Source of the DNA: Aquimonas voraii
GTDB lineage: Bacteria > Pseudomonadota > Gammaproteobacteria > Xanthomonadales > Xanthomonadaceae
Assembly: GCF_900101825.1 (NCBI RefSeq)
Contig: NZ_FNAG01000014.1
Location: 1-64,000 of the forward strand
Length of the DNA: 64,000 bases
Direction: 5' to 3'
Shown: in pieces, positions 1 to 64,000 of the stretch
Layout of the letters: the number at the start of each line of letters is the position of its first letter
Position numbering within the stretch: the stretch's first letter is position 1
Position numbers and translations under genes: made by a program
Notes under the pieces: generated by a model
Database searches by the model: none
The model's input: the letters and a program-made list of their open reading frames with translations, nothing else
What the model was told of the DNA's origin: nothing

Positions 1-401
1 CCTGTCGTGATTCCCGGCCCGCCCGCCTCACGGCGCTCGGGCGTTCGCGCGCCGCGCGCGCCAGTGGCGCGCAAGCGCGGCGGCTCTCCCCTCCAAGCGC
101 GCGATTTACCCTGTGACAGACCTGTGCCCCGGGTGACCCGAGTCGCGGACCTTGGGCTCCGTGACTTTGCGTCAAGATTGTGCTCGCGCGGACTGGGCAC
201 CCAAGCCTGCTGAGGCCCACGACGACCGGCCTGCTTGATCAGCGCGATGATCTGCTCGCTGGTTCATCGACCCTCGCCTGTTTCCGCCCTGGCAGGATGA
301 GGAACTGATGGCCGCTTCGCTCGTCACGGCTGGGTGACGGCGGATCGGAATCGCCCCCGCCGACTGCGGAACATGAAACCCGCGCAGCTGGAGAGTCGAG
401 C
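1..401. other. Intergenic stretch, no gene supported
   Basis: I see no gene here that I can support. Open frames on both strands lack family signatures and have the arginine/proline-rich composition of antisense or out-of-frame reading in GC-rich DNA. The 3' end carries a purine-rich GGAGAG about six bases before the TTG start of the following plus-strand gene, so part of the stretch probably holds its promoter and leader. Confidence 0.5.
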
Positions 402-818
402 TTGAGAAACGAATCCCCTGAACCCCTCGACCACCGCGCAGCGCAAGCGCTGGCGGCGCTTGAAGCCGGCGATGCGAGGACGCTCTGGAGCCTGCTTCCC
501 GGCGCCTCGATTCCGACCCGGCACCTTGAGGCGAAACACGTGCCTGCCAACCCGGATTGGGGCTATGGCAGCCTCGCCGAGGCTTTCGCTCTGAGCTTCG
601 ATGGCTATGCCTGGGGCGAGGCGCAGACTGCTCCAGTGGACCCGAGACAGCTTGCCGTGGACGTCGAGCAGGGCGCGGCGATCCGGACATGGACGGCCGA
701 TGCACTGCGCGCGGCGCTGTTCGGGCTGCAGCGTCGCTATCGGGACGGCGTCTCGACGCCTGATCGGGCCCACATCGAGCGCCTGCTCACCGCACTGAGG
801 GACAGGCTCGCAGGCTGA
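402..818 (+). CDS. Hypothetical protein
   Basis: This is a 138-residue soluble protein with no signal peptide, membrane segment or family motif that I recognise. It starts at TTG at 402; a GGAGAG about six bases upstream supports that start. The sequence is amphipathic, with balanced acidic and basic residues and helical segments, unlike the arginine-rich shadow frames on the other strand, which is why I prefer this strand. An aromatic, acidic patch (FDGYAWGEAQ, about residues 67-76) is its most distinctive feature. It stands alone and faces the minus-strand LamG gene across a gap of about 180 bp. Function is unknown. Confidence 0.5.
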   Translation: MRNESPEPLDHRAAQALAALEAGDARTLWSLLPGASIPTRHLEAKHVPANPDWGYGSLAEAFALSFDGYAWGEAQTAPVDPRQLAVDVEQGAAIRTWTADALRAALFGLQRRYRDGVSTPDRAHIERLLTALRDRLAG

Positions 819-1001
819 GCATCCCGAAGCTCACGCTGTGGCCTTTCAGGTCTGCGCGTGATGCGCTCGATCGATCGGGGCGGACTCCAACTCGATGGGG
901 TCGGAACGCCTGGATGAGTGGATCAGTGACGGCTTCGATGGACGCGCAGGCGCGGTAAGCCGCGCGCCGGCCCGGCTTGTTTGAGACTGGCTGCGGCCGA
1001 C

Positions 1002-1850
1002 TCAGCGCCGGCGCAGCCCCGCCCAGGCCAGACCCGCGATCAGCAGGGCGAGCAGGCCCAGGCTGCCACCCGACAGGGTGTCGACCACGGCAGGGCGCGG
1101 CAGCGGTGCCGGCAATCCGGGGCCGGCGCCGGCGATGTAGTGGGCCTGGATACGCGCGGGGCTGAGCTCGCTGGCGTAGTAGGCCACTTCGTCGATCAGA
1201 CCGTTGAAGTAGCGGTTGTCGAGAACGTTGCCGCCGATGGCGATGATCGGATTGGCGTTGAGCAGGGCTGCGCCGGCGGCCGCCGATGCCTGCAGCTCGC
1301 CGTTGACGTAGACGCGGATCTCCCCGCCCTGGCTGCGGGTGACGACGAGGTGCTTCCACTCGCCGTCGTTCAGCAGGCTGGTGCTGCTGATATTGGCTTC
1401 GTTGTCTCCAGTGAAGAAGGTCAGACGGTTGTTGACCGCGGCAACAGTGAAGTCGTTGGCGCCACCACCCACGTCGGACCACACCAGGCCGTTGCCCTGG
1501 AAGGCCTGCACGCCGCCCAGACTGTTGGCCGTGGTGTTCACCCACAGCTCCAGGCTGAAGTTGCCGGCCACGGTGCGGGCGGTGTTGACGTAGTCGTCGA
1601 TGCCGTCGAATCGCACCGCGCGGCCGAGACGCTCGGCGCCAGTCTGCCCCAGGGTGGGCGCATTCCGATACTCGCCGTCATTGCCGTTGCCGCTGCTGTC
1701 GGCGGCCACCGTCCCGCTGGTTTCCTCGAAGCGGTAATAGGCCACCGGGCTGTCCGCCAGCACCACGTCGGCATAGCTTGACTGGGCCTGCGCGTAAGAG
1801 GCGAGGCCAAGGCTGGCCGCGAGGGTGCAGCAGGCGAGTACAGGGTTCAT
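1002..1850 (-). CDS. Secreted LamG-domain protein with GlyGly-CTERM-like sorting tail
   Basis: This is a 282-residue exported protein. I chose the ATG at 1850 because GGAGAG lies seven bases upstream and it gives a clean signal peptide (MNPVLACCTLAASLGLASYAQA). The start at 1895 adds a charged, non-signal extension. Residues about 25-235 form a LamG/concanavalin A-like jelly roll, with VAYYRFEETSGTVAADSSGNGNDG near the beginning split by typical LamG spacing, and FSLELWVNT and VNGELQASA further on. The C-terminus is Gly-Gly-Ser-Leu-Gly, a hydrophobic helix and a final RRR, which matches the GlyGly-CTERM class of tripartite tails. In that class a rhombosortase removes the tail in the inner membrane and the protein leaves by type II secretion. 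That processing is inferred from the family; no rhombosortase gene is in this window. The ligand of the LamG domain is unknown. Confidence 0.85.
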   Translation of the reverse strand: MNPVLACCTLAASLGLASYAQAQSSYADVVLADSPVAYYRFEETSGTVAADSSGNGNDGEYRNAPTLGQTGAERLGRAVRFDGIDDYVNTARTVAGNFSLELWVNTTANSLGGVQAFQGNGLVWSDVGGGANDFTVAAVNNRLTFFTGDNEANISSTSLLNDGEWKHLVVTRSQGGEIRVYVNGELQASAAAGAALLNANPIIAIGGNVLDNRYFNGLIDEVAYYASELSPARIQAHYIAGAGPGLPAPLPRPAVVDTLSGGSLGLLALLIAGLAWAGLRRR

Positions 1851-2033
1851 GCGCAAGCTCTCCATGGCATCTAGGGTCTGGCTGGGGTCCAGCATCAGGG
1901 GTACGGCGTCGGGCGAGTGGTGCCTGCCGTGCGCAGGCGCGACCGGCCCCCATGCAAGCGGCTTGCCGCCGCGGGTTTGACACTTTCAGCAATGGACCTG
2001 CCCAGCCCGGGCCGCGAACCCCCGTGCAGATCC
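1851..2033. other. Intergenic region upstream of the LamG gene
   Basis: This gap of about 180 bp precedes the LamG gene (minus strand) and ends at the MITE-like repeat. No open frame has coding character. It presumably contains the LamG promoter, but I could not pick out convincing -35 and -10 boxes. Confidence 0.4.
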
Positions 2034-2213
2034 CAGAGCGTGTGAAAAAGCCCAGACGCCGTAGCGAGGGCGCCTCTGGGTGTTCGCGGCAAAGCGCGGC
2101 ACGTGAATTCAAGGGAGTTTGGCGAGCCAAGTGACCGCGGAATTCGCGTAGCGCGCTGCCGCCACGGGCGGCCAGAGGCGGCCGCAGTAGGCGGAGGGTT
2201 CTCACATGCTCTC
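2034..2213. repeat. MITE-like interspersed repeat, copy 1
   Basis: This 180-bp element is about 90% identical by eye to the block at 63182-63363. Its ends are inverted repeats: AGCGTGTGAAAAA at the left and the reverse complement of AGCATGTGAGAA at the right. Both copies are bordered by CYCAG on the left and CTCAG on the right, which may be a target duplication or part of the terminus. The interior holds two GAATTC blocks and a GC-rich segment with GGGCGGCC and GGCGGCCG. It has no coding capacity, so it fits a miniature inverted-repeat transposable element moved in trans. It lies against the broken HD-GYP gene. Confidence 0.75.
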
Positions 2214-2400
2214 AGTCGGCGTAGGTCTCGGCGATCCGCCGGAACTCGTGCTGCCGCCGCAGGAAAGCCTCGACCACCTCGGGATCGAAATGGCTGCCGC
2301 ACCCGTCCTGCAGGATCGCGACGGCCTGCTCGTGGCTCATGGGCGCCTTGTAGCAGCGCCGCGAGATCAGCGCGTCGTAGACATCCGCCAGGGCCATCAG
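2212..2400 (-). pseudogene. HD-GYP domain remnant (C-terminal stump)
   Basis: The frame from about 2400 down to the stop at 2212 encodes roughly the last 62 residues of an HD-GYP cyclic-di-GMP phosphodiesterase. ALADVYDALISRRCYK, MSHEQAVAIL, GSHFDPEVVEAFL and a terminal helix are standard for the RpfG-like C-terminus. The catalytic HD and GYP motifs and any receiver domain are absent. Upstream, the same frame reads into arginine-rich nonsense until 2529, so about two thirds of the gene is missing. It lies between the 3' end of the bacteriophytochrome gene and a MITE-like repeat, and its stop codon overlaps the repeat end. It may once have been the phytochrome's output partner. No activity is expected. 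Confidence 0.8.
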
Positions 2401-2529
2401 CTGCCAACGCGCGGGCCAAGTCGAGCCAGCTGTGCAGCGCGCGCATGATCTGCGGCGCGCTGGGGCGCGCGTGCGAGGCGGTCCGGTGCGTGGGGACGAC
2501 TGAAGGACGCCCGCCGCCAAGTGCGCCAC

Positions 2530-5591
<3,062 letters not shown>

Positions 5592-5595
<4 letters not shown>

Positions 5596-6164
5596 GCCGA
5601 GACCTCCGGTGCTGGCGCGCAGGCACTCAGAGCAGCGAGAGCGAATCGGAAGTCAGCCACCGCGAGTTCGACGGCGGCGCGCTGCGCCGGCCCTTCGAGC
5701 TGGTCCAACACCCGGCAGATGCGCGGCCAGTCACAGCGCTGGGCCAGCACCGCATCGAGAAAGCGCCTCGGCAGGTTGGCCGCTCCTCCCAGCCGATCCA
5801 GCTGCCGGGCCACGATCGAAAGCCCCGCTTCGGCGCCACGCACCACGTAGATGCGCCCCCAGATCGCGTCGGGATGCGCGGGCTCGGGGGGCGTCTCGAC
5901 GACTGCGGGCCAGGCGACGGCGAGCGCCCCCAGGTCCTGCGCAAGACAGGCCCAGGCCTCTGTCGAGGCCAGCGCGGGCCGCGCCTCCGTCTGCTGCAGA
6001 CGGGCGGCAAGCGGCGCGATGCTGGCGGCCAATGCGACCAGGTACTGCCCATAGGTCGTCGCCGAGAGTGGGGAGCACAGCATTCCCTGCATCACCGCGG
6101 TGCTCTCGACTGCCGCGTGCAGGCCGCGAGTGGCCGCGCGCAGCGCCTCAAGCCCCGCTGGCAT
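5592..6164 (-). CDS. bphO: Phytochrome-associated heme oxygenase
   Basis: This 190-residue biliverdin-producing heme oxygenase opens heme to biliverdin IXalpha, the chromophore of the adjacent bacteriophytochrome. The start at 6164 (MPAGLEALRAATRGLH) gives the family's short N-terminus and places the proximal heme ligand at His16 in the TRxLH context. Longer frames upstream are arginine-rich and overlap the preceding gene heavily. The central YGQYL segment and helical character fit the HugZ/BphO-like alpha-helical fold. The gene overlaps the end of the EAL gene by 17 bp and the phytochrome start by 4 bp, so translation is probably coupled. The length is normal for BphO proteins. The sequence does not show which reductase it uses. 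Confidence 0.92.
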
Positions 6165-7701
6165 GCGCCGCTCCGGCAGGTGCCCACAGCGCCTCCAGCT
6201 CATGCGCCGGCAGCGGTCGGCCGAACAGGAAGCCCTGGAAGCAGTCGCAGCCCATGGCCAGCAGGACGTCGCGCTGTGCCGCGGTTTCGACGCCCTCGGC
6301 AACCACGTCCATCCGCAGCGAATGCGCCAGCTGCACGATGCTCAGCAGCACGGCGCGCGCGCCTTCGTCCTTCTCGGCGTCGACGACGAAGCTGCGGTCG
6401 ATCTTCAGCAGGTCGGCGGGAAAGCGACGCAGGTAGCCCAGCGAGGAATAGCCGGTGCCGAAATCATCGATCGCGAGACCCACCCCATCGGCCTTGAGCG
6501 ACTTCAGCACGTGAATCGCGTAGTCCACGTCCTGCAGCAGCGCGCTTTCGGTGATTTCGATCTGCAGAGCCGACGGTTGTACCCGGAAGCGTTCGAGGGT
6601 GCGCTTGAACTGGCCGCGGAAATCGCTCTGGTTGAATTCGTAGCCGGACACGTTGACCGCGACCACAGGCGCCTGCCAGCCGCGCTCCCGCCAGCGCAGG
6701 ATCTGCGCGCAGGCCATCTCCACCACCCGTCGACCGAGGTCGGGCATGAAGCCAGCGCGCTCGGCGATCGGGATGAAACGCGCGGGCGAGACGTTGCCCA
6801 GCTTGGGCGACTGCCAGCGCAGCAGGGCCTCGACGCCGTCCAGCTGCGGCGCGCCGACAACAAGACGCACCTTGGGCTGGAACACAAGATGGAACTCGTC
6901 GTTCTGCAGGGCGCTGGCGCAGGCCGATTCGAGCAGCATGTCGTCCTGCATCTGCCGCGCCATCGCCTCCGAGAAGGCCCACACGGTGCCCCGCCGCTGA
7001 CGCGCGGCGGTAAACGCTGCGGCCGCCGCATGGTCGAGCAGCTCGCTGGCGCTGCGACCGTGTTCGGGCGCGATGGCCAACCCACCGGTGACGCGGTGGG
7101 CATGTTCGCCGCGGCCCACCCGGAGCGGCTGGGCGAGCACCCGCAGCCAGTGCTCGGTGGCGGCCATCGCGGCTTCGGCCGTCGGCTGTGCCAGCGATAC
7201 CAGCACCAGCTGGCCGTTGCCCAGATGGCCGGCGAACTCTCCCCGGCGCAGTTGGGCGATGACGCGCGTGCTGATCTGATCGATCAGGGCGCCGGCTTCG
7301 TTGCGTCCGTACAGCGATTCGATCTCGTGATACAGGCCCAGGTTGAACTGCGACACCGACACGATCTGGCCCAGCTGCAGCGCGGTTTCGAGCGCGCGCT
7401 CGAGTCGGAAAAGCAGGCCGGGCGCGTCCAGCAGCCCACCACTGCGACGCGCTGCGACACCTGACCGGCGCTGCACCAGACGGGCGCCATCGGCGCCCTC
7501 CAAGGCCAGCACCTCGGCATCCGCGGGCAAGGCGCCGATCGGATGTCCGTTGGCGAGGTCGTACCAGGGCAGGCCTGCCTCGCGCAGCCAGGCGCGAGCC
7601 TCTGGATTGGCAAAGCGGAGCTGGCCCTCGGGACCGACGACCAGCAGGGGCCAGAGCGCGCGCGCCAGGACCAGCCACGGCAGCTCGCTGCCGGCTGGCA
7701 T
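6148..7701 (-). CDS. Cyclic-di-GMP phosphodiesterase (degenerate GGDEF-EAL)
   Basis: This 517-residue cytoplasmic protein begins with a short PAS-like segment (about residues 5-85, with GPEGQLRFANPEARAWL). Residues about 95-245 form a GGDEF-like domain whose signature loop reads HLGNGQL (159-165), so it cannot be a normal cyclase and probably serves regulation. The C-terminal EAL domain (about 258-505) is intact: EALLRW at Glu291, NVSGYEF, EITESALL, the DDFGTGYSSL loop 6, LKIDRSFV and VAEGVET. It should hydrolyse c-di-GMP to pGpG. It starts two bases after the receiver-HATPase gene and ends inside the heme oxygenase start, so it belongs to the chemosensory/photoreceptor operon and is a plausible output of it. 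The N-terminal segment might instead be a PAS sensor for a diffusible signal. Confidence 0.93.
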   Translation of the reverse strand: MPAGSELPWLVLARALWPLLVVGPEGQLRFANPEARAWLREAGLPWYDLANGHPIGALPADAEVLALEGADGARLVQRRSGVAARRSGGLLDAPGLLFRLERALETALQLGQIVSVSQFNLGLYHEIESLYGRNEAGALIDQISTRVIAQLRRGEFAGHLGNGQLVLVSLAQPTAEAAMAATEHWLRVLAQPLRVGRGEHAHRVTGGLAIAPEHGRSASELLDHAAAAAFTAARQRRGTVWAFSEAMARQMQDDMLLESACASALQNDEFHLVFQPKVRLVVGAPQLDGVEALLRWQSPKLGNVSPARFIPIAERAGFMPDLGRRVVEMACAQILRWRERGWQAPVVAVNVSGYEFNQSDFRGQFKRTLERFRVQPSALQIEITESALLQDVDYAIHVLKSLKADGVGLAIDDFGTGYSSLGYLRRFPADLLKIDRSFVVDAEKDEGARAVLLSIVQLAHSLRMDVVAEGVETAAQRDVLLAMGCDCFQGFLFGRPLPAHELEALWAPAGAAHASGA

Positions 7702-7703
7702 GG

Positions 7704-8639
7704 CTAGAACTCACGCCAGGCCGACAGCGCGACCCTGGCCCGCACGGTGTTGCCGCAGCCGAGGTATTCAACGCTGTCGAAGCTGAGCTCGCGCGCGATC
7801 TGGATGCCGCGGCCGTTGGGTTCGGTGAGTCGGTGCGGCAGAGCTTCGAGGAAGGCGCCGGCGTCAAAGCCCGCACCCGGGTCGGCCACGGTGTAGGTCA
7901 CCGCCTCCTCGTCGCGTTCGATGCGGACGGTGGCGAACCAGCGCGAGGCATCGCGCTCGGCACGCCGTGCGGCGAGCAGCGCGGGGTAGTTGCCGCTCAG
8001 CAGTGCCGCCTTCTTCTGCTCGTAGCCGATACCGAGGCAGCCGTGCTCGATCGCATTGCTGAGCAGTTCGAACAGGCCGAAGGCGACCGGGCTCGGATCG
8101 CCGCTGGCGCGGGCCAGGAAGGTGGCCAGCTCCTTGGCCTCTTCCAGCGTGGAGTAGCGGAACTCGCCCGACAGGATCAAGCCGAGCGCGACGCTCGACA
8201 GCATGCGTCGCGTCATCTCGCGGATGTTGCGGTAGTTGCCGACCGCGCCGGCCACGATGGGGATGAGCTGGGCGCGGTCGAAGGGCTTGATGAGGTAGTA
8301 GTGGGCGCCGGCTTCGAGGCCCTGGGCGACCTGGTGCGGACTGCCGGCCGCGGTCTGCAGGATCACCGGCAGCGCGTTGAGGCGCGGGTTCTCCTTGATG
8401 CTGCGGAGCACCGTGATGCCATCCATGCCTGGCATCATCCGGTCGAGCAGGACGGCGTCGTAGCGGTCGGGCTCGGCCGCCAGCAGCTCAAGCGCTTCGC
8501 GCCCGGATTCGGCGCGCACCAGCGTGTACGGGCTGCGGGCCAGCATGCCTTCGATCAGATCGAGGTTGTCGGGCTCGTCGTCGACGATGAGGAGCGTCGC
8601 CGTGCCCGCCGCAGGATCCGTTTTTCGGTCAGCGTCCAT
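7704..8639 (-). CDS. Response regulator with HATPase_c output (receiver-anti-sigma-kinase-like)
   Basis: This 311-residue protein combines a receiver with an RsbW/GHKL-type ATPase. The receiver has the acidic pocket (Asp20, Asp21), phospho-acceptor Asp66 in LLDRMMPG and Lys118 in the KPFD context. The ATPase has an N-box (ELLSNAIEHG, Asn195), DPGAG and a GRGIQIA lid, and there is no dimerisation/phospho-His domain between the two. It is therefore not a classical histidine kinase. It resembles response regulators whose output is a serine kinase of the anti-sigma/anti-anti-sigma type. A STAS gene at the head of the same operon is a tempting partner, although that STAS lacks the usual serine. 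The start shares one base with the stop of the HTH-receiver gene, and the EAL gene follows after two bases. Phosphorylation by CheA or by the neighbouring kinases is inferred. Confidence 0.88.
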   Translation of the reverse strand: MDADRKTDPAAGTATLLIVDDEPDNLDLIEGMLARSPYTLVRAESGREALELLAAEPDRYDAVLLDRMMPGMDGITVLRSIKENPRLNALPVILQTAAGSPHQVAQGLEAGAHYYLIKPFDRAQLIPIVAGAVGNYRNIREMTRRMLSSVALGLILSGEFRYSTLEEAKELATFLARASGDPSPVAFGLFELLSNAIEHGCLGIGYEQKKAALLSGNYPALLAARRAERDASRWFATVRIERDEEAVTYTVADPGAGFDAGAFLEALPHRLTEPNGRGIQIARELSFDSVEYLGCGNTVRARVALSAWREF

Positions 8640-9271
8640 CAGGCAGCTCCAGTCTTGGCCGGGGAGAGCAGGAAATCGCCGACGCGCTGGCGTCCAAGCG
8701 GCTTCGGAAGGAAGGCCACGCCAGCGGGCAGGCCCCCGCGCCGGCCGATCTCGTCGAGGTCATAGCTCGACATCGCGGCGATGCGGATCGCCGCGGTGGC
8801 CGGGTCTGCACGCAGCGCGCGCAGCATCGCGAGACCGTCGAGCTCGGGCATGTGGATGTCGGTGATGAGCACGTCCACGGCCGTGCGGCCGAGCTGGATC
8901 AGGCCAGAGAAGCCGTTGTCGGCCTCCAGAATGCGGGCGGCGGGCAGCAGGCCACGCACGGCACGAACTGCAAGCTCTCGGTCGTTCTCGTCGTCGTCCA
9001 CCACCAGCACGCAGGGCGCGGCATCGCTCTGCACATGCGGCGGGGCTGGCGACGCGCCCGTCGCGTTCGCCGATGTCGGGCCCTGCTCGCCCTGCAGCTG
9101 CAGCCTCGAGTTGCGGACGAAATTGTCGACGCTGTCGACCGCGAGCCGGCGGTGTCCTCCGGCGGTTCGCCAGGCGCGAAGAACGCCGGCATCCACCCAG
9201 CGCTGCACGGTCTGCACCGTGACGCCGAGCATCCGGGCCACTTCGCGGGTGGTGTAGGTCTTTTCGTTCAT
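8639..9271 (-). CDS. MerR-type HTH-receiver transcriptional regulator
   Basis: This 210-residue DNA-binding response regulator has unusual domain order. Residues 5-55 are a MerR/excisionase-type winged helix (YTTREVARMLGVTVQTVQRW, then the GGHRRL wing). A disordered linker (about 60-85) follows, then a receiver (about 86-205) with acidic residues 92-94, phospho-acceptor Asp138 in TDIHMPELDG and Lys190. Most response regulators have the receiver first. I placed the start at the ATG at 9271 because the HTH begins there; the longer frame adds non-conserved residues that overlap the BLUF 3' end. It follows the BLUF gene by seven bases. It is the only predicted transcription factor in the operon, so it is the best candidate for turning CheA, phytochrome or BLUF-linked signals into gene expression. 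Its target operator is unknown. Confidence 0.9.
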   Translation of the reverse strand: MNEKTYTTREVARMLGVTVQTVQRWVDAGVLRAWRTAGGHRRLAVDSVDNFVRNSRLQLQGEQGPTSANATGASPAPPHVQSDAAPCVLVVDDDENDRELAVRAVRGLLPAARILEADNGFSGLIQLGRTAVDVLITDIHMPELDGLAMLRALRADPATAAIRIAAMSSYDLDEIGRRGGLPAGVAFLPKPLGRQRVGDFLLSPAKTGAA

Positions 9272-9278
9272 GGCATCA

Positions 9279-9752
9279 CTAGGGGCTGGAAGTGACGCGA
9301 CTGCCCGTGTTGACGGGGCGAACCAGATGTCGCGCATTGGCCGCCCAATACTGCCGCAGCAGAACGGCGGCCGGATCAGCGGCCTGTTCCCCGGCCAGCG
9401 CCTGCTCGAAGTTCGAGACTTCCGTCAGCAGCCCCGGGGGCGCAATCGCTTCGACCGCCTCCATATGGAAGAAGCCCATGGCCCAGGACGAGAACAGTCG
9501 GGACACCACCAAGGGCTGGTCGCTGAGCAGGGTGAACGCCGCATGGCGCCGATCGCGCGCGATGCGTCCGATCAGATCCGACACCTCAACCGTCGGGCCC
9601 TCGAGGCACTGCAGGAAGAAGCGGTCCTGGTAGAACAGCGCGCCGGTGATGCCGCGCCCGGTGTTGGCCCGGCGCGAGTGGACGAGCAGTTCGAACAGTG
9701 CATCCAGGCCCAGAGGCTTGTGCGAGAAGCTGGCGTACACGATTCGGCGCAT
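9279..9752 (-). CDS. BLUF-domain blue-light photoreceptor
   Basis: This 157-residue FAD-binding blue-light sensor covers the BLUF domain in residues 1-95. The photochemical residues are present: Tyr6 in RIVYAS, Asn30, Gln48 in FFLQCLEG, Trp90 and Met92 in SSWAMGF. The C-terminal 60 residues form two helices, as in short BLUF proteins such as YcgF-unrelated BlrB/PixD types, so output is by protein-protein contact rather than an attached enzyme. The ATG at 9752 gives the canonical N-terminus; the longer frame is antisense-like and would overlap cheB. It lies ten bases after cheB and seven before the HTH-receiver gene, inside the chemosensory operon. Likely partners are encoded in the operon, for example the HTH-receiver or the EAL protein, but this is inference. 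Confidence 0.95.
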   Translation of the reverse strand: MRRIVYASFSHKPLGLDALFELLVHSRRANTGRGITGALFYQDRFFLQCLEGPTVEVSDLIGRIARDRRHAAFTLLSDQPLVVSRLFSSWAMGFFHMEAVEAIAPPGLLTEVSNFEQALAGEQAADPAAVLLRQYWAANARHLVRPVNTGSRVTSSP

Positions 9753-9762
9753 GGCGATGGCC

Positions 9763-10872
9763 TCAGGGGCGCACGGACGGGGAGGCTCGACGCTGCAGGT
9801 CGAGGGTGGAGACTGCAATGATCTCGTCGGCGATGCCATCGAGCGGCACCACCGTCTCGGCCGCGCCCAGGCGGATCGCCTCGCGCGGCATGCCGAACAC
9901 GACGCAACTGGCTTCATCCTGCGCGACCGTGCGGGCGCCGGCCTGACGCATGTCGAGCAGACCGCGGGCGCCGTCGTCGCCCATGCCGGTCATCAGCACG
10001 CCGAGTGCATTGGCACCGGCGTACTGCGCCACCGAGCGGAACAGCACGTCGACCGAGGGCTTGTGGCGGTTGACGGGGGGGCCATCCAGCACCTCGACAC
10101 GATAGAGAGCCCCGCTGCGCACGACGCGCATGTGCAGCCCGCCCGGCGCGATCAGCGCGCGTCCCGGCAGCACGCGATCGCCGTGCTCGGCCTCCTTGAC
10201 GTCGATCTCGCTCAGGCTGTCCAGCCGCTTGGCGAAGCTCGCGGTGAACTTCTCGGGCATGTGCTGGACGATGACGATCCCGGCGACCAGGCGCGGCAGC
10301 GCGACCAGCACCTGCTCCAGCGCCTGGGTGCCGCCGGTGGAGGTGCCGATCGCCACCACGTTCTCGGTTGTGGCCATGGCCGACGCGCGTGCGGCGGCAG
10401 CGGCGTTGGCGGCCTGCGCGACGGGCCTGGCAGCACCTGAGCCGCGCGCGCCGATCGCGCGTGGACGCGCCCGCGCCGCCTCGCGGATGGCCTGGACGAA
10501 CTCCCGAGCGTTCTCCTCGAGAAAGCCCTTCAAGCCGAACTTCGGCTTCGCAACCACGTTGACCGCCCCGGCCGCCAGCGCCTGCAGGGTCGTTGCGGCG
10601 CCGGCTTCGGTGAGCGTCGAGCAGACGACAACCGGCGTCGGACGCTCCGCCATGATCTTTTTGAGGAAGGAGATGCCGTCCATCCGCGGCATCTCGACAT
10701 CGAGCAGCACCACGTCCGGCCATTCGACGGCCATGCGCTCCATGGCGATCAGGGGGTCCGCCGCGGTGGCGATGACGCGCAAGTCACTGGCGCTGCCGAG
10801 TACGGCCGACAGCACCTGCCGGACCACTGCGGAGTCGTCGACGATCAGCACGCGGATCGCGGCGGTGTTCAT
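9763..10872 (-). CDS. cheB: Chemotaxis response regulator protein-glutamate methylesterase
   Basis: CheB removes methyl groups from, and deamidates, MCP glutamates when phosphorylated by CheA. This 369-residue protein has a receiver (about 5-125, phospho-acceptor Asp58 in LLDVEMP), an alanine/arginine-rich linker (about 135-170) and the methylesterase (about 172-355). The catalytic triad is visible as Ser178 in GTSTGGT, His204 in VQHMP and Asp300 in GMGDDG. The ATG at 10872 overlaps the cheD stop by four bases. The longer frame starting at 11025 runs antisense-like through cheD and is not used. Length and motifs are typical. It acts with CheR and CheD on the MCP encoded in the same operon to give adaptation. 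Confidence 0.97.
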
Positions 10873-11381
10873 GGTGTCGGCTCGCAGAACGCGGGAGACA
10901 CGGGATGGAACTGCACCGCGACCACGCCGGTGGCGACATCGAAGCTGATGCGTCGATGTCCATCTCCACCGACCGACTCCGCCGCCAGCGTGATCCCCGC
11001 TGCGTCCACCAGTGCGCGGACGCAAGCGATGTTGTCGGCACCAATGTCACCCGCGGCCGGCGCGAACATGCGTCCGCCGCCGAACAGCTTGTGCACGCAG
11101 CGCTCGCGGGGGATGCCGCGCGCGGCCAGCTCCGCCCACATCAGCGGCACCACGGCGCGGCCGAACTTGCCGGCGGCGCCCTCCTTCTCTGCTGATCGCG
11201 GCCTTGTCTTCTCCTCGGGCAGGATGAAGTGGCAGCAGGCACCCGTCAGCGTCAGCGGATCCCAGAGGGTCAGGGCCACGCAGGAGCCGAGCAGGGTTTC
11301 GATCACGCCCTGTCCCCAGCGAATCGCCCATTGACCGGGCATCAGCACGATCGGCGGGCTGTGGTCCGCGTCCGTACTCAT
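10869..11381 (-). CDS. cheD: Chemoreceptor glutamine deamidase CheD
   Basis: This 170-residue CheD deamidates specific glutamines of chemoreceptors to glutamates, tuning receptor activity. The catalytic cysteine is Cys34 in the [13 protein letters not shown] context and the histidine is His51 in GACCHFILP, 17 residues later as expected. KLFGGGRMF gives the family's glycine-rich turn. The gene overlaps both neighbours by four bases, cheR upstream and cheB downstream, so the three receptor-modifying enzymes are probably translationally coupled. CheD in a gammaproteobacterial operon usually goes with CheB/CheR of the alternative, non-flagellar or accessory chemosensory type. Confidence 0.96.
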
Positions 11382-12217
11382 GGCGATGCGTCCTCTGGCC
11401 GTGCGTAGATGCCGGGGCCACGCGAAACCAGGGGCCCGGCCACCTGATGCAGGCTTTCGGACAAACCCACATAGAGGCGTCCACCGGGCTTGAGCTTGGC
11501 CGCGACGGCGCGCACGACCTGCGCCTTGGTGGCCGTCTCGAAGTAGATCAGCACGTTGCGCAGGAAGACCGCATCGAAGGGGCCGATCGCCGGCAGCGCC
11601 TCGATCAGGTTGATCTGCTCGAAGCTCACGCGCTCGCGCAGGGCACGCTCGACCAGCAGAGTGCCGGCGTAGTCGCCCTGGCCGCGCAGGCAGTAGCGGT
11701 GCAGCAGGTCGATCGGCAGTCGCTGGGCGCGTTCCATCGGGTAGTGTCCGCGCCGCGCGCGCTCGAGTACGCGCTGGCTGATGTCGGAGCCGAAGATCGA
11801 CCAGACGAGCGTCGGCCGCGTGGTCCGCGCGATCTCCGCAAGCACCATGGCGATGCTGTACGCCTCTTCGCCGCTGGAGCTGGCCGCGCTCCAGACCTCG
11901 AAGCGGCGACCGCCGGCTGCCGCCGCGCGCGCCTGCACGGCAAGCGCATCGAAGTGTTGCGGCTCACGCCAGAAGTAGGTTTCGTTGGTGGTCAGCAGAT
12001 CGATGGCGATCTGCAGCTCATCGTCCTGCGTCCGGTTCCGGATTTTCTGCAGGTACTCATCGAAGCCGCTCAGGCCGAGGGCATCGAGGCGTCGCTGCAG
12101 TCGACCGGCCACCAGGGCCTCCTTGCCGGGGCCGATCGAGATGCCCGACACCTCGAACAGCAGCCTGCGGATGCCGTCGAAGGTGGTGGCGCTCAGCGCG
12201 GGCCGGTCAAGCAGCAT
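11378..12217 (-). CDS. cheR: Chemotaxis protein methyltransferase
   Basis: CheR uses S-adenosylmethionine to methylate glutamates of the chemoreceptor. This 279-residue protein has an N-terminal helical domain (about 1-85, FDGIRRLLFEVSGI then LTTNETYFWREP) and a Rossmann-type methyltransferase domain (about 95-270) with WSAASSSGEEAYSIAM for SAM binding, GSDIS, and FLRNVLIYF. The Thr-Asn-Glu-Thr-Tyr-Phe-Arg segment is the family's hallmark. It begins eight bases after cheW and overlaps cheD by four. The cognate MCP ends in a pentapeptide (NFSRF) fitting the CheR-docking consensus, which suggests tethering of CheR to the receptor. Confidence 0.97.
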   Translation of the reverse strand: MLLDRPALSATTFDGIRRLLFEVSGISIGPGKEALVAGRLQRRLDALGLSGFDEYLQKIRNRTQDDELQIAIDLLTTNETYFWREPQHFDALAVQARAAAAGGRRFEVWSAASSSGEEAYSIAMVLAEIARTTRPTLVWSIFGSDISQRVLERARRGHYPMERAQRLPIDLLHRYCLRGQGDYAGTLLVERALRERVSFEQINLIEALPAIGPFDAVFLRNVLIYFETATKAQVVRAVAAKLKPGGRLYVGLSESLHQVAGPLVSRGPGIYARPEDASP

Positions 12218-12224
12218 GTGTACC

Positions 12225-12758
12225 TCAGTGGTGGTCCAGCGCGGCCAGACGGACGCCGGCCAGCTCCTGGAAGTCGAAGGTGGAGGTGATGTCGAGCAGG
12301 ATCAGGAAGCTCTCGCCGCGATTGACCATGCCGCGGATGAAGTCGGCCCTGACCGCGGTGCCAAAGTTGGGCACCGGCATGACCTCGGAGGCCGCCACGT
12401 CGACCACCTCGCTGACGCCGTCCACCAGCACGCCGATGTCGTGGCGTTCGGCGCCATCGGTGAGCTCGACGATGATCACGCAGGCCCGCCTCCCGGGCGG
12501 CGAGGGCTGGCGTTCGAGGCGGATCGCCAGGTCGACCACGGGCACCACCAGACCGCGCAGATTGATCACCCCGCGAATGCAGGGCGGCGTCATCGGCACC
12601 TCGGTGACGCCCGCGTACTGGAGGATCTCCTTGACCGCCGCGATGTCGACACCGAAGTGGGTGCCGCCGGAGACGAAGCTCAGGCACTGATGATCGTGCA
12701 TGTCACCGTTCTGGCGCGCCGGCTCCGCCAGCGTTTGCAGGGCGTGTGCACTGTCCAT
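12225..12758 (-). CDS. cheW: Chemotaxis coupling protein CheW
   Basis: CheW bridges the receptor tip to the CheA P5 domain to build the signalling array. This 177-residue protein has a short unstructured N-terminus (about 1-22) followed by the CheW SH3-like double barrel. Typical segments are CLSFVSGGTHFGVDIAAV, VKEILQ, IRGVINLRGLVVPVVDL and the NFGTAVRADFIRGM turn. The start at 12758 is the only good ATG before the domain, although Met20 would also leave a whole domain. It lies between the MCP gene (11-bp gap) and cheR (7-bp gap). It is the only CheW in the window, so this is a one-receptor, one-coupler system locally. Confidence 0.96.
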   Translation of the reverse strand: MDSAHALQTLAEPARQNGDMHDHQCLSFVSGGTHFGVDIAAVKEILQYAGVTEVPMTPPCIRGVINLRGLVVPVVDLAIRLERQPSPPGRRACVIIVELTDGAERHDIGVLVDGVSEVVDVAASEVMPVPNFGTAVRADFIRGMVNRGESFLILLDITSTFDFQELAGVRLAALDHH

Positions 12759-12769
12759 GGCAGTCGCCC

Positions 12770-14866
12770 TCAGAAGCGCGAGAAGTTGGATTCGAAGCGG
12801 TCATCGCCCTCCTTCGCGCCGGCCTCCTTGCGGCGCTTGCCGGACAGCGGGGTGACCCGTGGCTTCTCCCGCGAGCGCGGCTGGGCGACATCGCCGGCGG
12901 CTGTCGATACGCGGAAGAACTCCATCAGCTGCTGCAGCTGTTCGGACTGCGCCGACATCTCCTCGGCGGTGGCGGCCAGTTCTTCCGAGGCCGATGCGTT
13001 CTGCTGCGTCGCCTTGTTGAGCTGCGACATCGCCGAGTTGATCTGCTGCACGCCGGAACTCTGCTCATCGGAGGCGGCGGTGATCTCCTGCACGAGATCC
13101 GAGGTGCGACGTATGCTCGGGACCATCTCCTTCAGCAGCTCGCCAGCCCGCTCGGCGACCGTGACGCTGCCGGCCGCCAGCTCACCGATTTCCTGCGCCG
13201 CGACCTGGCTGCGCTCTGCCAGCTTGCGCACCTCGGCGGCGACCACCGCGAAGCCCTTGCCGTGCTCGCCGGCGCGGGCCGCCTCGATGGCCGCGTTCAA
13301 GGCCAGCAGGTTGGTCTGATAGGCGATGTCGTCGACGATGCCGATCTTGCCGGCGATCTGCTTCATGGCGGCGACCGTTCGACCCACCGCCTCGCCGCCC
13401 TCGCCGGCCTCTTTTGCCGCCTTGGAGGCCATCGAGTCGGTGACTTTGGCGTTGTCCGCGTTCTGCGCGATGGAGGCGCTCATCTGCTCCACCGAGGCGC
13501 TGGTCTGCTCGACGCCTGCAGCCTGCTCCGAGGCTGCCTGGCTGATCGACTGGGCGGTGGCGCTGACCTGCTCGGCGGCGGCGGTGAGCGAGTCGGCCGA
13601 AAGGCGCACCTCACCGATGATGCGAGCCAGGGTTTCGACGGTCTGGTTGGTGTCATCCTTCAATTGACCGAACAGGCCGGTGTAGTCGGCATCGATCTTC
13701 TGGGTGAGATCGCCCTTGGCGATGGCGGACAGCACCCGCGCGACATCGCTCAGGCCGGTCTCGGCGACGTCCATCAGATTGTTCATGCCGCCTGCCAGCT
13801 TGGCGAAGAAGCCGGCCTTGCCCTCGGCGACCAGACGCTGCGAGAAGTCGCCGGCGCCGGCGCCTTCGACGACGCGCTGGACCTCGGCCTCGATGGCGAC
13901 CTCCTCGGTGCGGTCCTTCCATTCGACCACGGTGCCGAGGCGCGCTCCGCCCTCCCCGAAGATCGGCGTGGCGATCAGCGAGAAGGTGCGTCCGCCCACC
14001 TGGATCTCGGTCCGGTAGGTGCTGCGCAGATTGCCGAGCAGGTTGCGCTGATGCGCAGGGTTGCGGTGGAAAACGTCGAAGTTCGCGCCCACCACCTTCT
14101 TGGCGTCGAAGCCGGGCAGCTGCTTGCGCAGGTCCTGCTCGGCGGTGGCGAGCATCTCGAGTACGGAGCGGTTGCAGAACAGGATGCGACCGCTGTCGTC
14201 GGCCAGCATCACATTGGTGGTGGTGGCTTCGAGCGCCTGCTTCACCCGGGCGTTGGCGACACTCTCCTCGGCGGCGCTCGCAAGGTTCTCGCGGACCGCG
14301 TCGATGGCAGCGGTGATCTGCGCCTTCTTGCCCGGCAGTCGGTCCATGGCGACCGAGAAGTCCCCTTTGGCGTAGCCGGTGATGACGTCGACAACCTTCA
14401 TCTTCACGGCGATGTGCGAGGCCACCAGGCCATTGATGCCTTCGGCGATGGCGCCAAAGCCACCCTTGAAGCGCGCACTGTCGATGCGCTCGTCGATCCA
14501 GCCGGCTTCATGCTGGCTGACCATCTCCGACTGGGCCGCCTGGAACTCGCGCAGCGAGCGGGCGAGGCCGTTTACCGCCTGCGCCGATTCGCCCAGCGCA
14601 TCCTCGCCGCTGTAGCGCACGGCGGCCTGGAAGTCGCCCGCACAGATCGCCTCGACACTGCCGGAGAACTCGCGGAGCGTCCGCCCCGAGTAGTGGGTGA
14701 GCCACCAGGCGCAGTAGAAGATCGAGCCGATGCCGATGGCGTCAACGGCGATGATCAGCGGCCCCGTGACGAGGTGCGAGACCAGGATGGTGAGAACCGC
14801 GAGGATCGAGACGGCCACCATGGTCGCCTTGATGCGGGCTTGGAACGTGAGGCTGGCAAGTGACAT
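12770..14866 (-). CDS. Methyl-accepting chemotaxis protein, PAS-containing, with C-terminal tether pentapeptide
   Basis: This 698-residue receptor starts at the ATG at 14866, with GGAGAG upstream. Two membrane helices lie at about 17-32 and 36-56 with almost no loop between them, so it has no periplasmic ligand domain and senses from the cytoplasm or membrane. HAMP-like helices follow (about 58-110). A PAS domain (about 215-325, with [19 protein letters not shown]) is followed by further HAMP/linker segments (about 330-400). The signalling hairpin tip contains [20 protein letters not shown] and [14 protein letters not shown]. The last five residues, NFSRF, fit the aromatic-x-x-aromatic pentapeptide that docks CheR/CheB/CheD. 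The PAS ligand may be heme, FAD or nothing; sequence alone does not say. Its position between cheA and cheW makes it the operon's dedicated receptor. It could instead receive light input through contact with the BLUF or phytochrome proteins, which is inference. Confidence 0.95.
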
Positions 14867-14934
14867 GTTGGCTCTCCGGAGCTGCAGCGAGTGACCAGGT
14901 GCGGTGAGGAAGGGGGTGGGAATGCGCGGGTGGC

Positions 14935-17151
14935 TCAGGCCCGGGGTGCACTTTCCAGGCCCAGTGCGAGGGCCCGTGGCGGCGGGCTGCCGCGCGCGCC
15001 CCGCAGCAGTTCGCCGACATCGAGGATCAGCGCGATCTCGCCGGTCCCGAGGATGGTCGAGCCCGACAGCGGGCGAATGCGCGAGAACACCTTGCCCAGC
15101 GGCTTGATCACCGTCTGGTGTTCGCCGAGGAGCTGGTCGACCAGCAGCCCCGCTCGCACGCCATCGGACTTGACGATGACGATGCTCCGGCGGGTCGCCG
15201 TGGTCGCGGGCGGAATGCCGAGGCTGCGCGCGACGTCCAGGATCGGCAGCGCGGTACCGCGCTGACTGATCACTCGTTCGCCCTCGCCCACGGCGGCGGC
15301 GGACAGACACTCCTCGATGTTCTCCAGCGGAATCGCCAGCACGGCGGTGCCGCAGCGCACGAGGAAGCCATCGATGATGGCCAGGGTCAGCGGCAGGCGG
15401 ATTTCCATGCGTGTGCCGCGTCCGCGTTCGGACTGGATGGCGATGCGCCCCCGCAGCTTCTCGACGTTCTGGCGGACCACGTCCATGCCGACGCCGCGGC
15501 CGGAGATGTCGGTGACGGCATCGGCGGTCGAGAAGCCGGGCTCGAAGATCAGGGCGTGGATGGCTTCTTCGGACAGCAGCGCACCCTCGGGCACGAGGCC
15601 TTTGGCGCGAGCCTTGGCCAGCACGCGTTCGGTGTCGATGCCGCGGCCGTCGTCGGCGACGCGAATCACAATGCTGCCGGAGTCGTGGCGCGCCGACAGG
15701 CACAGCCGGCATTCGCGCGGCTTGCCCGCCGCCTCGCGTTCGGCGGGGGTTTCAAGCCCGTGGTCCAGCGCGTTGCGCACGAGGTGCATCAGCGGATCGC
15801 TGATCTTCTCCACCACCGACTTGTCGAGCTCGGTGTCGCCGCCTTCGATATCGAGACGCACCTCCTTGCCGAGGCTGGCGGAGAGATCGCGCACGACCCG
15901 ACGGAACTTGGCGAAGGTCTCCTCGACGGGGACCATGCGCAAAGCCAATGAGCTGTTGCGGATCTCCTCGACCAGGCGGCCCATGTGGTGGGTGGTTTCC
16001 TGCAGCTGGGCGTTGCCCTCGGACTGGTTGCGCGCCGCGGCGCTGACGATCACCAGCTCGCCGACCAGATCGATCAACGCGTCGAGCTTCTCGGCCTGCA
16101 CCCGGAAGACACGGGCTTCTTCGGTCTTCTCGCGCACCTGCGCCTGCTTGCGCAGCGCCGCGTCCACCACTGCCGGCGCCACCAGGCGGTTCTCGACCAG
16201 CACCTCGCCCAGCGGCTTGCGGCGATCGCCAGCCAGGCTTTCCATGTGATGGACCGCCAGCGCGCGGTGCAGGTCCTTTTCGCTGATCGCCCTGCAGGCG
16301 AGCAGGATCTCTCCGAGGCGCCCCGAATCCTGCGGCAGCGCCTGGATGAGCCGGATGTACTCCTCGGCATCCGCACGCGGAGGAATCAGCCGGACGTCGC
16401 ATTCATCGTCGATGAATTCGAACGCGTCTTCGATTTCCCGCTGGCTCGCGGTCGTCGACAGCCGCAGCTCGAAGCCGAGATGGCAGCGCTCCGGGTCGAG
16501 CTCGGACAGCGGCGGCACGGCGTCGTCGATGGTTTCCGACAGGGTCAACTCGCCCAGCGAGCCCAGGTAGCGGATGGTCGCCAGCGGGTCGATGCCGCGC
16601 AGATGGCAGTCGGGATGGAAGCGCAGGGAGATGTGCCAGGTCGAGCGCGCGGCATCGCCCTGCGGATCGGCGGGGTCCGGCTCGGCAACGCGGCTCAGGC
16701 GCGTGCTCGCTGTTGGAATCAGCGTCATGGCGCTGGGCTTGAACGCGGCGAGCGACTGCAGAAGCGCCTCCGACGCGAGCCGCTGGGCCTCCGGCGGGTC
16801 CACCTCCGGCCCCTCGCTGCGGGCGAAGTCCACCAGTTCGGTGACATGGTCGCAGCAGCGCAGCAGCAGGGAGCTCAGGGGTGGCGACAGGTCGATCTGA
16901 CCGCTGCGCAGCTGATCCAGCAGGGTTTCGACTTCGTGGGTGAAGCCGACGATCGCGTTGAGGCCGAACAGACCGGCCGAGCCCTTGATCGTGTGGATGC
17001 TGCGGAACAGAGCGTTGAGCAGGTCCGGGGACTGGGGCGCATCCTCCAGTTCGAGGAGGGTCTGCTCCATCTGCTCGAGCATCTCGCCGGCCTCGATATA
17101 GAAGGTCGCCAGGGCCTTCTGCAGGGCCTTCTGGTAGTCGTCGGCACTCAT
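14935..17151 (-). CDS. cheA: Chemotaxis histidine kinase CheA
   Basis: CheA autophosphorylates under receptor control and passes phosphate to CheB and other receivers. This 738-residue protein has an HPt domain (about 1-110, phospho-acceptor His53 in [13 protein letters not shown]), a long P2-like/linker region (about 140-310), a dimerisation domain, a GHKL ATPase (N-box LVRNALDHG, then DDGRGID and GRGVGMD) and a C-terminal CheW-like domain. The sequence contains a duplicated adaptation-type linker with an unusual segment around 200-260. It overlaps the STAS gene by four bases upstream and precedes the MCP by 68 bp. No CheY is encoded nearby, so the HTH-receiver and receiver-HATPase proteins are the most likely additional phosphate acceptors. 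That routing is inferred from neighbourhood only. Confidence 0.97.
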
Positions 17152-17441
17152 GTGCGCACCTGGGTCGCCGGTTCCGGCGGCGTGAAACGGTGTTCCAGCG
17201 CGAGCAGGGTGAGGGTCGCGGCCAGTCGCGCAGACCGCTGCAGCCGCAGCTGCATTCCACGCAACTCGGCTTCCTTGGCGGTTGCCAGCAGCAGTTGGAC
17301 ACCCGCGCCATCGATCTCCTGCACCCCGCGGCCATCGAGCTCGAACACGTCGGCGGGCCCGGACAGCAGCTGCAGCAGCGCTTCGCGCACGCCGACGACC
17401 GACTGGATGGTCAAGGACTCGGGCAGTGTCCAGGCGATCAT
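17148..17441 (-). CDS. STAS-domain protein of the chemosensory operon
   Basis: This 97-residue protein is a single STAS domain, the fold of anti-sigma factor antagonists. VFELDGRGVQEIDGAGVQLLL matches the core strand and helix split around residue 40-60, but the position of the usual phospho-serine (D-S-S/A-G) reads D-G-A-G here. It probably is not regulated by serine phosphorylation and may act as a scaffold. It starts at the ATG at 17441 behind a strong GAGGAG and overlaps cheA by four bases, so it is the first gene of the operon. STAS genes next to cheA recur in gammaproteobacterial chemosensory clusters. A link to the receiver-HATPase downstream is possible but not shown. Confidence 0.9.
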   Translation of the reverse strand: MIAWTLPESLTIQSVVGVREALLQLLSGPADVFELDGRGVQEIDGAGVQLLLATAKEAELRGMQLRLQRSARLAATLTLLALEHRFTPPEPATQVRT

Positions 17442-17518
17442 GGTTCGCGCTCCTCGCGGCAGGTCGCGGGCCTCAGGTCAGTGGCGCGGTCGGGTGAAGG
17501 TCCAGTGACCGCGAGCTC

Positions 17519-17547
17519 ATCATACTCATCACAATCATCACTTTCAT
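17519..17547 (-). promoter_or_regulatory. Candidate sigma-70 promoter of the chemosensory/photoreceptor operon
   Basis: On the minus strand, ATGAAA (17542-17547) and TATGAT (17519-17524) are separated by 17 bp, about 75 bp upstream of the STAS start. The sequence around them is an AT-rich island in otherwise GC-rich DNA. It lies in the only gap larger than 100 bp between the upstream kinase genes and the operon. Confidence 0.45.
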
Positions 17548-17585
17548 CTTTTAAATTGCCGATAAACTGCCGTTCGTCGCTTGTA

Positions 17586-20120
17586 TTAGACCGTTGGTCT
17601 GTGGCCTCGGGGGATTCGGAACCGGAACAGCCCGCCCTCGGGACTCGCCTCGGCCCACAGATCGCCACCGTGGGCCCGGATGATCTCGCGGGCGATGGGC
17701 AGCCCGAGGCCTGTTCCGCCTTCGCGCTCGCGGCCAGGCGATCCGCCCTGGATGAACTTGCCGAAGATGGTTGCAAGCTGGTCTTCAGGAATGCCCGGGC
17801 CCTGATCCCGCACGCACAGTTCGAGGCTATGGTCGGGACCCGAGCTGACCTCGATGCGGATCGCGCCCCCATCGGGGGAGAAGCGCACGGCGTTCGCCAG
17901 CACATTCCTCAGCACCTGGAGGGTGCGCAACTCGTCCACATCGACGAGCGGCGAGTCGGCGGCGCCTTCGCTCTCCTCGGCCAGGGCATCGAGACCATGC
18001 AACTCGATACGCAGGCCCTTGGCCATCAGCATGGCGGACAGCTCTTCCTGGATGCTGTTGAGCAGTTGCCCCAGCGGAATCGATTGGCGACGCAGGGCCA
18101 CCGCACCGCTTTCGAGCTTGGCCAGATCCAGCAGTTCATCGACCTGGGCCACCAGTCGCTGCGCGGCCTTGCGCGCCCGGGCCAGCTTCGCAGCCGCTTG
18201 CTGCGCGCTGGCTTGAGTGCCCCCCTCTGGGCCCGTGAGGTCGTCGCTCGCCAGGTCGATGAACCCCAGGATCGCGTGCAGTGGCGTACGCAGCTCGTGG
18301 GAGACGTTGGCGAGAAGGTCGGAACCCAAGGCCTCGGCGCGCTCCGCCGCGGTCCGCGCCCGCACCGCCTCCTGCGCCTCGGTGTGGAGCACGCTGGCCA
18401 GCTGATCTGCACGCACTCGCAGCGCCTCGGCGGCCAGGTACTCCACCGAGCAATCCCATGTCGCCCCCACCAGACGCCGGTGGCCATCGGCCGAGGTGGT
18501 GGTCGCCGCAACGGTTCTCAGGCGATGGCTTTCACCGTTGGGCAGCAGCACGCTGTAGTCACCCGCGTGCGTGGCATCGCCACCGTTGCGCAGGGTCGCG
18601 ACGAAGCTCGCCACGCGCTCCAAGGACTCCGGCACGAGCCTTGCGCGCAGCAGATCCGCCGGCGTTTCAACGGTGTCGGGCTCTTCGCCGAACAGCCGGT
18701 ACATGGTGTCGTCCCAGAGGTGCAGGCCGGTCTTCGGGTCGTATTCCCAAACGCCAATGCCGCCGGCGGTCAGGGCGAGACGATGGCGCAGATTGAGGCG
18801 GTCGAGGGACACCTTGGCGTCCTCCAGCGCCGCCACCGCACTTCGCAAGGCGCTCACATCGATCATCACCCCGGTCAGCGTGGTCTGACCGCGTGTGTCG
18901 AGGCCGACGCTGACGACATCGCGAATCCACAGGTAGCTGCCGTCAGCGTGCCGGAAGCGGTATTCGAAGGCGTGCGAGCGCCCCGCCGCCGATTGCGCCG
19001 CGCAGAACGTGGGCGCCCAGGCGGCGTCCTCGGCGTGCATGTGCTGCTTCCAGAACCCAGGGCGCAGCCAGTCGGCTCTCGGGTAGCCAAGCAAGCGCTC
19101 CGCGCTGCCGCTGACGAAGAGAAAGTCCAAGCTGCTGGCGTCGGCCTCCCAGACAATGCCGTCGACCTGCTCGAGCAGGCGCTCAAGGCGCCTGACCTCA
19201 TGCACGCGCTCGCTGCGCTCGGCCAGCGCAGCCGTCTCGGCGGCGCGACTCTCGGCGAGCAGCAATCGCACGTAGAGCGCGGTGATGCCAATCGCACATG
19301 CCCTCAACTCATCCGCGGCTGAGCCCAGGGTGGCCGCTCTGTCGATGCCAAGCAGCGGAGCAAGCTCGAGGTCGTGCAGGGCGAACATCAGCATGAACAG
19401 CAGCGCCGACAGGCGCACCGACAGCTGGGTGGCGGCCATCAGCAGCAGAAGCGCGACCAGCGCGTCATCGAAGGCGCGAAAGACGAGCGGCAGGACGAGC
19501 GCCAGCACGGCCAGACCCAGGGCTCCAACGAATCGCAGAGCCCGCGCGCGCGGGGCGAGGCCCGCGAGCGGCGCATCGCCCAGCGTGCTTCGCCAGACCA
19601 GCCAGGGCGTCACGACGATCGCGGCGGCACCCGCGCTTGCCGACATCCAGTCGAGCAGCGGGGGCGCGCCGGAACGATCCAGCAGCAGCGCGTACCCTGC
19701 TGCGACCGCGATCGCCGACAGCAGTGGTGGCAGCATCACCACCGCGAGCCCGGCCTTGGCGAAATCGCCGCTGCGCCGTATCCGTCCATCCTCGCTGATC
19801 GAGGCCAGGACGAACATCATCATCCCCGCTTCCAGAAGGTCGGCGAGGACGTGATTCAGATGCAGCCAGATCGAGGCCTCATGAAGGCTGAGCTGCAACA
19901 GCAGCAGGCCGATGGCATGGCCACCGAGCAGCGGCAGGAAGGTCGAACGCCCGCCGAGCCGGAAGGCCAGGATCAGCACCCCGATGTTCGGCCACCAGCG
20001 TCTCAGGATTTCGCCTTCGCTCGCGAACCAGCGCTCGGAGATCAGCCCGAGCAGGAACGCGAGCAAAGCGGCGAGCAGGATCTGAACGAACAGGGATTGA
20101 AGCTGCCTGGGCTGCGTCAT
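17586..20120 (-). CDS. Membrane sensor histidine kinase with MASE-like N-terminus and two PAS domains
   Basis: This 844-residue kinase starts at the ATG at 20120, overlapping the preceding kinase stop by four bases. Residues about 8-300 hold seven or eight hydrophobic segments, like MASE1-type integral sensory domains. They contain WWPNIGVLILAF and the RxGGRSTFLP turn. Two PAS domains follow (about 330-440 and 460-580). The HisKA domain has LLANVSHELRTPLH and the ATPase has NVLANAVRFSP, DQGPGIP and GGTGLGL. All catalytic residues are present. No receiver domain is attached and no response regulator adjoins it, so it is an orphan kinase. It ends 144 bp before the STAS-cheA operon. Phosphotransfer to the operon's receivers is plausible only by proximity. 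Confidence 0.92.
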   Translation of the reverse strand: MTQPRQLQSLFVQILLAALLAFLLGLISERWFASEGEILRRWWPNIGVLILAFRLGGRSTFLPLLGGHAIGLLLLQLSLHEASIWLHLNHVLADLLEAGMMMFVLASISEDGRIRRSGDFAKAGLAVVMLPPLLSAIAVAAGYALLLDRSGAPPLLDWMSASAGAAAIVVTPWLVWRSTLGDAPLAGLAPRARALRFVGALGLAVLALVLPLVFRAFDDALVALLLLMAATQLSVRLSALLFMLMFALHDLELAPLLGIDRAATLGSAADELRACAIGITALYVRLLLAESRAAETAALAERSERVHEVRRLERLLEQVDGIVWEADASSLDFLFVSGSAERLLGYPRADWLRPGFWKQHMHAEDAAWAPTFCAAQSAAGRSHAFEYRFRHADGSYLWIRDVVSVGLDTRGQTTLTGVMIDVSALRSAVAALEDAKVSLDRLNLRHRLALTAGGIGVWEYDPKTGLHLWDDTMYRLFGEEPDTVETPADLLRARLVPESLERVASFVATLRNGGDATHAGDYSVLLPNGESHRLRTVAATTTSADGHRRLVGATWDCSVEYLAAEALRVRADQLASVLHTEAQEAVRARTAAERAEALGSDLLANVSHELRTPLHAILGFIDLASDDLTGPEGGTQASAQQAAAKLARARKAAQRLVAQVDELLDLAKLESGAVALRRQSIPLGQLLNSIQEELSAMLMAKGLRIELHGLDALAEESEGAADSPLVDVDELRTLQVLRNVLANAVRFSPDGGAIRIEVSSGPDHSLELCVRDQGPGIPEDQLATIFGKFIQGGSPGREREGGTGLGLPIAREIIRAHGGDLWAEASPEGGLFRFRIPRGHRPTV

Positions 20121-22132
20121 GGACTGGGCAGCTCCATGACGAAGGACGAGCCTCCGCCCTCCGGCCGCTCCGCCCACAGGCGTCCACCATGCAGCTCGAG
20201 GATGCCGCGGGCGATGGGCAGGCCGAGGCCGGTGCCGCCTGCGCCGGTCTTGGTACGGCTGCTCTGGGTGAAGCGATCGAACACCGACTCCAGCTCCGCC
20301 TCGGGAATGCCCGGCCCCTGATCGCTGACGCGCAGCTGCAGGGCGCCGGCTTCGACCGTTCGTGCCTCCACATGCACGGCGCCGCCCTTCGGCGAGAAGC
20401 GCACGGCGTTGGCGATGACGTTGCGAAGCGCCTGACCGAGCCGACCCGGATCCGCCATGACACGGCCCTGGGGGACGAGCGTCTTGCGGACGCAGAGCCC
20501 CTTGTTGGCGGCCGCCACCTCGAACTCGCCGATGACCGCGTCAACGATCGTTTCGAGCTCGGTTTCCTCCGGCTGGATCACCAGTCGACCGGACTCGATC
20601 TTCGCCGCGTCCAGAAGGTCGTTGACCAGCTTGAGCAGTTCGGTGGCGCTGGCCTTGGCCTTTTCCAGGAACCGCTGCAGGGTGTCGCGATCGGCCGATT
20701 CGAGCTCTTCCAGGGCAAGACCGGTGAAGCCCAGCACGCTGTGCAGCGGCGAGCGCAGCTCATGCGAGATGTTGGTCAGGAACTCGTCCTTGGCGCGGCT
20801 GGCGTCTTCCGCATGCTGGCGGGCGGTTTCGAGCTCGGCGGTGCGCGCACGCACCCGCGCTTCCAATTCGCGCTTGCCTGCCTCCAGGGCCTCAAGCAGC
20901 GACTTGCGTTCGGTGATGTCCTGGAACGCGCCCCGCAACATGCGGATCTCGCCCGCGTCGCGTTCCGCCTCGCCCTGGGCACGCACCCAGCGCCGGTTGC
21001 CTTTGGCGGTCACGATCTCCAATTCGAGATCCCAGGGTGTGCCCTCGGCGATACAGGCGTCCAAGGCCTGCTGGATGCGCGGACGGCACTCGACCGCATA
21101 GAAGCCGATCGCCTCATCGAGGCGGGGGCGATAGCCGGGATCGACCTCATGGATGCGGCAGACCTCGTCCGTCCACAGCGGACCGGGCTCGCCCGGCAGA
21201 TAGCTCCAGCCGCCGATCCCCGCCATGCGCCCCGCCGCATCAAGCAGGGCCGAATAGGTACGCAACGCCTGCAGGCTGCGCTGCAGCTCGTCCTCGGTCT
21301 GCTTGGCGCGGCTGATGTCGATCTGGCTGCCGACCATCAGTTCGGGCCGACCATCGCCGCTGAAGCGCACCACCTGCCCACAGTCGTGCACCCAAACCCA
21401 GTAACCCTCGCGATGGCGGACCCGATAGGTCGCCTCATAGCGTGGCGTCGTCCCCGCAAGGTGCGCTTCGATGCTGCGCGAGCAGAGCAGCAGGTCGTCC
21501 GGATGCACCTGGTCCATCCAGGTGTCCACGCTCAAGGGCGCCAGCGCCTCCAGGCTTTGGCCGACGATCTCGGCCCAGCGCGTGTTCATGCGCGCGCGCC
21601 CGCTCTGGACCTCCCATTCCCAGGTGCCCGCACCCGTCGCCTCCAGCAGGCTTTCCAGGCGGCGACGGGCCTGATGGGCGTCCTCCTGCCGCTTGGCCGC
21701 CGCGTGCACGCGCGCGGCCAGACGCAGAGCGTCAGTGGCCTCGACCGCAAGGGCCCCGGCGGGAGCGCCCGCAGGCCCCTGCAGAGCGAGGATCCAGACC
21801 TCGGCCTCGGCCGTCGTCAGTTCGAATCTGTGCAGGCCCGAGCTCAGGCTGGAGGCCGGTCGCTGCAGCTTCGCCAGCAGCCGACGCCAGGCCTCTTCTT
21901 CGTCGGCCGCAGCGGACGGCGGGCGACCGCTGCGCGCGAGCAACACCGGTGGCGCCGCGGCACCGGTGCTGCTCGCGCGCAGCAAGGCCGCTGCGCTCAG
22001 ACCGTGCAGGCCCATCAGGCCGCGCAGCAGGCGTTCCAGCAGATCGTCGGCGCGGCTGGACGCCAGCGCCGCCTCGAGAACCTCCAAAGCGATGCCCATC
22101 CAGGCGCGGGACGGCGTGAGCGCGTCCTTCAT
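20117..22132 (-). CDS. Cytoplasmic PAS-PAS histidine kinase
   Basis: This 671-residue soluble kinase starts at the ATG at 22132. The longer frame upstream is proline/arginine-rich and unlikely to be used. An N-terminal region (about 20-140) looks like a GAF-type domain without a clear motif. PAS domains cover about 165-280 and 295-410 and include YWVWVHDCG and DITERK boundaries. After a coiled linker comes HisKA (FLTNISHELRSPLH) and an ATPase with NVIANAVRFSP, DQGPGIP and GGTGLGLPIARG. Its catalytic half closely resembles those of the downstream membrane kinase and the bacteriophytochrome, which suggests paralogues. It overlaps the membrane kinase start by four bases and they form a two-kinase operon upstream of the chemosensory genes. 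The sensed signal is unknown. Confidence 0.9.
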   Translation of the reverse strand: MKDALTPSRAWMGIALEVLEAALASSRADDLLERLLRGLMGLHGLSAAALLRASSTGAAAPPVLLARSGRPPSAAADEEEAWRRLLAKLQRPASSLSSGLHRFELTTAEAEVWILALQGPAGAPAGALAVEATDALRLAARVHAAAKRQEDAHQARRRLESLLEATGAGTWEWEVQSGRARMNTRWAEIVGQSLEALAPLSVDTWMDQVHPDDLLLCSRSIEAHLAGTTPRYEATYRVRHREGYWVWVHDCGQVVRFSGDGRPELMVGSQIDISRAKQTEDELQRSLQALRTYSALLDAAGRMAGIGGWSYLPGEPGPLWTDEVCRIHEVDPGYRPRLDEAIGFYAVECRPRIQQALDACIAEGTPWDLELEIVTAKGNRRWVRAQGEAERDAGEIRMLRGAFQDITERKSLLEALEAGKRELEARVRARTAELETARQHAEDASRAKDEFLTNISHELRSPLHSVLGFTGLALEELESADRDTLQRFLEKAKASATELLKLVNDLLDAAKIESGRLVIQPEETELETIVDAVIGEFEVAAANKGLCVRKTLVPQGRVMADPGRLGQALRNVIANAVRFSPKGGAVHVEARTVEAGALQLRVSDQGPGIPEAELESVFDRFTQSSRTKTGAGGTGLGLPIARGILELHGGRLWAERPEGGGSSFVMELPSP

Positions 22133-22384
22133 GGTCTGCTCGCGATCAGGCCGCGCATCGGCGCACGCAGGGCCCAGCCGGACCGACGCGCTCGTGGCGC
22201 GGCCGAAAACGGCGCATTCGCGTGCTGCGACCTGTTGCGTCGCACCTGCATCACCAACGCTCCTCGCGGGACTCCGGCACCTCGCTGTGCAAGAACCGTG
22301 ACGGAACCCACGCGCCTGCGTCGACGGAAACCCGTCATCCCCCGCCGGAGGGCCGGCCTGGGCTCGCACTCGCGTTGGCGGTGA

Positions 22385-24043
22385 TCAGGGCGCCAGCTTG
22401 GCCTTCAGGCGACGCGCCAGCGCTGCGGGCAACTTCGGCAAGGCCTTCAGCACAAAGGGCAGCGCCTTCCGCTTCACCCCGCTCAGGCTTTCCGGCACCA
22501 CCGCTTCGATCAGATGCGGGCCGGGGTGGCCGAGCGCGTATTCCAGCGCGCGGCAGAAGTCCTCGGCGCTGTCGGCACGCGCGGCATGCACGCCCATGCC
22601 CTGGGCCAGCCGGCAGAAGTCGAGGCGCGGGCCCTTGAGGTCGAGCTGGGCGCGCGCCTTGTCGCCGATGCGTTCCGCGCCAACGCGTTCCAGTTCAACG
22701 TTGAGCACCGAATAGCTGGCGTTGTTGAAGATGATCGCGGTGACGTCGAGCTGCTCGCGCGCCAGCGTCCACAGGGCCTGGATCGTGTACATCGCGGTGC
22801 CGTCGCCAATCAGCGCCAGCACCGGCCGGTCCGGGCAGGCGATCGCCGCACCAATGGCGTTGGGCAGGCCCTGACCGATGGCGCCGCCAGTCAGCGTGAT
22901 CAGGTCGTGGCGCGGGCCGCCGGCGGTCATCAGCGGCAGCATCAGGCCGGAGGTGATGGCCTCGTCGACCACGATGGCGCGCTCGGGCAGCAGGTGCCCG
23001 ACCGCCTTGCAAACCTTTTCGGCGGTGAGGCGTCCGCGCGGGCGACCGGGCCGCGCCGCGGGCTGCAGCGCGGGCGATGCGTGGGCTGCACCCAGGGCTG
23101 CCGCCAGCGCTTGCAGGCTGGCGGCGGCGTCCTGCGCGGGCGTGCTGAGCGTATGCACGGTGCAGCCCGCGGGCACCAGCTCGCTGGGCTTGCCGGGATA
23201 GGCGAAGAAGCTCACCGGCGCCTTGGCATCGACCAGCACCAGGTGCTGGAACTCGGCCAGCTGCACGCCGGCCAGCTCGGCCAGATAGGCGATGCGCTCC
23301 ACCGATGGCAGGCCGGCGCCGCGCTCAAGCCGCGTCGGAAACACCTCGGCCAGCAGCTTGACCCCGCTGTGCGCAGCGATGCGTGCGGCGGCAAGCAGCG
23401 CGGGCTCGCGCAGCGCATGACGCCCCAGCAGCAGGGCGGTCTTGGCGCCGCTGCGGATCACCTCGGCGATCCGCGCCACCACCGCCGCTTCAGCAGCCGG
23501 CGGCGGGGAAAGTTCGGGCGGCGGACAGGCCACACCGCCCTCGCCCCAGCTGACGTCGGCCGGCAGGATCAGGGTGGCGACCTGCTCGGGGCGGCTGCGC
23601 GCCGCGGCGATCGCATCCACCGCGTCGCGGCAGAGGTCTTCCGTTCGCATCGAAGTGCGCACGAAACCCGGCGAGACATTGCGCGCCACGGTTTCGATGT
23701 CGCTCTGCAGCTGGGCGTCGAGCGGCATGTGGTACGTCGCATGGTCGCCGACGATGTTCACCATCGGCACCCGGCCCTTGCGCGCGTTGTGCAGGTTGGC
23801 CAGGCCATTGCCCAGGCCGCAGCCGAGATGCAGCAGGGTGGCGGCAGGCCGGTCGGCCATGCGCGCGTAGCCGTCGGCGGCGCCGGTGGCCACGCCCTCG
23901 AACAGGCAGAGCACCGCGCGCATGCGCGGCTCGTCGTCGAGTGCGGCGACGAAGTGCATTTCGCTGGTGCCGGGGTTGGTGAAGCAGACCGTGACGCCGG
24001 CATCGGCGAGGGTCTTCATCAGGGCTTGGGCGCCGTTCGGCAT
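22385..24043 (-). CDS. ThDP-dependent enzyme (acetolactate synthase / benzoylformate decarboxylase-like)
   Basis: This 552-residue ThDP enzyme starts at the ATG at 24043, six bases after GGAG. It has three classic domains: an N-terminal pyrimidine-binding domain with the activating glutamate in CLFEGVATGAADGYAR (about residue 50), a central domain, and a C-terminal pyrophosphate-binding domain with the metal motif GDGTAMYTIQALWTL ending in IIFNN. It belongs to the acetolactate synthase/benzoylformate decarboxylase group often labelled IlvX-like. It probably decarboxylates a 2-oxoacid. The neighbouring FMN alpha-hydroxyacid dehydrogenase could supply that acid, as in mandelate-type pathways, but the true substrate is not visible in the sequence. 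No ilvN-type regulatory subunit is adjacent, so classical branched-chain synthesis is unlikely. Confidence 0.85.
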   Translation of the reverse strand: MPNGAQALMKTLADAGVTVCFTNPGTSEMHFVAALDDEPRMRAVLCLFEGVATGAADGYARMADRPAATLLHLGCGLGNGLANLHNARKGRVPMVNIVGDHATYHMPLDAQLQSDIETVARNVSPGFVRTSMRTEDLCRDAVDAIAAARSRPEQVATLILPADVSWGEGGVACPPPELSPPPAAEAAVVARIAEVIRSGAKTALLLGRHALREPALLAAARIAAHSGVKLLAEVFPTRLERGAGLPSVERIAYLAELAGVQLAEFQHLVLVDAKAPVSFFAYPGKPSELVPAGCTVHTLSTPAQDAAASLQALAAALGAAHASPALQPAARPGRPRGRLTAEKVCKAVGHLLPERAIVVDEAITSGLMLPLMTAGGPRHDLITLTGGAIGQGLPNAIGAAIACPDRPVLALIGDGTAMYTIQALWTLAREQLDVTAIIFNNASYSVLNVELERVGAERIGDKARAQLDLKGPRLDFCRLAQGMGVHAARADSAEDFCRALEYALGHPGPHLIEAVVPESLSGVKRKALPFVLKALPKLPAALARRLKAKLAP

Positions 24044-24139
24044 CGGAGACTCCGGGGTGAGGCAGGTCATCAGGCGGCGTGTGCGGGTGCGGACGCGCGG
24101 TCTCGCAGGGCGTCATGCCCGGCGTCGGTCTGGCGGCGC

Positions 24140-25291
24140 CTATCCGGGCTCGAGATGCTGCGGCCCGATGTCGGCGATGCGGGTCACGCCTGCGAGCGCC
24201 ATGGTGGTGCGCAGCTCGTTCTGCCAGGTTTCGATGAGCGCTCGCACGCCGGCCTCGCCAGCGCTGGCCAGCGCCCACACCCAGGGCCGGCCGATCAGCA
24301 CGCCCTCGGCGCCTCGCGCCAGCGCGCGGAACACGTCGACGCCGCTACGGATGCCGCCGTCCACCAGCAGGGAACAGCGCCGATCGACCCGGGTGGCGAT
24401 CGCCGGCAGCACGCGCGCGGTCGACGGCGCACCGTCCAGCTGGCGTCCGCCGTGGTTGGAAACGATCAGCGCATCGGCGCCGCTGTCGAGCGCCGGCGCG
24501 ATGTCGTCGGCGTCGAGCAGGCCCTTGAGCGCCAGCCGGCCCTGCCAGCGCGCGCGCAGCCAGTCGATGTCTTTCCAGGTGACGCTGGGATCGAACTGCG
24601 CGTCGACCCAGTGGCGGAAGGTCTCGAAATCGTTCGCGGCCGGCACATGCGCACCGAGGCTGCCGAAGCTGTGCGGCTTGCCGCCGATGCCAACGGCGCG
24701 CAGCCAGCCCGGTCGCGACAGCAGCTGGGCCAGCTTGATCAGCTTCGGGCGCAGGCCGGGCCGGCCGATGCCGTGGCGGGGGTCGCGATGGCGCGGACCC
24801 AGCACCGGCAGGTCGATGGTGAACACCAGGGTGCGGCAGCCCTCGGCCCAGACCTGATCCAGCAGCGCCGCCACCAGTCCGCGATCGCGCAGCATGTAGA
24901 GCTGGAACCAGGGCGCGAGGCCACTGGCTGCGACGACCTCGGCGTAGCTGCAGATGCCGACCGTGGACAGCGTGAAAGGCACCTGCAGGGCTTTCGCCGC
25001 GCGCGCCGCCTGCCCCTCGCCGCGACGCGCCATCATGCCGGCGAAGCCCACCGGCGCCAGCGCCAGCGGCAGCGCGCAGGCCTCGCCCAGCAGGGGGCTG
25101 GCGGTGTCGACACCCTCGACGTCGACCAGCACCCGCTGGCGCAGGCGCAGGCGCGCCCAGTCGTCGGCATTGGCGGCGAGGGTCTGCTCCGCGCCGGCAC
25201 CGCCATCGAGATAGTCGAACAGGAAGCGCGGCAGCCGTGATCGCGCGCGTTCGCGGTAGTCGCCTGCAGTGACGGGATAGCTGCCGAACAT
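24140..25291 (-). CDS. FMN-dependent alpha-hydroxyacid dehydrogenase (lactate/mandelate dehydrogenase family)
   Basis: This 383-residue TIM-barrel flavoprotein oxidises an L-2-hydroxyacid to the 2-oxoacid. The catalytic His-Gly-Gly-Arg motif is present as SNHGGRQLDG. Other family marks are FLFDYLDGGAGAE near the N-terminus, WFQLYMLRDR, TIDLPVLGPRHRD, ALKGLLDADD and LLVDGGIRSGVDVFRALA at the FMN-phosphate site. The ATG at 25291 follows the FAD-dehydrogenase stop by five bases; a longer frame upstream is out of family. The length matches LldD/MdlB proteins. It lies between the ThDP enzyme and the FAD dehydrogenase, so the three probably form a catabolic operon. Whether the substrate is lactate, mandelate or another acid is unresolved. 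Confidence 0.92.
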   Translation of the reverse strand: MFGSYPVTAGDYRERARSRLPRFLFDYLDGGAGAEQTLAANADDWARLRLRQRVLVDVEGVDTASPLLGEACALPLALAPVGFAGMMARRGEGQAARAAKALQVPFTLSTVGICSYAEVVAASGLAPWFQLYMLRDRGLVAALLDQVWAEGCRTLVFTIDLPVLGPRHRDPRHGIGRPGLRPKLIKLAQLLSRPGWLRAVGIGGKPHSFGSLGAHVPAANDFETFRHWVDAQFDPSVTWKDIDWLRARWQGRLALKGLLDADDIAPALDSGADALIVSNHGGRQLDGAPSTARVLPAIATRVDRRCSLLVDGGIRSGVDVFRALARGAEGVLIGRPWVWALASAGEAGVRALIETWQNELRTTMALAGVTRIADIGPQHLEPG

Positions 25292-25296
25292 GCGTA

Positions 25297-26907
25297 TCAG
25301 CCTCCGCTGAGATGGCGTGCCGCCGCGCGGGCGGTGAGGATGCAGCCCGGCAGGAAGGTCCCCTCCAGCGAGCGCTTGCCGTTGGCCCCACCGCCGCCGA
25401 AGCCTGCCGCCTCGCCGACGCAGTACAGGCCGGGAATCGGCGCATCGTCGGCGCCGAGCACGCGCGACTGCAAATCGGTGCGCAGGCCGCCCAGGCTCTT
25501 GCGGGTGATGAGCTGCAGACGGATCGCGATCCACGGCCCGGCGCCGGGCTTCGACAGCGGCGCCGGCGCGCAGGTGCGCAGGCGGTCGGGTCGCCACTGC
25601 CGGGCCTGCAGGATACGCCGCACCTGTTCGTCGTCCGTCGGGTTGCGGCCCGACGCGAAGTGGGCGTCGAAGGCGGCGACCGTGGCCTTGAGGCGCTGGG
25701 CGTCGATCTCATGCGAGCAGGTCAGGGCATTCATCTTCGAGGCAAGGCCTTCCAGCGAATCATCGACCAGGAAGTCCTCGCTCTCGCGCTGCATCTGGTC
25801 GACCAGGCGCGCATTGCCCAACACGGTGTCGAGCAGGAAGCGGACGAACTGGCGATCGCGGATGCGCGGGTTGTGTTCGGCCCCGGAGATCGCGAACTCC
25901 TTGAGTGCAATCCGGCGGTTCAGCAGCTGCCAGGTCCAGGGCTTGGCCTGCTCGGCCACGCGCTGGCAGAGCCAGTGGGTGTCGAAGCCGGTCACCAGCG
26001 GCTCGGGTCCGATGCGCTCGCCGCGGTGGTCCAGCCACAGCGCCGACTTGCAGGGCACGATCGACAGCCCATGGCCCTCGAAGTGCGGGAACGGATGGGC
26101 GATGCCACCGGCGTAGTTCCACATTTCTCCGGCATGAACGATCTGGCCACCCAGCCGCTCGGCGACTTCGGCATGCAGGCGGCCATCGGCGAAGGGATGC
26201 GCGCCATTGAGCATCGTCGCCGGCCGCGGCCGATCCTTGGGCCAGTGGGCGCGACAGGCCGCGTGGCTGCCGTTCAAGCCCCCCATCGCCAGCACCACGG
26301 CGTCGGCCTTGAGGCGGACTTCGGCGCCGCTGCGTTCGTCCACCGCGAGCGCGCCGCAGACGCGGCCGCCCTGCGTTTCGAGCGCGCGGACGCGATGCCG
26401 GTGCAGCAGGCGCAGGCGCCCGCCGCGGTCGGCGCGCCGCAGTGCCTCGGTGAGGCAGAGCACCAGCTGCCGCGCCGTGCCCCAGAGCATGTGGTAGCGC
26501 GGCACCGAACTGCCCTCGCCCTGGCGGCCGCGCTCCACCCAGTTCACCGCCGGCAGGAAGCGCAGGCCCTCGCTGAGCAGCCAGTCGTAGACCTCGACGC
26601 GCGAGCGCTCGACGTAGTGCTCGGCCCAGGCCCGCGACCAGGTATCCGCGGGGTCGAGCTCACCGAAGCTCAGCCAGTCGCGCAGCGCGAGTTCCGGCGT
26701 GTCGCGGATCTTGCTGCGCGCCTGCAGGGGCGTACCGACCAGGGCCATGCCGCCGAAGGCCCAGCGCGCGAGGCCGCCGAAGCGCTCGGGCGTGTCGCGA
26801 TCGACGATGGTCACCGAGCGATCGGCGCGCAGGCACTCCAGCGCCGTGACCATGCCGGCCAGGCCACCGCCAATCACCAGCACCGCCGAATTGCCGCTCA
26901 CCGCCAT
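25297..26907 (-). CDS. FAD-binding dehydrogenase (COG3573-like flavoprotein)
   Basis: This 536-residue soluble flavoprotein begins with a Rossmann FAD motif (VLVIGGGLAGMVTALEC) followed by RFGGLARWAFGGM. Its C-terminus has YCVGEAAGFGGGG and the NGKRSLEGTFLPGCI segment typical of FAD_binding_2 dehydrogenases related to fumarate reductase flavoproteins and 3-ketosteroid dehydrogenases. It has no signal peptide or heme motif, so it is probably cytoplasmic. It is the first gene of a minus-strand operon with the FMN hydroxyacid dehydrogenase (5-bp gap) and the ThDP enzyme. Its substrate is unknown; a desaturation or reduction step in the same pathway is the natural guess. Confidence 0.88.
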   Translation of the reverse strand: MAVSGNSAVLVIGGGLAGMVTALECLRADRSVTIVDRDTPERFGGLARWAFGGMALVGTPLQARSKIRDTPELALRDWLSFGELDPADTWSRAWAEHYVERSRVEVYDWLLSEGLRFLPAVNWVERGRQGEGSSVPRYHMLWGTARQLVLCLTEALRRADRGGRLRLLHRHRVRALETQGGRVCGALAVDERSGAEVRLKADAVVLAMGGLNGSHAACRAHWPKDRPRPATMLNGAHPFADGRLHAEVAERLGGQIVHAGEMWNYAGGIAHPFPHFEGHGLSIVPCKSALWLDHRGERIGPEPLVTGFDTHWLCQRVAEQAKPWTWQLLNRRIALKEFAISGAEHNPRIRDRQFVRFLLDTVLGNARLVDQMQRESEDFLVDDSLEGLASKMNALTCSHEIDAQRLKATVAAFDAHFASGRNPTDDEQVRRILQARQWRPDRLRTCAPAPLSKPGAGPWIAIRLQLITRKSLGGLRTDLQSRVLGADDAPIPGLYCVGEAAGFGGGGANGKRSLEGTFLPGCILTARAAARHLSGG

Positions 26908-27015
26908 GCGCCCTCCCCTGTCGAGGGCAGGAACATACGCGATGGTGCGGTCGGGCGATGCTGCGGCGCGGCAGGCATCCTTGGGCGTCGCGCCCTGCGG
27001 AATTCGCCGGGAGCC

Positions 27016-27576
27016 TCAGCCGCCAAGCTGACGGTTGAGGAAGGCGCGGGCGAAGCGCAGGTCGCGGTCGATGGTGGCCGGGCTGACCGCCAGCACCTCG
27101 GCGATCTCCTCGCGCTGCATGCCGCCGAAGTAGCTCATCTCCACCACGCGGGCGGCACGGGCATCGGTGGCGCTGAGCTGCTGCAGGGCCTGATCCAGCG
27201 CCAGCAGGTCCACCTCGACACTGTCGCCGACGGCCTCGAACTCGGCGGCGCGCAGGGTCACCAGCGCCGCCCCGCCACCGCGCTTGGCGGCGACCCGCGC
27301 ACGCGCGTGATCGACGAGCACGGCGCGCATCTGCAGGGCGGCAACAGCGAGGAAATGGCTGCGGTTCTGCCAGTCCGGGCTGTTGCCGAGCAGACGCAGC
27401 ACCGCCTCATGCACCAGCGCGGTGGGTTCCAGAGTCGGCGTGCGGTCCAAGCTGCCAACGCGGCCGGCCGCCATCCGCTTCAGCAGCCCATAGACCTCGG
27501 GCAGCAGCCGATCCAGCGCGGCGCGGTCGCCGCCGCGCCAGGCCTGCAGCAGGCCGGTGAGATCGCTGTCCGACAC
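27016..27576 (-). CDS. ECF-type RNA polymerase sigma factor (TIGR02999-like)
   Basis: This 186-residue ECF sigma factor has region 2 at about 15-95, including LEPTALVHEAVLRLL and NRSHFLAVAALQMRAVLVDHARAR. Region 4 lies at about 120-185, with MSYFGGMQREEIAEVLAVSPATIDRDLRFARAFL as its helix-turn-helix split over the family boxes. It belongs to the ECF group usually encoded beside a serine/threonine kinase. No kinase or anti-sigma gene is adjacent here. It begins four bases after the stop of the DAACS symporter gene, so it is at the 3' end of the transporter operon, a placement not typical for this group. Its promoters and activation signal are not visible. Confidence 0.92.
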   Translation of the reverse strand: MSDSDLTGLLQAWRGGDRAALDRLLPEVYGLLKRMAAGRVGSLDRTPTLEPTALVHEAVLRLLGNSPDWQNRSHFLAVAALQMRAVLVDHARARVAAKRGGGAALVTLRAAEFEAVGDSVEVDLLALDQALQQLSATDARAARVVEMSYFGGMQREEIAEVLAVSPATIDRDLRFARAFLNRQLGG

Positions 27577-27580
27577 CGGC

Positions 27581-28909
27581 TCAGGCCTCGCTGCGTCCTT
27601 CGCCGTGCGCGGCGGGGTCTGCGTGGCCGTGCTCGGGATGTGGCGGCAGCAGGCCGCCGCGCGCGACCACCACCGAGCCGACCAGATCGCCGCCGACGTT
27701 CACCGTGGTACGGCACATGTCGAGGAAACGATCGACACCGAGGATCAGGCCGATGCCCTCAGGCGGAATGCCGAACATGGCCAGGATCATCGCGATCACC
27801 GGCAGCGAGCCGCCGGGCACGCCGGCCGCACCGATCGCACCGAAGATGCACAGCACCAGGATGCTGATCTGCTGCACGAAGCTGAGCTCGACGCCGAAGA
27901 ACTGGGCGAGGAACAGCACCGTGATGCCCTCGAACAGCGCGGTGCCGTTCATGTTGGCGGTGGCACCCAGGGTGCAGACGAAGCGCGCGACCGGGCGCGG
28001 CACGCCCAGCCGCTGCTCGGCGCACTCCAGCGTGGTCGGCAGCGTCGCGCTGGACGAGCTGGTCGAGAACGCGGTGAGGATGGCCGGCTGCGCACCCTTG
28101 AAGAACTTCAGCGGCGACATGCCGCCGAACACCCGCACCAGGATCGGAAACACCACGAAGAAGTGGATGGCGAGCGCCAGCACGACGGTGCCGACATAGG
28201 CCGCCAACTGCGCCAGCACCGCCAGGCCGAGCTTGGCGGTGATGCTGAACAGCAGGCAGGCCACCGCATAGGGCGCGAGCTGGATGATCCAGCCGATCAG
28301 CTTGAGGCAGATGTCGTACACGCCCTGCACGGCGCCGACGAAGCTGCGGGTGCCGGCACTGGCCACCACGGTGGCGCCGATGCCGAACATGAGCGCGAAG
28401 AACATCACCCCGATCAGATCGCCGTTGACCGCGGAGGCGATCGGATTGCGCGGCACGATGTTGATCAACAGATCGATACCCGACACCGCGCCACCCTTGG
28501 CGGCGATGTCAGCCACGCGCTCGCTGGAGCCGGCAATGAGTTCGTCGGCCAGCTCGGGCGGCAGGCCCTGGCCCGGCTGCACCAGGTTGACGATCACCAG
28601 GCCGATGCTCACCGCGATCGTGGTGACGACAAGGATGAACAGCAGGGTGCGCCCGCCGATGCGGCCCAACGAACGCGGATCGCCGATCTCGACCACGCCC
28701 AGCACCAGCGCCGAGAACACCAGCGGCACCACCAGCATGAACAGCAGGCGCAGGAAAACCTGGCCGACCGGGTCGGTGACGTAGCGGATCAGGCCGCCGA
28801 GCCAGTCGGCATCGGCGGCGGTGAAATTGGCCAGCACGCCCGCGGCGATGCCCACCGCGAAGCCGATGGCCATCTTGGTGTGCAGCGACAGGCCGCGGGC
28901 GTTCTGCAT
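27581..28909 (-). CDS. Dicarboxylate/amino acid:cation symporter (DAACS, GltP/DctA type)
   Basis: This 442-residue inner-membrane symporter has about eight hydrophobic helices and the two re-entrant hairpins of the DAACS family. The serine-rich HP1 motif is FSTSSSSATLPTT, and the TM7/TM8 motifs are ATANMNGTALFEG and DRFLDMCRTTVNVGGD. It should carry glutamate, aspartate or C4-dicarboxylates with sodium or protons; the arginine in the TM8 motif (DMCRTT) fits acidic substrates. A histidine/proline-rich tail of about 20 residues follows the last helix. It lies four bases after the AGCS symporter gene and four before the sigma factor gene, so all three are probably cotranscribed. Confidence 0.95.
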   Translation of the reverse strand: MQNARGLSLHTKMAIGFAVGIAAGVLANFTAADADWLGGLIRYVTDPVGQVFLRLLFMLVVPLVFSALVLGVVEIGDPRSLGRIGGRTLLFILVVTTIAVSIGLVIVNLVQPGQGLPPELADELIAGSSERVADIAAKGGAVSGIDLLINIVPRNPIASAVNGDLIGVMFFALMFGIGATVVASAGTRSFVGAVQGVYDICLKLIGWIIQLAPYAVACLLFSITAKLGLAVLAQLAAYVGTVVLALAIHFFVVFPILVRVFGGMSPLKFFKGAQPAILTAFSTSSSSATLPTTLECAEQRLGVPRPVARFVCTLGATANMNGTALFEGITVLFLAQFFGVELSFVQQISILVLCIFGAIGAAGVPGGSLPVIAMILAMFGIPPEGIGLILGVDRFLDMCRTTVNVGGDLVGSVVVARGGLLPPHPEHGHADPAAHGEGRSEA

Positions 28910-28912
28910 GGC

Positions 28913-30613
28913 TCAGGCCTCCGGCTGATCGCGGAAGTTGCGCAGCTGGCCGGACTTGAGCCGCGCCCAGTAGGCATTGAGCTCGCGCTTGACCACCGGC
29001 ATCAGCAGGTAGACACCGATCAGATTCGGAATGGCCATGATGAACAGCAGGGCGTCGGCGATGTCGACCAGGCTCGACAGCTGCAGGGTGCAGCCCAGCA
29101 CCGCGGTGAACAGGTAGAAGATCTTGAAGCCGTACAGCACGCCTTTGTGCTCGCGGGCCATGAAGGCCGCCGCCTTGGCGCCGTAGTAGCCCCAGGTGAT
29201 GGTGGTCGAGAAGGCGAACAGCAGCACCGCGAACGTGAGCACGTAGGGGAACCAGCTGACCACGCTGCCGAAGGCGTTGGAAGTGAGCTGCACGCCATCG
29301 CCGCCGCCCTCGACCAGGTACTGGCCGGTGATGATGATGACCAGGGCCGTCATGGTGCAGATCACCACGGTGTCGACGAAGGGCTCCCACAGGGCGACGA
29401 AGCCTTCGGTGACCGGGTCGCGGGTCTTGACCGCCGAGTGGGCGATCGCCGACGAACCCAAGCCCGCTTCGTTCGAGAACGCCGCGCGGCGGAAACCGAC
29501 GATCAGCGCGCCAATGATGCCGCCGACCGCACCCTCGCCGGTGAAGGCACCGGCGAAGATCGCGCCGACCGCCGTGGGCAGCTGGCCGATATTGGTGAGG
29601 ATGACGAACAGACAGCCGACGATGTAGAGCGCGGCCATCGAGGGCACCAGCTTGGCGGTGACGCTGCCGATGCGGCTGATGCCGCCCAGCACCACCGCGC
29701 CGGCCAGGGCAGCGTAGGCAAGGCCGAACCACAAGGCGTTTCCGGCCAGCGGCCCTTCGGCGCCCCCGGTGACATTGAGCAGCTGCGAATAGGCCTGGTT
29801 GGCCTGGAACATGGCGCCGGCGCCGATCGCGCCGAGCATGGTGCAGATCGCGAAGATGATGGCGAGCTTCCAGCCGAACCACTTCATGCCCGGATAGTTC
29901 TCGGCGATGCCGCGCGAGAGGTAGTACATGGGCCCACCGGACACGGTGCCGTCGGCCTTCTCCAGGCGGTACTTCACGCCCAGCGTGCACTCGACGAACT
30001 TCGTCGACATGCCGAGCAGGCCGGCCAGCACCATCCAGAAGGTGGCGCCTGGGCCACCGATCGTGATCGCCACCGCCACACCGGCGATGTTGCCGAGGCC
30101 GACCGTTCCGGACACTGCAGACGTCAATGCCTGGAAGTGGCTGACCTCACCCGGTCCGGCATCGCGCTTGCTGCTGAAGTCGCCGCGCAGCAGGCGGAAG
30201 CCATGCGCGAAGCCGCGCACGTTGATGAAGCCCAGATACAGGGTGAACACCAGGCCGCCGAGGATCAGCCAGCCGACGATCAGCGGAAACATCACCGGGG
30301 CTTCGTCGGTGCCGCCCACGCGGACGGAAGTGAAGATGAAGCCGGAGACGGCGTCTGCCACGGGCCGGATCATGGCCTCGATACGCTGGTCGAGACTGGG
30401 CTCGGACGTGGCCGAGGTCTCGCTGCTCACCGCGGGCGCGGAGGCGGGCTGCACAGGAGCCGTCTCGGCCGGGGTCGCCACGACCTCTGCGGTCGCGGTG
30501 GCTTCACCGGCCTGTGCCGACTCGAAACCCTTGTCGCCCTCGGGCGCGGAGTCCTGCGCCAGGGCAGGAACGGCAATTGCCAGCAGCAAGGCCAGCGCGA
30601 CACGTTGGATCAT
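28913..30613 (-). CDS. Sodium:alanine/glycine symporter (AGCS family) with extended periplasmic N-terminus
   Basis: This 566-residue AGCS symporter imports alanine or glycine with sodium. The ATG at 30613 gives a signal-peptide-like N-terminus (MIQRVALALLLAIAVPALAQ), followed by an acidic, alanine/proline/threonine-rich stretch of about 60 residues before the first core helix. Most AGCS transporters lack this, so the insertion is unusual. The core has GEVSHFQALTSAVSGTVGLGN and GGPGATFWM, then ANQAYSQLL and FRRAAFSNEAGLGSS, all family signatures. It is the first gene of the AGCS-DAACS-sigma operon. I looked for a glycine riboswitch upstream and found none. Confidence 0.93.
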   Translation of the reverse strand: MIQRVALALLLAIAVPALAQDSAPEGDKGFESAQAGEATATAEVVATPAETAPVQPASAPAVSSETSATSEPSLDQRIEAMIRPVADAVSGFIFTSVRVGGTDEAPVMFPLIVGWLILGGLVFTLYLGFINVRGFAHGFRLLRGDFSSKRDAGPGEVSHFQALTSAVSGTVGLGNIAGVAVAITIGGPGATFWMVLAGLLGMSTKFVECTLGVKYRLEKADGTVSGGPMYYLSRGIAENYPGMKWFGWKLAIIFAICTMLGAIGAGAMFQANQAYSQLLNVTGGAEGPLAGNALWFGLAYAALAGAVVLGGISRIGSVTAKLVPSMAALYIVGCLFVILTNIGQLPTAVGAIFAGAFTGEGAVGGIIGALIVGFRRAAFSNEAGLGSSAIAHSAVKTRDPVTEGFVALWEPFVDTVVICTMTALVIIITGQYLVEGGGDGVQLTSNAFGSVVSWFPYVLTFAVLLFAFSTTITWGYYGAKAAAFMAREHKGVLYGFKIFYLFTAVLGCTLQLSSLVDIADALLFIMAIPNLIGVYLLMPVVKRELNAYWARLKSGQLRNFRDQPEA

Positions 30614-30829
30614 CGGGCGTCCCCCCAGAGGACTGTGCGTGGATGAAGCGTGCCTCGGCGCGGCTGCGCCGGAGACCGCCGGGACGCGGCTTCCCCGCCG
30701 CGTCATCGCCGCGCAAGACCGACCTTGGTCTGTGCGCGACAGGCCCGGATGGTACATCACGCTCCCACTCGGATCGGGTGCCCATCGGCACAGGGCAGCG
30801 CCGGGCGCCAGCGGCGCGTGCGGCCTTGA
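30614..30829. other. Intergenic region upstream of the AGCS symporter gene
   Basis: This 216-bp gap lies between the batD stop and the AGCS start, both genes on the minus strand, so it should carry a batD terminator and the AGCS promoter. I found no convincing promoter boxes and no glycine riboswitch aptamer core. Confidence 0.35.
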
Positions 30830-32506
30830 TCAGCCGCCGCCACGCGGCGGATACAGCGGCGGCAGCGCCGTGGACGAGGCTTTGGCGGTCGGCACGCTGC
30901 GGAACTCCGGCGCACGCACGAAGGCCGAGCGCAGCGCCTGCAGGGCCGGTGCGCCATCCGCGCCGGCGTACAGGCTGCGCTGCAGGGCATCGACCGCGTC
31001 TCGTTGGGCGGCATCATCGAGCGCATCGACAAGCGCGCTGAGTTCTGGCGCCAGCCCGCGGGCGCGGGCCACGCCGCGCAGCGCCTGTGCGATATCGCTG
31101 AGCTCGCCCTGTCTGAGTGCGGCAGCCAGAGAAGGGCCCGCCTGCGGCGGAGGCGCTGCGGCCACGCTGGCAGCGCCCGTGGGTGTTCGGCTCCGCGCCC
31201 GCGCGCGCCAGCACAGGCCGGCAAAGAGCAGCAGCAGCGGCAGCTGCAGCAGGGCTGCAAGCCGCCAGAGGGGATGCACGCCCTGCTGCACGATCGTGGC
31301 GATGCGCGGTTCGCCCTGCGCGCCAGACCGGTCCGGCGCACCGGCGCTGGCGATGGCATCGCCACCAGCACCGCCCTCCACCGCGAAGCGCTGCGCTTCG
31401 ATGACCGCCTCGCGCATCTCGTCCGCCGCCACGTCCCACCAGCGGATGACGAGGCGCGGCAGCTCCAATGTGCCGGCGCGGTTGGGCACCACCGCGAAGC
31501 TGCGGCTGCGCTCGCCCTCGATGCCGCGCGGCCCTTCGCGACTCTGGCTGGCCTCCTGGTCGGGGTAGACCTCGGCGCCCTCGATGGCCGGCAGCACCAG
31601 TTCCGGCAGCTGCTCAGCGGACAGCCCGCGCGCCGACAACCGCAGCGAGAGGGTGACAGGCTCACCGATCCTGAGCGTGCCGGCCGCGCTGGTCTGGGCG
31701 CTGTAGTCCAAGGACTGCGCGGGCAGCCAGGGCTCGCCGGCGCTGGCCGGCCGCGGCCGCACGTCAAGGCTCACCGCATCGCCCGCGGCACTGACCGGCG
31801 TGCCGGGGTCGAACATGCGGTTGGCGCGACCGCCCGCCAGCGCGCGGCCGCGGAAGCGCGGGGCCTCGATACGCAGCGAGCCCGAGGCCAGCGGCGTCAG
31901 CGCGTAGCGGCGCTCGACCACGTTGTAGCGACGACCGCCCATGTCACGGCTGAAGGTGGCATCGCCGCCCAGGCGACGGATATCCGCACCGGCCGCGCTG
32001 GGCTCGTCAAGCTGGCCGTCGAGCAGGGTCACGGCATACAACAGGCGCACGGTGTAGATCACCTGCTGCTGCACGTACGGGTTCTCGGGCGCGGCCTCGA
32101 CTTCCAGCAGCACGTCGGCATCGACGTCGCGCGGACGCGCGCTGGCCGGCAGCACCGACAGCCGCAGCGGTGCGGTGCGCTGGCCGCGCACCTCCAGCGC
32201 CGGAATGCCGATCACGCCGGCCGACAGCGGCTCCAGCACCACGCCCCAGAGCGTACGCATGCTCTGCTGGCCGTTGACCACGCTGATCTGGGTGCTGCTG
32301 GAGCTGCCGAGCACGCGCACGTCGCTGCCCAGCGCGGAGAGGTCGGGTTCGCCGCCACCCGGCTGGTCGGTCTCGATGTTGAGGGTGACCGACTCGCCCA
32401 GCAGGATCTCCTCGCGGTCGAGGAAGGCACGCGTGCCCTGCGCCATCGACAGCGGCGAGAGCAGGATCAGCAGCAGCCCGCAGCACAGGCGCGGAAAGAG
32501 ATTCAT
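30830..32506 (-). CDS. batD: BatD family protein
   Basis: This 558-residue exported protein has a signal peptide (residues 1-22, ending in SMAQ). It then has repeated beta-sandwich domains, beginning GTRAFLDREEILLGESVTLNIE (typical BatD start, split across residues 23-45), and a transmembrane segment near 410-430 (LWRLAALLQLPLLLLFAGLCW). A cytoplasmic, proline/alanine-rich tail completes it. BatD proteins belong to MoxR-VWA operons linked to aerotolerance and envelope stress, probably as envelope assembly factors; their biochemical role is unknown. It overlaps the upstream VWA-TPR gene by four bases and is the last gene of the operon. Confidence 0.93.
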   Translation of the reverse strand: MNLFPRLCCGLLLILLSPLSMAQGTRAFLDREEILLGESVTLNIETDQPGGGEPDLSALGSDVRVLGSSSSTQISVVNGQQSMRTLWGVVLEPLSAGVIGIPALEVRGQRTAPLRLSVLPASARPRDVDADVLLEVEAAPENPYVQQQVIYTVRLLYAVTLLDGQLDEPSAAGADIRRLGGDATFSRDMGGRRYNVVERRYALTPLASGSLRIEAPRFRGRALAGGRANRMFDPGTPVSAAGDAVSLDVRPRPASAGEPWLPAQSLDYSAQTSAAGTLRIGEPVTLSLRLSARGLSAEQLPELVLPAIEGAEVYPDQEASQSREGPRGIEGERSRSFAVVPNRAGTLELPRLVIRWWDVAADEMREAVIEAQRFAVEGGAGGDAIASAGAPDRSGAQGEPRIATIVQQGVHPLWRLAALLQLPLLLLFAGLCWRARARSRTPTGAASVAAAPPPQAGPSLAAALRQGELSDIAQALRGVARARGLAPELSALVDALDDAAQRDAVDALQRSLYAGADGAPALQALRSAFVRAPEFRSVPTAKASSTALPPLYPPRGGG

Positions 32507-34470
32507 CGGGGTTCGCCCTCGCGCTGACGACGCTGGTATTCGAGCAGGAACTTGCGGCGCAGCAGGCCACCGGGGTCGTCCGGTACGCGCCGCATCAGCT
32601 GCTCCAGCGCCTGCCGCTTCTCCGCCTCAGCCATCGCCTCGGAACTCAGCGGCTCGGCTTCCTGCCGAGCATCCTCGGGCTGCGCCTGCACTTGCTCCAG
32701 CGCCTGCTGCATGGCCTCGTTGAAGTCCTGCTGCGTCTGTTCGGAGTCGGCGGCCTCGCCCTTGGCCTCGGCCTGCTGAGCCTCGGACTCGCTGCCCTGA
32801 TCGCCCTCGGCAGCTGGGTTCTGCGGGCTCTCCGAGGACGGCGGAGCTTCGCCTTCGGCCGACTCCGATTCGCTGCCGGCGTCCTGCTTCTGCTCGCCCT
32901 CGGGCGGCGGCTCGCCCGCTTCGCCGGACTGACCGTCCTCGCTCCGCTGGCCTTGCTCGCCCTGCTCGCCGCTCTGGCTTTGGCTCTGTTGCTGCTGCTT
33001 GAGCCAGTCTTCGACCGCTTGGCGGTTGGCGGCCGCATCCGCATGCTGCGGATTCCGTTCGAGTGCCGCCTGGTACGCCGCCAGCGCCTCTTCGTAGCGC
33101 TGCAGCTTGGCCAGCGCATTGCCGCGGTTGTAGTGGCTGCTTGCGTCATCGCCCGCGGCGAAGTCCGCCAGCGCAGAATCGAAGTCACCCGCACGATAGG
33201 CCGCGCTGCCGCGCAGGGCCGGGTCCTCGGCCAGCGCGGCGGCACGCTCGGGGGCATCGCCCTGAAGGGCCTCCCAGGCCTGGCGATCACGACGCGCCCA
33301 CAGATCGTTCCAGAACTGCACGAGCGCGCCCGGTGCGGCCTGGCCGGCGTTCGCCTGGTTGCCTGCTTCGGCATCGGCAGGGGCCGAAGCCGAAGCGGCC
33401 GCGGGCTGTGCCTGCGCCGGGCGCAGCGGCGCCAGAGGCAGCACCAGCAGGGGCAGCACCAGCAGCCAGCCGCGGCGCGCCGCAAGTGCGGCCAGCGGCA
33501 GCAGCAGCAGGGCCAGCAGCGGGCCTTCGTCCTGGTAGCGCAGGGTCTCGCGCGACTCGCGAGCGGCGGTTTCGGCTTGATCAACCTCGGTGCCGGCAGG
33601 CGCGGCCTCGAAGCCCAGCGCGCGCAGGTCACTGCCGTCGGCGGCGAAGCGCGCGTAGCCGCCCTGCCCGGCTTCCGCCAGCGCGCGCAGGCTGGCCTCG
33701 TCCAGCCGCGGCAGGCGGATGTTGCCGGCTTCGTCACGCATGAAGCCGCCACCACCCACCGCCACCGGTGCACCCTCCGGCGTGCCGAGGCCGAGCGCCG
33801 ACACCCGCAGGCCCTGCACTGCCGCTTCGCGTGCGGCTTCGATGGCGGCGCTGCCAACGCGATCCGTCAGCAGCAGTACATCCCCTCGACGCGCGCCGCT
33901 TTCCGCGAACAGGCGCTGGGCCATGCGGATGGCGCGCTCGGGACGCTGGCCCGGCACCGGCAGGATGGACGGGTCGAGCGCAGACAGCAGGCCGTCCAGG
34001 GTGGTGGCGTCATCGGTCAAGGGCGCGACGGTGAAGGCCTCGCCGGCGAAGGCGACCAGCGCGGTCTGGCCGTCGCTGCGGCGGCGGATCAGTTCGGCCA
34101 GCTTGAGCCGCGCGCGGCTCAACCGATCCGGCTTGAGATCGGCCGCGCGCACGCTGGCCGAGAGGTCGAGTGCGACGATCAGCGGCGCCTGCAGTTTCAG
34201 CAGGGGCTGCGGCAGCTCGCGCCAGGCCGGCCCGGCGAGCGCCAGCACAGCGAGCGTGACACCGAGCAGCAGCAGGGCTTCCGGCAGACGCGGCGCGCGC
34301 GCCGGCGCGGCGGACTGGGCGGCGAGCAGCGGCCCATCGACCACCGCGCGCCAGGGGTCGGCGCCGACCTGCGCGCGCCGGCGCAGCCACAGCAGCAGAG
34401 GCAGGGCGAACAGGGCCAACAGCCAGAGCGGCCGCAGGAAGTGGAAGTCATCGAGGCCCAGCGCAGTCAT
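32503..34470 (-). CDS. VWA-TPR protein (BatB/BatC type) with long acidic tail
   Basis: This 655-residue membrane protein combines BatB and BatC features. Two N-terminal helices (about 12-28 and 62-80) precede a von Willebrand A domain whose MIDAS site is LIVALDLSASVRA (DxSxS). A hydrophobic pair follows (about 305-350), then TPR-like repeats (about 400-490, SHYNRGNALAKLQRYEEALAAYQ). The C-terminus (about 490-600) is a glutamine/glutamate/serine-rich low-complexity region. The arrangement matches the VWA protein of Bat operons, which likely scaffolds assembly of envelope complexes. Both ends overlap neighbours by four bases. Confidence 0.9.
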   Translation of the reverse strand: MTALGLDDFHFLRPLWLLALFALPLLLWLRRRAQVGADPWRAVVDGPLLAAQSAAPARAPRLPEALLLLGVTLAVLALAGPAWRELPQPLLKLQAPLIVALDLSASVRAADLKPDRLSRARLKLAELIRRRSDGQTALVAFAGEAFTVAPLTDDATTLDGLLSALDPSILPVPGQRPERAIRMAQRLFAESGARRGDVLLLTDRVGSAAIEAAREAAVQGLRVSALGLGTPEGAPVAVGGGGFMRDEAGNIRLPRLDEASLRALAEAGQGGYARFAADGSDLRALGFEAAPAGTEVDQAETAARESRETLRYQDEGPLLALLLLPLAALAARRGWLLVLPLLVLPLAPLRPAQAQPAAASASAPADAEAGNQANAGQAAPGALVQFWNDLWARRDRQAWEALQGDAPERAAALAEDPALRGSAAYRAGDFDSALADFAAGDDASSHYNRGNALAKLQRYEEALAAYQAALERNPQHADAAANRQAVEDWLKQQQQSQSQSGEQGEQGQRSEDGQSGEAGEPPPEGEQKQDAGSESESAEGEAPPSSESPQNPAAEGDQGSESEAQQAEAKGEAADSEQTQQDFNEAMQQALEQVQAQPEDARQEAEPLSSEAMAEAEKRQALEQLMRRVPDDPGGLLRRKFLLEYQRRQREGEPR

Positions 34471-35480
34471 CGCAGCACCTCGCCGGCACGCCGACTGTCG
34501 GCCAGCAGCAGGCCGATGCCCAGCAGCAGGGCGATGCCCAGCGGCCAGTGGAACAGCTCGTGGCGCGGACGCAGGGGCTCGGCCTCCTGCTCGACCGGCT
34601 CCAGCCGGTCCAGCTCGGCGTAGATGCCGGCCAGCTCGCGGGTGTCGCGGGCACGGAAGTAGCGGCCGCCGGTGTTCTTGGCGATGCGCCGCAGGCTGGC
34701 TTCGTCGATCCCGGCGCCCGGCGTGGCGACCTGCAGGCCGAACACGCTGGCGCTGCCGCCCTCGCCGCCCATGCCGATGGTATGCACGCGCACGTTCTCG
34801 GCCATGGCGAGCTGGGTGGCGCGCTCGGGGTCCAGCGCGCCGGCGTTGTGCACGCCATCGGTCAGCAGGATCAGCACGCGCTGTCCCTCGCCGCGCTCGC
34901 GCAGACGCTTCACGCCCAGCCCGATGGCGTCGCCGATCGCGGTCTCGCGTCCGGCCATGCCGATCACGCTGGTTTCGAGCTGATAGCGCACATGGGCGCG
35001 ATCGAAGGTGAGCGGGGTCAGCAGGTAGGCGCTCTGGCCGAACAGGATCAGGCCCACACGATCACCGGCGCGGCGATCGAGAAAGTCGCCCAGCACGCGC
35101 TTCACCGCGGTGAGCCGATCGACGCGGCGGCCGGCGATCTGCATGTCCTCGGCCGCCATCGAACCGGACACATCCACCGCCAGCATCAGGTCACGGCCGC
35201 TGCTGGGCGGGGCTTCGATCTCGCCCAGGCGCTGCGGCTGGGCGGCGGCGAGGCAGAGCAGCCCCCACACCGGCAGCGCCAACAGCAGGCGAGGCGCGAA
35301 CAGGCGTGAACGCGCCTTCGTCACAGCCGCGTCGGGCAGTTCGAAGGGCAGGCGCAGGGCGCTGCCGAGCTGCACGCGCGCGGCCGGCAGCAGCAGGGCC
35401 AGCAGGGGCAGCGGCAACATCCACAGCGCCCACGGCCGCGCCAGCTCCAGCGCCGCCAGATGTTCCAGAAGGGCGCTCAC
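34467..35480 (-). CDS. VWA-domain membrane protein (BatA type)
   Basis: This 337-residue protein has a hydrophobic N-terminus (about 15-33), a von Willebrand A domain (about 88-280) with MIDAS residues in LMLAVDVSGSMAAEDM, and a final helix (about 312-330). The domain should bind a divalent metal and partner proteins in the periplasm. It is the first of two tandem VWA genes in the Bat operon. Four-base overlaps link it to the DUF4381 gene upstream and the VWA-TPR gene downstream. Confidence 0.93.
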   Translation of the reverse strand: MSALLEHLAALELARPWALWMLPLPLLALLLPAARVQLGSALRLPFELPDAAVTKARSRLFAPRLLLALPVWGLLCLAAAQPQRLGEIEAPPSSGRDLMLAVDVSGSMAAEDMQIAGRRVDRLTAVKRVLGDFLDRRAGDRVGLILFGQSAYLLTPLTFDRAHVRYQLETSVIGMAGRETAIGDAIGLGVKRLRERGEGQRVLILLTDGVHNAGALDPERATQLAMAENVRVHTIGMGGEGGSASVFGLQVATPGAGIDEASLRRIAKNTGGRYFRARDTRELAGIYAELDRLEPVEQEAEPLRPRHELFHWPLGIALLLGIGLLLADSRRAGEVLR

Positions 35481-35941
35481 GGGAAGGTCTCCAACAGGCG
35501 CTGCAGACGCTCGTTGGCGCGGCTAAGCGCGAGTTCGGTGTCCGTATCGGCGAGACGCGGCCGCCACGGACCTTCGACCAGCAGGTCGAGTCCGGGATCG
35601 TCCGCCGGCAGCGGCCCCAGCGCTGCGAGATGCGCGCGCCAGCGCGCGCCCTCAAGCACCGCGGCCTCGGGATCGCGCTGACGCACAGCGCGACGCAAGA
35701 GCTCGGAGGCCGCCGCCACGCGCTCGACGCCCGCTGCTGTGGAGTCCTCAAGGATGGCGCGCATCGCGCCCTGCCAGCGCTGCAGGGCCCGTCGACGCAC
35801 AGCCCTGCGCCGCGCATGCAGCACCAGCCTTGCGACCAGCAGCACGGCTACCAGCAGCAGCAGCCAGACGCCCGGTGGCCACGGCCATAGGCCGGGCTCG
35901 GGCGGCAACTGGATGTCGCGCAGCTGCGGGCCGGGGCTCAT
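35477..35941 (-). CDS. DUF4381 family membrane protein
   Basis: This 154-residue protein has one N-terminal transmembrane segment (about 22-42, GVWLLLLVAVLLVARLVL) after a short LPPEPGLWPWPP stretch, then a basic helical cytoplasmic domain. The motif LRDIQLPPEPGLWP and the position between the DUF58 and VWA genes identify DUF4381. Its function is unknown, but it is a constant partner of MoxR operons in Gammaproteobacteria. Both ends overlap neighbours by four bases. Confidence 0.9.
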   Translation of the reverse strand: MSPGPQLRDIQLPPEPGLWPWPPGVWLLLLVAVLLVARLVLHARRRAVRRRALQRWQGAMRAILEDSTAAGVERVAAASELLRRAVRQRDPEAAVLEGARWRAHLAALGPLPADDPGLDLLVEGPWRPRLADTDTELALSRANERLQRLLETFP

Positions 35942-36861
35942 GCGTCCTCCCGCGGCGGCGCGCCGCGCAGCAGATCGCGCAACGCTGGGACGGGATCTTC
36001 GCGGGTGCTGACCAGACGCGCGCCGACACCCGTGCGCTGCAGGGCCTGCAGGGCACGCGCATGACGTTCACGCAGCGCCTGCTGCCAGTCCGGTCGACCT
36101 CCGCGTGGCACCTCCAGCAGACGCTCACCGGTGGCGGTCTGCACCCGGTAGCGGCCCGGGGGCAAGGCCTCGCGCTCCAGCGGATCAACCAGCACCGCGG
36201 CGATCACGTCGTGATGCCGGCGCAGGCGCAGCAGGCTGCGCAGGCCGTCCTCGTCGAGGCTCGCCGCGTCGAGCAGCAGCAGCACGTGCGCGCCAGCGCG
36301 CAGGGTACGATCGAGGGCGTCGGCGGCCCGGGCCAGCGGCTGTGCCAGCGATGCATCTGTCGGCAGTGACCACTCGCACAGCGCCTTCAGCACGCGCAGC
36401 ACGCCACGCTGCGTGCCGTGCGCGGGCAGCTGGGCCGCGCGTCGTCCGAAGGCCGCCGCACAGACGCGGTCGCCCTCCGACTGCGCGAACCAGGCGAACA
36501 GCGCGCCCAGCCGCGCGGCCTGCACGGACTTGAAGCAGACCCGGGTTCCGAACTGCAGGGCGAGCGAAGTGTCGAGCAGCACGGCCGAGGTGCGTTCGCG
36601 CTCGGCGGCAAACAACTTGGTGTGCAGCTCGCCCGCGCGTGCGGTCAACCGCCAGTCAATATGGCGCACATCATCGCCTGCGGCGTAGGCGCGTGATTCC
36701 GCATAGTCCATACCGCGACCGCGGAAGGGGCTGTGGCGCGTACCGGCCGCACGGTCGGCCGAGCGCCTGCGCGCGCCCGCCGCCAGCTGCGCGGCGCGGG
36801 CGCGCAAAGCCACCAGCTCGCTGAGCGAGGGCTGGATCGCGGCGTGGTCAAGGCTGCTCAT
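35938..36861 (-). CDS. DUF58 domain protein
   Basis: This 307-residue soluble protein has the DUF58 signature YAAGDDVRHIDWRLTARAG followed by RTSAVLLDTS, which starts a degenerate VWA-like fold. DUF58 proteins act with MoxR AAA ATPases, but their exact function is unknown. The start at 36861 lies about 20 bp after the moxR stop, and the 3' end overlaps the DUF4381 start by four bases. This places it second in the operon. Confidence 0.92.
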   Translation of the reverse strand: MSSLDHAAIQPSLSELVALRARAAQLAAGARRRSADRAAGTRHSPFRGRGMDYAESRAYAAGDDVRHIDWRLTARAGELHTKLFAAERERTSAVLLDTSLALQFGTRVCFKSVQAARLGALFAWFAQSEGDRVCAAAFGRRAAQLPAHGTQRGVLRVLKALCEWSLPTDASLAQPLARAADALDRTLRAGAHVLLLLDAASLDEDGLRSLLRLRRHHDVIAAVLVDPLEREALPPGRYRVQTATGERLLEVPRGGRPDWQQALRERHARALQALQRTGVGARLVSTREDPVPALRDLLRGAPPREDA

Positions 36862-36881
36862 GGGCCGGGAACGCTCGCGCC

Positions 36882-37904
<1,023 letters not shown>

Positions 37905-38212
37905 GCGGGGAGATCTCGGAAGGGCGCATTCGACCGCATGCAGGCGCAAAGGTTTCGCTGTGCAGCGCGGCGCGTGTCGGGTCGCAGTATGGATCGACGG
38001 GCGGGCGGCGGCCTGTGCGGATCGTGGGGGCGGCGGTCTGAGCGTTACCGCGGGTACCTGCGGTTCTCGCAGATCGAGGTCCGGCCCTTGCAGCTCTGCG
38101 CGATGAGAACACGGCACGCGCGACCGGAGATCAAGCACGCGGTGCGCGCACCGACCCCAGGGAGCCCGGCGAGGCCGGACGCGCGATCGAGGGTCTCGTC
38201 CGGGGACCGGGA
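37905..38212. other. Intergenic region between the CNB-EAL gene and moxR
   Basis: This 308-bp gap separates two minus-strand genes. It holds a 14-bp perfect palindrome, CGGTGCGCGCACCG (38140-38153), whose role is unknown. It should also carry the moxR promoter. I see no gene; the open frames there are arginine-rich and non-conserved. Confidence 0.4.
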
Positions 38213-39427
38213 TCAGTGCTGTCTCAGGTGCTGTGCCAACAACTCCTCGAGGCTCAGCGGCCGTCCGATCAGCCAACCCTGCGCATAGCGGCAGCCCAAC
38301 TCGCGCAGCACGGCCAGCTGGCCTTCGGTTTCGACGCCTTCGACCACCACATCCGCGCCCAGGCCATGGGCCATGCTGACGATGGACTCGACGATTTTTC
38401 GCGCGCGCGGGTTGTCGAGCATGCTGCGCGCAAACGCCTGGTCGACCTTGAGCGTGTCGAAGCTCAGCAGGTGCATGTGCTGCAGATTGGAGTAGCCGGT
38501 GCCGAAGTCGTCGAGCGCGACGCGCACGCCTGCCTCGCGCGCCTGCTGCATCATCGCGGCGACCCGGGAATAGTCGAGCTGCCGGCTTTCAGTGATCTCG
38601 ATCTTGATCTGCGAGGGCTGCAGGCCTCGATCGGCAACGCGCTCCAGCAGCTGCGGCAGCAGCGCATCCTCAACCAGCTGCCTCGCCGAAACGTTGATGG
38701 CGACAAAGGGCGGGCGACCGCGAGTTTCGCCGAGGAGGCACAGCGCGTCGAGACTGGCTTCGAGGACGAACTCTCCGACCGGCACGATCAGCGAGGTTTC
38801 CTCGGCGAGCGCGATGAACTCCGCGGGCGAGATCTGGCCGCGCTGTCCATGGTTCCAGCGCACGAGCGCTTCGTAGCCGGCGATCTCGCCTCGCGGAATC
38901 TCAAGCAGCGGCTGGAAGCGCACGTCGAGGCCACCACTTGACAAGGCTTCGCGCAGCTCAGCCTCCAGGCGGATCTTGCCGATGCCATCGGCGGGCTCGC
39001 TCGTGCCCTCGATGTCCGCCTGCTCATGGCCCTGCAGGCTGGCGAGTGTGGCTCGATAGCGACGCAGCTGCCCTTCCAGCAGTGCGCGCACGACGGGGTC
39101 GGTATTGAGCAGGCGCTCGGCGATCTGCTCCGGCGTGATCGGCACCAGCACGCAGGTCTCCAGTGCCGTTGCCGTCGCCGTACGCGGCGAGCGGTCGATC
39201 ACCGCCATTTCGCCAAGCAGCTCACCTGCGCGCACCTCGGCCAGACGGTGCTGGTCGGGCCCGGTGGTGATGGCGAGAACGCCCGTCTCCACGAGATAGG
39301 CGCAATCGGGAGGCTCGCCTTCGCGGAACAGCACCTCACCCGTCTTCAATTCGAGTCTGTGTTGCGCCAAGAGCGGGATCCTGCGGTCGAGGCATTCTGG
39401 GTGCGTTGTGCTTCCGCGAGTTGTCAC
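38213..39427 (-). CDS. Cyclic-nucleotide-binding-EAL phosphodiesterase
   Basis: This 404-residue protein fuses an N-terminal cyclic-nucleotide-binding (CRP-like) domain to an EAL domain. In the first part (about 15-135), ELLGEMAVIDRSPRTATATA is a phosphate-binding cassette, with Arg82 in the usual place; binding of cAMP or another cyclic nucleotide is plausible. The EAL domain (about 155-400) is intact: YEALVRW at Glu186, NVSARQL, EITESRQL, DDFGTGYSNLQ and VVEGVET, so it should hydrolyse c-di-GMP. A link between cyclic-nucleotide and c-di-GMP signalling is inferred from the architecture. It stands alone between the Bat operon and the Ig lipoprotein gene. Confidence 0.94.
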   Translation of the reverse strand: MTTRGSTTHPECLDRRIPLLAQHRLELKTGEVLFREGEPPDCAYLVETGVLAITTGPDQHRLAEVRAGELLGEMAVIDRSPRTATATALETCVLVPITPEQIAERLLNTDPVVRALLEGQLRRYRATLASLQGHEQADIEGTSEPADGIGKIRLEAELREALSSGGLDVRFQPLLEIPRGEIAGYEALVRWNHGQRGQISPAEFIALAEETSLIVPVGEFVLEASLDALCLLGETRGRPPFVAINVSARQLVEDALLPQLLERVADRGLQPSQIKIEITESRQLDYSRVAAMMQQAREAGVRVALDDFGTGYSNLQHMHLLSFDTLKVDQAFARSMLDNPRARKIVESIVSMAHGLGADVVVEGVETEGQLAVLRELGCRYAQGWLIGRPLSLEELLAQHLRQH

Positions 39428-39659
39428 TTCGCGGCGCTTGCGCGTGGGCTGCCGAAAAGTGGGGGTGTTCCCCTTTCGCCATCAGCCCAGTCTAAACATT
39501 GCTTGGGGATACACATGATCCCCTGAACCCGTAAGCAACCCGGTTTATGCCACTGACAGTTGAAATTGCCAGGACGTCGCACCCGCATGGTCGAAACTGC
39601 GCCTGCTTGTCCGCTCGTCTCGCTGTCGTCCTGGTGCTTTGTCAGGCGGCCGTAACGCA
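39428..39659. other. Intergenic region upstream of the CNB-EAL gene
   Basis: About 230 bp separate the CNB-EAL start from the terminator of the Ig lipoprotein gene. No gene is seen. It probably holds the CNB-EAL promoter; no clear boxes were picked out. GGGGATACACATGATCCCC (around 39504-39524) is a small imperfect palindrome and could be an operator or a structured leader. Confidence 0.35.
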
Positions 39660-39690
39660 TCAGGGGGGCCGCTTGCGCGAGCCCCCCTGA
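39660..39690 (-). terminator. Stem-loop terminator after the Ig-like lipoprotein gene
   Basis: TCAGGGGGGC (39660-39669) pairs perfectly with GCCCCCCTGA (39681-39690) around an 11-base loop. It is about 30 bp after the stop codon at 39721 (minus strand). There is no clear run of T, so it is intrinsic-terminator-like rather than proven. Confidence 0.65.
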
Positions 39691-39720
39691 ACGTTCACAT
39701 CCTTGTGGAAACTTGCTCGT

Positions 39721-42705
39721 TTACTGGAACACGACCGTACAAGTGTTCACCGGCTGCAGTGGGCCCGTGCTCGCCTGGAAGCTCGTGCCCGTTGCCGGTT
39801 GCCCCGCACCGTAGGTGCAGCTGCCAGAAAGCAGGGGCCGCGCCCGGGGGCCGTTGGACGGAGTGATCACAAGATCCACAGAGGTGTTGGCGGAGAACTG
39901 AAGCTGGCAGGTTTGCGAGCCCCCGTCCGCCACCGAGCACACAATGCCCGAGCCGGTCACAACGCTTCCGCCCTGGGTCGTCCCGGGAGCCGCCAGCGCA
40001 AGATTGAGCACGTTGGGATCGTTTCCGTTGGCTCCATCGCAGGCCCCCACCGGCGGCGGCGGGCTGAAGCCGGTACCACCGGCGCAGCTGTCCCGGCCTT
40101 TGAAGATGACGGTCGCCGAAGGCTCCCCACCGGGCAGGCTGAACACGCACTCCCACTGGGCGCCGCCGTCAGGCTGATCCATCAGCGAAGCGGTGATCAG
40201 CGCTCGACTGTTGCCGCTGGCATCGGTGATCGTCGGCGGCGTGGTGACGCTGACAGTGGCGGTTTCGCCGCTTCCAGTGCACTCCACATCGATTGCGCGC
40301 CCCGCGACCCCGTTGCCAGCGCCATCAATGAGGCGCAGGTTGACCTGGTATGCGCCGTCACCGATGAAGGCCGTCGGGAAGGCCTGCAGGATCAGGCCAT
40401 CGGCCACGCGAATCTCGACTTCAGCCGGCTCGGCATCGCCCAAGGTGAAGCGCAGCGTGTTGTCGCCATCCTCGGTCATGCCGCTGGTCACCACGCTCAC
40501 CAGGGCACAGCCGTTGGCGCCAGTGGGTGTCGGCAGCGGGCCGCTGTTGCGACCGCCGATGGTGCCGGTGCCGCTGGAGAGCGAGAAGCCGAAGTTCACG
40601 AACGCGCCCTGGATCGGCGAATCCAGAGCATCGCGCAAGCAGACCGTGACATTGGCGGTGGTGTTGCCCGGAATCGCTTCGGGGCTGGCGATGATGGTCA
40701 GCGGCGCGAGACCCGGATAGACATACGCAGCGATGTCGGTCACCAGCTTGCCGGTGGCGCCTGCGGTTGCGGAGCCGCGCGCCCACACGGCCACGCTCTG
40801 ACCGAGGCGGGACACCGGATAGTTCATGCGGACCGTTGCCACGCCTGTGGAATCGGTAAAGCCGGTTGCAGCGATGTTGCCGTGCTGTGCGCGACCGATG
40901 ACGTAGGGCAGCACGTTGCCGTTGTCGACGCTGGTGCCGGTGTCGTCGTTGCGGTTGAAGCGCTGCTGCGTGGTCAGATTGGTCTGGCTATTGACCTGGG
41001 CGACGGTGCGCGCGCTTTCGAGGTCGCGGTTGCCTGAAACCGACTGGCCGAACACCAGCAAGGTGTCGCCGGGACCGGCACCACCGCCCGCAGTCTGGAA
41101 GGCGCCACCCGGAGCCGAGAAGATGAAGCCGTTCTCCTGCGGGTTGCCGTCGCCGCCCGCGATCGCGAAGGCACCGGCGCCCTGGTTCGGGAAGCCCACC
41201 AGCGGGGCGTCGATCAGACCAAACTCGATCGGGGTTCCCGGCAGCACCGGATTGCCCTGGCGATCGGTCGCCAGCGCACTGACGATCAGGCTGTAGGAGC
41301 CATCGGGGCTGACCCGGATCGAGCCGTCCTGGTTGGTTCCGGTAGCCACGCCGTTGGCGATCAGGCCTTCCGAATCCGGGCCGGTGATCTGGATCGAGAA
41401 CAGGCGGCCGTCGGAAATCACGACCGTGCGCTCCGCGGAAACCGGATCCGAGATGCCGTTGTCGACATTGTTGTCGGCGCGATCGGAAGTAACCCGGACC
41501 GTGGTCTGGCCAAGCCGGTTGCCGGTCACGAAGTTGAAGGTGGCGATGCCGTTGGACGTGCGGATGGCGATGTTCTGGCCGCTGACGTTCTGGCCGGCCG
41601 CATTGATGCCGGTGACGCGCTCGTTGGCGGCAGCAGGCGCTTCACCGATGATCTCAACACGGACGTTGTTGAAGGCGGTGTTGCCCGCGGTCGGATCCGG
41701 CACGGGCTGGCCAATTCCGTCGCTGACCTCGGCCTCGAGCACGCCCGAGGTGTTGCCGCCGGAGCCCTGCACGTACAGGCCGCTGAAGGTGGGCGAGAGC
41801 AGGATGTTGGCAGGCAGGGCCGCCGTGTTCGAGACCACGTTGAAGGTCTGGGTCGCCGTCATCACTCGGCCCGTCTCGGGGTCCTGGATGGTCGCGGTCA
41901 GGACGGCGGCGCCAGTGAGGTTGTCGGAGTGCACGAAGACGGTGGCGCGACCGGCGACGATGTTGACCGGGCCCTGGCCCATCAGGGTCAGGAACTCGTT
42001 GTTCTCGATCTCAGGAGTCGAGGGATCGTCCTCGGTCTCGGGGTCATCGAGCGTCGAATAGGCCGCGATGCTCACCGGGTTGATCGACACGCCCAAGCCA
42101 CCCGCTTCACCCTTGGGAATGCTGATGGGCTGGCCGCTGGCGGTGCGCGCCGTGATCGTCAACTCGCTCATGTAGGGCGAGCCGATGAAGGGAGCGACGC
42201 GGAAGAGATTGACCGGCAGCTGGGTCCGGGTAGCGGTGATGGTGATGTTGCCGGTCGCCGCAGGCGCGCTCACCGTCACCGGCAGCGAAGTCGCCACCGC
42301 GGAGGGCTGCCCCGAAGGCTGGGTGGAGAAGGTCAGGGTCGCGCTGCCCTGGTTGGTGCCGGTGACGAAGATGAATTCAGCGCGACCGCCAACGGTGGTC
42401 GCCGTGTTGGAGGAGCCCTGCTGGCCGTTCACCACGCCAAAGATGCCGCCGAGGTTGCTCGGGCTGACCGCGGCAGTAACCACGGTGCCGTCAGCGATCG
42501 GAGTGTTGTTCGAGTTGTTGACGCTCACGCTGACAGCGAGGGTGCCACCAGCCGGCACCGATGACGTCTGGGCGGATGCAGTGATGCGCGCGCTCGAAAT
42601 CGGGCCGAACGAGCCGTCATTACCGCTTCCACCGCCGCCCCCGCAGGCTGTCAGTACCGCCAGCGAGCCAAGCAGCAGGCACTTGAGCAAAAGTGTTGGT
42701 TTCAT
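39721..42705 (-). CDS. Large Ig-like-repeat surface lipoprotein
   Basis: This 994-residue lipoprotein has a signal peptide with lipobox LTAC (Cys at about residue 20), followed by a glycine/serine stretch that leads into several Ig-like (Big-1/invasin-type) beta-sandwich repeats. Repeat signatures include AGGTLAVSVSV, PIADGTVVTAAVS, ATVGGRAEFIFVTG, TATVRMNYPVS and AGNGVAGRAIDVECTG. A C-terminal, cysteine-containing region ends in CTVVFQ. Such proteins sit on the outer membrane or cell surface and mediate adhesion or structural roles. The second ATG (42705) is chosen since GGAGAG then lies seven bases upstream; the ATG at 42708 is only two to four bases away. It lies 69 bp after pilQ, where a metabolic gene such as aroK is more usual in gammaproteobacteria. 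A tie to pilus or surface function is inferred. Confidence 0.88.
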   Translation of the reverse strand: MKPTLLLKCLLLGSLAVLTACGGGGGSGNDGSFGPISSARITASAQTSSVPAGGTLAVSVSVNNSNNTPIADGTVVTAAVSPSNLGGIFGVVNGQQGSSNTATTVGGRAEFIFVTGTNQGSATLTFSTQPSGQPSAVATSLPVTVSAPAATGNITITATRTQLPVNLFRVAPFIGSPYMSELTITARTASGQPISIPKGEAGGLGVSINPVSIAAYSTLDDPETEDDPSTPEIENNEFLTLMGQGPVNIVAGRATVFVHSDNLTGAAVLTATIQDPETGRVMTATQTFNVVSNTAALPANILLSPTFSGLYVQGSGGNTSGVLEAEVSDGIGQPVPDPTAGNTAFNNVRVEIIGEAPAAANERVTGINAAGQNVSGQNIAIRTSNGIATFNFVTGNRLGQTTVRVTSDRADNNVDNGISDPVSAERTVVISDGRLFSIQITGPDSEGLIANGVATGTNQDGSIRVSPDGSYSLIVSALATDRQGNPVLPGTPIEFGLIDAPLVGFPNQGAGAFAIAGGDGNPQENGFIFSAPGGAFQTAGGGAGPGDTLLVFGQSVSGNRDLESARTVAQVNSQTNLTTQQRFNRNDDTGTSVDNGNVLPYVIGRAQHGNIAATGFTDSTGVATVRMNYPVSRLGQSVAVWARGSATAGATGKLVTDIAAYVYPGLAPLTIIASPEAIPGNTTANVTVCLRDALDSPIQGAFVNFGFSLSSGTGTIGGRNSGPLPTPTGANGCALVSVVTSGMTEDGDNTLRFTLGDAEPAEVEIRVADGLILQAFPTAFIGDGAYQVNLRLIDGAGNGVAGRAIDVECTGSGETATVSVTTPPTITDASGNSRALITASLMDQPDGGAQWECVFSLPGGEPSATVIFKGRDSCAGGTGFSPPPPVGACDGANGNDPNVLNLALAAPGTTQGGSVVTGSGIVCSVADGGSQTCQLQFSANTSVDLVITPSNGPRARPLLSGSCTYGAGQPATGTSFQASTGPLQPVNTCTVVFQ

Positions 42706-42774
42706 CATCTCTCTCCAAGAAAGCCGGCAGCAGTCCTTCGCCGACCAGATTGTGAATTGCCTGCTTGCCGTTGA

Positions 42775-45048
42775 TCAGCGCCCACTGCGACCGGAGACCG
42801 CGAGCACCTTGGGCGTCACGAAGATCAACAGTTCTGCCTTTTCGGTGCCATTGCGCTTGGTGCGGAAGAGATTCCCAAGCACCGGCACGTCGCCGAGGAA
42901 GGGCACTTTCCGGAGGTCTTCGCGGCTGTTGAACTCGTAGACACCACCGATAACCACCGTCTGGCCGTTGTCGACCAGCACGGCGGTGTTGATCTCGCGC
43001 TTGGAAATCAGCGGGATGTCGCCGACGGGGCTAGAGGTGAAGCCGGCCAGCTCGTCCTTCTTGACCTTGAGGGTCAGGTAGACGCGGTCATCCTGGGTGA
43101 TGGTCGGCGTGACCAGCAGCTCGAGCACGATTTCCTTGAACTCGGTCGTGATCTGCGCCGCCGTACCGGTGCCAGTGGTGGTGATGTAACCGATCTCGTC
43201 ACCCTGCTTGATGCTGGCCTCGCGCTGGTTGGCAGTGATCACGCGCGGGCTGGAGACGAGTTCGCCGCGGCCCTCCGACTGCAGGGCGGACAGTTCGAGG
43301 TCGACGAGGTAGTCCGCACTCAGGATGGCGAAGCCGATCGAACCGGCGGGGTTCTGCACCGGCAGGTTGACACCCAGTCGGCTGGCGGCCGGCAGGATGT
43401 CGCCACGCTCCGGTCCACGAGCACGCCCTTCGAGCAGCGGCCCGATGGTCAGCGCATCGCCGATGTTGCTGGTCGCATTGCGGCCCGCGTAACGATTGCT
43501 GATGGCGCTGGTGATCAGGGCGTTGTTCGCTGCCTGCGAGCCCGAGGTCGTGATCACTCGTCCGCTACTGCTCTGGTCGGCGCCACTGACGCCGAACTTG
43601 GCGCCGAGCTCCCGGGCGAAGTTCTCGCTGGCGATCACGATGCGCGCCTCGATCAGCACCTGGTCGACCGGACGATCGAGCAGGGCGATCAACTGCTTGA
43701 TTTCCTCAACCTTCGGCGGGATGTCGTTGACCAGAAGGGTGTTGGTGCGCTTGTCGAAGGTCACCGAGCCACGGCCGGAAAGGAAGCCCCTGGCCTCTCC
43801 CCCCTGCTGTTGCTGCTGTTGCCCACCTTGGTTGTTGCCCTTGCTCTGGTCGGTCAGCAGCTTCGCGATCTCTTCGGCGCTGCCGTAGTTGATCGCGATG
43901 TACTCACTGACCAGCTCCGCGCGCTGCTCCTGTTCGATGCGGGCGTCAGCGATCGCCTTCTCGTAGGTGGCGATCTCGGACTGCGGGGCAACCCAGATGA
44001 CGTTGCGATCCTGGCGCTTGTCCAGCGACTTGGCGCGCAGGATCAAGTCGAGTGCCTGATCCCAAGGCACATTGATCAGGCGCAGCGTCATGTTGCCGGT
44101 GACGCTGTCGGCGGCGACGATGTTGAGCCCCGACTCTTCGGCGATCAGCTGCAGCAGGGTGCGGACCGGGATGTCCTGGAAGGTGAAGGTGACGGGACGG
44201 CCGGTGTAGCCGGGTTCCGCCCCCTCTGCCACCACGCCGTCGGCGCTGACCACCTGCTGCACGGGGTCGATCTCGACCACGAATTCGTTGCCGGTCTGGT
44301 AGGCCAACGGCTCGAAACGGCCGTTGATGGCGATGTCGAGCTGGGTGCCGGAGGCGCTGCGACTCAGCTGCACCGACTGCACCGGCGTCGCGAAGTCGGA
44401 GACATCAAGACGCTCGGCCATTTTCTCCGGCAGGAACACGCCCGCCAGATCCACCCGCACGCGCTGACCATCGACCCGCATGTCGGAGGCGGCCCCCTCG
44501 CCCGCGAGGGTGAGGATGATGCGGCCGGTACCCTGCGGCGTACGGCGGAAGTCAATGTTGGCGACTTCGGTCGCATTCACCGTGCGCTTGGCGGGGTCCG
44601 CCGCATAGGCGGTCACCTGTTGAGCCGAAGTGCTGGCCCCACCCACGCTGAGAATCACATTGTTCCCTTCCGTGCGCGTCTGATACGCGCTGGACCGGAA
44701 CAGATCGATCGACACGCGGGTCCGGCCAGCCGCCTCGGCCGTCGAGATCGCACTGGTGGCGCCGATACCCACGGGAATCCGGCGCTGGTCGACCGCGTTC
44801 CGGGTATCCGGGAGATCAACGATGATCCGCGGCGGGTCGTCGGTGGTGAACACCGGCAGTTCGGCCGCAGGCTCGCTCAGGCTGAGGGTGATGTCGACCT
44901 GACCGCCGGGGCCGGCGGAGAAGCTGATGTTCTCCAGGCTGCCGGCGGCGATCGCGTAGTTGCCTGCTCCGAGCAGGGCGGCGAGGGCCGTGAGCCGCAG
45001 CATGCGGACCCGCAGGACGCTGGTGTAGGACTTGGATGTGCGCTTCAT
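42775..45048 (-). CDS. pilQ: Type IV pilus secretin PilQ
   Basis: PilQ forms the outer-membrane channel through which the pilus exits. This 757-residue protein has a signal peptide, one or two N-terminal AMIN domains (about 35-260, with RIIVDLPDTRNAV), an STN/N0 domain (FQDIPVRTLLQLIAEESGLNIVAADSV region), an N1 domain and the secretin domain (about 470-755) with VLVDNGQTVVIGG and VPVLGNLFR. The ATG at 45048, with GGGGA upstream, is preferred to the GTG at 45060. A glutamine-rich spacer lies near 405-415. It is the last gene of the pilMNOPQ operon. The motifs are typical for active secretins. Confidence 0.95.
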   Translation of the reverse strand: MKRTSKSYTSVLRVRMLRLTALAALLGAGNYAIAAGSLENISFSAGPGGQVDITLSLSEPAAELPVFTTDDPPRIIVDLPDTRNAVDQRRIPVGIGATSAISTAEAAGRTRVSIDLFRSSAYQTRTEGNNVILSVGGASTSAQQVTAYAADPAKRTVNATEVANIDFRRTPQGTGRIILTLAGEGAASDMRVDGQRVRVDLAGVFLPEKMAERLDVSDFATPVQSVQLSRSASGTQLDIAINGRFEPLAYQTGNEFVVEIDPVQQVVSADGVVAEGAEPGYTGRPVTFTFQDIPVRTLLQLIAEESGLNIVAADSVTGNMTLRLINVPWDQALDLILRAKSLDKRQDRNVIWVAPQSEIATYEKAIADARIEQEQRAELVSEYIAINYGSAEEIAKLLTDQSKGNNQGGQQQQQQGGEARGFLSGRGSVTFDKRTNTLLVNDIPPKVEEIKQLIALLDRPVDQVLIEARIVIASENFARELGAKFGVSGADQSSSGRVITTSGSQAANNALITSAISNRYAGRNATSNIGDALTIGPLLEGRARGPERGDILPAASRLGVNLPVQNPAGSIGFAILSADYLVDLELSALQSEGRGELVSSPRVITANQREASIKQGDEIGYITTTGTGTAAQITTEFKEIVLELLVTPTITQDDRVYLTLKVKKDELAGFTSSPVGDIPLISKREINTAVLVDNGQTVVIGGVYEFNSREDLRKVPFLGDVPVLGNLFRTKRNGTEKAELLIFVTPKVLAVSGRSGR

Positions 45049-45063
45049 GCGATTCCCCACTGC

Positions 45064-45588
45064 TTATTCGTTGTCGAGCGCGAGACGCGCCGGGCGTTCA
45101 AGCCAGCCACCCGAACCATCGGGAATGAGTTCGACCAGTTCCAGGCCATCCTCACGGATCGCGACGACGCGGCCGTCGCTCTGCCCGAGGTAGTTGCCAA
45201 CGCGCACGCGGTGCACCACGCGCTGCGGATCCATGACCAGGGCCACCTGGGCTTCGCCTTCGCCGATCAGGCCGACCATGTCGAGGCCGTCGAGCGGGAA
45301 GCCCTCCAGAAGTTCCTTGCGACGATTGGGGTCGGGCCGCGGGCCGTCGTTGCGCGTGGCGTCATCGCGCCGCTGGGGCATGGAGAACGGGTCGCGCAGG
45401 TCTTGCGCGGCATACACAAAGGTCTCGAACTGCTTCATGACCGGCAGCGGCTCCAAGGGCGGAGCGGGGCGCTGCTTGACGTCAGCGACGTAGTTCTCGA
45501 GGTCGCGCATGCCGGGATCGCAACCGGCGAGGAGGCCGGCTGCCAGGATCACTGCGACGACGCGCGGGATGGTCGGCGTGCTTCTCAT
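45064..45588 (-). CDS. pilP: Type IV pilus lipoprotein PilP
   Basis: This 174-residue inner-membrane lipoprotein connects the PilMNO complex to PilQ. It has a signal peptide with lipobox LLAGC (Cys23), an unstructured proline-rich linker (about 40-75, YAAQDLRDPFSMPQ is the conserved PilQ-binding turn), and a small beta domain (about 95-170, with GLIGEGEAQVALVMDPQRVVHRVRVGNYLG split across strands). The start overlaps pilO by four bases and pilQ follows. Confidence 0.95.
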   Translation of the reverse strand: MRSTPTIPRVVAVILAAGLLAGCDPGMRDLENYVADVKQRPAPPLEPLPVMKQFETFVYAAQDLRDPFSMPQRRDDATRNDGPRPDPNRRKELLEGFPLDGLDMVGLIGEGEAQVALVMDPQRVVHRVRVGNYLGQSDGRVVAIREDGLELVELIPDGSGGWLERPARLALDNE

Positions 45589-46226
45589 TGCGCGGCCCCC
45601 TGCTGTGCCTGTCCCACCTCGGCCTGCTCCTCTTCATCGAGGTAGCGGTAGGTCTTGACCGTGCCCTCAAGCACCAGCCCACCTGCCGGACCTGCCTTCT
45701 CGTCCCGCGGCTTCAGCGAGATGTCGTGCATGGTCATGATCACCACGCGCGGCAGCGAGGCGACGCCGCTGACGAAATTGCCGAACTGGTGGTAGCTGCC
45801 CACCATCCGCAGCGAGATGGGCTTCTCCGCGTAGAACTCCTTGCGGATCTCCGGCTGCGGCTGGAACAGCTCATTGGTGATGCCCGAAGCCAGCGCGGTC
45901 TGCGAGATGTCGACAATCAGGTCGGGCATCTCGGTGCGGGAGGGCAGCTGCCGCAGCATCTGCTGAAGCATGGCCTCCATCTCAGCGAGTTGCTCTTTGA
46001 GGGGCTCGAGATTGACCGCCTTGGCCTGCTCCTTCTCGAAGTCCTGGCGCAGGGTCATCTCAGTTCGGCGCAGCGCTTCGAGTTGGTCCTGCTGCTTGCT
46101 GACGAACAGGTACCAGCCGAAGAACAGGATCAACACGACCACGATGCCGCAGAAGAAGGCCTTGACCGGCGGCGGCCAGGCACCTGCGTTGTTGAAGTCC
46201 AGATTGTTCAAGTCGAAGTTCTTCAC
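45585..46226 (-). CDS. pilO: Type IV pilus assembly protein PilO
   Basis: This 213-residue protein has one transmembrane helix (about 24-44, AFFCGIVVVLILFFGWYLF) and a periplasmic coiled coil (about 50-90) followed by a ferredoxin-like fold (about 100-200). It pairs with PilN in the alignment subcomplex of the pilus machine. The motif LDFNNAG before the helix is typical. It overlaps pilN by four bases upstream and pilP by four downstream. Confidence 0.95.
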   Translation of the reverse strand: MKNFDLNNLDFNNAGAWPPPVKAFFCGIVVVLILFFGWYLFVSKQQDQLEALRRTEMTLRQDFEKEQAKAVNLEPLKEQLAEMEAMLQQMLRQLPSRTEMPDLIVDISQTALASGITNELFQPQPEIRKEFYAEKPISLRMVGSYHQFGNFVSGVASLPRVVIMTMHDISLKPRDEKAGPAGGLVLEGTVKTYRYLDEEEQAEVGQAQQGAAQ

Positions 46227-46848
46227 GGCTGTCCCCCTGCCGCGGCCTGCGGAGCCACCTCGGCACCGTCTGCGGCTTCGCCTTCGGCGCCTTCCTCGCC
46301 CTCGCCCACCGGCTTGGTGGCGGTTGCGTTCATGCGGAAGAAGTAGGGCATGGCCTTGTCTTCACCCTTGATCTCGATGACCCCGAGGTCGGCTCGGGTC
46401 AGCCATTCCGCAGCTTCGATGTTGCGCATGTACGAGGAGACGCGGGCGTTCGACTGGGTCATGCCTTCGATGGTGAGCTGATCACCGGCCTGCTTGACCG
46501 AACTGAGACGAACGCCATCGGGGATCGTCCTGACCAGGTCGTCGAACAGATGCACCATCTGCGAGCGGTTGGCCTGCAGCTGCTCGATCACCGCCTTGCG
46601 CGCAAGCAGGTCGGACTTCTTCTTCTCGAGGATCTCGATTTCCGCGGTCTTGGCCTTGAGCGCGGTGATCTCCCGGGTCAGGTAGCCGTTGCGCTGCTCC
46701 TGGTTGCTGATCAGGGCATCGAAGTATTTGACCGCGCCGAAGCTGACCGCCACTGCGAGACCTGCGCACAGGCCGAGCAGGGCGAAGAACTCGTTCTGTC
46801 GCTGCTTGCGGCGCTCGGTGCGCCACGGCAATAGGTTGATCTTGGCCA

Positions 46849-46849
<1 letters not shown>
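46223..46849 (-). CDS. pilN: Type IV pilus assembly protein PilN
   Basis: This 208-residue inner-membrane protein begins with MAKINLLPWR, the short cytoplasmic peptide that binds PilM. A transmembrane helix (about 20-42) is followed by a periplasmic coiled coil and a compact domain with DLVRTIPDGVRL. The C-terminus carries a glutamate/alanine-rich tail. It abuts pilM at one base and overlaps pilO by four. Confidence 0.95.
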
Positions 46850-48156
<1,307 letters not shown>

Positions 48157-50652
48157 ATGCGCCTGTTCCGTCGCCTGTTGCGCTGGGCCCTCGTGGCTGG
48201 GCTTCTCTCTGCTGCCATCGGCCTCGGCGCCCTGGGTGTGGCCTGGTGGCTGATCGCCCCGACCCTGCCGGATGTGCAGGTACTGCGCGAAGTGCGCATG
48301 CAGGTGCCGCTGTCGGTGTACTCGGCGGACGGCAAGCTGATGGCCGTGTTCGGCGAGGCCCGGCGCAAGCCGGTGGCGGTCGCTGACATCCCCGACCGGG
48401 TCAAGCAGGCGGTGATCGCGATCGAGGACGCCCGCTTCTACGAGCATCCGGGGATCGACTGGCGCGGCATCTCGCGCGCGGTCTGGCTGCTGGCCACCAG
48501 TGACATGGAGCGCGTGCCGGGTGGCAGCACCATCACCCAGCAGGTCGCCAAGATGTTCTTCCTGAGCCCGGAGTACAGCTACACCCGCAAGCTCACCGAG
48601 ATTTTTCTCGCCTTGAAGATGGAACGCGAGCTGAGCAAGGACGAGATCCTGGAGCTCTACTTGAACAAGAGCTTCTTCGGCAACCGCGCCTACGGCATCG
48701 CCGCGGCTTCGGAGTTCTATTACGGCAAATCGCTGGCAGACCTGGCCCTGCACGAGGCGGCCATGCTTGCCGGCATCCCGAAGTTCCCGTCCAGCGGCAA
48801 CCCGCTGGCCAACCCCGAACGCGCCCGGGTGCGCCGCGACTACATCCTGCAGCGCATGCACGAGGTTGGCTTCATCAGCGAGGCCGAGCTGCTGGAGGCA
48901 CAGGCGATGCCCGACACCGCCCGCCCCAACGAGCCGGCGATCGAGCTGGAAGCGCCCTATGTCGCCGAGATCGCGCGCGTGGACGCGATCGCGCGCTTTG
49001 GCGAGGACGCGATGTCCGATGGCCATCGCGTGTTCACCACCCTGCACAGCGCCGGACAAGCAGCCGCCAGCCGCGGACTGCGCCAGGCGCTGCTGGACTA
49101 CGACCGCCGCCACGGCTGGCGCGGGGTCGAGTCGCGGGTCGAGCTGCCGGCGAACGCCACGCCGCAGCAGCTGCAGCGGCTGCTGAAGGACTTCCCGACC
49201 ATTTCCGGGCTGGTGGCGGGTCTGGTGCTTGAGAGTTCGACCGAGCGTGCCCAGTTGCTTCTGCGCGACGGCCAGCTGGTGGAGCTGGCCCTGGTCCAGG
49301 TCGAATGGGCGCGCCCCTTCATCGACGAGGACCGTCGTGGTCCTGCCCCGCGCACGGTGGATGCCGTACTGGCACCCGGCGATGTGGTGCGGTTGGAGCT
49401 CGACGCCGAGGGCGTCTATCAGCTCTCGCAGTTGCCCAGGGCACAGGCCGCGCTGGCCGCGGTCGACGCCGAGACGGGCGCGGTGCGCGCGCTGGCCGGC
49501 GGCTTCAGCTTCGCCCTCAACAAGTTCAACCGCGCCACCCAGGCGCAGCGCCAGCCCGGGTCGAGCTTCAAACCTTTCGTCTATGCCGCGGCCTTCGAGC
49601 GCGGCTACGGGCCCGGCTCGATCGTGCTGGATGCACCTGTGGTGTTCCGCCAACACGACGGCACCACTTGGCGGCCACAGAACGACAACGCCACTTTTGC
49701 CGGCCCCATGCGCTTGCGCGAGGCCATGGTGACTTCACGCAACCTGGTCTCGGTGCGCCTGCTGGATGCGATCGGCGCGAGCTTCGCGCGGCGCTACATC
49801 CAGGGCTTCGGCTTCAGCGCCGAAAGCCTGCCCGAGAACCTCTCGCTCGCGCTCGGCACCAGTTCGGTGCCGCCCTTGGCGATGGCGCGGGGCTACACCC
49901 TGTTCGAGAACGGCGGCTATCTGGTCGAGCCCTACTTCGTCGAGCGCATCGAGGATCGCAACGGCACGGTGGTATTCCAGGCCAATCCCGCGCGCGCCTG
50001 CCGCGAGTGCCCCGAGCGGCTGCGCGAGGAACTCGCCAGCGGCAGCGACACCGGCTTTGACCTCGGCCCCGCGCAACCTGCGACTGCCACCGAACCGCCA
50101 GCGCCTGACACCGGGTCGGCCACGTCCGACCCGGTTGCGGCGGAAGCCGGCGAAATCGTGCTCGCTCCGCGGCGTATCGATCCGCGCACGGCCTACCTCG
50201 TCAACTCGCTGCTGCGCGATGTCGTCCGCCGCGGCACCGGCCGCAACGCTCTGGTGCTGAATCGCAGCGACATCGGCGGCAAGACCGGCAGCACCAATGA
50301 CCACCGTGACGCCTGGTTCGTCGGCGTGGGCGGCGGTCAGGCCGTGGCCGCCTGGGTGGGCATGGATGACTTCGCTTCGCTGGGCCGCGGCGAGTTCGGC
50401 GCGCGCGCCGCGCTGCCGATCTGGATCGAGTACATGCGCGGCGCGCTCGAAGGCGTGCCGGAATCGCAGCTGCCGCTGCCCTCCGGCATCGCCACGGTCA
50501 CCATCGATCCGGTCACCGGCGCCCTGTTGCCGCCGGGCACGCCGGGCGCCCTGCCCGAGCTGATCCGGGTCGAGGACATCGCCCGACTGCAGCGCAGCGA
50601 GCCCACCGACCAGCGCACGCTGGACGCCCGCGAGAGCTTCGATATCTTCTGA
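48157..50652 (+). CDS. mrcA: Penicillin-binding protein 1A
   Basis: This 831-residue class A PBP polymerises and cross-links peptidoglycan. It has a signal-anchor helix (about 10-32). The glycosyltransferase domain (about 55-230) has EDARFYEHPGID with the catalytic glutamate, then GGSTITQQVAKMFF and RKLTEIFLALKMERELSKDEI. An inserted domain (about 290-440, typical of PBP1A) separates it from the transpeptidase domain, which has the SxxK motif GSSFKPFVYA, SRN (TSRNLVSV) and KTGSTND. A proline-rich segment lies at about 645-670. It is divergent from pilM, a conserved arrangement. No Shine-Dalgarno sequence is obvious before the ATG. Confidence 0.97.
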   Translation: MRLFRRLLRWALVAGLLSAAIGLGALGVAWWLIAPTLPDVQVLREVRMQVPLSVYSADGKLMAVFGEARRKPVAVADIPDRVKQAVIAIEDARFYEHPGIDWRGISRAVWLLATSDMERVPGGSTITQQVAKMFFLSPEYSYTRKLTEIFLALKMERELSKDEILELYLNKSFFGNRAYGIAAASEFYYGKSLADLALHEAAMLAGIPKFPSSGNPLANPERARVRRDYILQRMHEVGFISEAELLEAQAMPDTARPNEPAIELEAPYVAEIARVDAIARFGEDAMSDGHRVFTTLHSAGQAAASRGLRQALLDYDRRHGWRGVESRVELPANATPQQLQRLLKDFPTISGLVAGLVLESSTERAQLLLRDGQLVELALVQVEWARPFIDEDRRGPAPRTVDAVLAPGDVVRLELDAEGVYQLSQLPRAQAALAAVDAETGAVRALAGGFSFALNKFNRATQAQRQPGSSFKPFVYAAAFERGYGPGSIVLDAPVVFRQHDGTTWRPQNDNATFAGPMRLREAMVTSRNLVSVRLLDAIGASFARRYIQGFGFSAESLPENLSLALGTSSVPPLAMARGYTLFENGGYLVEPYFVERIEDRNGTVVFQANPARACRECPERLREELASGSDTGFDLGPAQPATATEPPAPDTGSATSDPVAAEAGEIVLAPRRIDPRTAYLVNSLLRDVVRRGTGRNALVLNRSDIGGKTGSTNDHRDAWFVGVGGGQAVAAWVGMDDFASLGRGEFGARAALPIWIEYMRGALEGVPESQLPLPSGIATVTIDPVTGALLPPGTPGALPELIRVEDIARLQRSEPTDQRTLDARESFDIF

Positions 50653-50737
50653 GTCTGCGCACTTTGCCGATGCCCAGACGCCGTGGTCATGCGCGTCCGC
50701 TATGCTCGGGTCCCTGTGAGTACCCGTGGGGAACGCC

Positions 50738-51364
50738 ATGCGACACGCCGCCCAGCACGCCCGCACCCGCACCCGCGAAACCCGCCAGCGCTTGGCCTCC
50801 GAAGCCGCCCGGCTGATCGCCGAAGGCGGCCTCCGCGACTTCCACCTTGCCAAGCTGCGCGCGGCCGCCAAGCTGGGCGTGCTCGACGAGAACGCACTGC
50901 CACGCAATGCCGAGATCGAAGAGGCGCTGCGCGTGTACCAGCGCCTGTTCCGTGCCGAGGCGCAGCCTCAGGTCCTGCGCCAGCTGCGTGAAGCAGCGCT
51001 GGAGGCGCTGCGTTTCTTCGAGCGTTTCGACCCCCGCCTCGTCGGCGCCGTGCTCGATGGTTCGGCCGACCAGCATTCGCCGGTCTGCCTGCATCTGTTC
51101 AGCGACGAGCCCGAGAGCGTCGGCCATTTCCTCGAGGAGCGGGGGATCCCGGTCGAACAGCAGAATCGCCGGCTGCGGCTCGATCGCGAGCGCAGCGCCC
51201 TCTTCCCGGTCTACGTCTTCAGCGCCGACGGCACGCCCTTCGACCTCACCGTGCTGCCACGCGATGCCCTCCGCCAGGCGCCGCTGGACCGCATCGACGA
51301 CCGGCCCATGAGACGGGCCTCGCTGGCGGCACTGCGCGAGCTGCTGGCGCATCCGGAAGCCTGA
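50738..51364 (+). CDS. Conserved hypothetical protein
   Basis: This 208-residue soluble protein starts at the ATG at 50738, with GGGGAA in the ribosome-binding position. Its N-terminus is basic and helical (ARTRTRETRQRLASEAARLI), and the C-terminal half is a mixed alpha/beta domain (LVGAVLDGSADQHSPVCLHLF, then FPVYVFSADGTPFDLTVLP), which faintly resembles nucleotidyltransferase-like folds. I do not assign a function. It lies after mrcA on the same strand and converges with gltA; a strong stem-loop separates the two. Confidence 0.72.
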   Translation: MRHAAQHARTRTRETRQRLASEAARLIAEGGLRDFHLAKLRAAAKLGVLDENALPRNAEIEEALRVYQRLFRAEAQPQVLRQLREAALEALRFFERFDPRLVGAVLDGSADQHSPVCLHLFSDEPESVGHFLEERGIPVEQQNRRLRLDRERSALFPVYVFSADGTPFDLTVLPRDALRQAPLDRIDDRPMRRASLAALRELLAHPEA

Positions 51365-51400
51365 TCCGGCGGAGGCGGCACGGGGATCCATGCAATCACA

Positions 51401-51436
51401 AACGCGAACGCCCACCGTGGGGTGGGCGTTCGCGTT
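51401..51436. terminator. Bidirectional stem-loop between convergent genes
   Basis: A perfect 16-bp stem (AACGCGAACGCCCACC paired with its complement) closes a GTGG loop. It lies between the hypothetical gene (stop at 51364, plus) and gltA (stop at 51453, minus), so it can serve both. Neither side has a clear T run, so termination may depend on stem strength or Rho. Confidence 0.7.
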
Positions 51437-51452
51437 GCCTTGCAGCGAGCAA

Positions 51453-52748
<1,296 letters not shown>

Positions 52749-53069
52749 GGCTTACTCCTTGGTGCGTACTTGGGGGGAGGGGGCGCCGCCAGCCGGCAGG
52801 CTGCGCACGCCGGGCGGAGGGCTGTTCACCCTCCCGAGGATTCCGGCAGTTCGTGAAGCAAGAGCTGCGCCGGAACCACCGTCGGGCCCGCGCTGGGGCC
52901 CCGGCTCGAGTGGAAGGACACAGCCGCCGGTCAACTTTGGGAGTATGCCACGCAGCGGTTCAGTGGTCCGTCCAACTTTGGTGAAGCCGGGGCTCGACGG
53001 CGCCGGAACGGCAACAGGCCCGGCAGCCGAGAGGCTGCCAGGCCTGAAGACGAAAACCCTGTGGGGGGA
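52749..53069. other. Intergenic region between gltA and rpmE2
   Basis: About 320 bp separate gltA (minus) from the rpmE2 stop. No gene is seen. It holds the gltA leader/promoter on the 5' side and the rpmE2 stem-loop described separately. No further signal was identified. Confidence 0.4.
53017..53044 (-). terminator. Probable terminator of rpmE2
   Basis: GGCCCGGCAGCC (53017-53028) pairs with GGCTGCCAGGCC (53033-53044) around GAGA, with one mismatch in the stem. It lies about 25 bp after the rpmE2 stop (minus strand). Downstream it has only TGTT rather than a long T run. Confidence 0.55.
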
Positions 53070-53315
53070 TTACTTCTGCGCGTAGCGACGGCGGAATTTG
53101 TCGATGCGTCCGCCGGTGTCCACGATCTTCTGCTTGCCCGTGTAGAACGGGTGCGACTCAGCGGAGATTTCCACCTTGATCAGCGGATACTCTTGGCCGT
53201 CTTCCCACTTGATCGTCTCCTTGCTGGTCAGCGTGGAGCGGGTCAGGAAGGAGAAGTCGCAGGACACGTCCTGGAACACGACCGGCTGGTACTTCGGGTG
53301 GATGTCGGCTTTCAT
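53070..53315 (-). CDS. rpmE2: 50S ribosomal protein L31 type B
   Basis: This 81-residue L31 paralogue begins [19 protein letters not shown] and lacks the CxxC zinc pair of type A. It is therefore the zinc-independent type B form (often induced under zinc limitation by Zur). [10 protein letters not shown] and [18 protein letters not shown] are family marks. The ATG at 53315 is used; upstream ATGs lie out of family. It is divergent from the MscK-like channel. No obvious Zur site was seen in the 70-bp upstream region, so the regulation is unknown. Confidence 0.96.
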
Positions 53316-53386
53316 GGATCGGCCCGGAATTCGGCGAGACAAGAGCGGCATGGTAACGTTCCCAGCTCGATCCTGCAAGCCTTGCC

Positions 53387-56300
53387 ATGACCATGCGCCG
53401 CGTCGCCCTGTCCATCCTCCTAATCACCGGGCTGGCGAGTATCTGCTCCGCAGCGCTTGCCGGCCGGACCGACACTGCGGACGCCGATGTGATGGCGCTG
53501 GACGCCCTGCGCGAGCGGATCAGCGCCGCTGCAGGGCTCGCCGATGCCCAGCGCACTGAACTCCTCGCGCAGCTGGACTCTGCCCACGGCGACCGTGCGA
53601 GCGCGGCGCAGGTCCTCACGGACACTGTCCGTATCGAAGCAGAGGCGGCACGCGCGGAGGCCGAGGCGCGTGCCATCGAGCGCGAACTGGAGCGGAGCAG
53701 CACCGGCGTGGCCGAGGCAGAGCGGGCCCGCATCCAGACGCTGGAGACACCGGAAGCGCTCGAGGAAGAGCTGCGCGCGCTGGAGGCCCGCATCGAGCCG
53801 CTGCGGCGCGAACAGCAGACTCTGGCGGCCAGTCTCGATGCCCTCGATGTCGGCAACGGCAGCTCGCTGGCCCGCCTGCGCGAGACCATCGGCACGCTCG
53901 AACAGCGGCTTGCCGGCGCCCAGGGCACGGATCTCGAATCGCAGGCCACACGCACACGCCAGCTGGCCGAGCTGGAGCTGCGCCGGGCCGAACTCAAGCG
54001 CGCCGAGATCGATGAAGGCACCGCCGAGCTGAGGCGCCGAGTACTCGAACTGAAGTTGCGACGCCTGCGCCAGCAGCTGGGAGAAGCCGAGGCGCTGGCG
54101 AGCGTGGTGCAGGCGCGGTTGGGCGAGCGCTCCGAATCGGAATTGGCCGAGCTGCTGCGGCAGCTCGACTCCGAGGCCAACGCACTCGCCGAAGCAGCGG
54201 ACCCGCTGCGTGACGCGGCCGCCACCAATCTGTCACTGGGCCGCGAGTTCAGCTCAGCCAATGCGCGCCTGACCGCGATGCGGATCGACGCCGCGCGCGT
54301 GCAGCATGAGCGTGAGCGGATCGAGCGCGCGCTGCGCGATGCCGCCTCGCGTCTCGCGCTTGGTGCGGACACCGAGGCGGTGGGTGCGGTGCTTCTGCGC
54401 GAGCGCCAGCGGCTGCCCCAGCCCGAGGGCCTGCAGCGCGAAGTCAGCTCGCTGCGCGAGGAGGCGGTGCAGATCAGGCTGCGGCTGTTCGATCTGGCGG
54501 ACGCCGGCAGCGCACTGGAAATCCAGCGCAACGACCTTCACCGCGCCCTGGAGGAAGCGGACGCGCGCGACCCCGCGATCCTGGCGCGTGTCGATGGCCT
54601 GTTGCAGACCCGCGATGAACTTCTGCGTCGCCTGGAAACCAGCCTGCGCCGCTTGCTGGAGCGCATCGAACAGGCCGAAGTGGCGCTGGACGCACAGCTC
54701 GCCGCGAGCCTGCAGCTCAAGGCCCTGCTCGACCGCCAGCTGTTCTGGATTCCGAGCCACCGCAGCGTCGATTTCGAGTGGTTGCGCGCGCAGCCCGCGG
54801 GCTGGTTCGATCTTCTGGCGCCGGGGCGACTGGTCGAAAGCAGCGCGCGTGCGATCGATGCAGTCTTCGCGAGGCCGTGGAGCGTGCTTGCCGGCGGCCT
54901 GCTGGTGGTCGCGCTGTTCGTGCTGCAGCAGCGTGCACGGCAGGTATTGCCTGAACTTGCGCGTCCCACGCGCACGATTCGCGAAGACAGCTATCGCCAC
55001 ACCTGGCAGGCGCTGGGCTGGACTCTGCTCGCCGCGCTGCCCTGGGCGGCACTGGCCTGGTTGTGCGGCCGACTGCTGCAGCACGCGGGGGATCCCGGCC
55101 GCTATACGCATTCCATCGGCACAGCGCTCGCGGCGCTGGCTGGCAGCATCGCCCTGTTCACCTTCCTGCGCTGGCTGGTCATCGACAACGGCCTCGCGCA
55201 TGCCCACTTCCGCTGGACGCGCGCCCGTCGCGACGCGCTGGCGCGGATCGTGCCGCAGGCCGCGCTGGTGCTGCTGCCGGCGCAGTTCCTGAGCACGCTG
55301 GCGCTGGTCCGAGGACAGGATCTCGCCATCGATACCGCCGGGCGCAGCCTGTTGATCGTGTTCGCCATCGCGTGTGGCCTGCTGTTCCACTGGTTGCTCG
55401 CGCCGGGTCGGCTGTGGAGCCCCCGCGGTGGCGTAGTCGAACCCGTGCGGCTGCGCCAGGCCCTGCGCATCGGCCTGCCGGCTTTGCTGGGCTTGACCGT
55501 GGGGCTGACGCTCGCGGGCTACGTGTTCACCGCCAGCGTGCTGGTGCTCTGCCTCTGGCAGACCGGTGGGGCGCTTCTGCTGGTCTCGCTGCTGCACGGT
55601 CTTCTCGGTCGCTGGTTCCTGCTGGGCGAGCGGCGCATCGCTCTGCACCGCGCCGAGGAGCGGCGCGCCGCGGCGCTGGCCGAGGGCGTCAGCGATGGCG
55701 AACTGCCCGCCGACATCGAAGCCGACCGCCTCGACATCCAGAGCATCTCGGCGCAGACCAAGCGCCTGCTGCGCGCGCTCAGCGCAACCGCGCTGGTGCT
55801 GCTGCTGTTCTGGGTCTGGGCCGACATCCTGCCGGCGCTGCAGCGCCTCGACGAGATCGCTCTGTGGAGCTTCAGCGACAAGACCGCCGACGGCAGCGCC
55901 ATCGTCGGCCAAGTCAGCCTGCGCGCCGCGCTGTTGGGCGCGGCCGTGCTGATGCTCACCGTGATTGCGGCGCGCAACCTGCCCGGCCTGCTTGAGATCG
56001 GTCTGCTCACGCGGGTGCAGATCGATGCCCCGACGCGCTATGCGATCACCAGCGTCGCCCGCTACGCCATCGTCATCCTCGGCGTGATCATCGGCCTCGG
56101 CTTCCTCGGCATGCGCTGGTCGCAACTGCAATGGATGGCTGCGGCGCTGACGGTCGGCCTCGGCTTCGGCCTGCAGGAGATCTTCGCCAACTTCGTGTCG
56201 GGCCTGATCCTGCTGTTCGAACGTCCCTTCCGGGTCGGCGACGTGATCACCATCGGCGAGTTCACTGGTCGAGTCACCCGCATCCGCACCCGCGCCACCA

Positions 56301-56737
56301 CCATCCTCGACTTCGACAACAGGGAAGTGGTGATCCCGAACAAGGCCTTCATCACCGACCGCCTGACCAACTGGACCCTGACCGATTCGATGACGCGGGT
56401 GACGATCCGGGTTGGCGTCGCCTACGGCAGCGACGTCGCGCAGGTGCACAGACTGCTGCTCCAGGCCGCGGCGGAGTGCCCGCACATCGCCAGTGAACCG
56501 TCCCCCCGCACCTGGCTGCTGGCCTTCGGCCCGAGCTCGCTCGACTTCGAGTTGCGCGTGTTCGTGCCGGCGATCGACCAGCGCCTGCTGGCGCAGAGCG
56601 ACCTGCACGGACGCATCGCCACCCTGCTTGCCGAGCATGGCATCGAGATCGCGTTCCCGCAGATGGATCTCCACGTGCGCGACATGCCACGAGCGCCAGC
56701 GGCGGAGGATGAGGGCGAGGCCGCGCGCGCGCGCTGA
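53387..56737 (+). CDS. MscK/KefA-like mechanosensitive channel
   Basis: This 1116-residue inner-membrane protein has a signal peptide (about 1-25, ending in AALA), a long periplasmic coiled coil rich in arginine, glutamate and leucine (about 30-470), and about eleven transmembrane segments (about 500-955). It ends with the MscS-type pore and beta domain. [28 protein letters not shown] and [22 protein letters not shown] are the family signatures. It should open under membrane tension and protect against osmotic downshock; the MscK type can need potassium. It is monocistronic, divergent from rpmE2. The tail after the beta domain is acidic and alanine/arginine-rich. Confidence 0.95.
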
Positions 56738-56766
56738 GGCACGCAGCGCGGTCCGCCCCGGGTCGC

Positions 56767-57702
56767 TCAGGCGAGGCCCAGGGCCGTGCGCAGCAAGGCG
56801 TGGAAACGCGGCAGGTCGATGCGGCCGACGATCGCCGCATTCGGCCCGCGCGGATCGCGACCGTCCCAGTCGACGCGGGTGGCGCCGCGGTAGAGGCTCT
56901 GCGCCACTTCAACCTCGACCCGGCGCAGGCGCACCTCGCTGCCGATCTCGGGCTCCAGCACCACCGCCATCGCCAGCGCGTCGGCGCTGTGGAAGGTGTC
57001 GTCGTGATGCTGGCGGATGAAGGCACGGGTTTGCGCCGAGATCGCGTCATAGAAGCGCGCAAGCTCGCCGCCTTCGGCCAGCCAGCGGCCGAACTGCTCA
57101 TCCGGCATGGCGTGCGCCAGGGTTGCCTCCCAATCCACCAACTCGAAGGCCGGCCAGGCGTCGAACACCACCTTGGCGGCTTCGGGATCGAAATAGATGT
57201 TGAACTCGGCGCTGGGCGTGATGTTGCCCAGGCCCGTCACCGCCGCGCCCATCACCACGAGGCGCGGAATCCGCTGCGGCAGCGAGGGATCCAGCCGCAA
57301 GGCCAGCGCGAGGTTGGTCAGCGGCCCCAGCGTGACCAGGGTGAGTTCGCCCGCGTGTTCCCGCGACAGCCGCAGGATCGCCTGCACGGCGTGCTCGCTC
57401 TCCGGCGCCCGAGTGGGGGCGGCGAGACCAGCATCGCCGAAACCGTCGCTGCCGTGCACGTAGGCGGCATCGACTGGCGGCCATACCAGGGGCCGATCGG
57501 TACCGACAAAGACCGGCACCTCCAGCCCGCAGCGCTCGACCAGGCTCAGCGCATTGCGGGTGGTGTGCTGGATGCCGACATTGCCGGCGGTGACGGTGAT
57601 GCCGACGACCTCGGCACGCGGATGGCGCATCGCCATCAGCAGGGCGAGGGCGTCATCCACGCCGGGGTCGGTGTCGATCAGGAGCTTCTGCGTCTTGGTC
57701 AC
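56767..57702 (-). CDS. Nucleoside hydrolase
   Basis: This 311-residue enzyme cleaves the N-glycosidic bond of nucleosides to free base and ribose for salvage. The calcium-binding motif is LIDTDPGVDDALALL (DxDxxxDD) at the N-terminus, and the C-terminal HSADALAMAVVLEP supplies a further acidic ligand. The start is a GTG at 57702 with GAGAA upstream; the longer frame from 57843 is antisense-like. The length matches the IunH family. It lies between recG and the MscK-like gene, and purine/pyrimidine specificity is not visible. Confidence 0.94.
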   Translation of the reverse strand: MTKTQKLLIDTDPGVDDALALLMAMRHPRAEVVGITVTAGNVGIQHTTRNALSLVERCGLEVPVFVGTDRPLVWPPVDAAYVHGSDGFGDAGLAAPTRAPESEHAVQAILRLSREHAGELTLVTLGPLTNLALALRLDPSLPQRIPRLVVMGAAVTGLGNITPSAEFNIYFDPEAAKVVFDAWPAFELVDWEATLAHAMPDEQFGRWLAEGGELARFYDAISAQTRAFIRQHHDDTFHSADALAMAVVLEPEIGSEVRLRRVEVEVAQSLYRGATRVDWDGRDPRGPNAAIVGRIDLPRFHALLRTALGLA

Positions 57703-57866
57703 GGTGTTCTCGCTGTGTGCGGTTCTAAGTCGAGGGCGCCGGCGATGAGCCGGGCGGTGGATGCTTGGCTTGGCACGGGTCGTGGCCTCAACCGGGGTGA
57801 GTGTCCGGGCCATGGTGGGCCAAGGCCCGCTCCATGAGCTCACTTCCGGGTGGGCCGAGGCCCGCC

Positions 57867-59972
57867 CTAGGCCCCCGCATAGCGGACGGCGGCGCCGATC
57901 CAGCGGGCGATGACGCGATCGGCGCGCTCTGGAGCCTCGGCGAGCAAAGCGTCAGCGAGTCGCTGCGCGGCGGGCAGCAGGTCCGCGTCGCGACCGAGGT
58001 CGGCAATGCGGAAACCGACCAGTCCGGTCTGTCGCGTCCCCAGCAGCTCGCCGGGCCCGCGCAGTTCGAGGTCCTTCTCGGCGATGACGAAGCCGTCATT
58101 GGTCTGACGCAGGGTGTCGAGGCGCTCGCGCGCCAGCCTCGACAACGGCGACTGGTAGAGCAGCACGCAGCTCGATTTGGCCGCACCGCGGCCGACCCGC
58201 CCGCGCAGCTGGTGCAGCTGGGCCAGGCCGAGGCGCTCGGCGTTCTCGATCACCATCAGGCTGGCATTCGGCACGTCGACGCCGACCTCGATCACCGTGG
58301 TCGCCACCAGCAGCTGGGTGTCGCCGGCCTTGAAGCCCTGCATCACCGCCTGCTTCTCGGCTGGCTTCATGCGACCGTGCACCAGCGCGACGCGCACCTC
58401 GGGCAGCTGCGCCAGCAGCTGCTCGTAGGTCGTCTGCGCGGCCTGCGCCTGCACCTCGTCGCTGTCCTCGATCAGGGTGCAGACCCAATAGACCTGGCGT
58501 CCCTCCGCGCAGGCGGCGCGGATGCGCTCGACCAGTTCGGGCCGGCGCTCCACGCCCAAGGCCACGGTCTGCACCGGCGTGCGTCCGGGCGGCAGGGCAT
58601 CAATGACCGAGACGTCGAGATCGGCATAGGCGGTCATCGCCAGCGTGCGCGGGATGGGCGTGGCGGTCATGACCAACTGATGCGGAATCCGGCTGCCGAC
58701 CAGGCCCTTGTCGCGCAGGGCGAGGCGCTGGTGCACGCCGAAGCGGTGCTGCTCGTCGATGATGGCGAGACCAAGGCCGGCGAAGGCCACGCCCTCCTGC
58801 ATCAGCGCGTGCGTGCCAACGACCACTCCAGCGCCCTTCGCGATGCGTGCGAGCGCGGCCGCGCGCGCGCGGCCTTTGACCTTGCCGGCCAGCCAGACGA
58901 CTTCGACGCCCAGCGGTTCCAGCCAGCTGCGGAAATTGTTGAAATGCTGCTCGGCCAACAGCTCGGTCGGCGCCATCAGCGCGACCTGGGCACCCGCCTC
59001 GACCGCGTGCAGACCCGCCATCGCCGCAACCACGGTCTTGCCTGAGCCGACGTCGCCCTGCACCAGACGCAGCATGGGCTCGCTCGCACCAAGATCCTGC
59101 AGCACTTCGCCGAGCACGCGCTCCTGCGCGGCGGTGAGTGCGAAGGGCAGGTTGGCGCGCAGCGCCTTTGCGAGGCGACCGCTCGCGCGCAGCGGCGGTG
59201 CACCCTGCTGGCGCAGGTCGACGCGCTGGCGGCGCAGGCTCAGGTGATGTGCCAAGAGCTCCTCCAGCGCCAGCCGGCGCCGCGCAGGATGCCGACCGTC
59301 GCTGAGTGCGGCGAGATCGGTGCCGACCGTGGGCGCGTGCACGAAGCGCAGGGCGCGGCCCAGGTCCGGCAGCTTGAGCTCGGCGCGCAGGCCCGCCGGC
59401 AGCAGCTCGAACTCCTCCGACGGCGGCAGCTTCTCGATGGCCGCCTGCACCAGCTGGGCCAAACGCGCGGGCCCGATGCCCTCCACCGCCGGATAGACCG
59501 GATCCAGCCGCGCCGACACCTCGCCACGCTCGGACTCGGCGATGCGCCGGTAGCTGGGATGCACCATCTCCATCGACAGGCCAGCTTGGCGCGCTTCGCC
59601 ATAGCAGCGCACCCAGGCGCCGTGCGTGAACTGCGCGACCTGGCCCGCATGGAAGTGGAAGAAGCGCAGCACCAGGGTGTCGCCGCTGTCGTCACTGATC
59701 GCGATCTTCAGCTGCGGACGGAAGCGGAAGCCCTTCTCGACCGCTTCGACACGGCCCTCGACCATCGCCTTCTCGCCGTGGGCGAGGCTGGCGATCGGCG
59801 CCACGCGGGTGCGGTCCTCGTAGCTGCGCGGCAGCCAGAACCACAGGTCCTGCAGGCGCTCGATGCCCGCGGCCGCGAGCTTCTGCGCCACCTGCGGGCC
59901 CACGCCCGGCAGGCCGCGCACGCTGGCCTCGCCGGCGTGCGCGATGCCCGGCCGCGCGGCGAGGCTGTTCAT
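57867..59972 (-). CDS. recG: ATP-dependent DNA helicase RecG
   Basis: RecG remodels replication forks and Holliday junctions. This 701-residue protein begins with a short N-terminal helix-hairpin-like segment (GVGPQVAQKLAAAGIERLQDL), then a wedge/OB-fold domain (about 60-230). The helicase core has Walker A GDVGSGKT and DEXH box AIIDEQHRFGVHQR, and motifs V/VI and the TRG motif are C-terminal. The length is typical. It is the last gene of the rpoZ-spoT-ridA-recG block, 22 bp after ridA. Confidence 0.97.
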   Translation of the reverse strand: MNSLAARPGIAHAGEASVRGLPGVGPQVAQKLAAAGIERLQDLWFWLPRSYEDRTRVAPIASLAHGEKAMVEGRVEAVEKGFRFRPQLKIAISDDSGDTLVLRFFHFHAGQVAQFTHGAWVRCYGEARQAGLSMEMVHPSYRRIAESERGEVSARLDPVYPAVEGIGPARLAQLVQAAIEKLPPSEEFELLPAGLRAELKLPDLGRALRFVHAPTVGTDLAALSDGRHPARRRLALEELLAHHLSLRRQRVDLRQQGAPPLRASGRLAKALRANLPFALTAAQERVLGEVLQDLGASEPMLRLVQGDVGSGKTVVAAMAGLHAVEAGAQVALMAPTELLAEQHFNNFRSWLEPLGVEVVWLAGKVKGRARAAALARIAKGAGVVVGTHALMQEGVAFAGLGLAIIDEQHRFGVHQRLALRDKGLVGSRIPHQLVMTATPIPRTLAMTAYADLDVSVIDALPPGRTPVQTVALGVERRPELVERIRAACAEGRQVYWVCTLIEDSDEVQAQAAQTTYEQLLAQLPEVRVALVHGRMKPAEKQAVMQGFKAGDTQLLVATTVIEVGVDVPNASLMVIENAERLGLAQLHQLRGRVGRGAAKSSCVLLYQSPLSRLARERLDTLRQTNDGFVIAEKDLELRGPGELLGTRQTGLVGFRIADLGRDADLLPAAQRLADALLAEAPERADRVIARWIGAAVRYAGA

Positions 59973-59994
59973 GGCTTGAACGGGAAGCCCGATC

Positions 59995-60378
59995 TCAGCC
60001 GAGCACCATCACCGCATCGACCTCGACCGCAGCACCGCGCGGCAGGGCCGAGACGCCGATGGTCGAGCGCGCCGGATAGGGCGCCTCGAAGTACTCGGCC
60101 ATCACCGCGTTGACGGTAGCGAAATGGCCGAGGTCGGTGAGGTAGATGCCAATGCGGGCCACATCGGCCAGCGAGCCGCCGGCGGCCTCGCAGACGGCCT
60201 TCAGGTTGTCGAACACGCGGCGGGTCTGGAAGGCGATGTCGCCCAGCACCAGTTCGCCGGTATTGGCCGACAGCGGGATCTGGCCGGACAGGAAGACGAG
60301 GTTGCCGCAGCGCACCGCCTGCGAGTAGGGGCCGATGGCGGCGGGCGCTTTGTCGGAATGAATGGCGTTGCGGGGCAT
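59995..60378 (-). CDS. ridA: RidA family reactive enamine/imine deaminase
   Basis: This 127-residue YjgF/YER057c/UK114 protein deaminates reactive 2-aminoacrylate-type intermediates and so protects PLP enzymes. The ATG at 60378 is preceded by AAGGAG seven bases upstream. Family marks are [38 protein letters not shown] and [14 protein letters not shown], whose arginine binds the carboxylate. It lies between spoT and recG, as in many gammaproteobacteria. Confidence 0.97.
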
Positions 60379-60426
60379 GGGCGCTCCTTGCGTCACGGAG
60401 TTCGGGGTCAGGGTTCGGAGGCGGTG

Positions 60427-62616
60427 CTACAGACGCTGGATGCCCAGCACCACGTCGAGCTTGCGCACGCGCCGCATCACGTCGGCGAGGTGCTTGCGGT
60501 GCTTCACCTCGATGCCGAAGTGCATGACCGCCATGCGCAGGTCGCGCTCCTGGTATTCGACGTTGTCGATGTTCGATTCGGCTTCGGCGATCGCCGCCGC
60601 GACCTGGGCGAGCACGCCGGGCTTGTTGAGCACCTCGACGCGCAGGCCGGCGCGGAAATCGCCCTCGACCTCGCGGTCCCAGTCGACCGGCACCCAGCGC
60701 TCGGGGCTCTTCTGCAGCTCCGGCAGGTTCGGGCACTCCATGCGATGCACCACCACGCCCTTGCCGGAGGACAGGTAGCCCATGATCTCGTCGCCCGGCA
60801 GCGGCCGGCAGCAGGCGGCGAAGCTGAGCAAGCCATGGCCGGCACCGCTGATGTGGATCTTCTCCAGCCGCGGCGTCGAGCGCCGCTCGCCCGGAAGACG
60901 GCCTTCGGTGAGCGCCAGCGCCACCTGCTGGGGCATGCGGTTGCCCAGCGCGATGTCGGCCAGCAGATCCTCCAGGCGGCGCAGGCGATTGTCCTGCAGA
61001 TAGTGGTCGAGCACCGCCGGCGGCACGCGTTCGAGCGAGGCTTCGATGGCGTCGAGCGCGGCCTCGAGCATGCGGTGACCGAGCTCGACCGCATCCTCGT
61101 GCTGCAGACGCTTCAGGTGGTGGCGGATCGCCGTGCGGGCGCGCGAGGACACCACGAACTCCAGCCACTGCGGGTTGGGCACGGCCGAGGGCGCGGTGAT
61201 GACCTCGACGGTCTGGCCGCTGGTCAGACGCGTGCGCAGCGGCGCCAGCTTCTTGTCGATGCGCGAAGCCACCGCACGGTTGCCGACGTCGGTGTGCACC
61301 GCATACGCGAAGTCGAGGACGGTGGCGCCACGCGGCAGGGCGAAGATGCGGCCCTTGGGCGAGAAGATGTAGACCTCGTCCGGGAACAGATCGACCTTGA
61401 CGTTCTCCAGGAACTCCAGCGAGCTGCCGGCATCCTGCTGCGATTCCAGCAGCTCGGACAGCCAGGCGCGGGCGCGATTCTGGGCGTTGTTGTTGCTGCT
61501 CTGCGGGGCGTCGGTCTTGTACAGCCAGTGCGCGGCGATGCCGCGCTCGGCGAGCAGGTCCATGTCCTCGGTGCGGATCTGCACCTCGACGTGCGAGCCG
61601 TAGGGGCTGAACAGCACCGTGTGTAGGCTCTGGTAGCCGTTGGCCTTGGGGATCGCGATGAAATCGCGGAAGCGTGCCTCGACCGGCTTGTACAAGGCAT
61701 GCACCGCACCCAGCGCGTGGTAGCACTGCATGGTCTGCTCGACCACCACGCGGAAGCCGAACACGTCCATGACCCGCTCGAAGCGCTTGGCACGCACCTC
61801 GCCAGCCCGCGGTTTGAACTCGTTGCGCATCTTGTTGTAGACGCTGTGCGGCGTCTTCACCCGGCTCACCAGGCGATGCTTCAGGCCTTCCTGCTTGAGC
61901 TTCTGCGACAGCGCCGCCTCGATCGTGGCCATCGCCTCGCGGCGCATCACCGGCTGCTGCGCGATACGCCGCGCGATCACCGCGTGCCGCCAGGGGTGCA
62001 TGGCGCGAAAGCCGAGATCCTGCAGCTCGGACTTGATCCGGTTCATGCCCAGGCGCTGGGCGATGGGCGCGTAGATGTCGAGCGTCTCGCGGGCGATGCG
62101 CCGGCGCGAGTCCGCCGACATCGAGCCGATCGTGCGCATGTTGTGCAGGCGGTCGGCGAGCTTGATGAGGATCACCCGCAGGTCGCGGGCCATGGCCAGC
62201 AGCATCTTGCGGAAGCTCTCGGCCATCGCCTCGTTGCGATCGCGGAAGCTCAGCTTGTCGAGCTTGGTGACGCCGTCGACAAGCTCGGCCACGGCCTCGC
62301 CGAACTCACCCGAGATCGCCTCGCGGCCGAGCTGGGTGTCCTCGAGCGCATCGTGCAGGATCGCCGCGCACAGGGTTTCGACGTCCATGCCGAGCTCGGC
62401 GAGGATGCCGGCCACCGCCAGCGGATGGGTGATGTAGGGCTCGCCGCTCTTGCGGGTCTGGCCGTCATGCGCGACTGCGCCGACGTGATAGGCGCGCTTG
62501 ACCGTGGGGATCTGCTCGGCCGGCAGGTAGGGGCGCAGCTTGACCAGGAGGGCCTCGATGGCCTCCGGACACGGGTCGAAGGGCGCGTCGGCGCTGGCTA
62601 GGGCAGAAGGGGGCAT
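60427..62616 (-). CDS. spoT: Bifunctional (p)ppGpp synthetase/hydrolase
   Basis: This 729-residue RelA/SpoT homologue controls the stringent response. The hydrolase domain (about 45-200) has an intact HD motif in ILHDALEDTQL. The synthetase domain (about 240-370) has DVFGFRVVVEQ, RFRDFIAIPKANGYQSLHTVLF and EVQIRTEDMD. TGS (VYIFSPKGRIFALPRGATVLDFAY), helical, zinc-finger-like CRPLPGDEI and C-terminal ACT domains follow. Both catalytic sites look intact. It ends 48 bp before ridA. The TAGGCT -10 box ends six bases before the ATG, suggesting a leaderless transcript (see findings). Confidence 0.97.
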   Translation of the reverse strand: MPPSALASADAPFDPCPEAIEALLVKLRPYLPAEQIPTVKRAYHVGAVAHDGQTRKSGEPYITHPLAVAGILAELGMDVETLCAAILHDALEDTQLGREAISGEFGEAVAELVDGVTKLDKLSFRDRNEAMAESFRKMLLAMARDLRVILIKLADRLHNMRTIGSMSADSRRRIARETLDIYAPIAQRLGMNRIKSELQDLGFRAMHPWRHAVIARRIAQQPVMRREAMATIEAALSQKLKQEGLKHRLVSRVKTPHSVYNKMRNEFKPRAGEVRAKRFERVMDVFGFRVVVEQTMQCYHALGAVHALYKPVEARFRDFIAIPKANGYQSLHTVLFSPYGSHVEVQIRTEDMDLLAERGIAAHWLYKTDAPQSSNNNAQNRARAWLSELLESQQDAGSSLEFLENVKVDLFPDEVYIFSPKGRIFALPRGATVLDFAYAVHTDVGNRAVASRIDKKLAPLRTRLTSGQTVEVITAPSAVPNPQWLEFVVSSRARTAIRHHLKRLQHEDAVELGHRMLEAALDAIEASLERVPPAVLDHYLQDNRLRRLEDLLADIALGNRMPQQVALALTEGRLPGERRSTPRLEKIHISGAGHGLLSFAACCRPLPGDEIMGYLSSGKGVVVHRMECPNLPELQKSPERWVPVDWDREVEGDFRAGLRVEVLNKPGVLAQVAAAIAEAESNIDNVEYQERDLRMAVMHFGIEVKHRKHLADVMRRVRKLDVVLGIQRL

Positions 62617-62622
62617 GACGCG

Positions 62623-62651
62623 AGCCTAAACAGCGCCCGACCCGGCGGCAA
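62623..62651 (-). promoter_or_regulatory. Candidate spoT promoter (leaderless transcript)
   Basis: TTGCCG (62646-62651) and TAGGCT (62623-62628) lie 17 bp apart on the minus strand. The -10 ends six bases before the spoT ATG (62616), so transcription would start at or next to the A of ATG. No Shine-Dalgarno sequence is seen. Confidence 0.55.
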
Positions 62652-62756
62652 GCGCGCTGTCGCAAGCGTTTGGGGCCGGTTCGGGCAGGGATTCAAGGTC
62701 GCCTCGGCAGGAAGCGCGCGCTCAGGCAAAGAGGCGGGGCTGCGCGCGACGGATGC

Positions 62757-62790
62757 CGAAAACGCCAACGGCCCCACGCGGGGGCCGTTG
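62757..62790 (-). terminator. Intrinsic terminator of rpoZ
   Basis: CAACGGCCCC (62766-62775) pairs perfectly with GGGGCCGTTG (62781-62790) around a five-base loop. On the minus strand it is followed by GCGTTTTCGG, so there is a short T run. It lies 24 bp after the rpoZ stop and would separate rpoZ from spoT transcription. Confidence 0.8.
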
Positions 62791-62813
62791 CGGAGCATCC
62801 GTGCCGGAGCGGC

Positions 62814-63113
62814 TTAGAGGTCGTCGCCACCCTTGGAAAGGTCGTCGTCCACTTCCGCCGCGGCCCAGGCCAGAGCCTCACGCTCGGCGCGCTCGCGCTC
62901 GGCCTTCTCCACCGCCTCGATGGTGGCGATGTCGATGCGGCGGGCGGCGATTTCGCGCAGGGCCAGCACGGTCGGCTTGTCTTCCGGGTCCTGCAGGCCG
63001 AGCTGGTTGTCGGCACCGTTGGCCAGCTGGCGGGCGCGGCGCGAAGCCATCACCACCAGCTCGAAGCGGTTGTTCACGACGGCGAGGCAATCTTCAACGG
63101 TGATACGGGCCAT
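62814..63113 (-). CDS. rpoZ: RNA polymerase omega subunit
   Basis: This 99-residue omega subunit helps assemble RNA polymerase and in many bacteria mediates part of the ppGpp response. It begins [21 protein letters not shown], followed by [12 protein letters not shown] and [10 protein letters not shown], the standard family order. Its C-terminus is acidic. The ATG at 63113 is clear; a longer frame running upstream through the repeat and IS is not part of the gene. It precedes spoT, with the terminator between them. The predicted promoter sits between rpoZ and the MITE-like repeat. Confidence 0.97.
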
Positions 63114-63148
63114 GGCGGACCGGCTCCGGGAATTCAAACAAGAGCGGA

Positions 63149-63178
63149 AGGATAGCCCTGCCGGACGCCCGCAGGCAA
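63149..63178 (-). promoter_or_regulatory. Predicted rpoZ promoter, adjacent to the MITE-like repeat
   Basis: TTGCCT (63173-63178) and TATCCT (63149-63154) lie 18 bp apart on the minus strand, about 36 bp upstream of the rpoZ ATG. The -35 box starts four bases from the MITE-like repeat at 63182. Confidence 0.6.
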
Positions 63179-63181
63179 GCT

Positions 63182-63363
63182 CAGAGCGTGTGAAAAATCC
63201 CAGACGCCGTAGCGAGGGCGTCTCCGGGCTTTCGTGGCAAAACGCGGTTCGTGAATTCAAAGGAGTTTGGTGAACCAAACGACCGCGGAATTCGCGTAGC
63301 GCGCTGCCGCCACGGGCGGCCAGAGGCGGCCGCAGTAGGCGGATGGTTTTTTCACATGCTCTC
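63182..63363. repeat. MITE-like interspersed repeat, copy 2
   Basis: This is the second copy of the element at 2034-2213, 182 bp and about 90% identical by eye. Its ends are AGCGTGTGAAAAA and the reverse complement of AGCATGTGAAAAA, and CTCAG borders both sides. Its ends resemble the neighbouring IS end (GAGGGCGTTGACAAAT) in pattern but not in detail. It lies between the rpoZ promoter and the IS end at 63364. Confidence 0.8.
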
Positions 63364-63379
63364 AGAGGGCGTTGACAAA

Positions 63380-64000
63380 TTAGGTGGTCAGGCGTCGAAG
63401 CAGCATCCGCGCCTCGGTGAGCCAAACCCAGGCTTCGGATACGCTGGTCTTGCGATCGTGATGCATCAACAGCCGACGTGCGCGCTCGTTCCACGCGTGC
63501 GTCCGCTCCACGATCCAACGCTTGGCGATCGCAATGAATCCCTTGGCCTTGACCTTGGCCGGAGACTCGAACAGGTCGAGCTGGTCGAACAGGTCGAGCT
63601 GGTCGGGCATAACCCAGCAGGCTGATCGAGCAGCGCTGCGAACCACGTGGACCTTGATGCCGTGGGACTGTGAGACCGTCTGCGCACACTGGCCCGCGTA
63701 ACCGCCATCCGCATACAGCGTCTGGATCTGCGGATGCTTGGACATCGCTGACGCGACCACCGGGTGGGCGCCATCGCGATCCTGCACGCTGGCGGCGGTC
63801 ACGCTGACTGCCAGCAACAAACCCAGCGTGTCCACGACCAGATGGCGCTTGCGTCCCTTGACCTTCTTGCCTGCGTCGAAGCCAAGGTCGCCGCCTTGGG
63901 GGGAGCCTCGCGTGGACTGCGCATCGATGATCGCCGCAGTCGGCGCCTCGGGGCGCTCCTCTCGGGCACGCCACATACCGCGCAGGACATCGTTCATCCG
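63380..64000 (-). CDS. IS5-family transposase, C-terminal part
   Basis: About 206 residues of a DDE transposase are visible; the N-terminal third lies outside the window. The catalytic residues fit the family: Asp in [11 protein letters not shown], Asp in LYADGGYAG and Glu in [17 protein letters not shown], followed by [10 protein letters not shown]. The frame holds a tandem 18-bp duplication (63569-63604) that repeats DQLDLF inside the conserved HVVRSA...KAKGF region, so this may alter activity. It is otherwise open to the stop at 63380, with no frameshift. The gene starts past the window end. Confidence 0.88.
63569..63604. repeat. Tandem 18-bp duplication inside the transposase gene
   Basis: GAACAGGTCGAGCTGGTC occurs twice in direct tandem (63569-63586 and 63587-63604). 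The reading frame is kept, so the transposase gains six residues (DQLDLF twice). This is direct evidence of slippage or a local duplication. Confidence 0.9.

Follow-up and report, generated by a model that had tools for sequence, protein, structure and literature searches.

The 64,000-nucleotide stretch of the Aquimonas voraii genome analysed here (the window) contains a chemosensory operon in which no CheY-like gene was found among the called genes, and a response regulator with a MerR-type HTH encoded within it, the HTH-receiver, is probably the autoregulator of the operon, as judged from its domains and from a repeated motif before the first gene. Adjacent to it is encoded a receiver fused to an RsbW-type ATP-binding domain, the receiver-HATPase. 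With somewhat better than even confidence, we interpret the HTH-receiver as a phospho-regulated transcription factor of the operon and the receiver-HATPase as a co-regulated effector of the TciR type. A BldC-type winged HTH would bind head-to-tail to the 9-bp repeats TGATGANNN over the promoter before the STAS gene, and the C-terminal receiver, phosphorylated by CheA or by a kinase of the same operon, would alter the cooperative binding to DNA. A stimulus would then reset the expression of the STAS-CheA...BphP run instead of acting on a CheY that touches the motor, which suggests an array working via gene control rather than via a motor protein. The receiver of the second protein would control its RsbW-type domain, which would act on a partner other than the STAS protein of the operon.

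The operon genes form one run on the minus strand in the order STAS-CheA-MCP-CheW-CheR-CheD-CheB-BLUF-HTH-receiver-receiver-HATPase-EAL-BphO-BphP, preceded by two PAS histidine kinase genes, HK1 and HK2 (Table 1). Neighbouring genes overlap or are separated by short gaps, the largest being that of 62 bp between CheA and MCP when the upstream-extended starts are taken for MCP, CheB, BLUF and BphO. The phospho-His motif of CheA is kept. Both response regulator frames proved to be real and to occupy exactly positions 7704-9271, and the absence of a CheY-like gene among the called genes agrees with the sequence-only reading.

Table 1. Coordinates of the operon genes, the two preceding kinase genes and the candidate regulatory sites in the window.
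Feature	Position	Strand	Remarks
Bacteriophytochrome histidine kinase (BphP)	2530..5595	-	PAS_2-GAF-PHY-PAS-HisKA-HATPase; Cys14; PASDIP stretch
Putative heme oxygenase (BphO)	5592..6164	-	Pfam E 0.0066, 16.7 bits against a cut-off of 23; start read by hand
GGDEF-EAL protein	6148..7701	-	
Receiver-HATPase	7704..8639	-	RsbW-type HATPase_c_2; D66; N-box E191/N195
HTH-receiver	8639..9271	-	BldC/excisionase-type winged HTH (~5-60), low-confidence linker (61-82), receiver with D138
BLUF blue-light sensor	9279..9752	-	Start read by hand
CheB with receiver	9763..10872	-	Start read by hand
CheD	10869..11381	-	
CheR	11378..12217	-	
CheW	12225..12758	-	
Aer2-like MCP	12770..14866	-	HAMP, PAS; C-terminal NFSRF; start read by hand
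CheA	14935..17151	-	Hpt with His53; dimerisation, HATPase and CheW domains
STAS protein without phosphoacceptor	17148..17441	-	DGAG
Candidate operator	17517..17549	-	Four head-to-tail units, 9-bp period (AGATGA, then TGATGA three times); HK2-STAS gap
Promoter-like site	17519..17547	-	ATGAAA-17-TATGAT, 9/12, consensus match only; overlaps the repeats
PAS histidine kinase HK2	17586..20177	-	Upstream of the candidate operator
PAS histidine kinase HK1	20117..22132	-	Upstream of the candidate operator

Region 2530-22132 brings together in a single run the genes of a red-light sensor (BphP), a blue-light sensor (BLUF), a chemosensory array and an EAL protein. Matches to the BLUF protein at E ≤1e-6 were found in 30 of the 119 genomes of the family. 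Residues ~235-345 of CheA (16117-16449, minus strand) contain two LGE..L-type stretches with what we take to be a resemblance to the MshEN/GspE N-terminal c-di-GMP module; this reading was not confirmed, Pfam giving only DUF4388 at E 0.06.

The HTH-receiver product has 210 residues, in which Pfam recognises an HTH_17/MerR domain (residues 6-54, E 3.1e-12) followed by a Response_reg domain (88-196, E 6.2e-13). The NCBIfam model HTH_BldC matches the HTH with an E value of 2e-11 and 43.5 bits, below its curated cut-off of 77. In a structure model (pLDDT 84, built from 11 sequences) a linker of low confidence joins the winged HTH to the receiver, and the best fold matches of the model are receivers. 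The phosphorylation sites of both regulators are complete, and their numbering by Asp138 and Asp66 in the earlier reading was correct: the residue sets are D92/D93/D138/S168/K190 in the HTH-receiver and D20/D21/D66/T96/K118 in the receiver-HATPase. No functional study of HTH-receiver proteins was found in the open-access literature.

The receiver-HATPase comprises 311 residues, with Response_reg at 17-128 (E 4.4e-26) and HATPase_c_2 at 186-302 (E 2.1e-8). Its lack of a phospho-His domain was borne out, as Pfam returned no HisKA or Hpt match at E 0.01, and no PP2C match at the same threshold. The protein keeps intact boxes at its ATP site (E191, N195, D253-x-G255-x-G257, G276-R-G278). An alignment of 52 homologues was taken from 60 loci (L009-L068) after removal of the own copy (L009) and of seven short, partial or different ORFs (L030, L031, L032 and L034-L037); in it N195, H199, K209, D253, G255, G257, G276, R277, G278, G296 and N297 are invariant. 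The position of D66 is Asp in 50 of the 52, and that of E191 is Glu in 50, being replaced by Asp in L021 and by Ala in the copy of a second family genome, G100. A single-sequence structure model of this protein was poor (pLDDT 49) and was left unused.

Both architectures are already known. TciR of Vogesella indigofera is a receiver-RsbW response regulator, studied genetically in 2025, that has a single histidine kinase as its partner and governs a pigment; its authors state that the organism has no RsbV homologue (PMC12826045, in the part cited). By its description, TciR shares with the receiver-HATPase the N-terminal receiver, the C-terminal RsbW-like domain and a wide distribution (PMC12826045), and the protein of the window has the corresponding composition, namely an N-terminal receiver with its phosphosite and a C-terminal HATPase_c_2 with N, G1 and G2 boxes and no PP2C. 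Unlike the TciR gene, the receiver-HATPase gene sits in a che/photoreceptor operon. SenB (PDB 9qih) matches residues 16-300, covering both domains, with an E value of 1.4e-13; no paper on SenB was found in the open-access literature. The matches to the receiver of the HTH-receiver include that of a Colwellia 'merR family' DNA-binding response regulator (PDB 3cnb), the listed chain of which is the receiver domain only, the MerR-type DNA-binding label coming from its name.

The two regulators had been called unusual, a wording that overstates the case. The HATPase region found matches (E ≤1e-8) in 2 of the 119 genomes sampled from the family, 28 of the 369 from the class and 48 of the 398 from the phylum, the own genome being counted in each, and most of the class and phylum matches lie in a frame of receiver-HATPase size. 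The HTH-receiver was matched at E ≤1e-14 in 19 of the 369 class genomes, the own included, with at most 8 candidates scored per genome; three of these matches (G372, G467, G424) cover the receiver only. At E ≤1e-10, and with at most 26 candidates per genome, 14 of the 119 family genomes gave a match. Only the own genome and G100 exceeded 50 bits over both domains; two marginal matches (G026, G052) span both domains and have a stop inside.

The proposal that both proteins belong to the chemosensory system had come from their neighbourhood, and it gains support from G100, which represents another genus of the family. Contig C83 of this genome carries STAS-CheA-MCP-CheW-CheR-CheD-CheB with an HTH-receiver 183 bp further on, followed by a Crp-type regulator on the opposite strand. 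Apart from CheB and the HTH-receiver, no receiver protein was found in this cluster, CheY included. The identity between the window and G100 HTH-receivers is 30/40 in the HTH core, 7/35 in the linker and 59/115 in the receiver. The receiver-HATPase gene of G100 is unlinked: it lies on contig C55, next to a divergently oriented gene for a PAS kinase. Its product and that of the window are sisters in the tree (support 1.0), and the copy of genome G765 is distant. Matches to the HATPase region and to the HTH plus receiver fall in the same 2 of the 119 family genomes (Fisher 1.4e-4), a sample of two genomes that would lack independence had the genes been passed on or transferred as a unit. The class sample gave no sign of a general association of the two proteins: only the own genome and G207 occur in both lists. 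The BLUF matches do not include G100.

The third link is a DNA motif. The direct repeat TGATGANNN before the STAS gene of the window has a 9-bp period and includes three perfect TGATGA units. Upstream of the STAS gene of G100 lies an imperfect form, TGATGA-N3-TAATGA-N3-CGATGT (15/18), with no promoter-like match found at that site. Upstream of the unlinked receiver-HATPase gene of G100, TGATGA-N3-TGATGA overlaps a promoter-like TTGACA-17-GATGAT. In 1.28 Mb (29%) of the 4.43-Mb own genome, the window site (18/18) is the sole place that scores at least 16/18, the next best score being 15 at 8 places. The perfect two-unit form was found within 2.79 Mb of overlapping loci in the window, upstream of the G100 receiver-HATPase, upstream of the HTH-receiver gene of G254, and at L077 and L235, the last two lying inside open frames of at least 180 codons.

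The repeat recurs before related HTH-receiver genes. Twelve nearer promoters (loci L119-L130, those with wide flanks out of 32 loci) had been retrieved before the repeat was noticed. A contig search with the HTH-receiver pair kept 80 loci of 187 relatives, and 10 of these 80 were used. Scores of at least 13 were reached by 8 of the 12 promoters, compared with 9 of the 145 remaining upstream regions in these loci (Fisher 1.3e-6), or by 7 of 11 promoters when G254 is left out (Fisher 7.8e-6); this control is unmatched for composition, AT-rich hexamers separating the promoters better and TGATGA ranking 26 of 4096. The 11 nearest other promoters, a set that omits L124 as part of the discovery scan, were compared with dinucleotide-preserving shuffles. 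TGATGA ranked 4 of 4096 hexamers, behind ATAATG, GAAAAT and GATAAT, and a period of 9 was the best of those from 6 to 15 (z 9.2; periods 6 and 12 came next with 5.9 and 5.5, and the remaining ones gave less). New shuffles gave a z of 9.8 and rank 2.

Seventeen more distant HTH-receiver promoters had no repeat signal (period 9, z -0.2; TGATGA rank 3918 of 4096), and in a single-promoter test only one of them (L195) reached p 0.02 in 200 shuffles. When all 28 promoters were pooled, a set that also omits the own gene, the G100 gene and L101 (the gene of L130), z was 5.1 and TGATGA ranked 280 of 4096. An operator code for all HTH-receivers is rejected because the 17 distant promoters lack the signal, and the code is assigned to the nearer subgroup. 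Three of the 12 nearer promoters (L122, L129, L130) have no repeat, and the wing of their proteins is without the AW of the window protein; L109 and L192 have a window-like AW wing yet no repeats. Six promoters of related clusters without an HTH-receiver score only 8-12/18, against 15 in G100 (in G112 the stretch before the first CheY-size gene was taken as the promoter). The role proposed for the repeat in the window is based on the window itself, G100 and the nearer subgroup.

BldC of Streptomyces offers a model for how such a site might be recognised, as it binds 9-nt AATTXXXX(C) repeats in a head-to-tail arrangement (PMC5859096, in the part cited). The HTH-receiver resembles it in its MerR-like winged HTH and in the 9-nt direct repeats of the predicted site; it differs from BldC, which has 68 residues, no receiver and the repeat AATTXXXX(C), in possessing a receiver and in the candidate repeat TGATGANNN (PMC5859096). 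Given the match to the BldC model, the 9-nt repeats of BldC and the predicted fold, an autoregulator whose grip on the repeats would be set by its receiver is the simplest account. BsmR of Stenotrophomonas, a response regulator with an EAL output that functions independently of phosphorylation (PMC5498567, in the part cited), counts against this mechanism.

The donor of the phosphate may be a kinase other than CheA. Elsewhere, HTH-receiver genes are for the most part found close to genes of histidine kinases, so that the phosphate could come from HK1, HK2 or BphP; among the 12 stretches L119-L130 no che cluster was seen. In that case the phytochrome, HK1 and HK2 might serve both receivers, with CheA feeding only CheB or a CheY encoded elsewhere. 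Both repeat regions of G100 (L112:6425-8113 and L069:15275-17347) lie between divergent genes, and each pair includes one PAS histidine kinase, which fits this arrangement; since both regions adjoin such a gene, the PAS kinases may belong to the regulon too. We nevertheless consider this alternative rather doubtful, as the HTH-receiver of G100 ends a che cluster in which it is the only receiver found besides CheB, and we retain CheA among the possible donors in the autoregulator model.

The sequence-only reading had also proposed a serine-kinase-like output, with the STAS protein of the operon as substrate. In SpoIIAA/RsbV the Ser after the Asp is the phosphoacceptor, and the Glu of the N-box is the general base of the kinase. 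An RsbW-type kinase that phosphorylates the operon STAS, and so switches partners, would agree with the HATPase_c_2 domain and its intact ATP boxes, and G765 and G492 have a DSAG STAS, a receiver-PP2C and a (receiver-)HATPase after cheB. The STAS proteins of the window, G100 and G069, however, carry DGAG at the acceptor place, and in nine CheA-adjacent STAS proteins the residue after the Asp is G, A, T, S or L. Moreover, Ala replaces the N-box Glu in the G100 receiver-HATPase, no PP2C was found in the operon, and two other STAS genes of the own genome adjoin PP2C proteins with a HATPase_c_2 of their own. Because DGAG replaces the phosphoacceptor, serine phosphorylation of the operon STAS, tempting as this lead was, is disfavoured, and we regard it as highly improbable. 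We favour a HATPase domain that binds or phosphorylates another protein; a DSAG STAS encoded on contig C22 of the own genome is a possible substrate outside the operon.

The two other STAS genes lie on contigs C19 and C20 of the own genome (L281:6808-8852 and L282:6794-9615) and adjoin SpoIIE-HATPase_c_2 fusion proteins. The gene of one fusion protein, which has GAF domains, neighbours mlaE and a gene for a CDP-alcohol phosphatidyltransferase; for the second fusion protein a dCache match below cut-off was obtained. A third, weaker PP2C match is present in the own genome.

The partner could instead be a sigma factor. In Shewanella, RpoS is controlled by CrsR and CrsA, both encoded at the F7 che1 locus (PMC9855816, in the part cited), and the authors of the TciR study propose sigma-factor inhibition (PMC12826045). 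The receiver-HATPase would then be an anti-sigma factor, as CrsR is on sigma-S, released or bound upon phosphorylation of its receiver. A search with TIGR02394, which exceeded its cut-off in 1 of 14 control genomes, detected no RpoS over cut-off in any of the 10 genomes tested, including the own and G100. Taken literally, the CrsR-sigma-S model is disfavoured by this result, and we consider an anti-sigma function unlikely, with three lower-scoring sigma-type matches of the own genome remaining as possible targets. A TciR-like effector with a partner other than the operon STAS is the reading that we carry forward; TciR itself is comparably placed, Vogesella having no RsbV homologue according to the authors (PMC12826045).

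The parentage of the operon points to the F7 type of chemosensory systems. STAS lies upstream of CheA, the receptor is Aer2-like and ends in a pentapeptide, and the order CheR-CheD-CheB is kept, as in F7 stages 1-2 and in Shewanella Che1, where phosphatase or anti-sigma partner genes also belong to the locus (PMC7184735, PMC9855816, in the parts cited). The NFSRF terminus fits the CheR-tether pentapeptide given for Aer2 receptors (PMC7184735), and the MCP scores 399 bits with the NCBIfam Aer2 model, below the cut-off of 1200. Unlike these loci, the operon is without the CheY expected in an F7 cluster, among the called genes, and no PP2C was found in it; the genome has no sigma-S over cut-off, MCP precedes CheW, and the HTH-receiver and receiver-HATPase are present instead.

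CheD was sought in 65 genomes, nearly all of them selected because they had a match to the HATPase region, and in five of them (own, G366, G492, G647, G765; read by eye) a CheD match lies within 10 kb of the HATPase-region match on the same contig. In G765, G492 and G366 a (receiver-)HATPase gene is found at most 3 kb after cheB; G647 has no further recognisable che gene near the pair. A DSAG STAS and a receiver-PP2C protein precede the (receiver-)HATPase in G765 and G492, the G492 copy being without a receiver match. This agrees with stage-1 F7 clusters, described with STAS and serine phosphatase genes (PMC7184735), and with CrsR/CrsA of Shewanella Che1 (PMC9855816). Neither the HTH-receiver nor the receiver-HATPase was seen in the STAS-CheA stretches fetched from G057, G069, G112, G085, G017 and G006. 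With the window proteins as phmmer queries, G112 (L163) was found to carry two CheY-size receivers before STAS, and G085 (L164), G017 (L165) and G006 (L166, a stretch that ends inside the cluster) an EAL protein with receiver similarity. Because these relatives carry different genes, the output gene of this STAS-CheA cluster type appears to vary between them.

The role of F7 stages 1 and 2 has been called unclear (PMC7184735, in the part cited). We tentatively propose, with less than even confidence, that CheY was given up here for a receiver-controlled BldC-like factor assembling head-to-tail on the 9-bp repeats before the operon of its own array, that the light-receptor array sets its own expression, that the receiver-HATPase belongs to the regulon even where it is unlinked, and that a subgroup of HTH-receivers shares the operator code. 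The usual CheY is missing, and its readable replacement is a probable transcription factor for which a DNA site can be predicted, so that the output of the operon would be testable by a simple binding assay. Since the repeats recur before the genes of an HTH-receiver subgroup near histidine kinases, such an assay would also give access to a group of regulators that has received little study.
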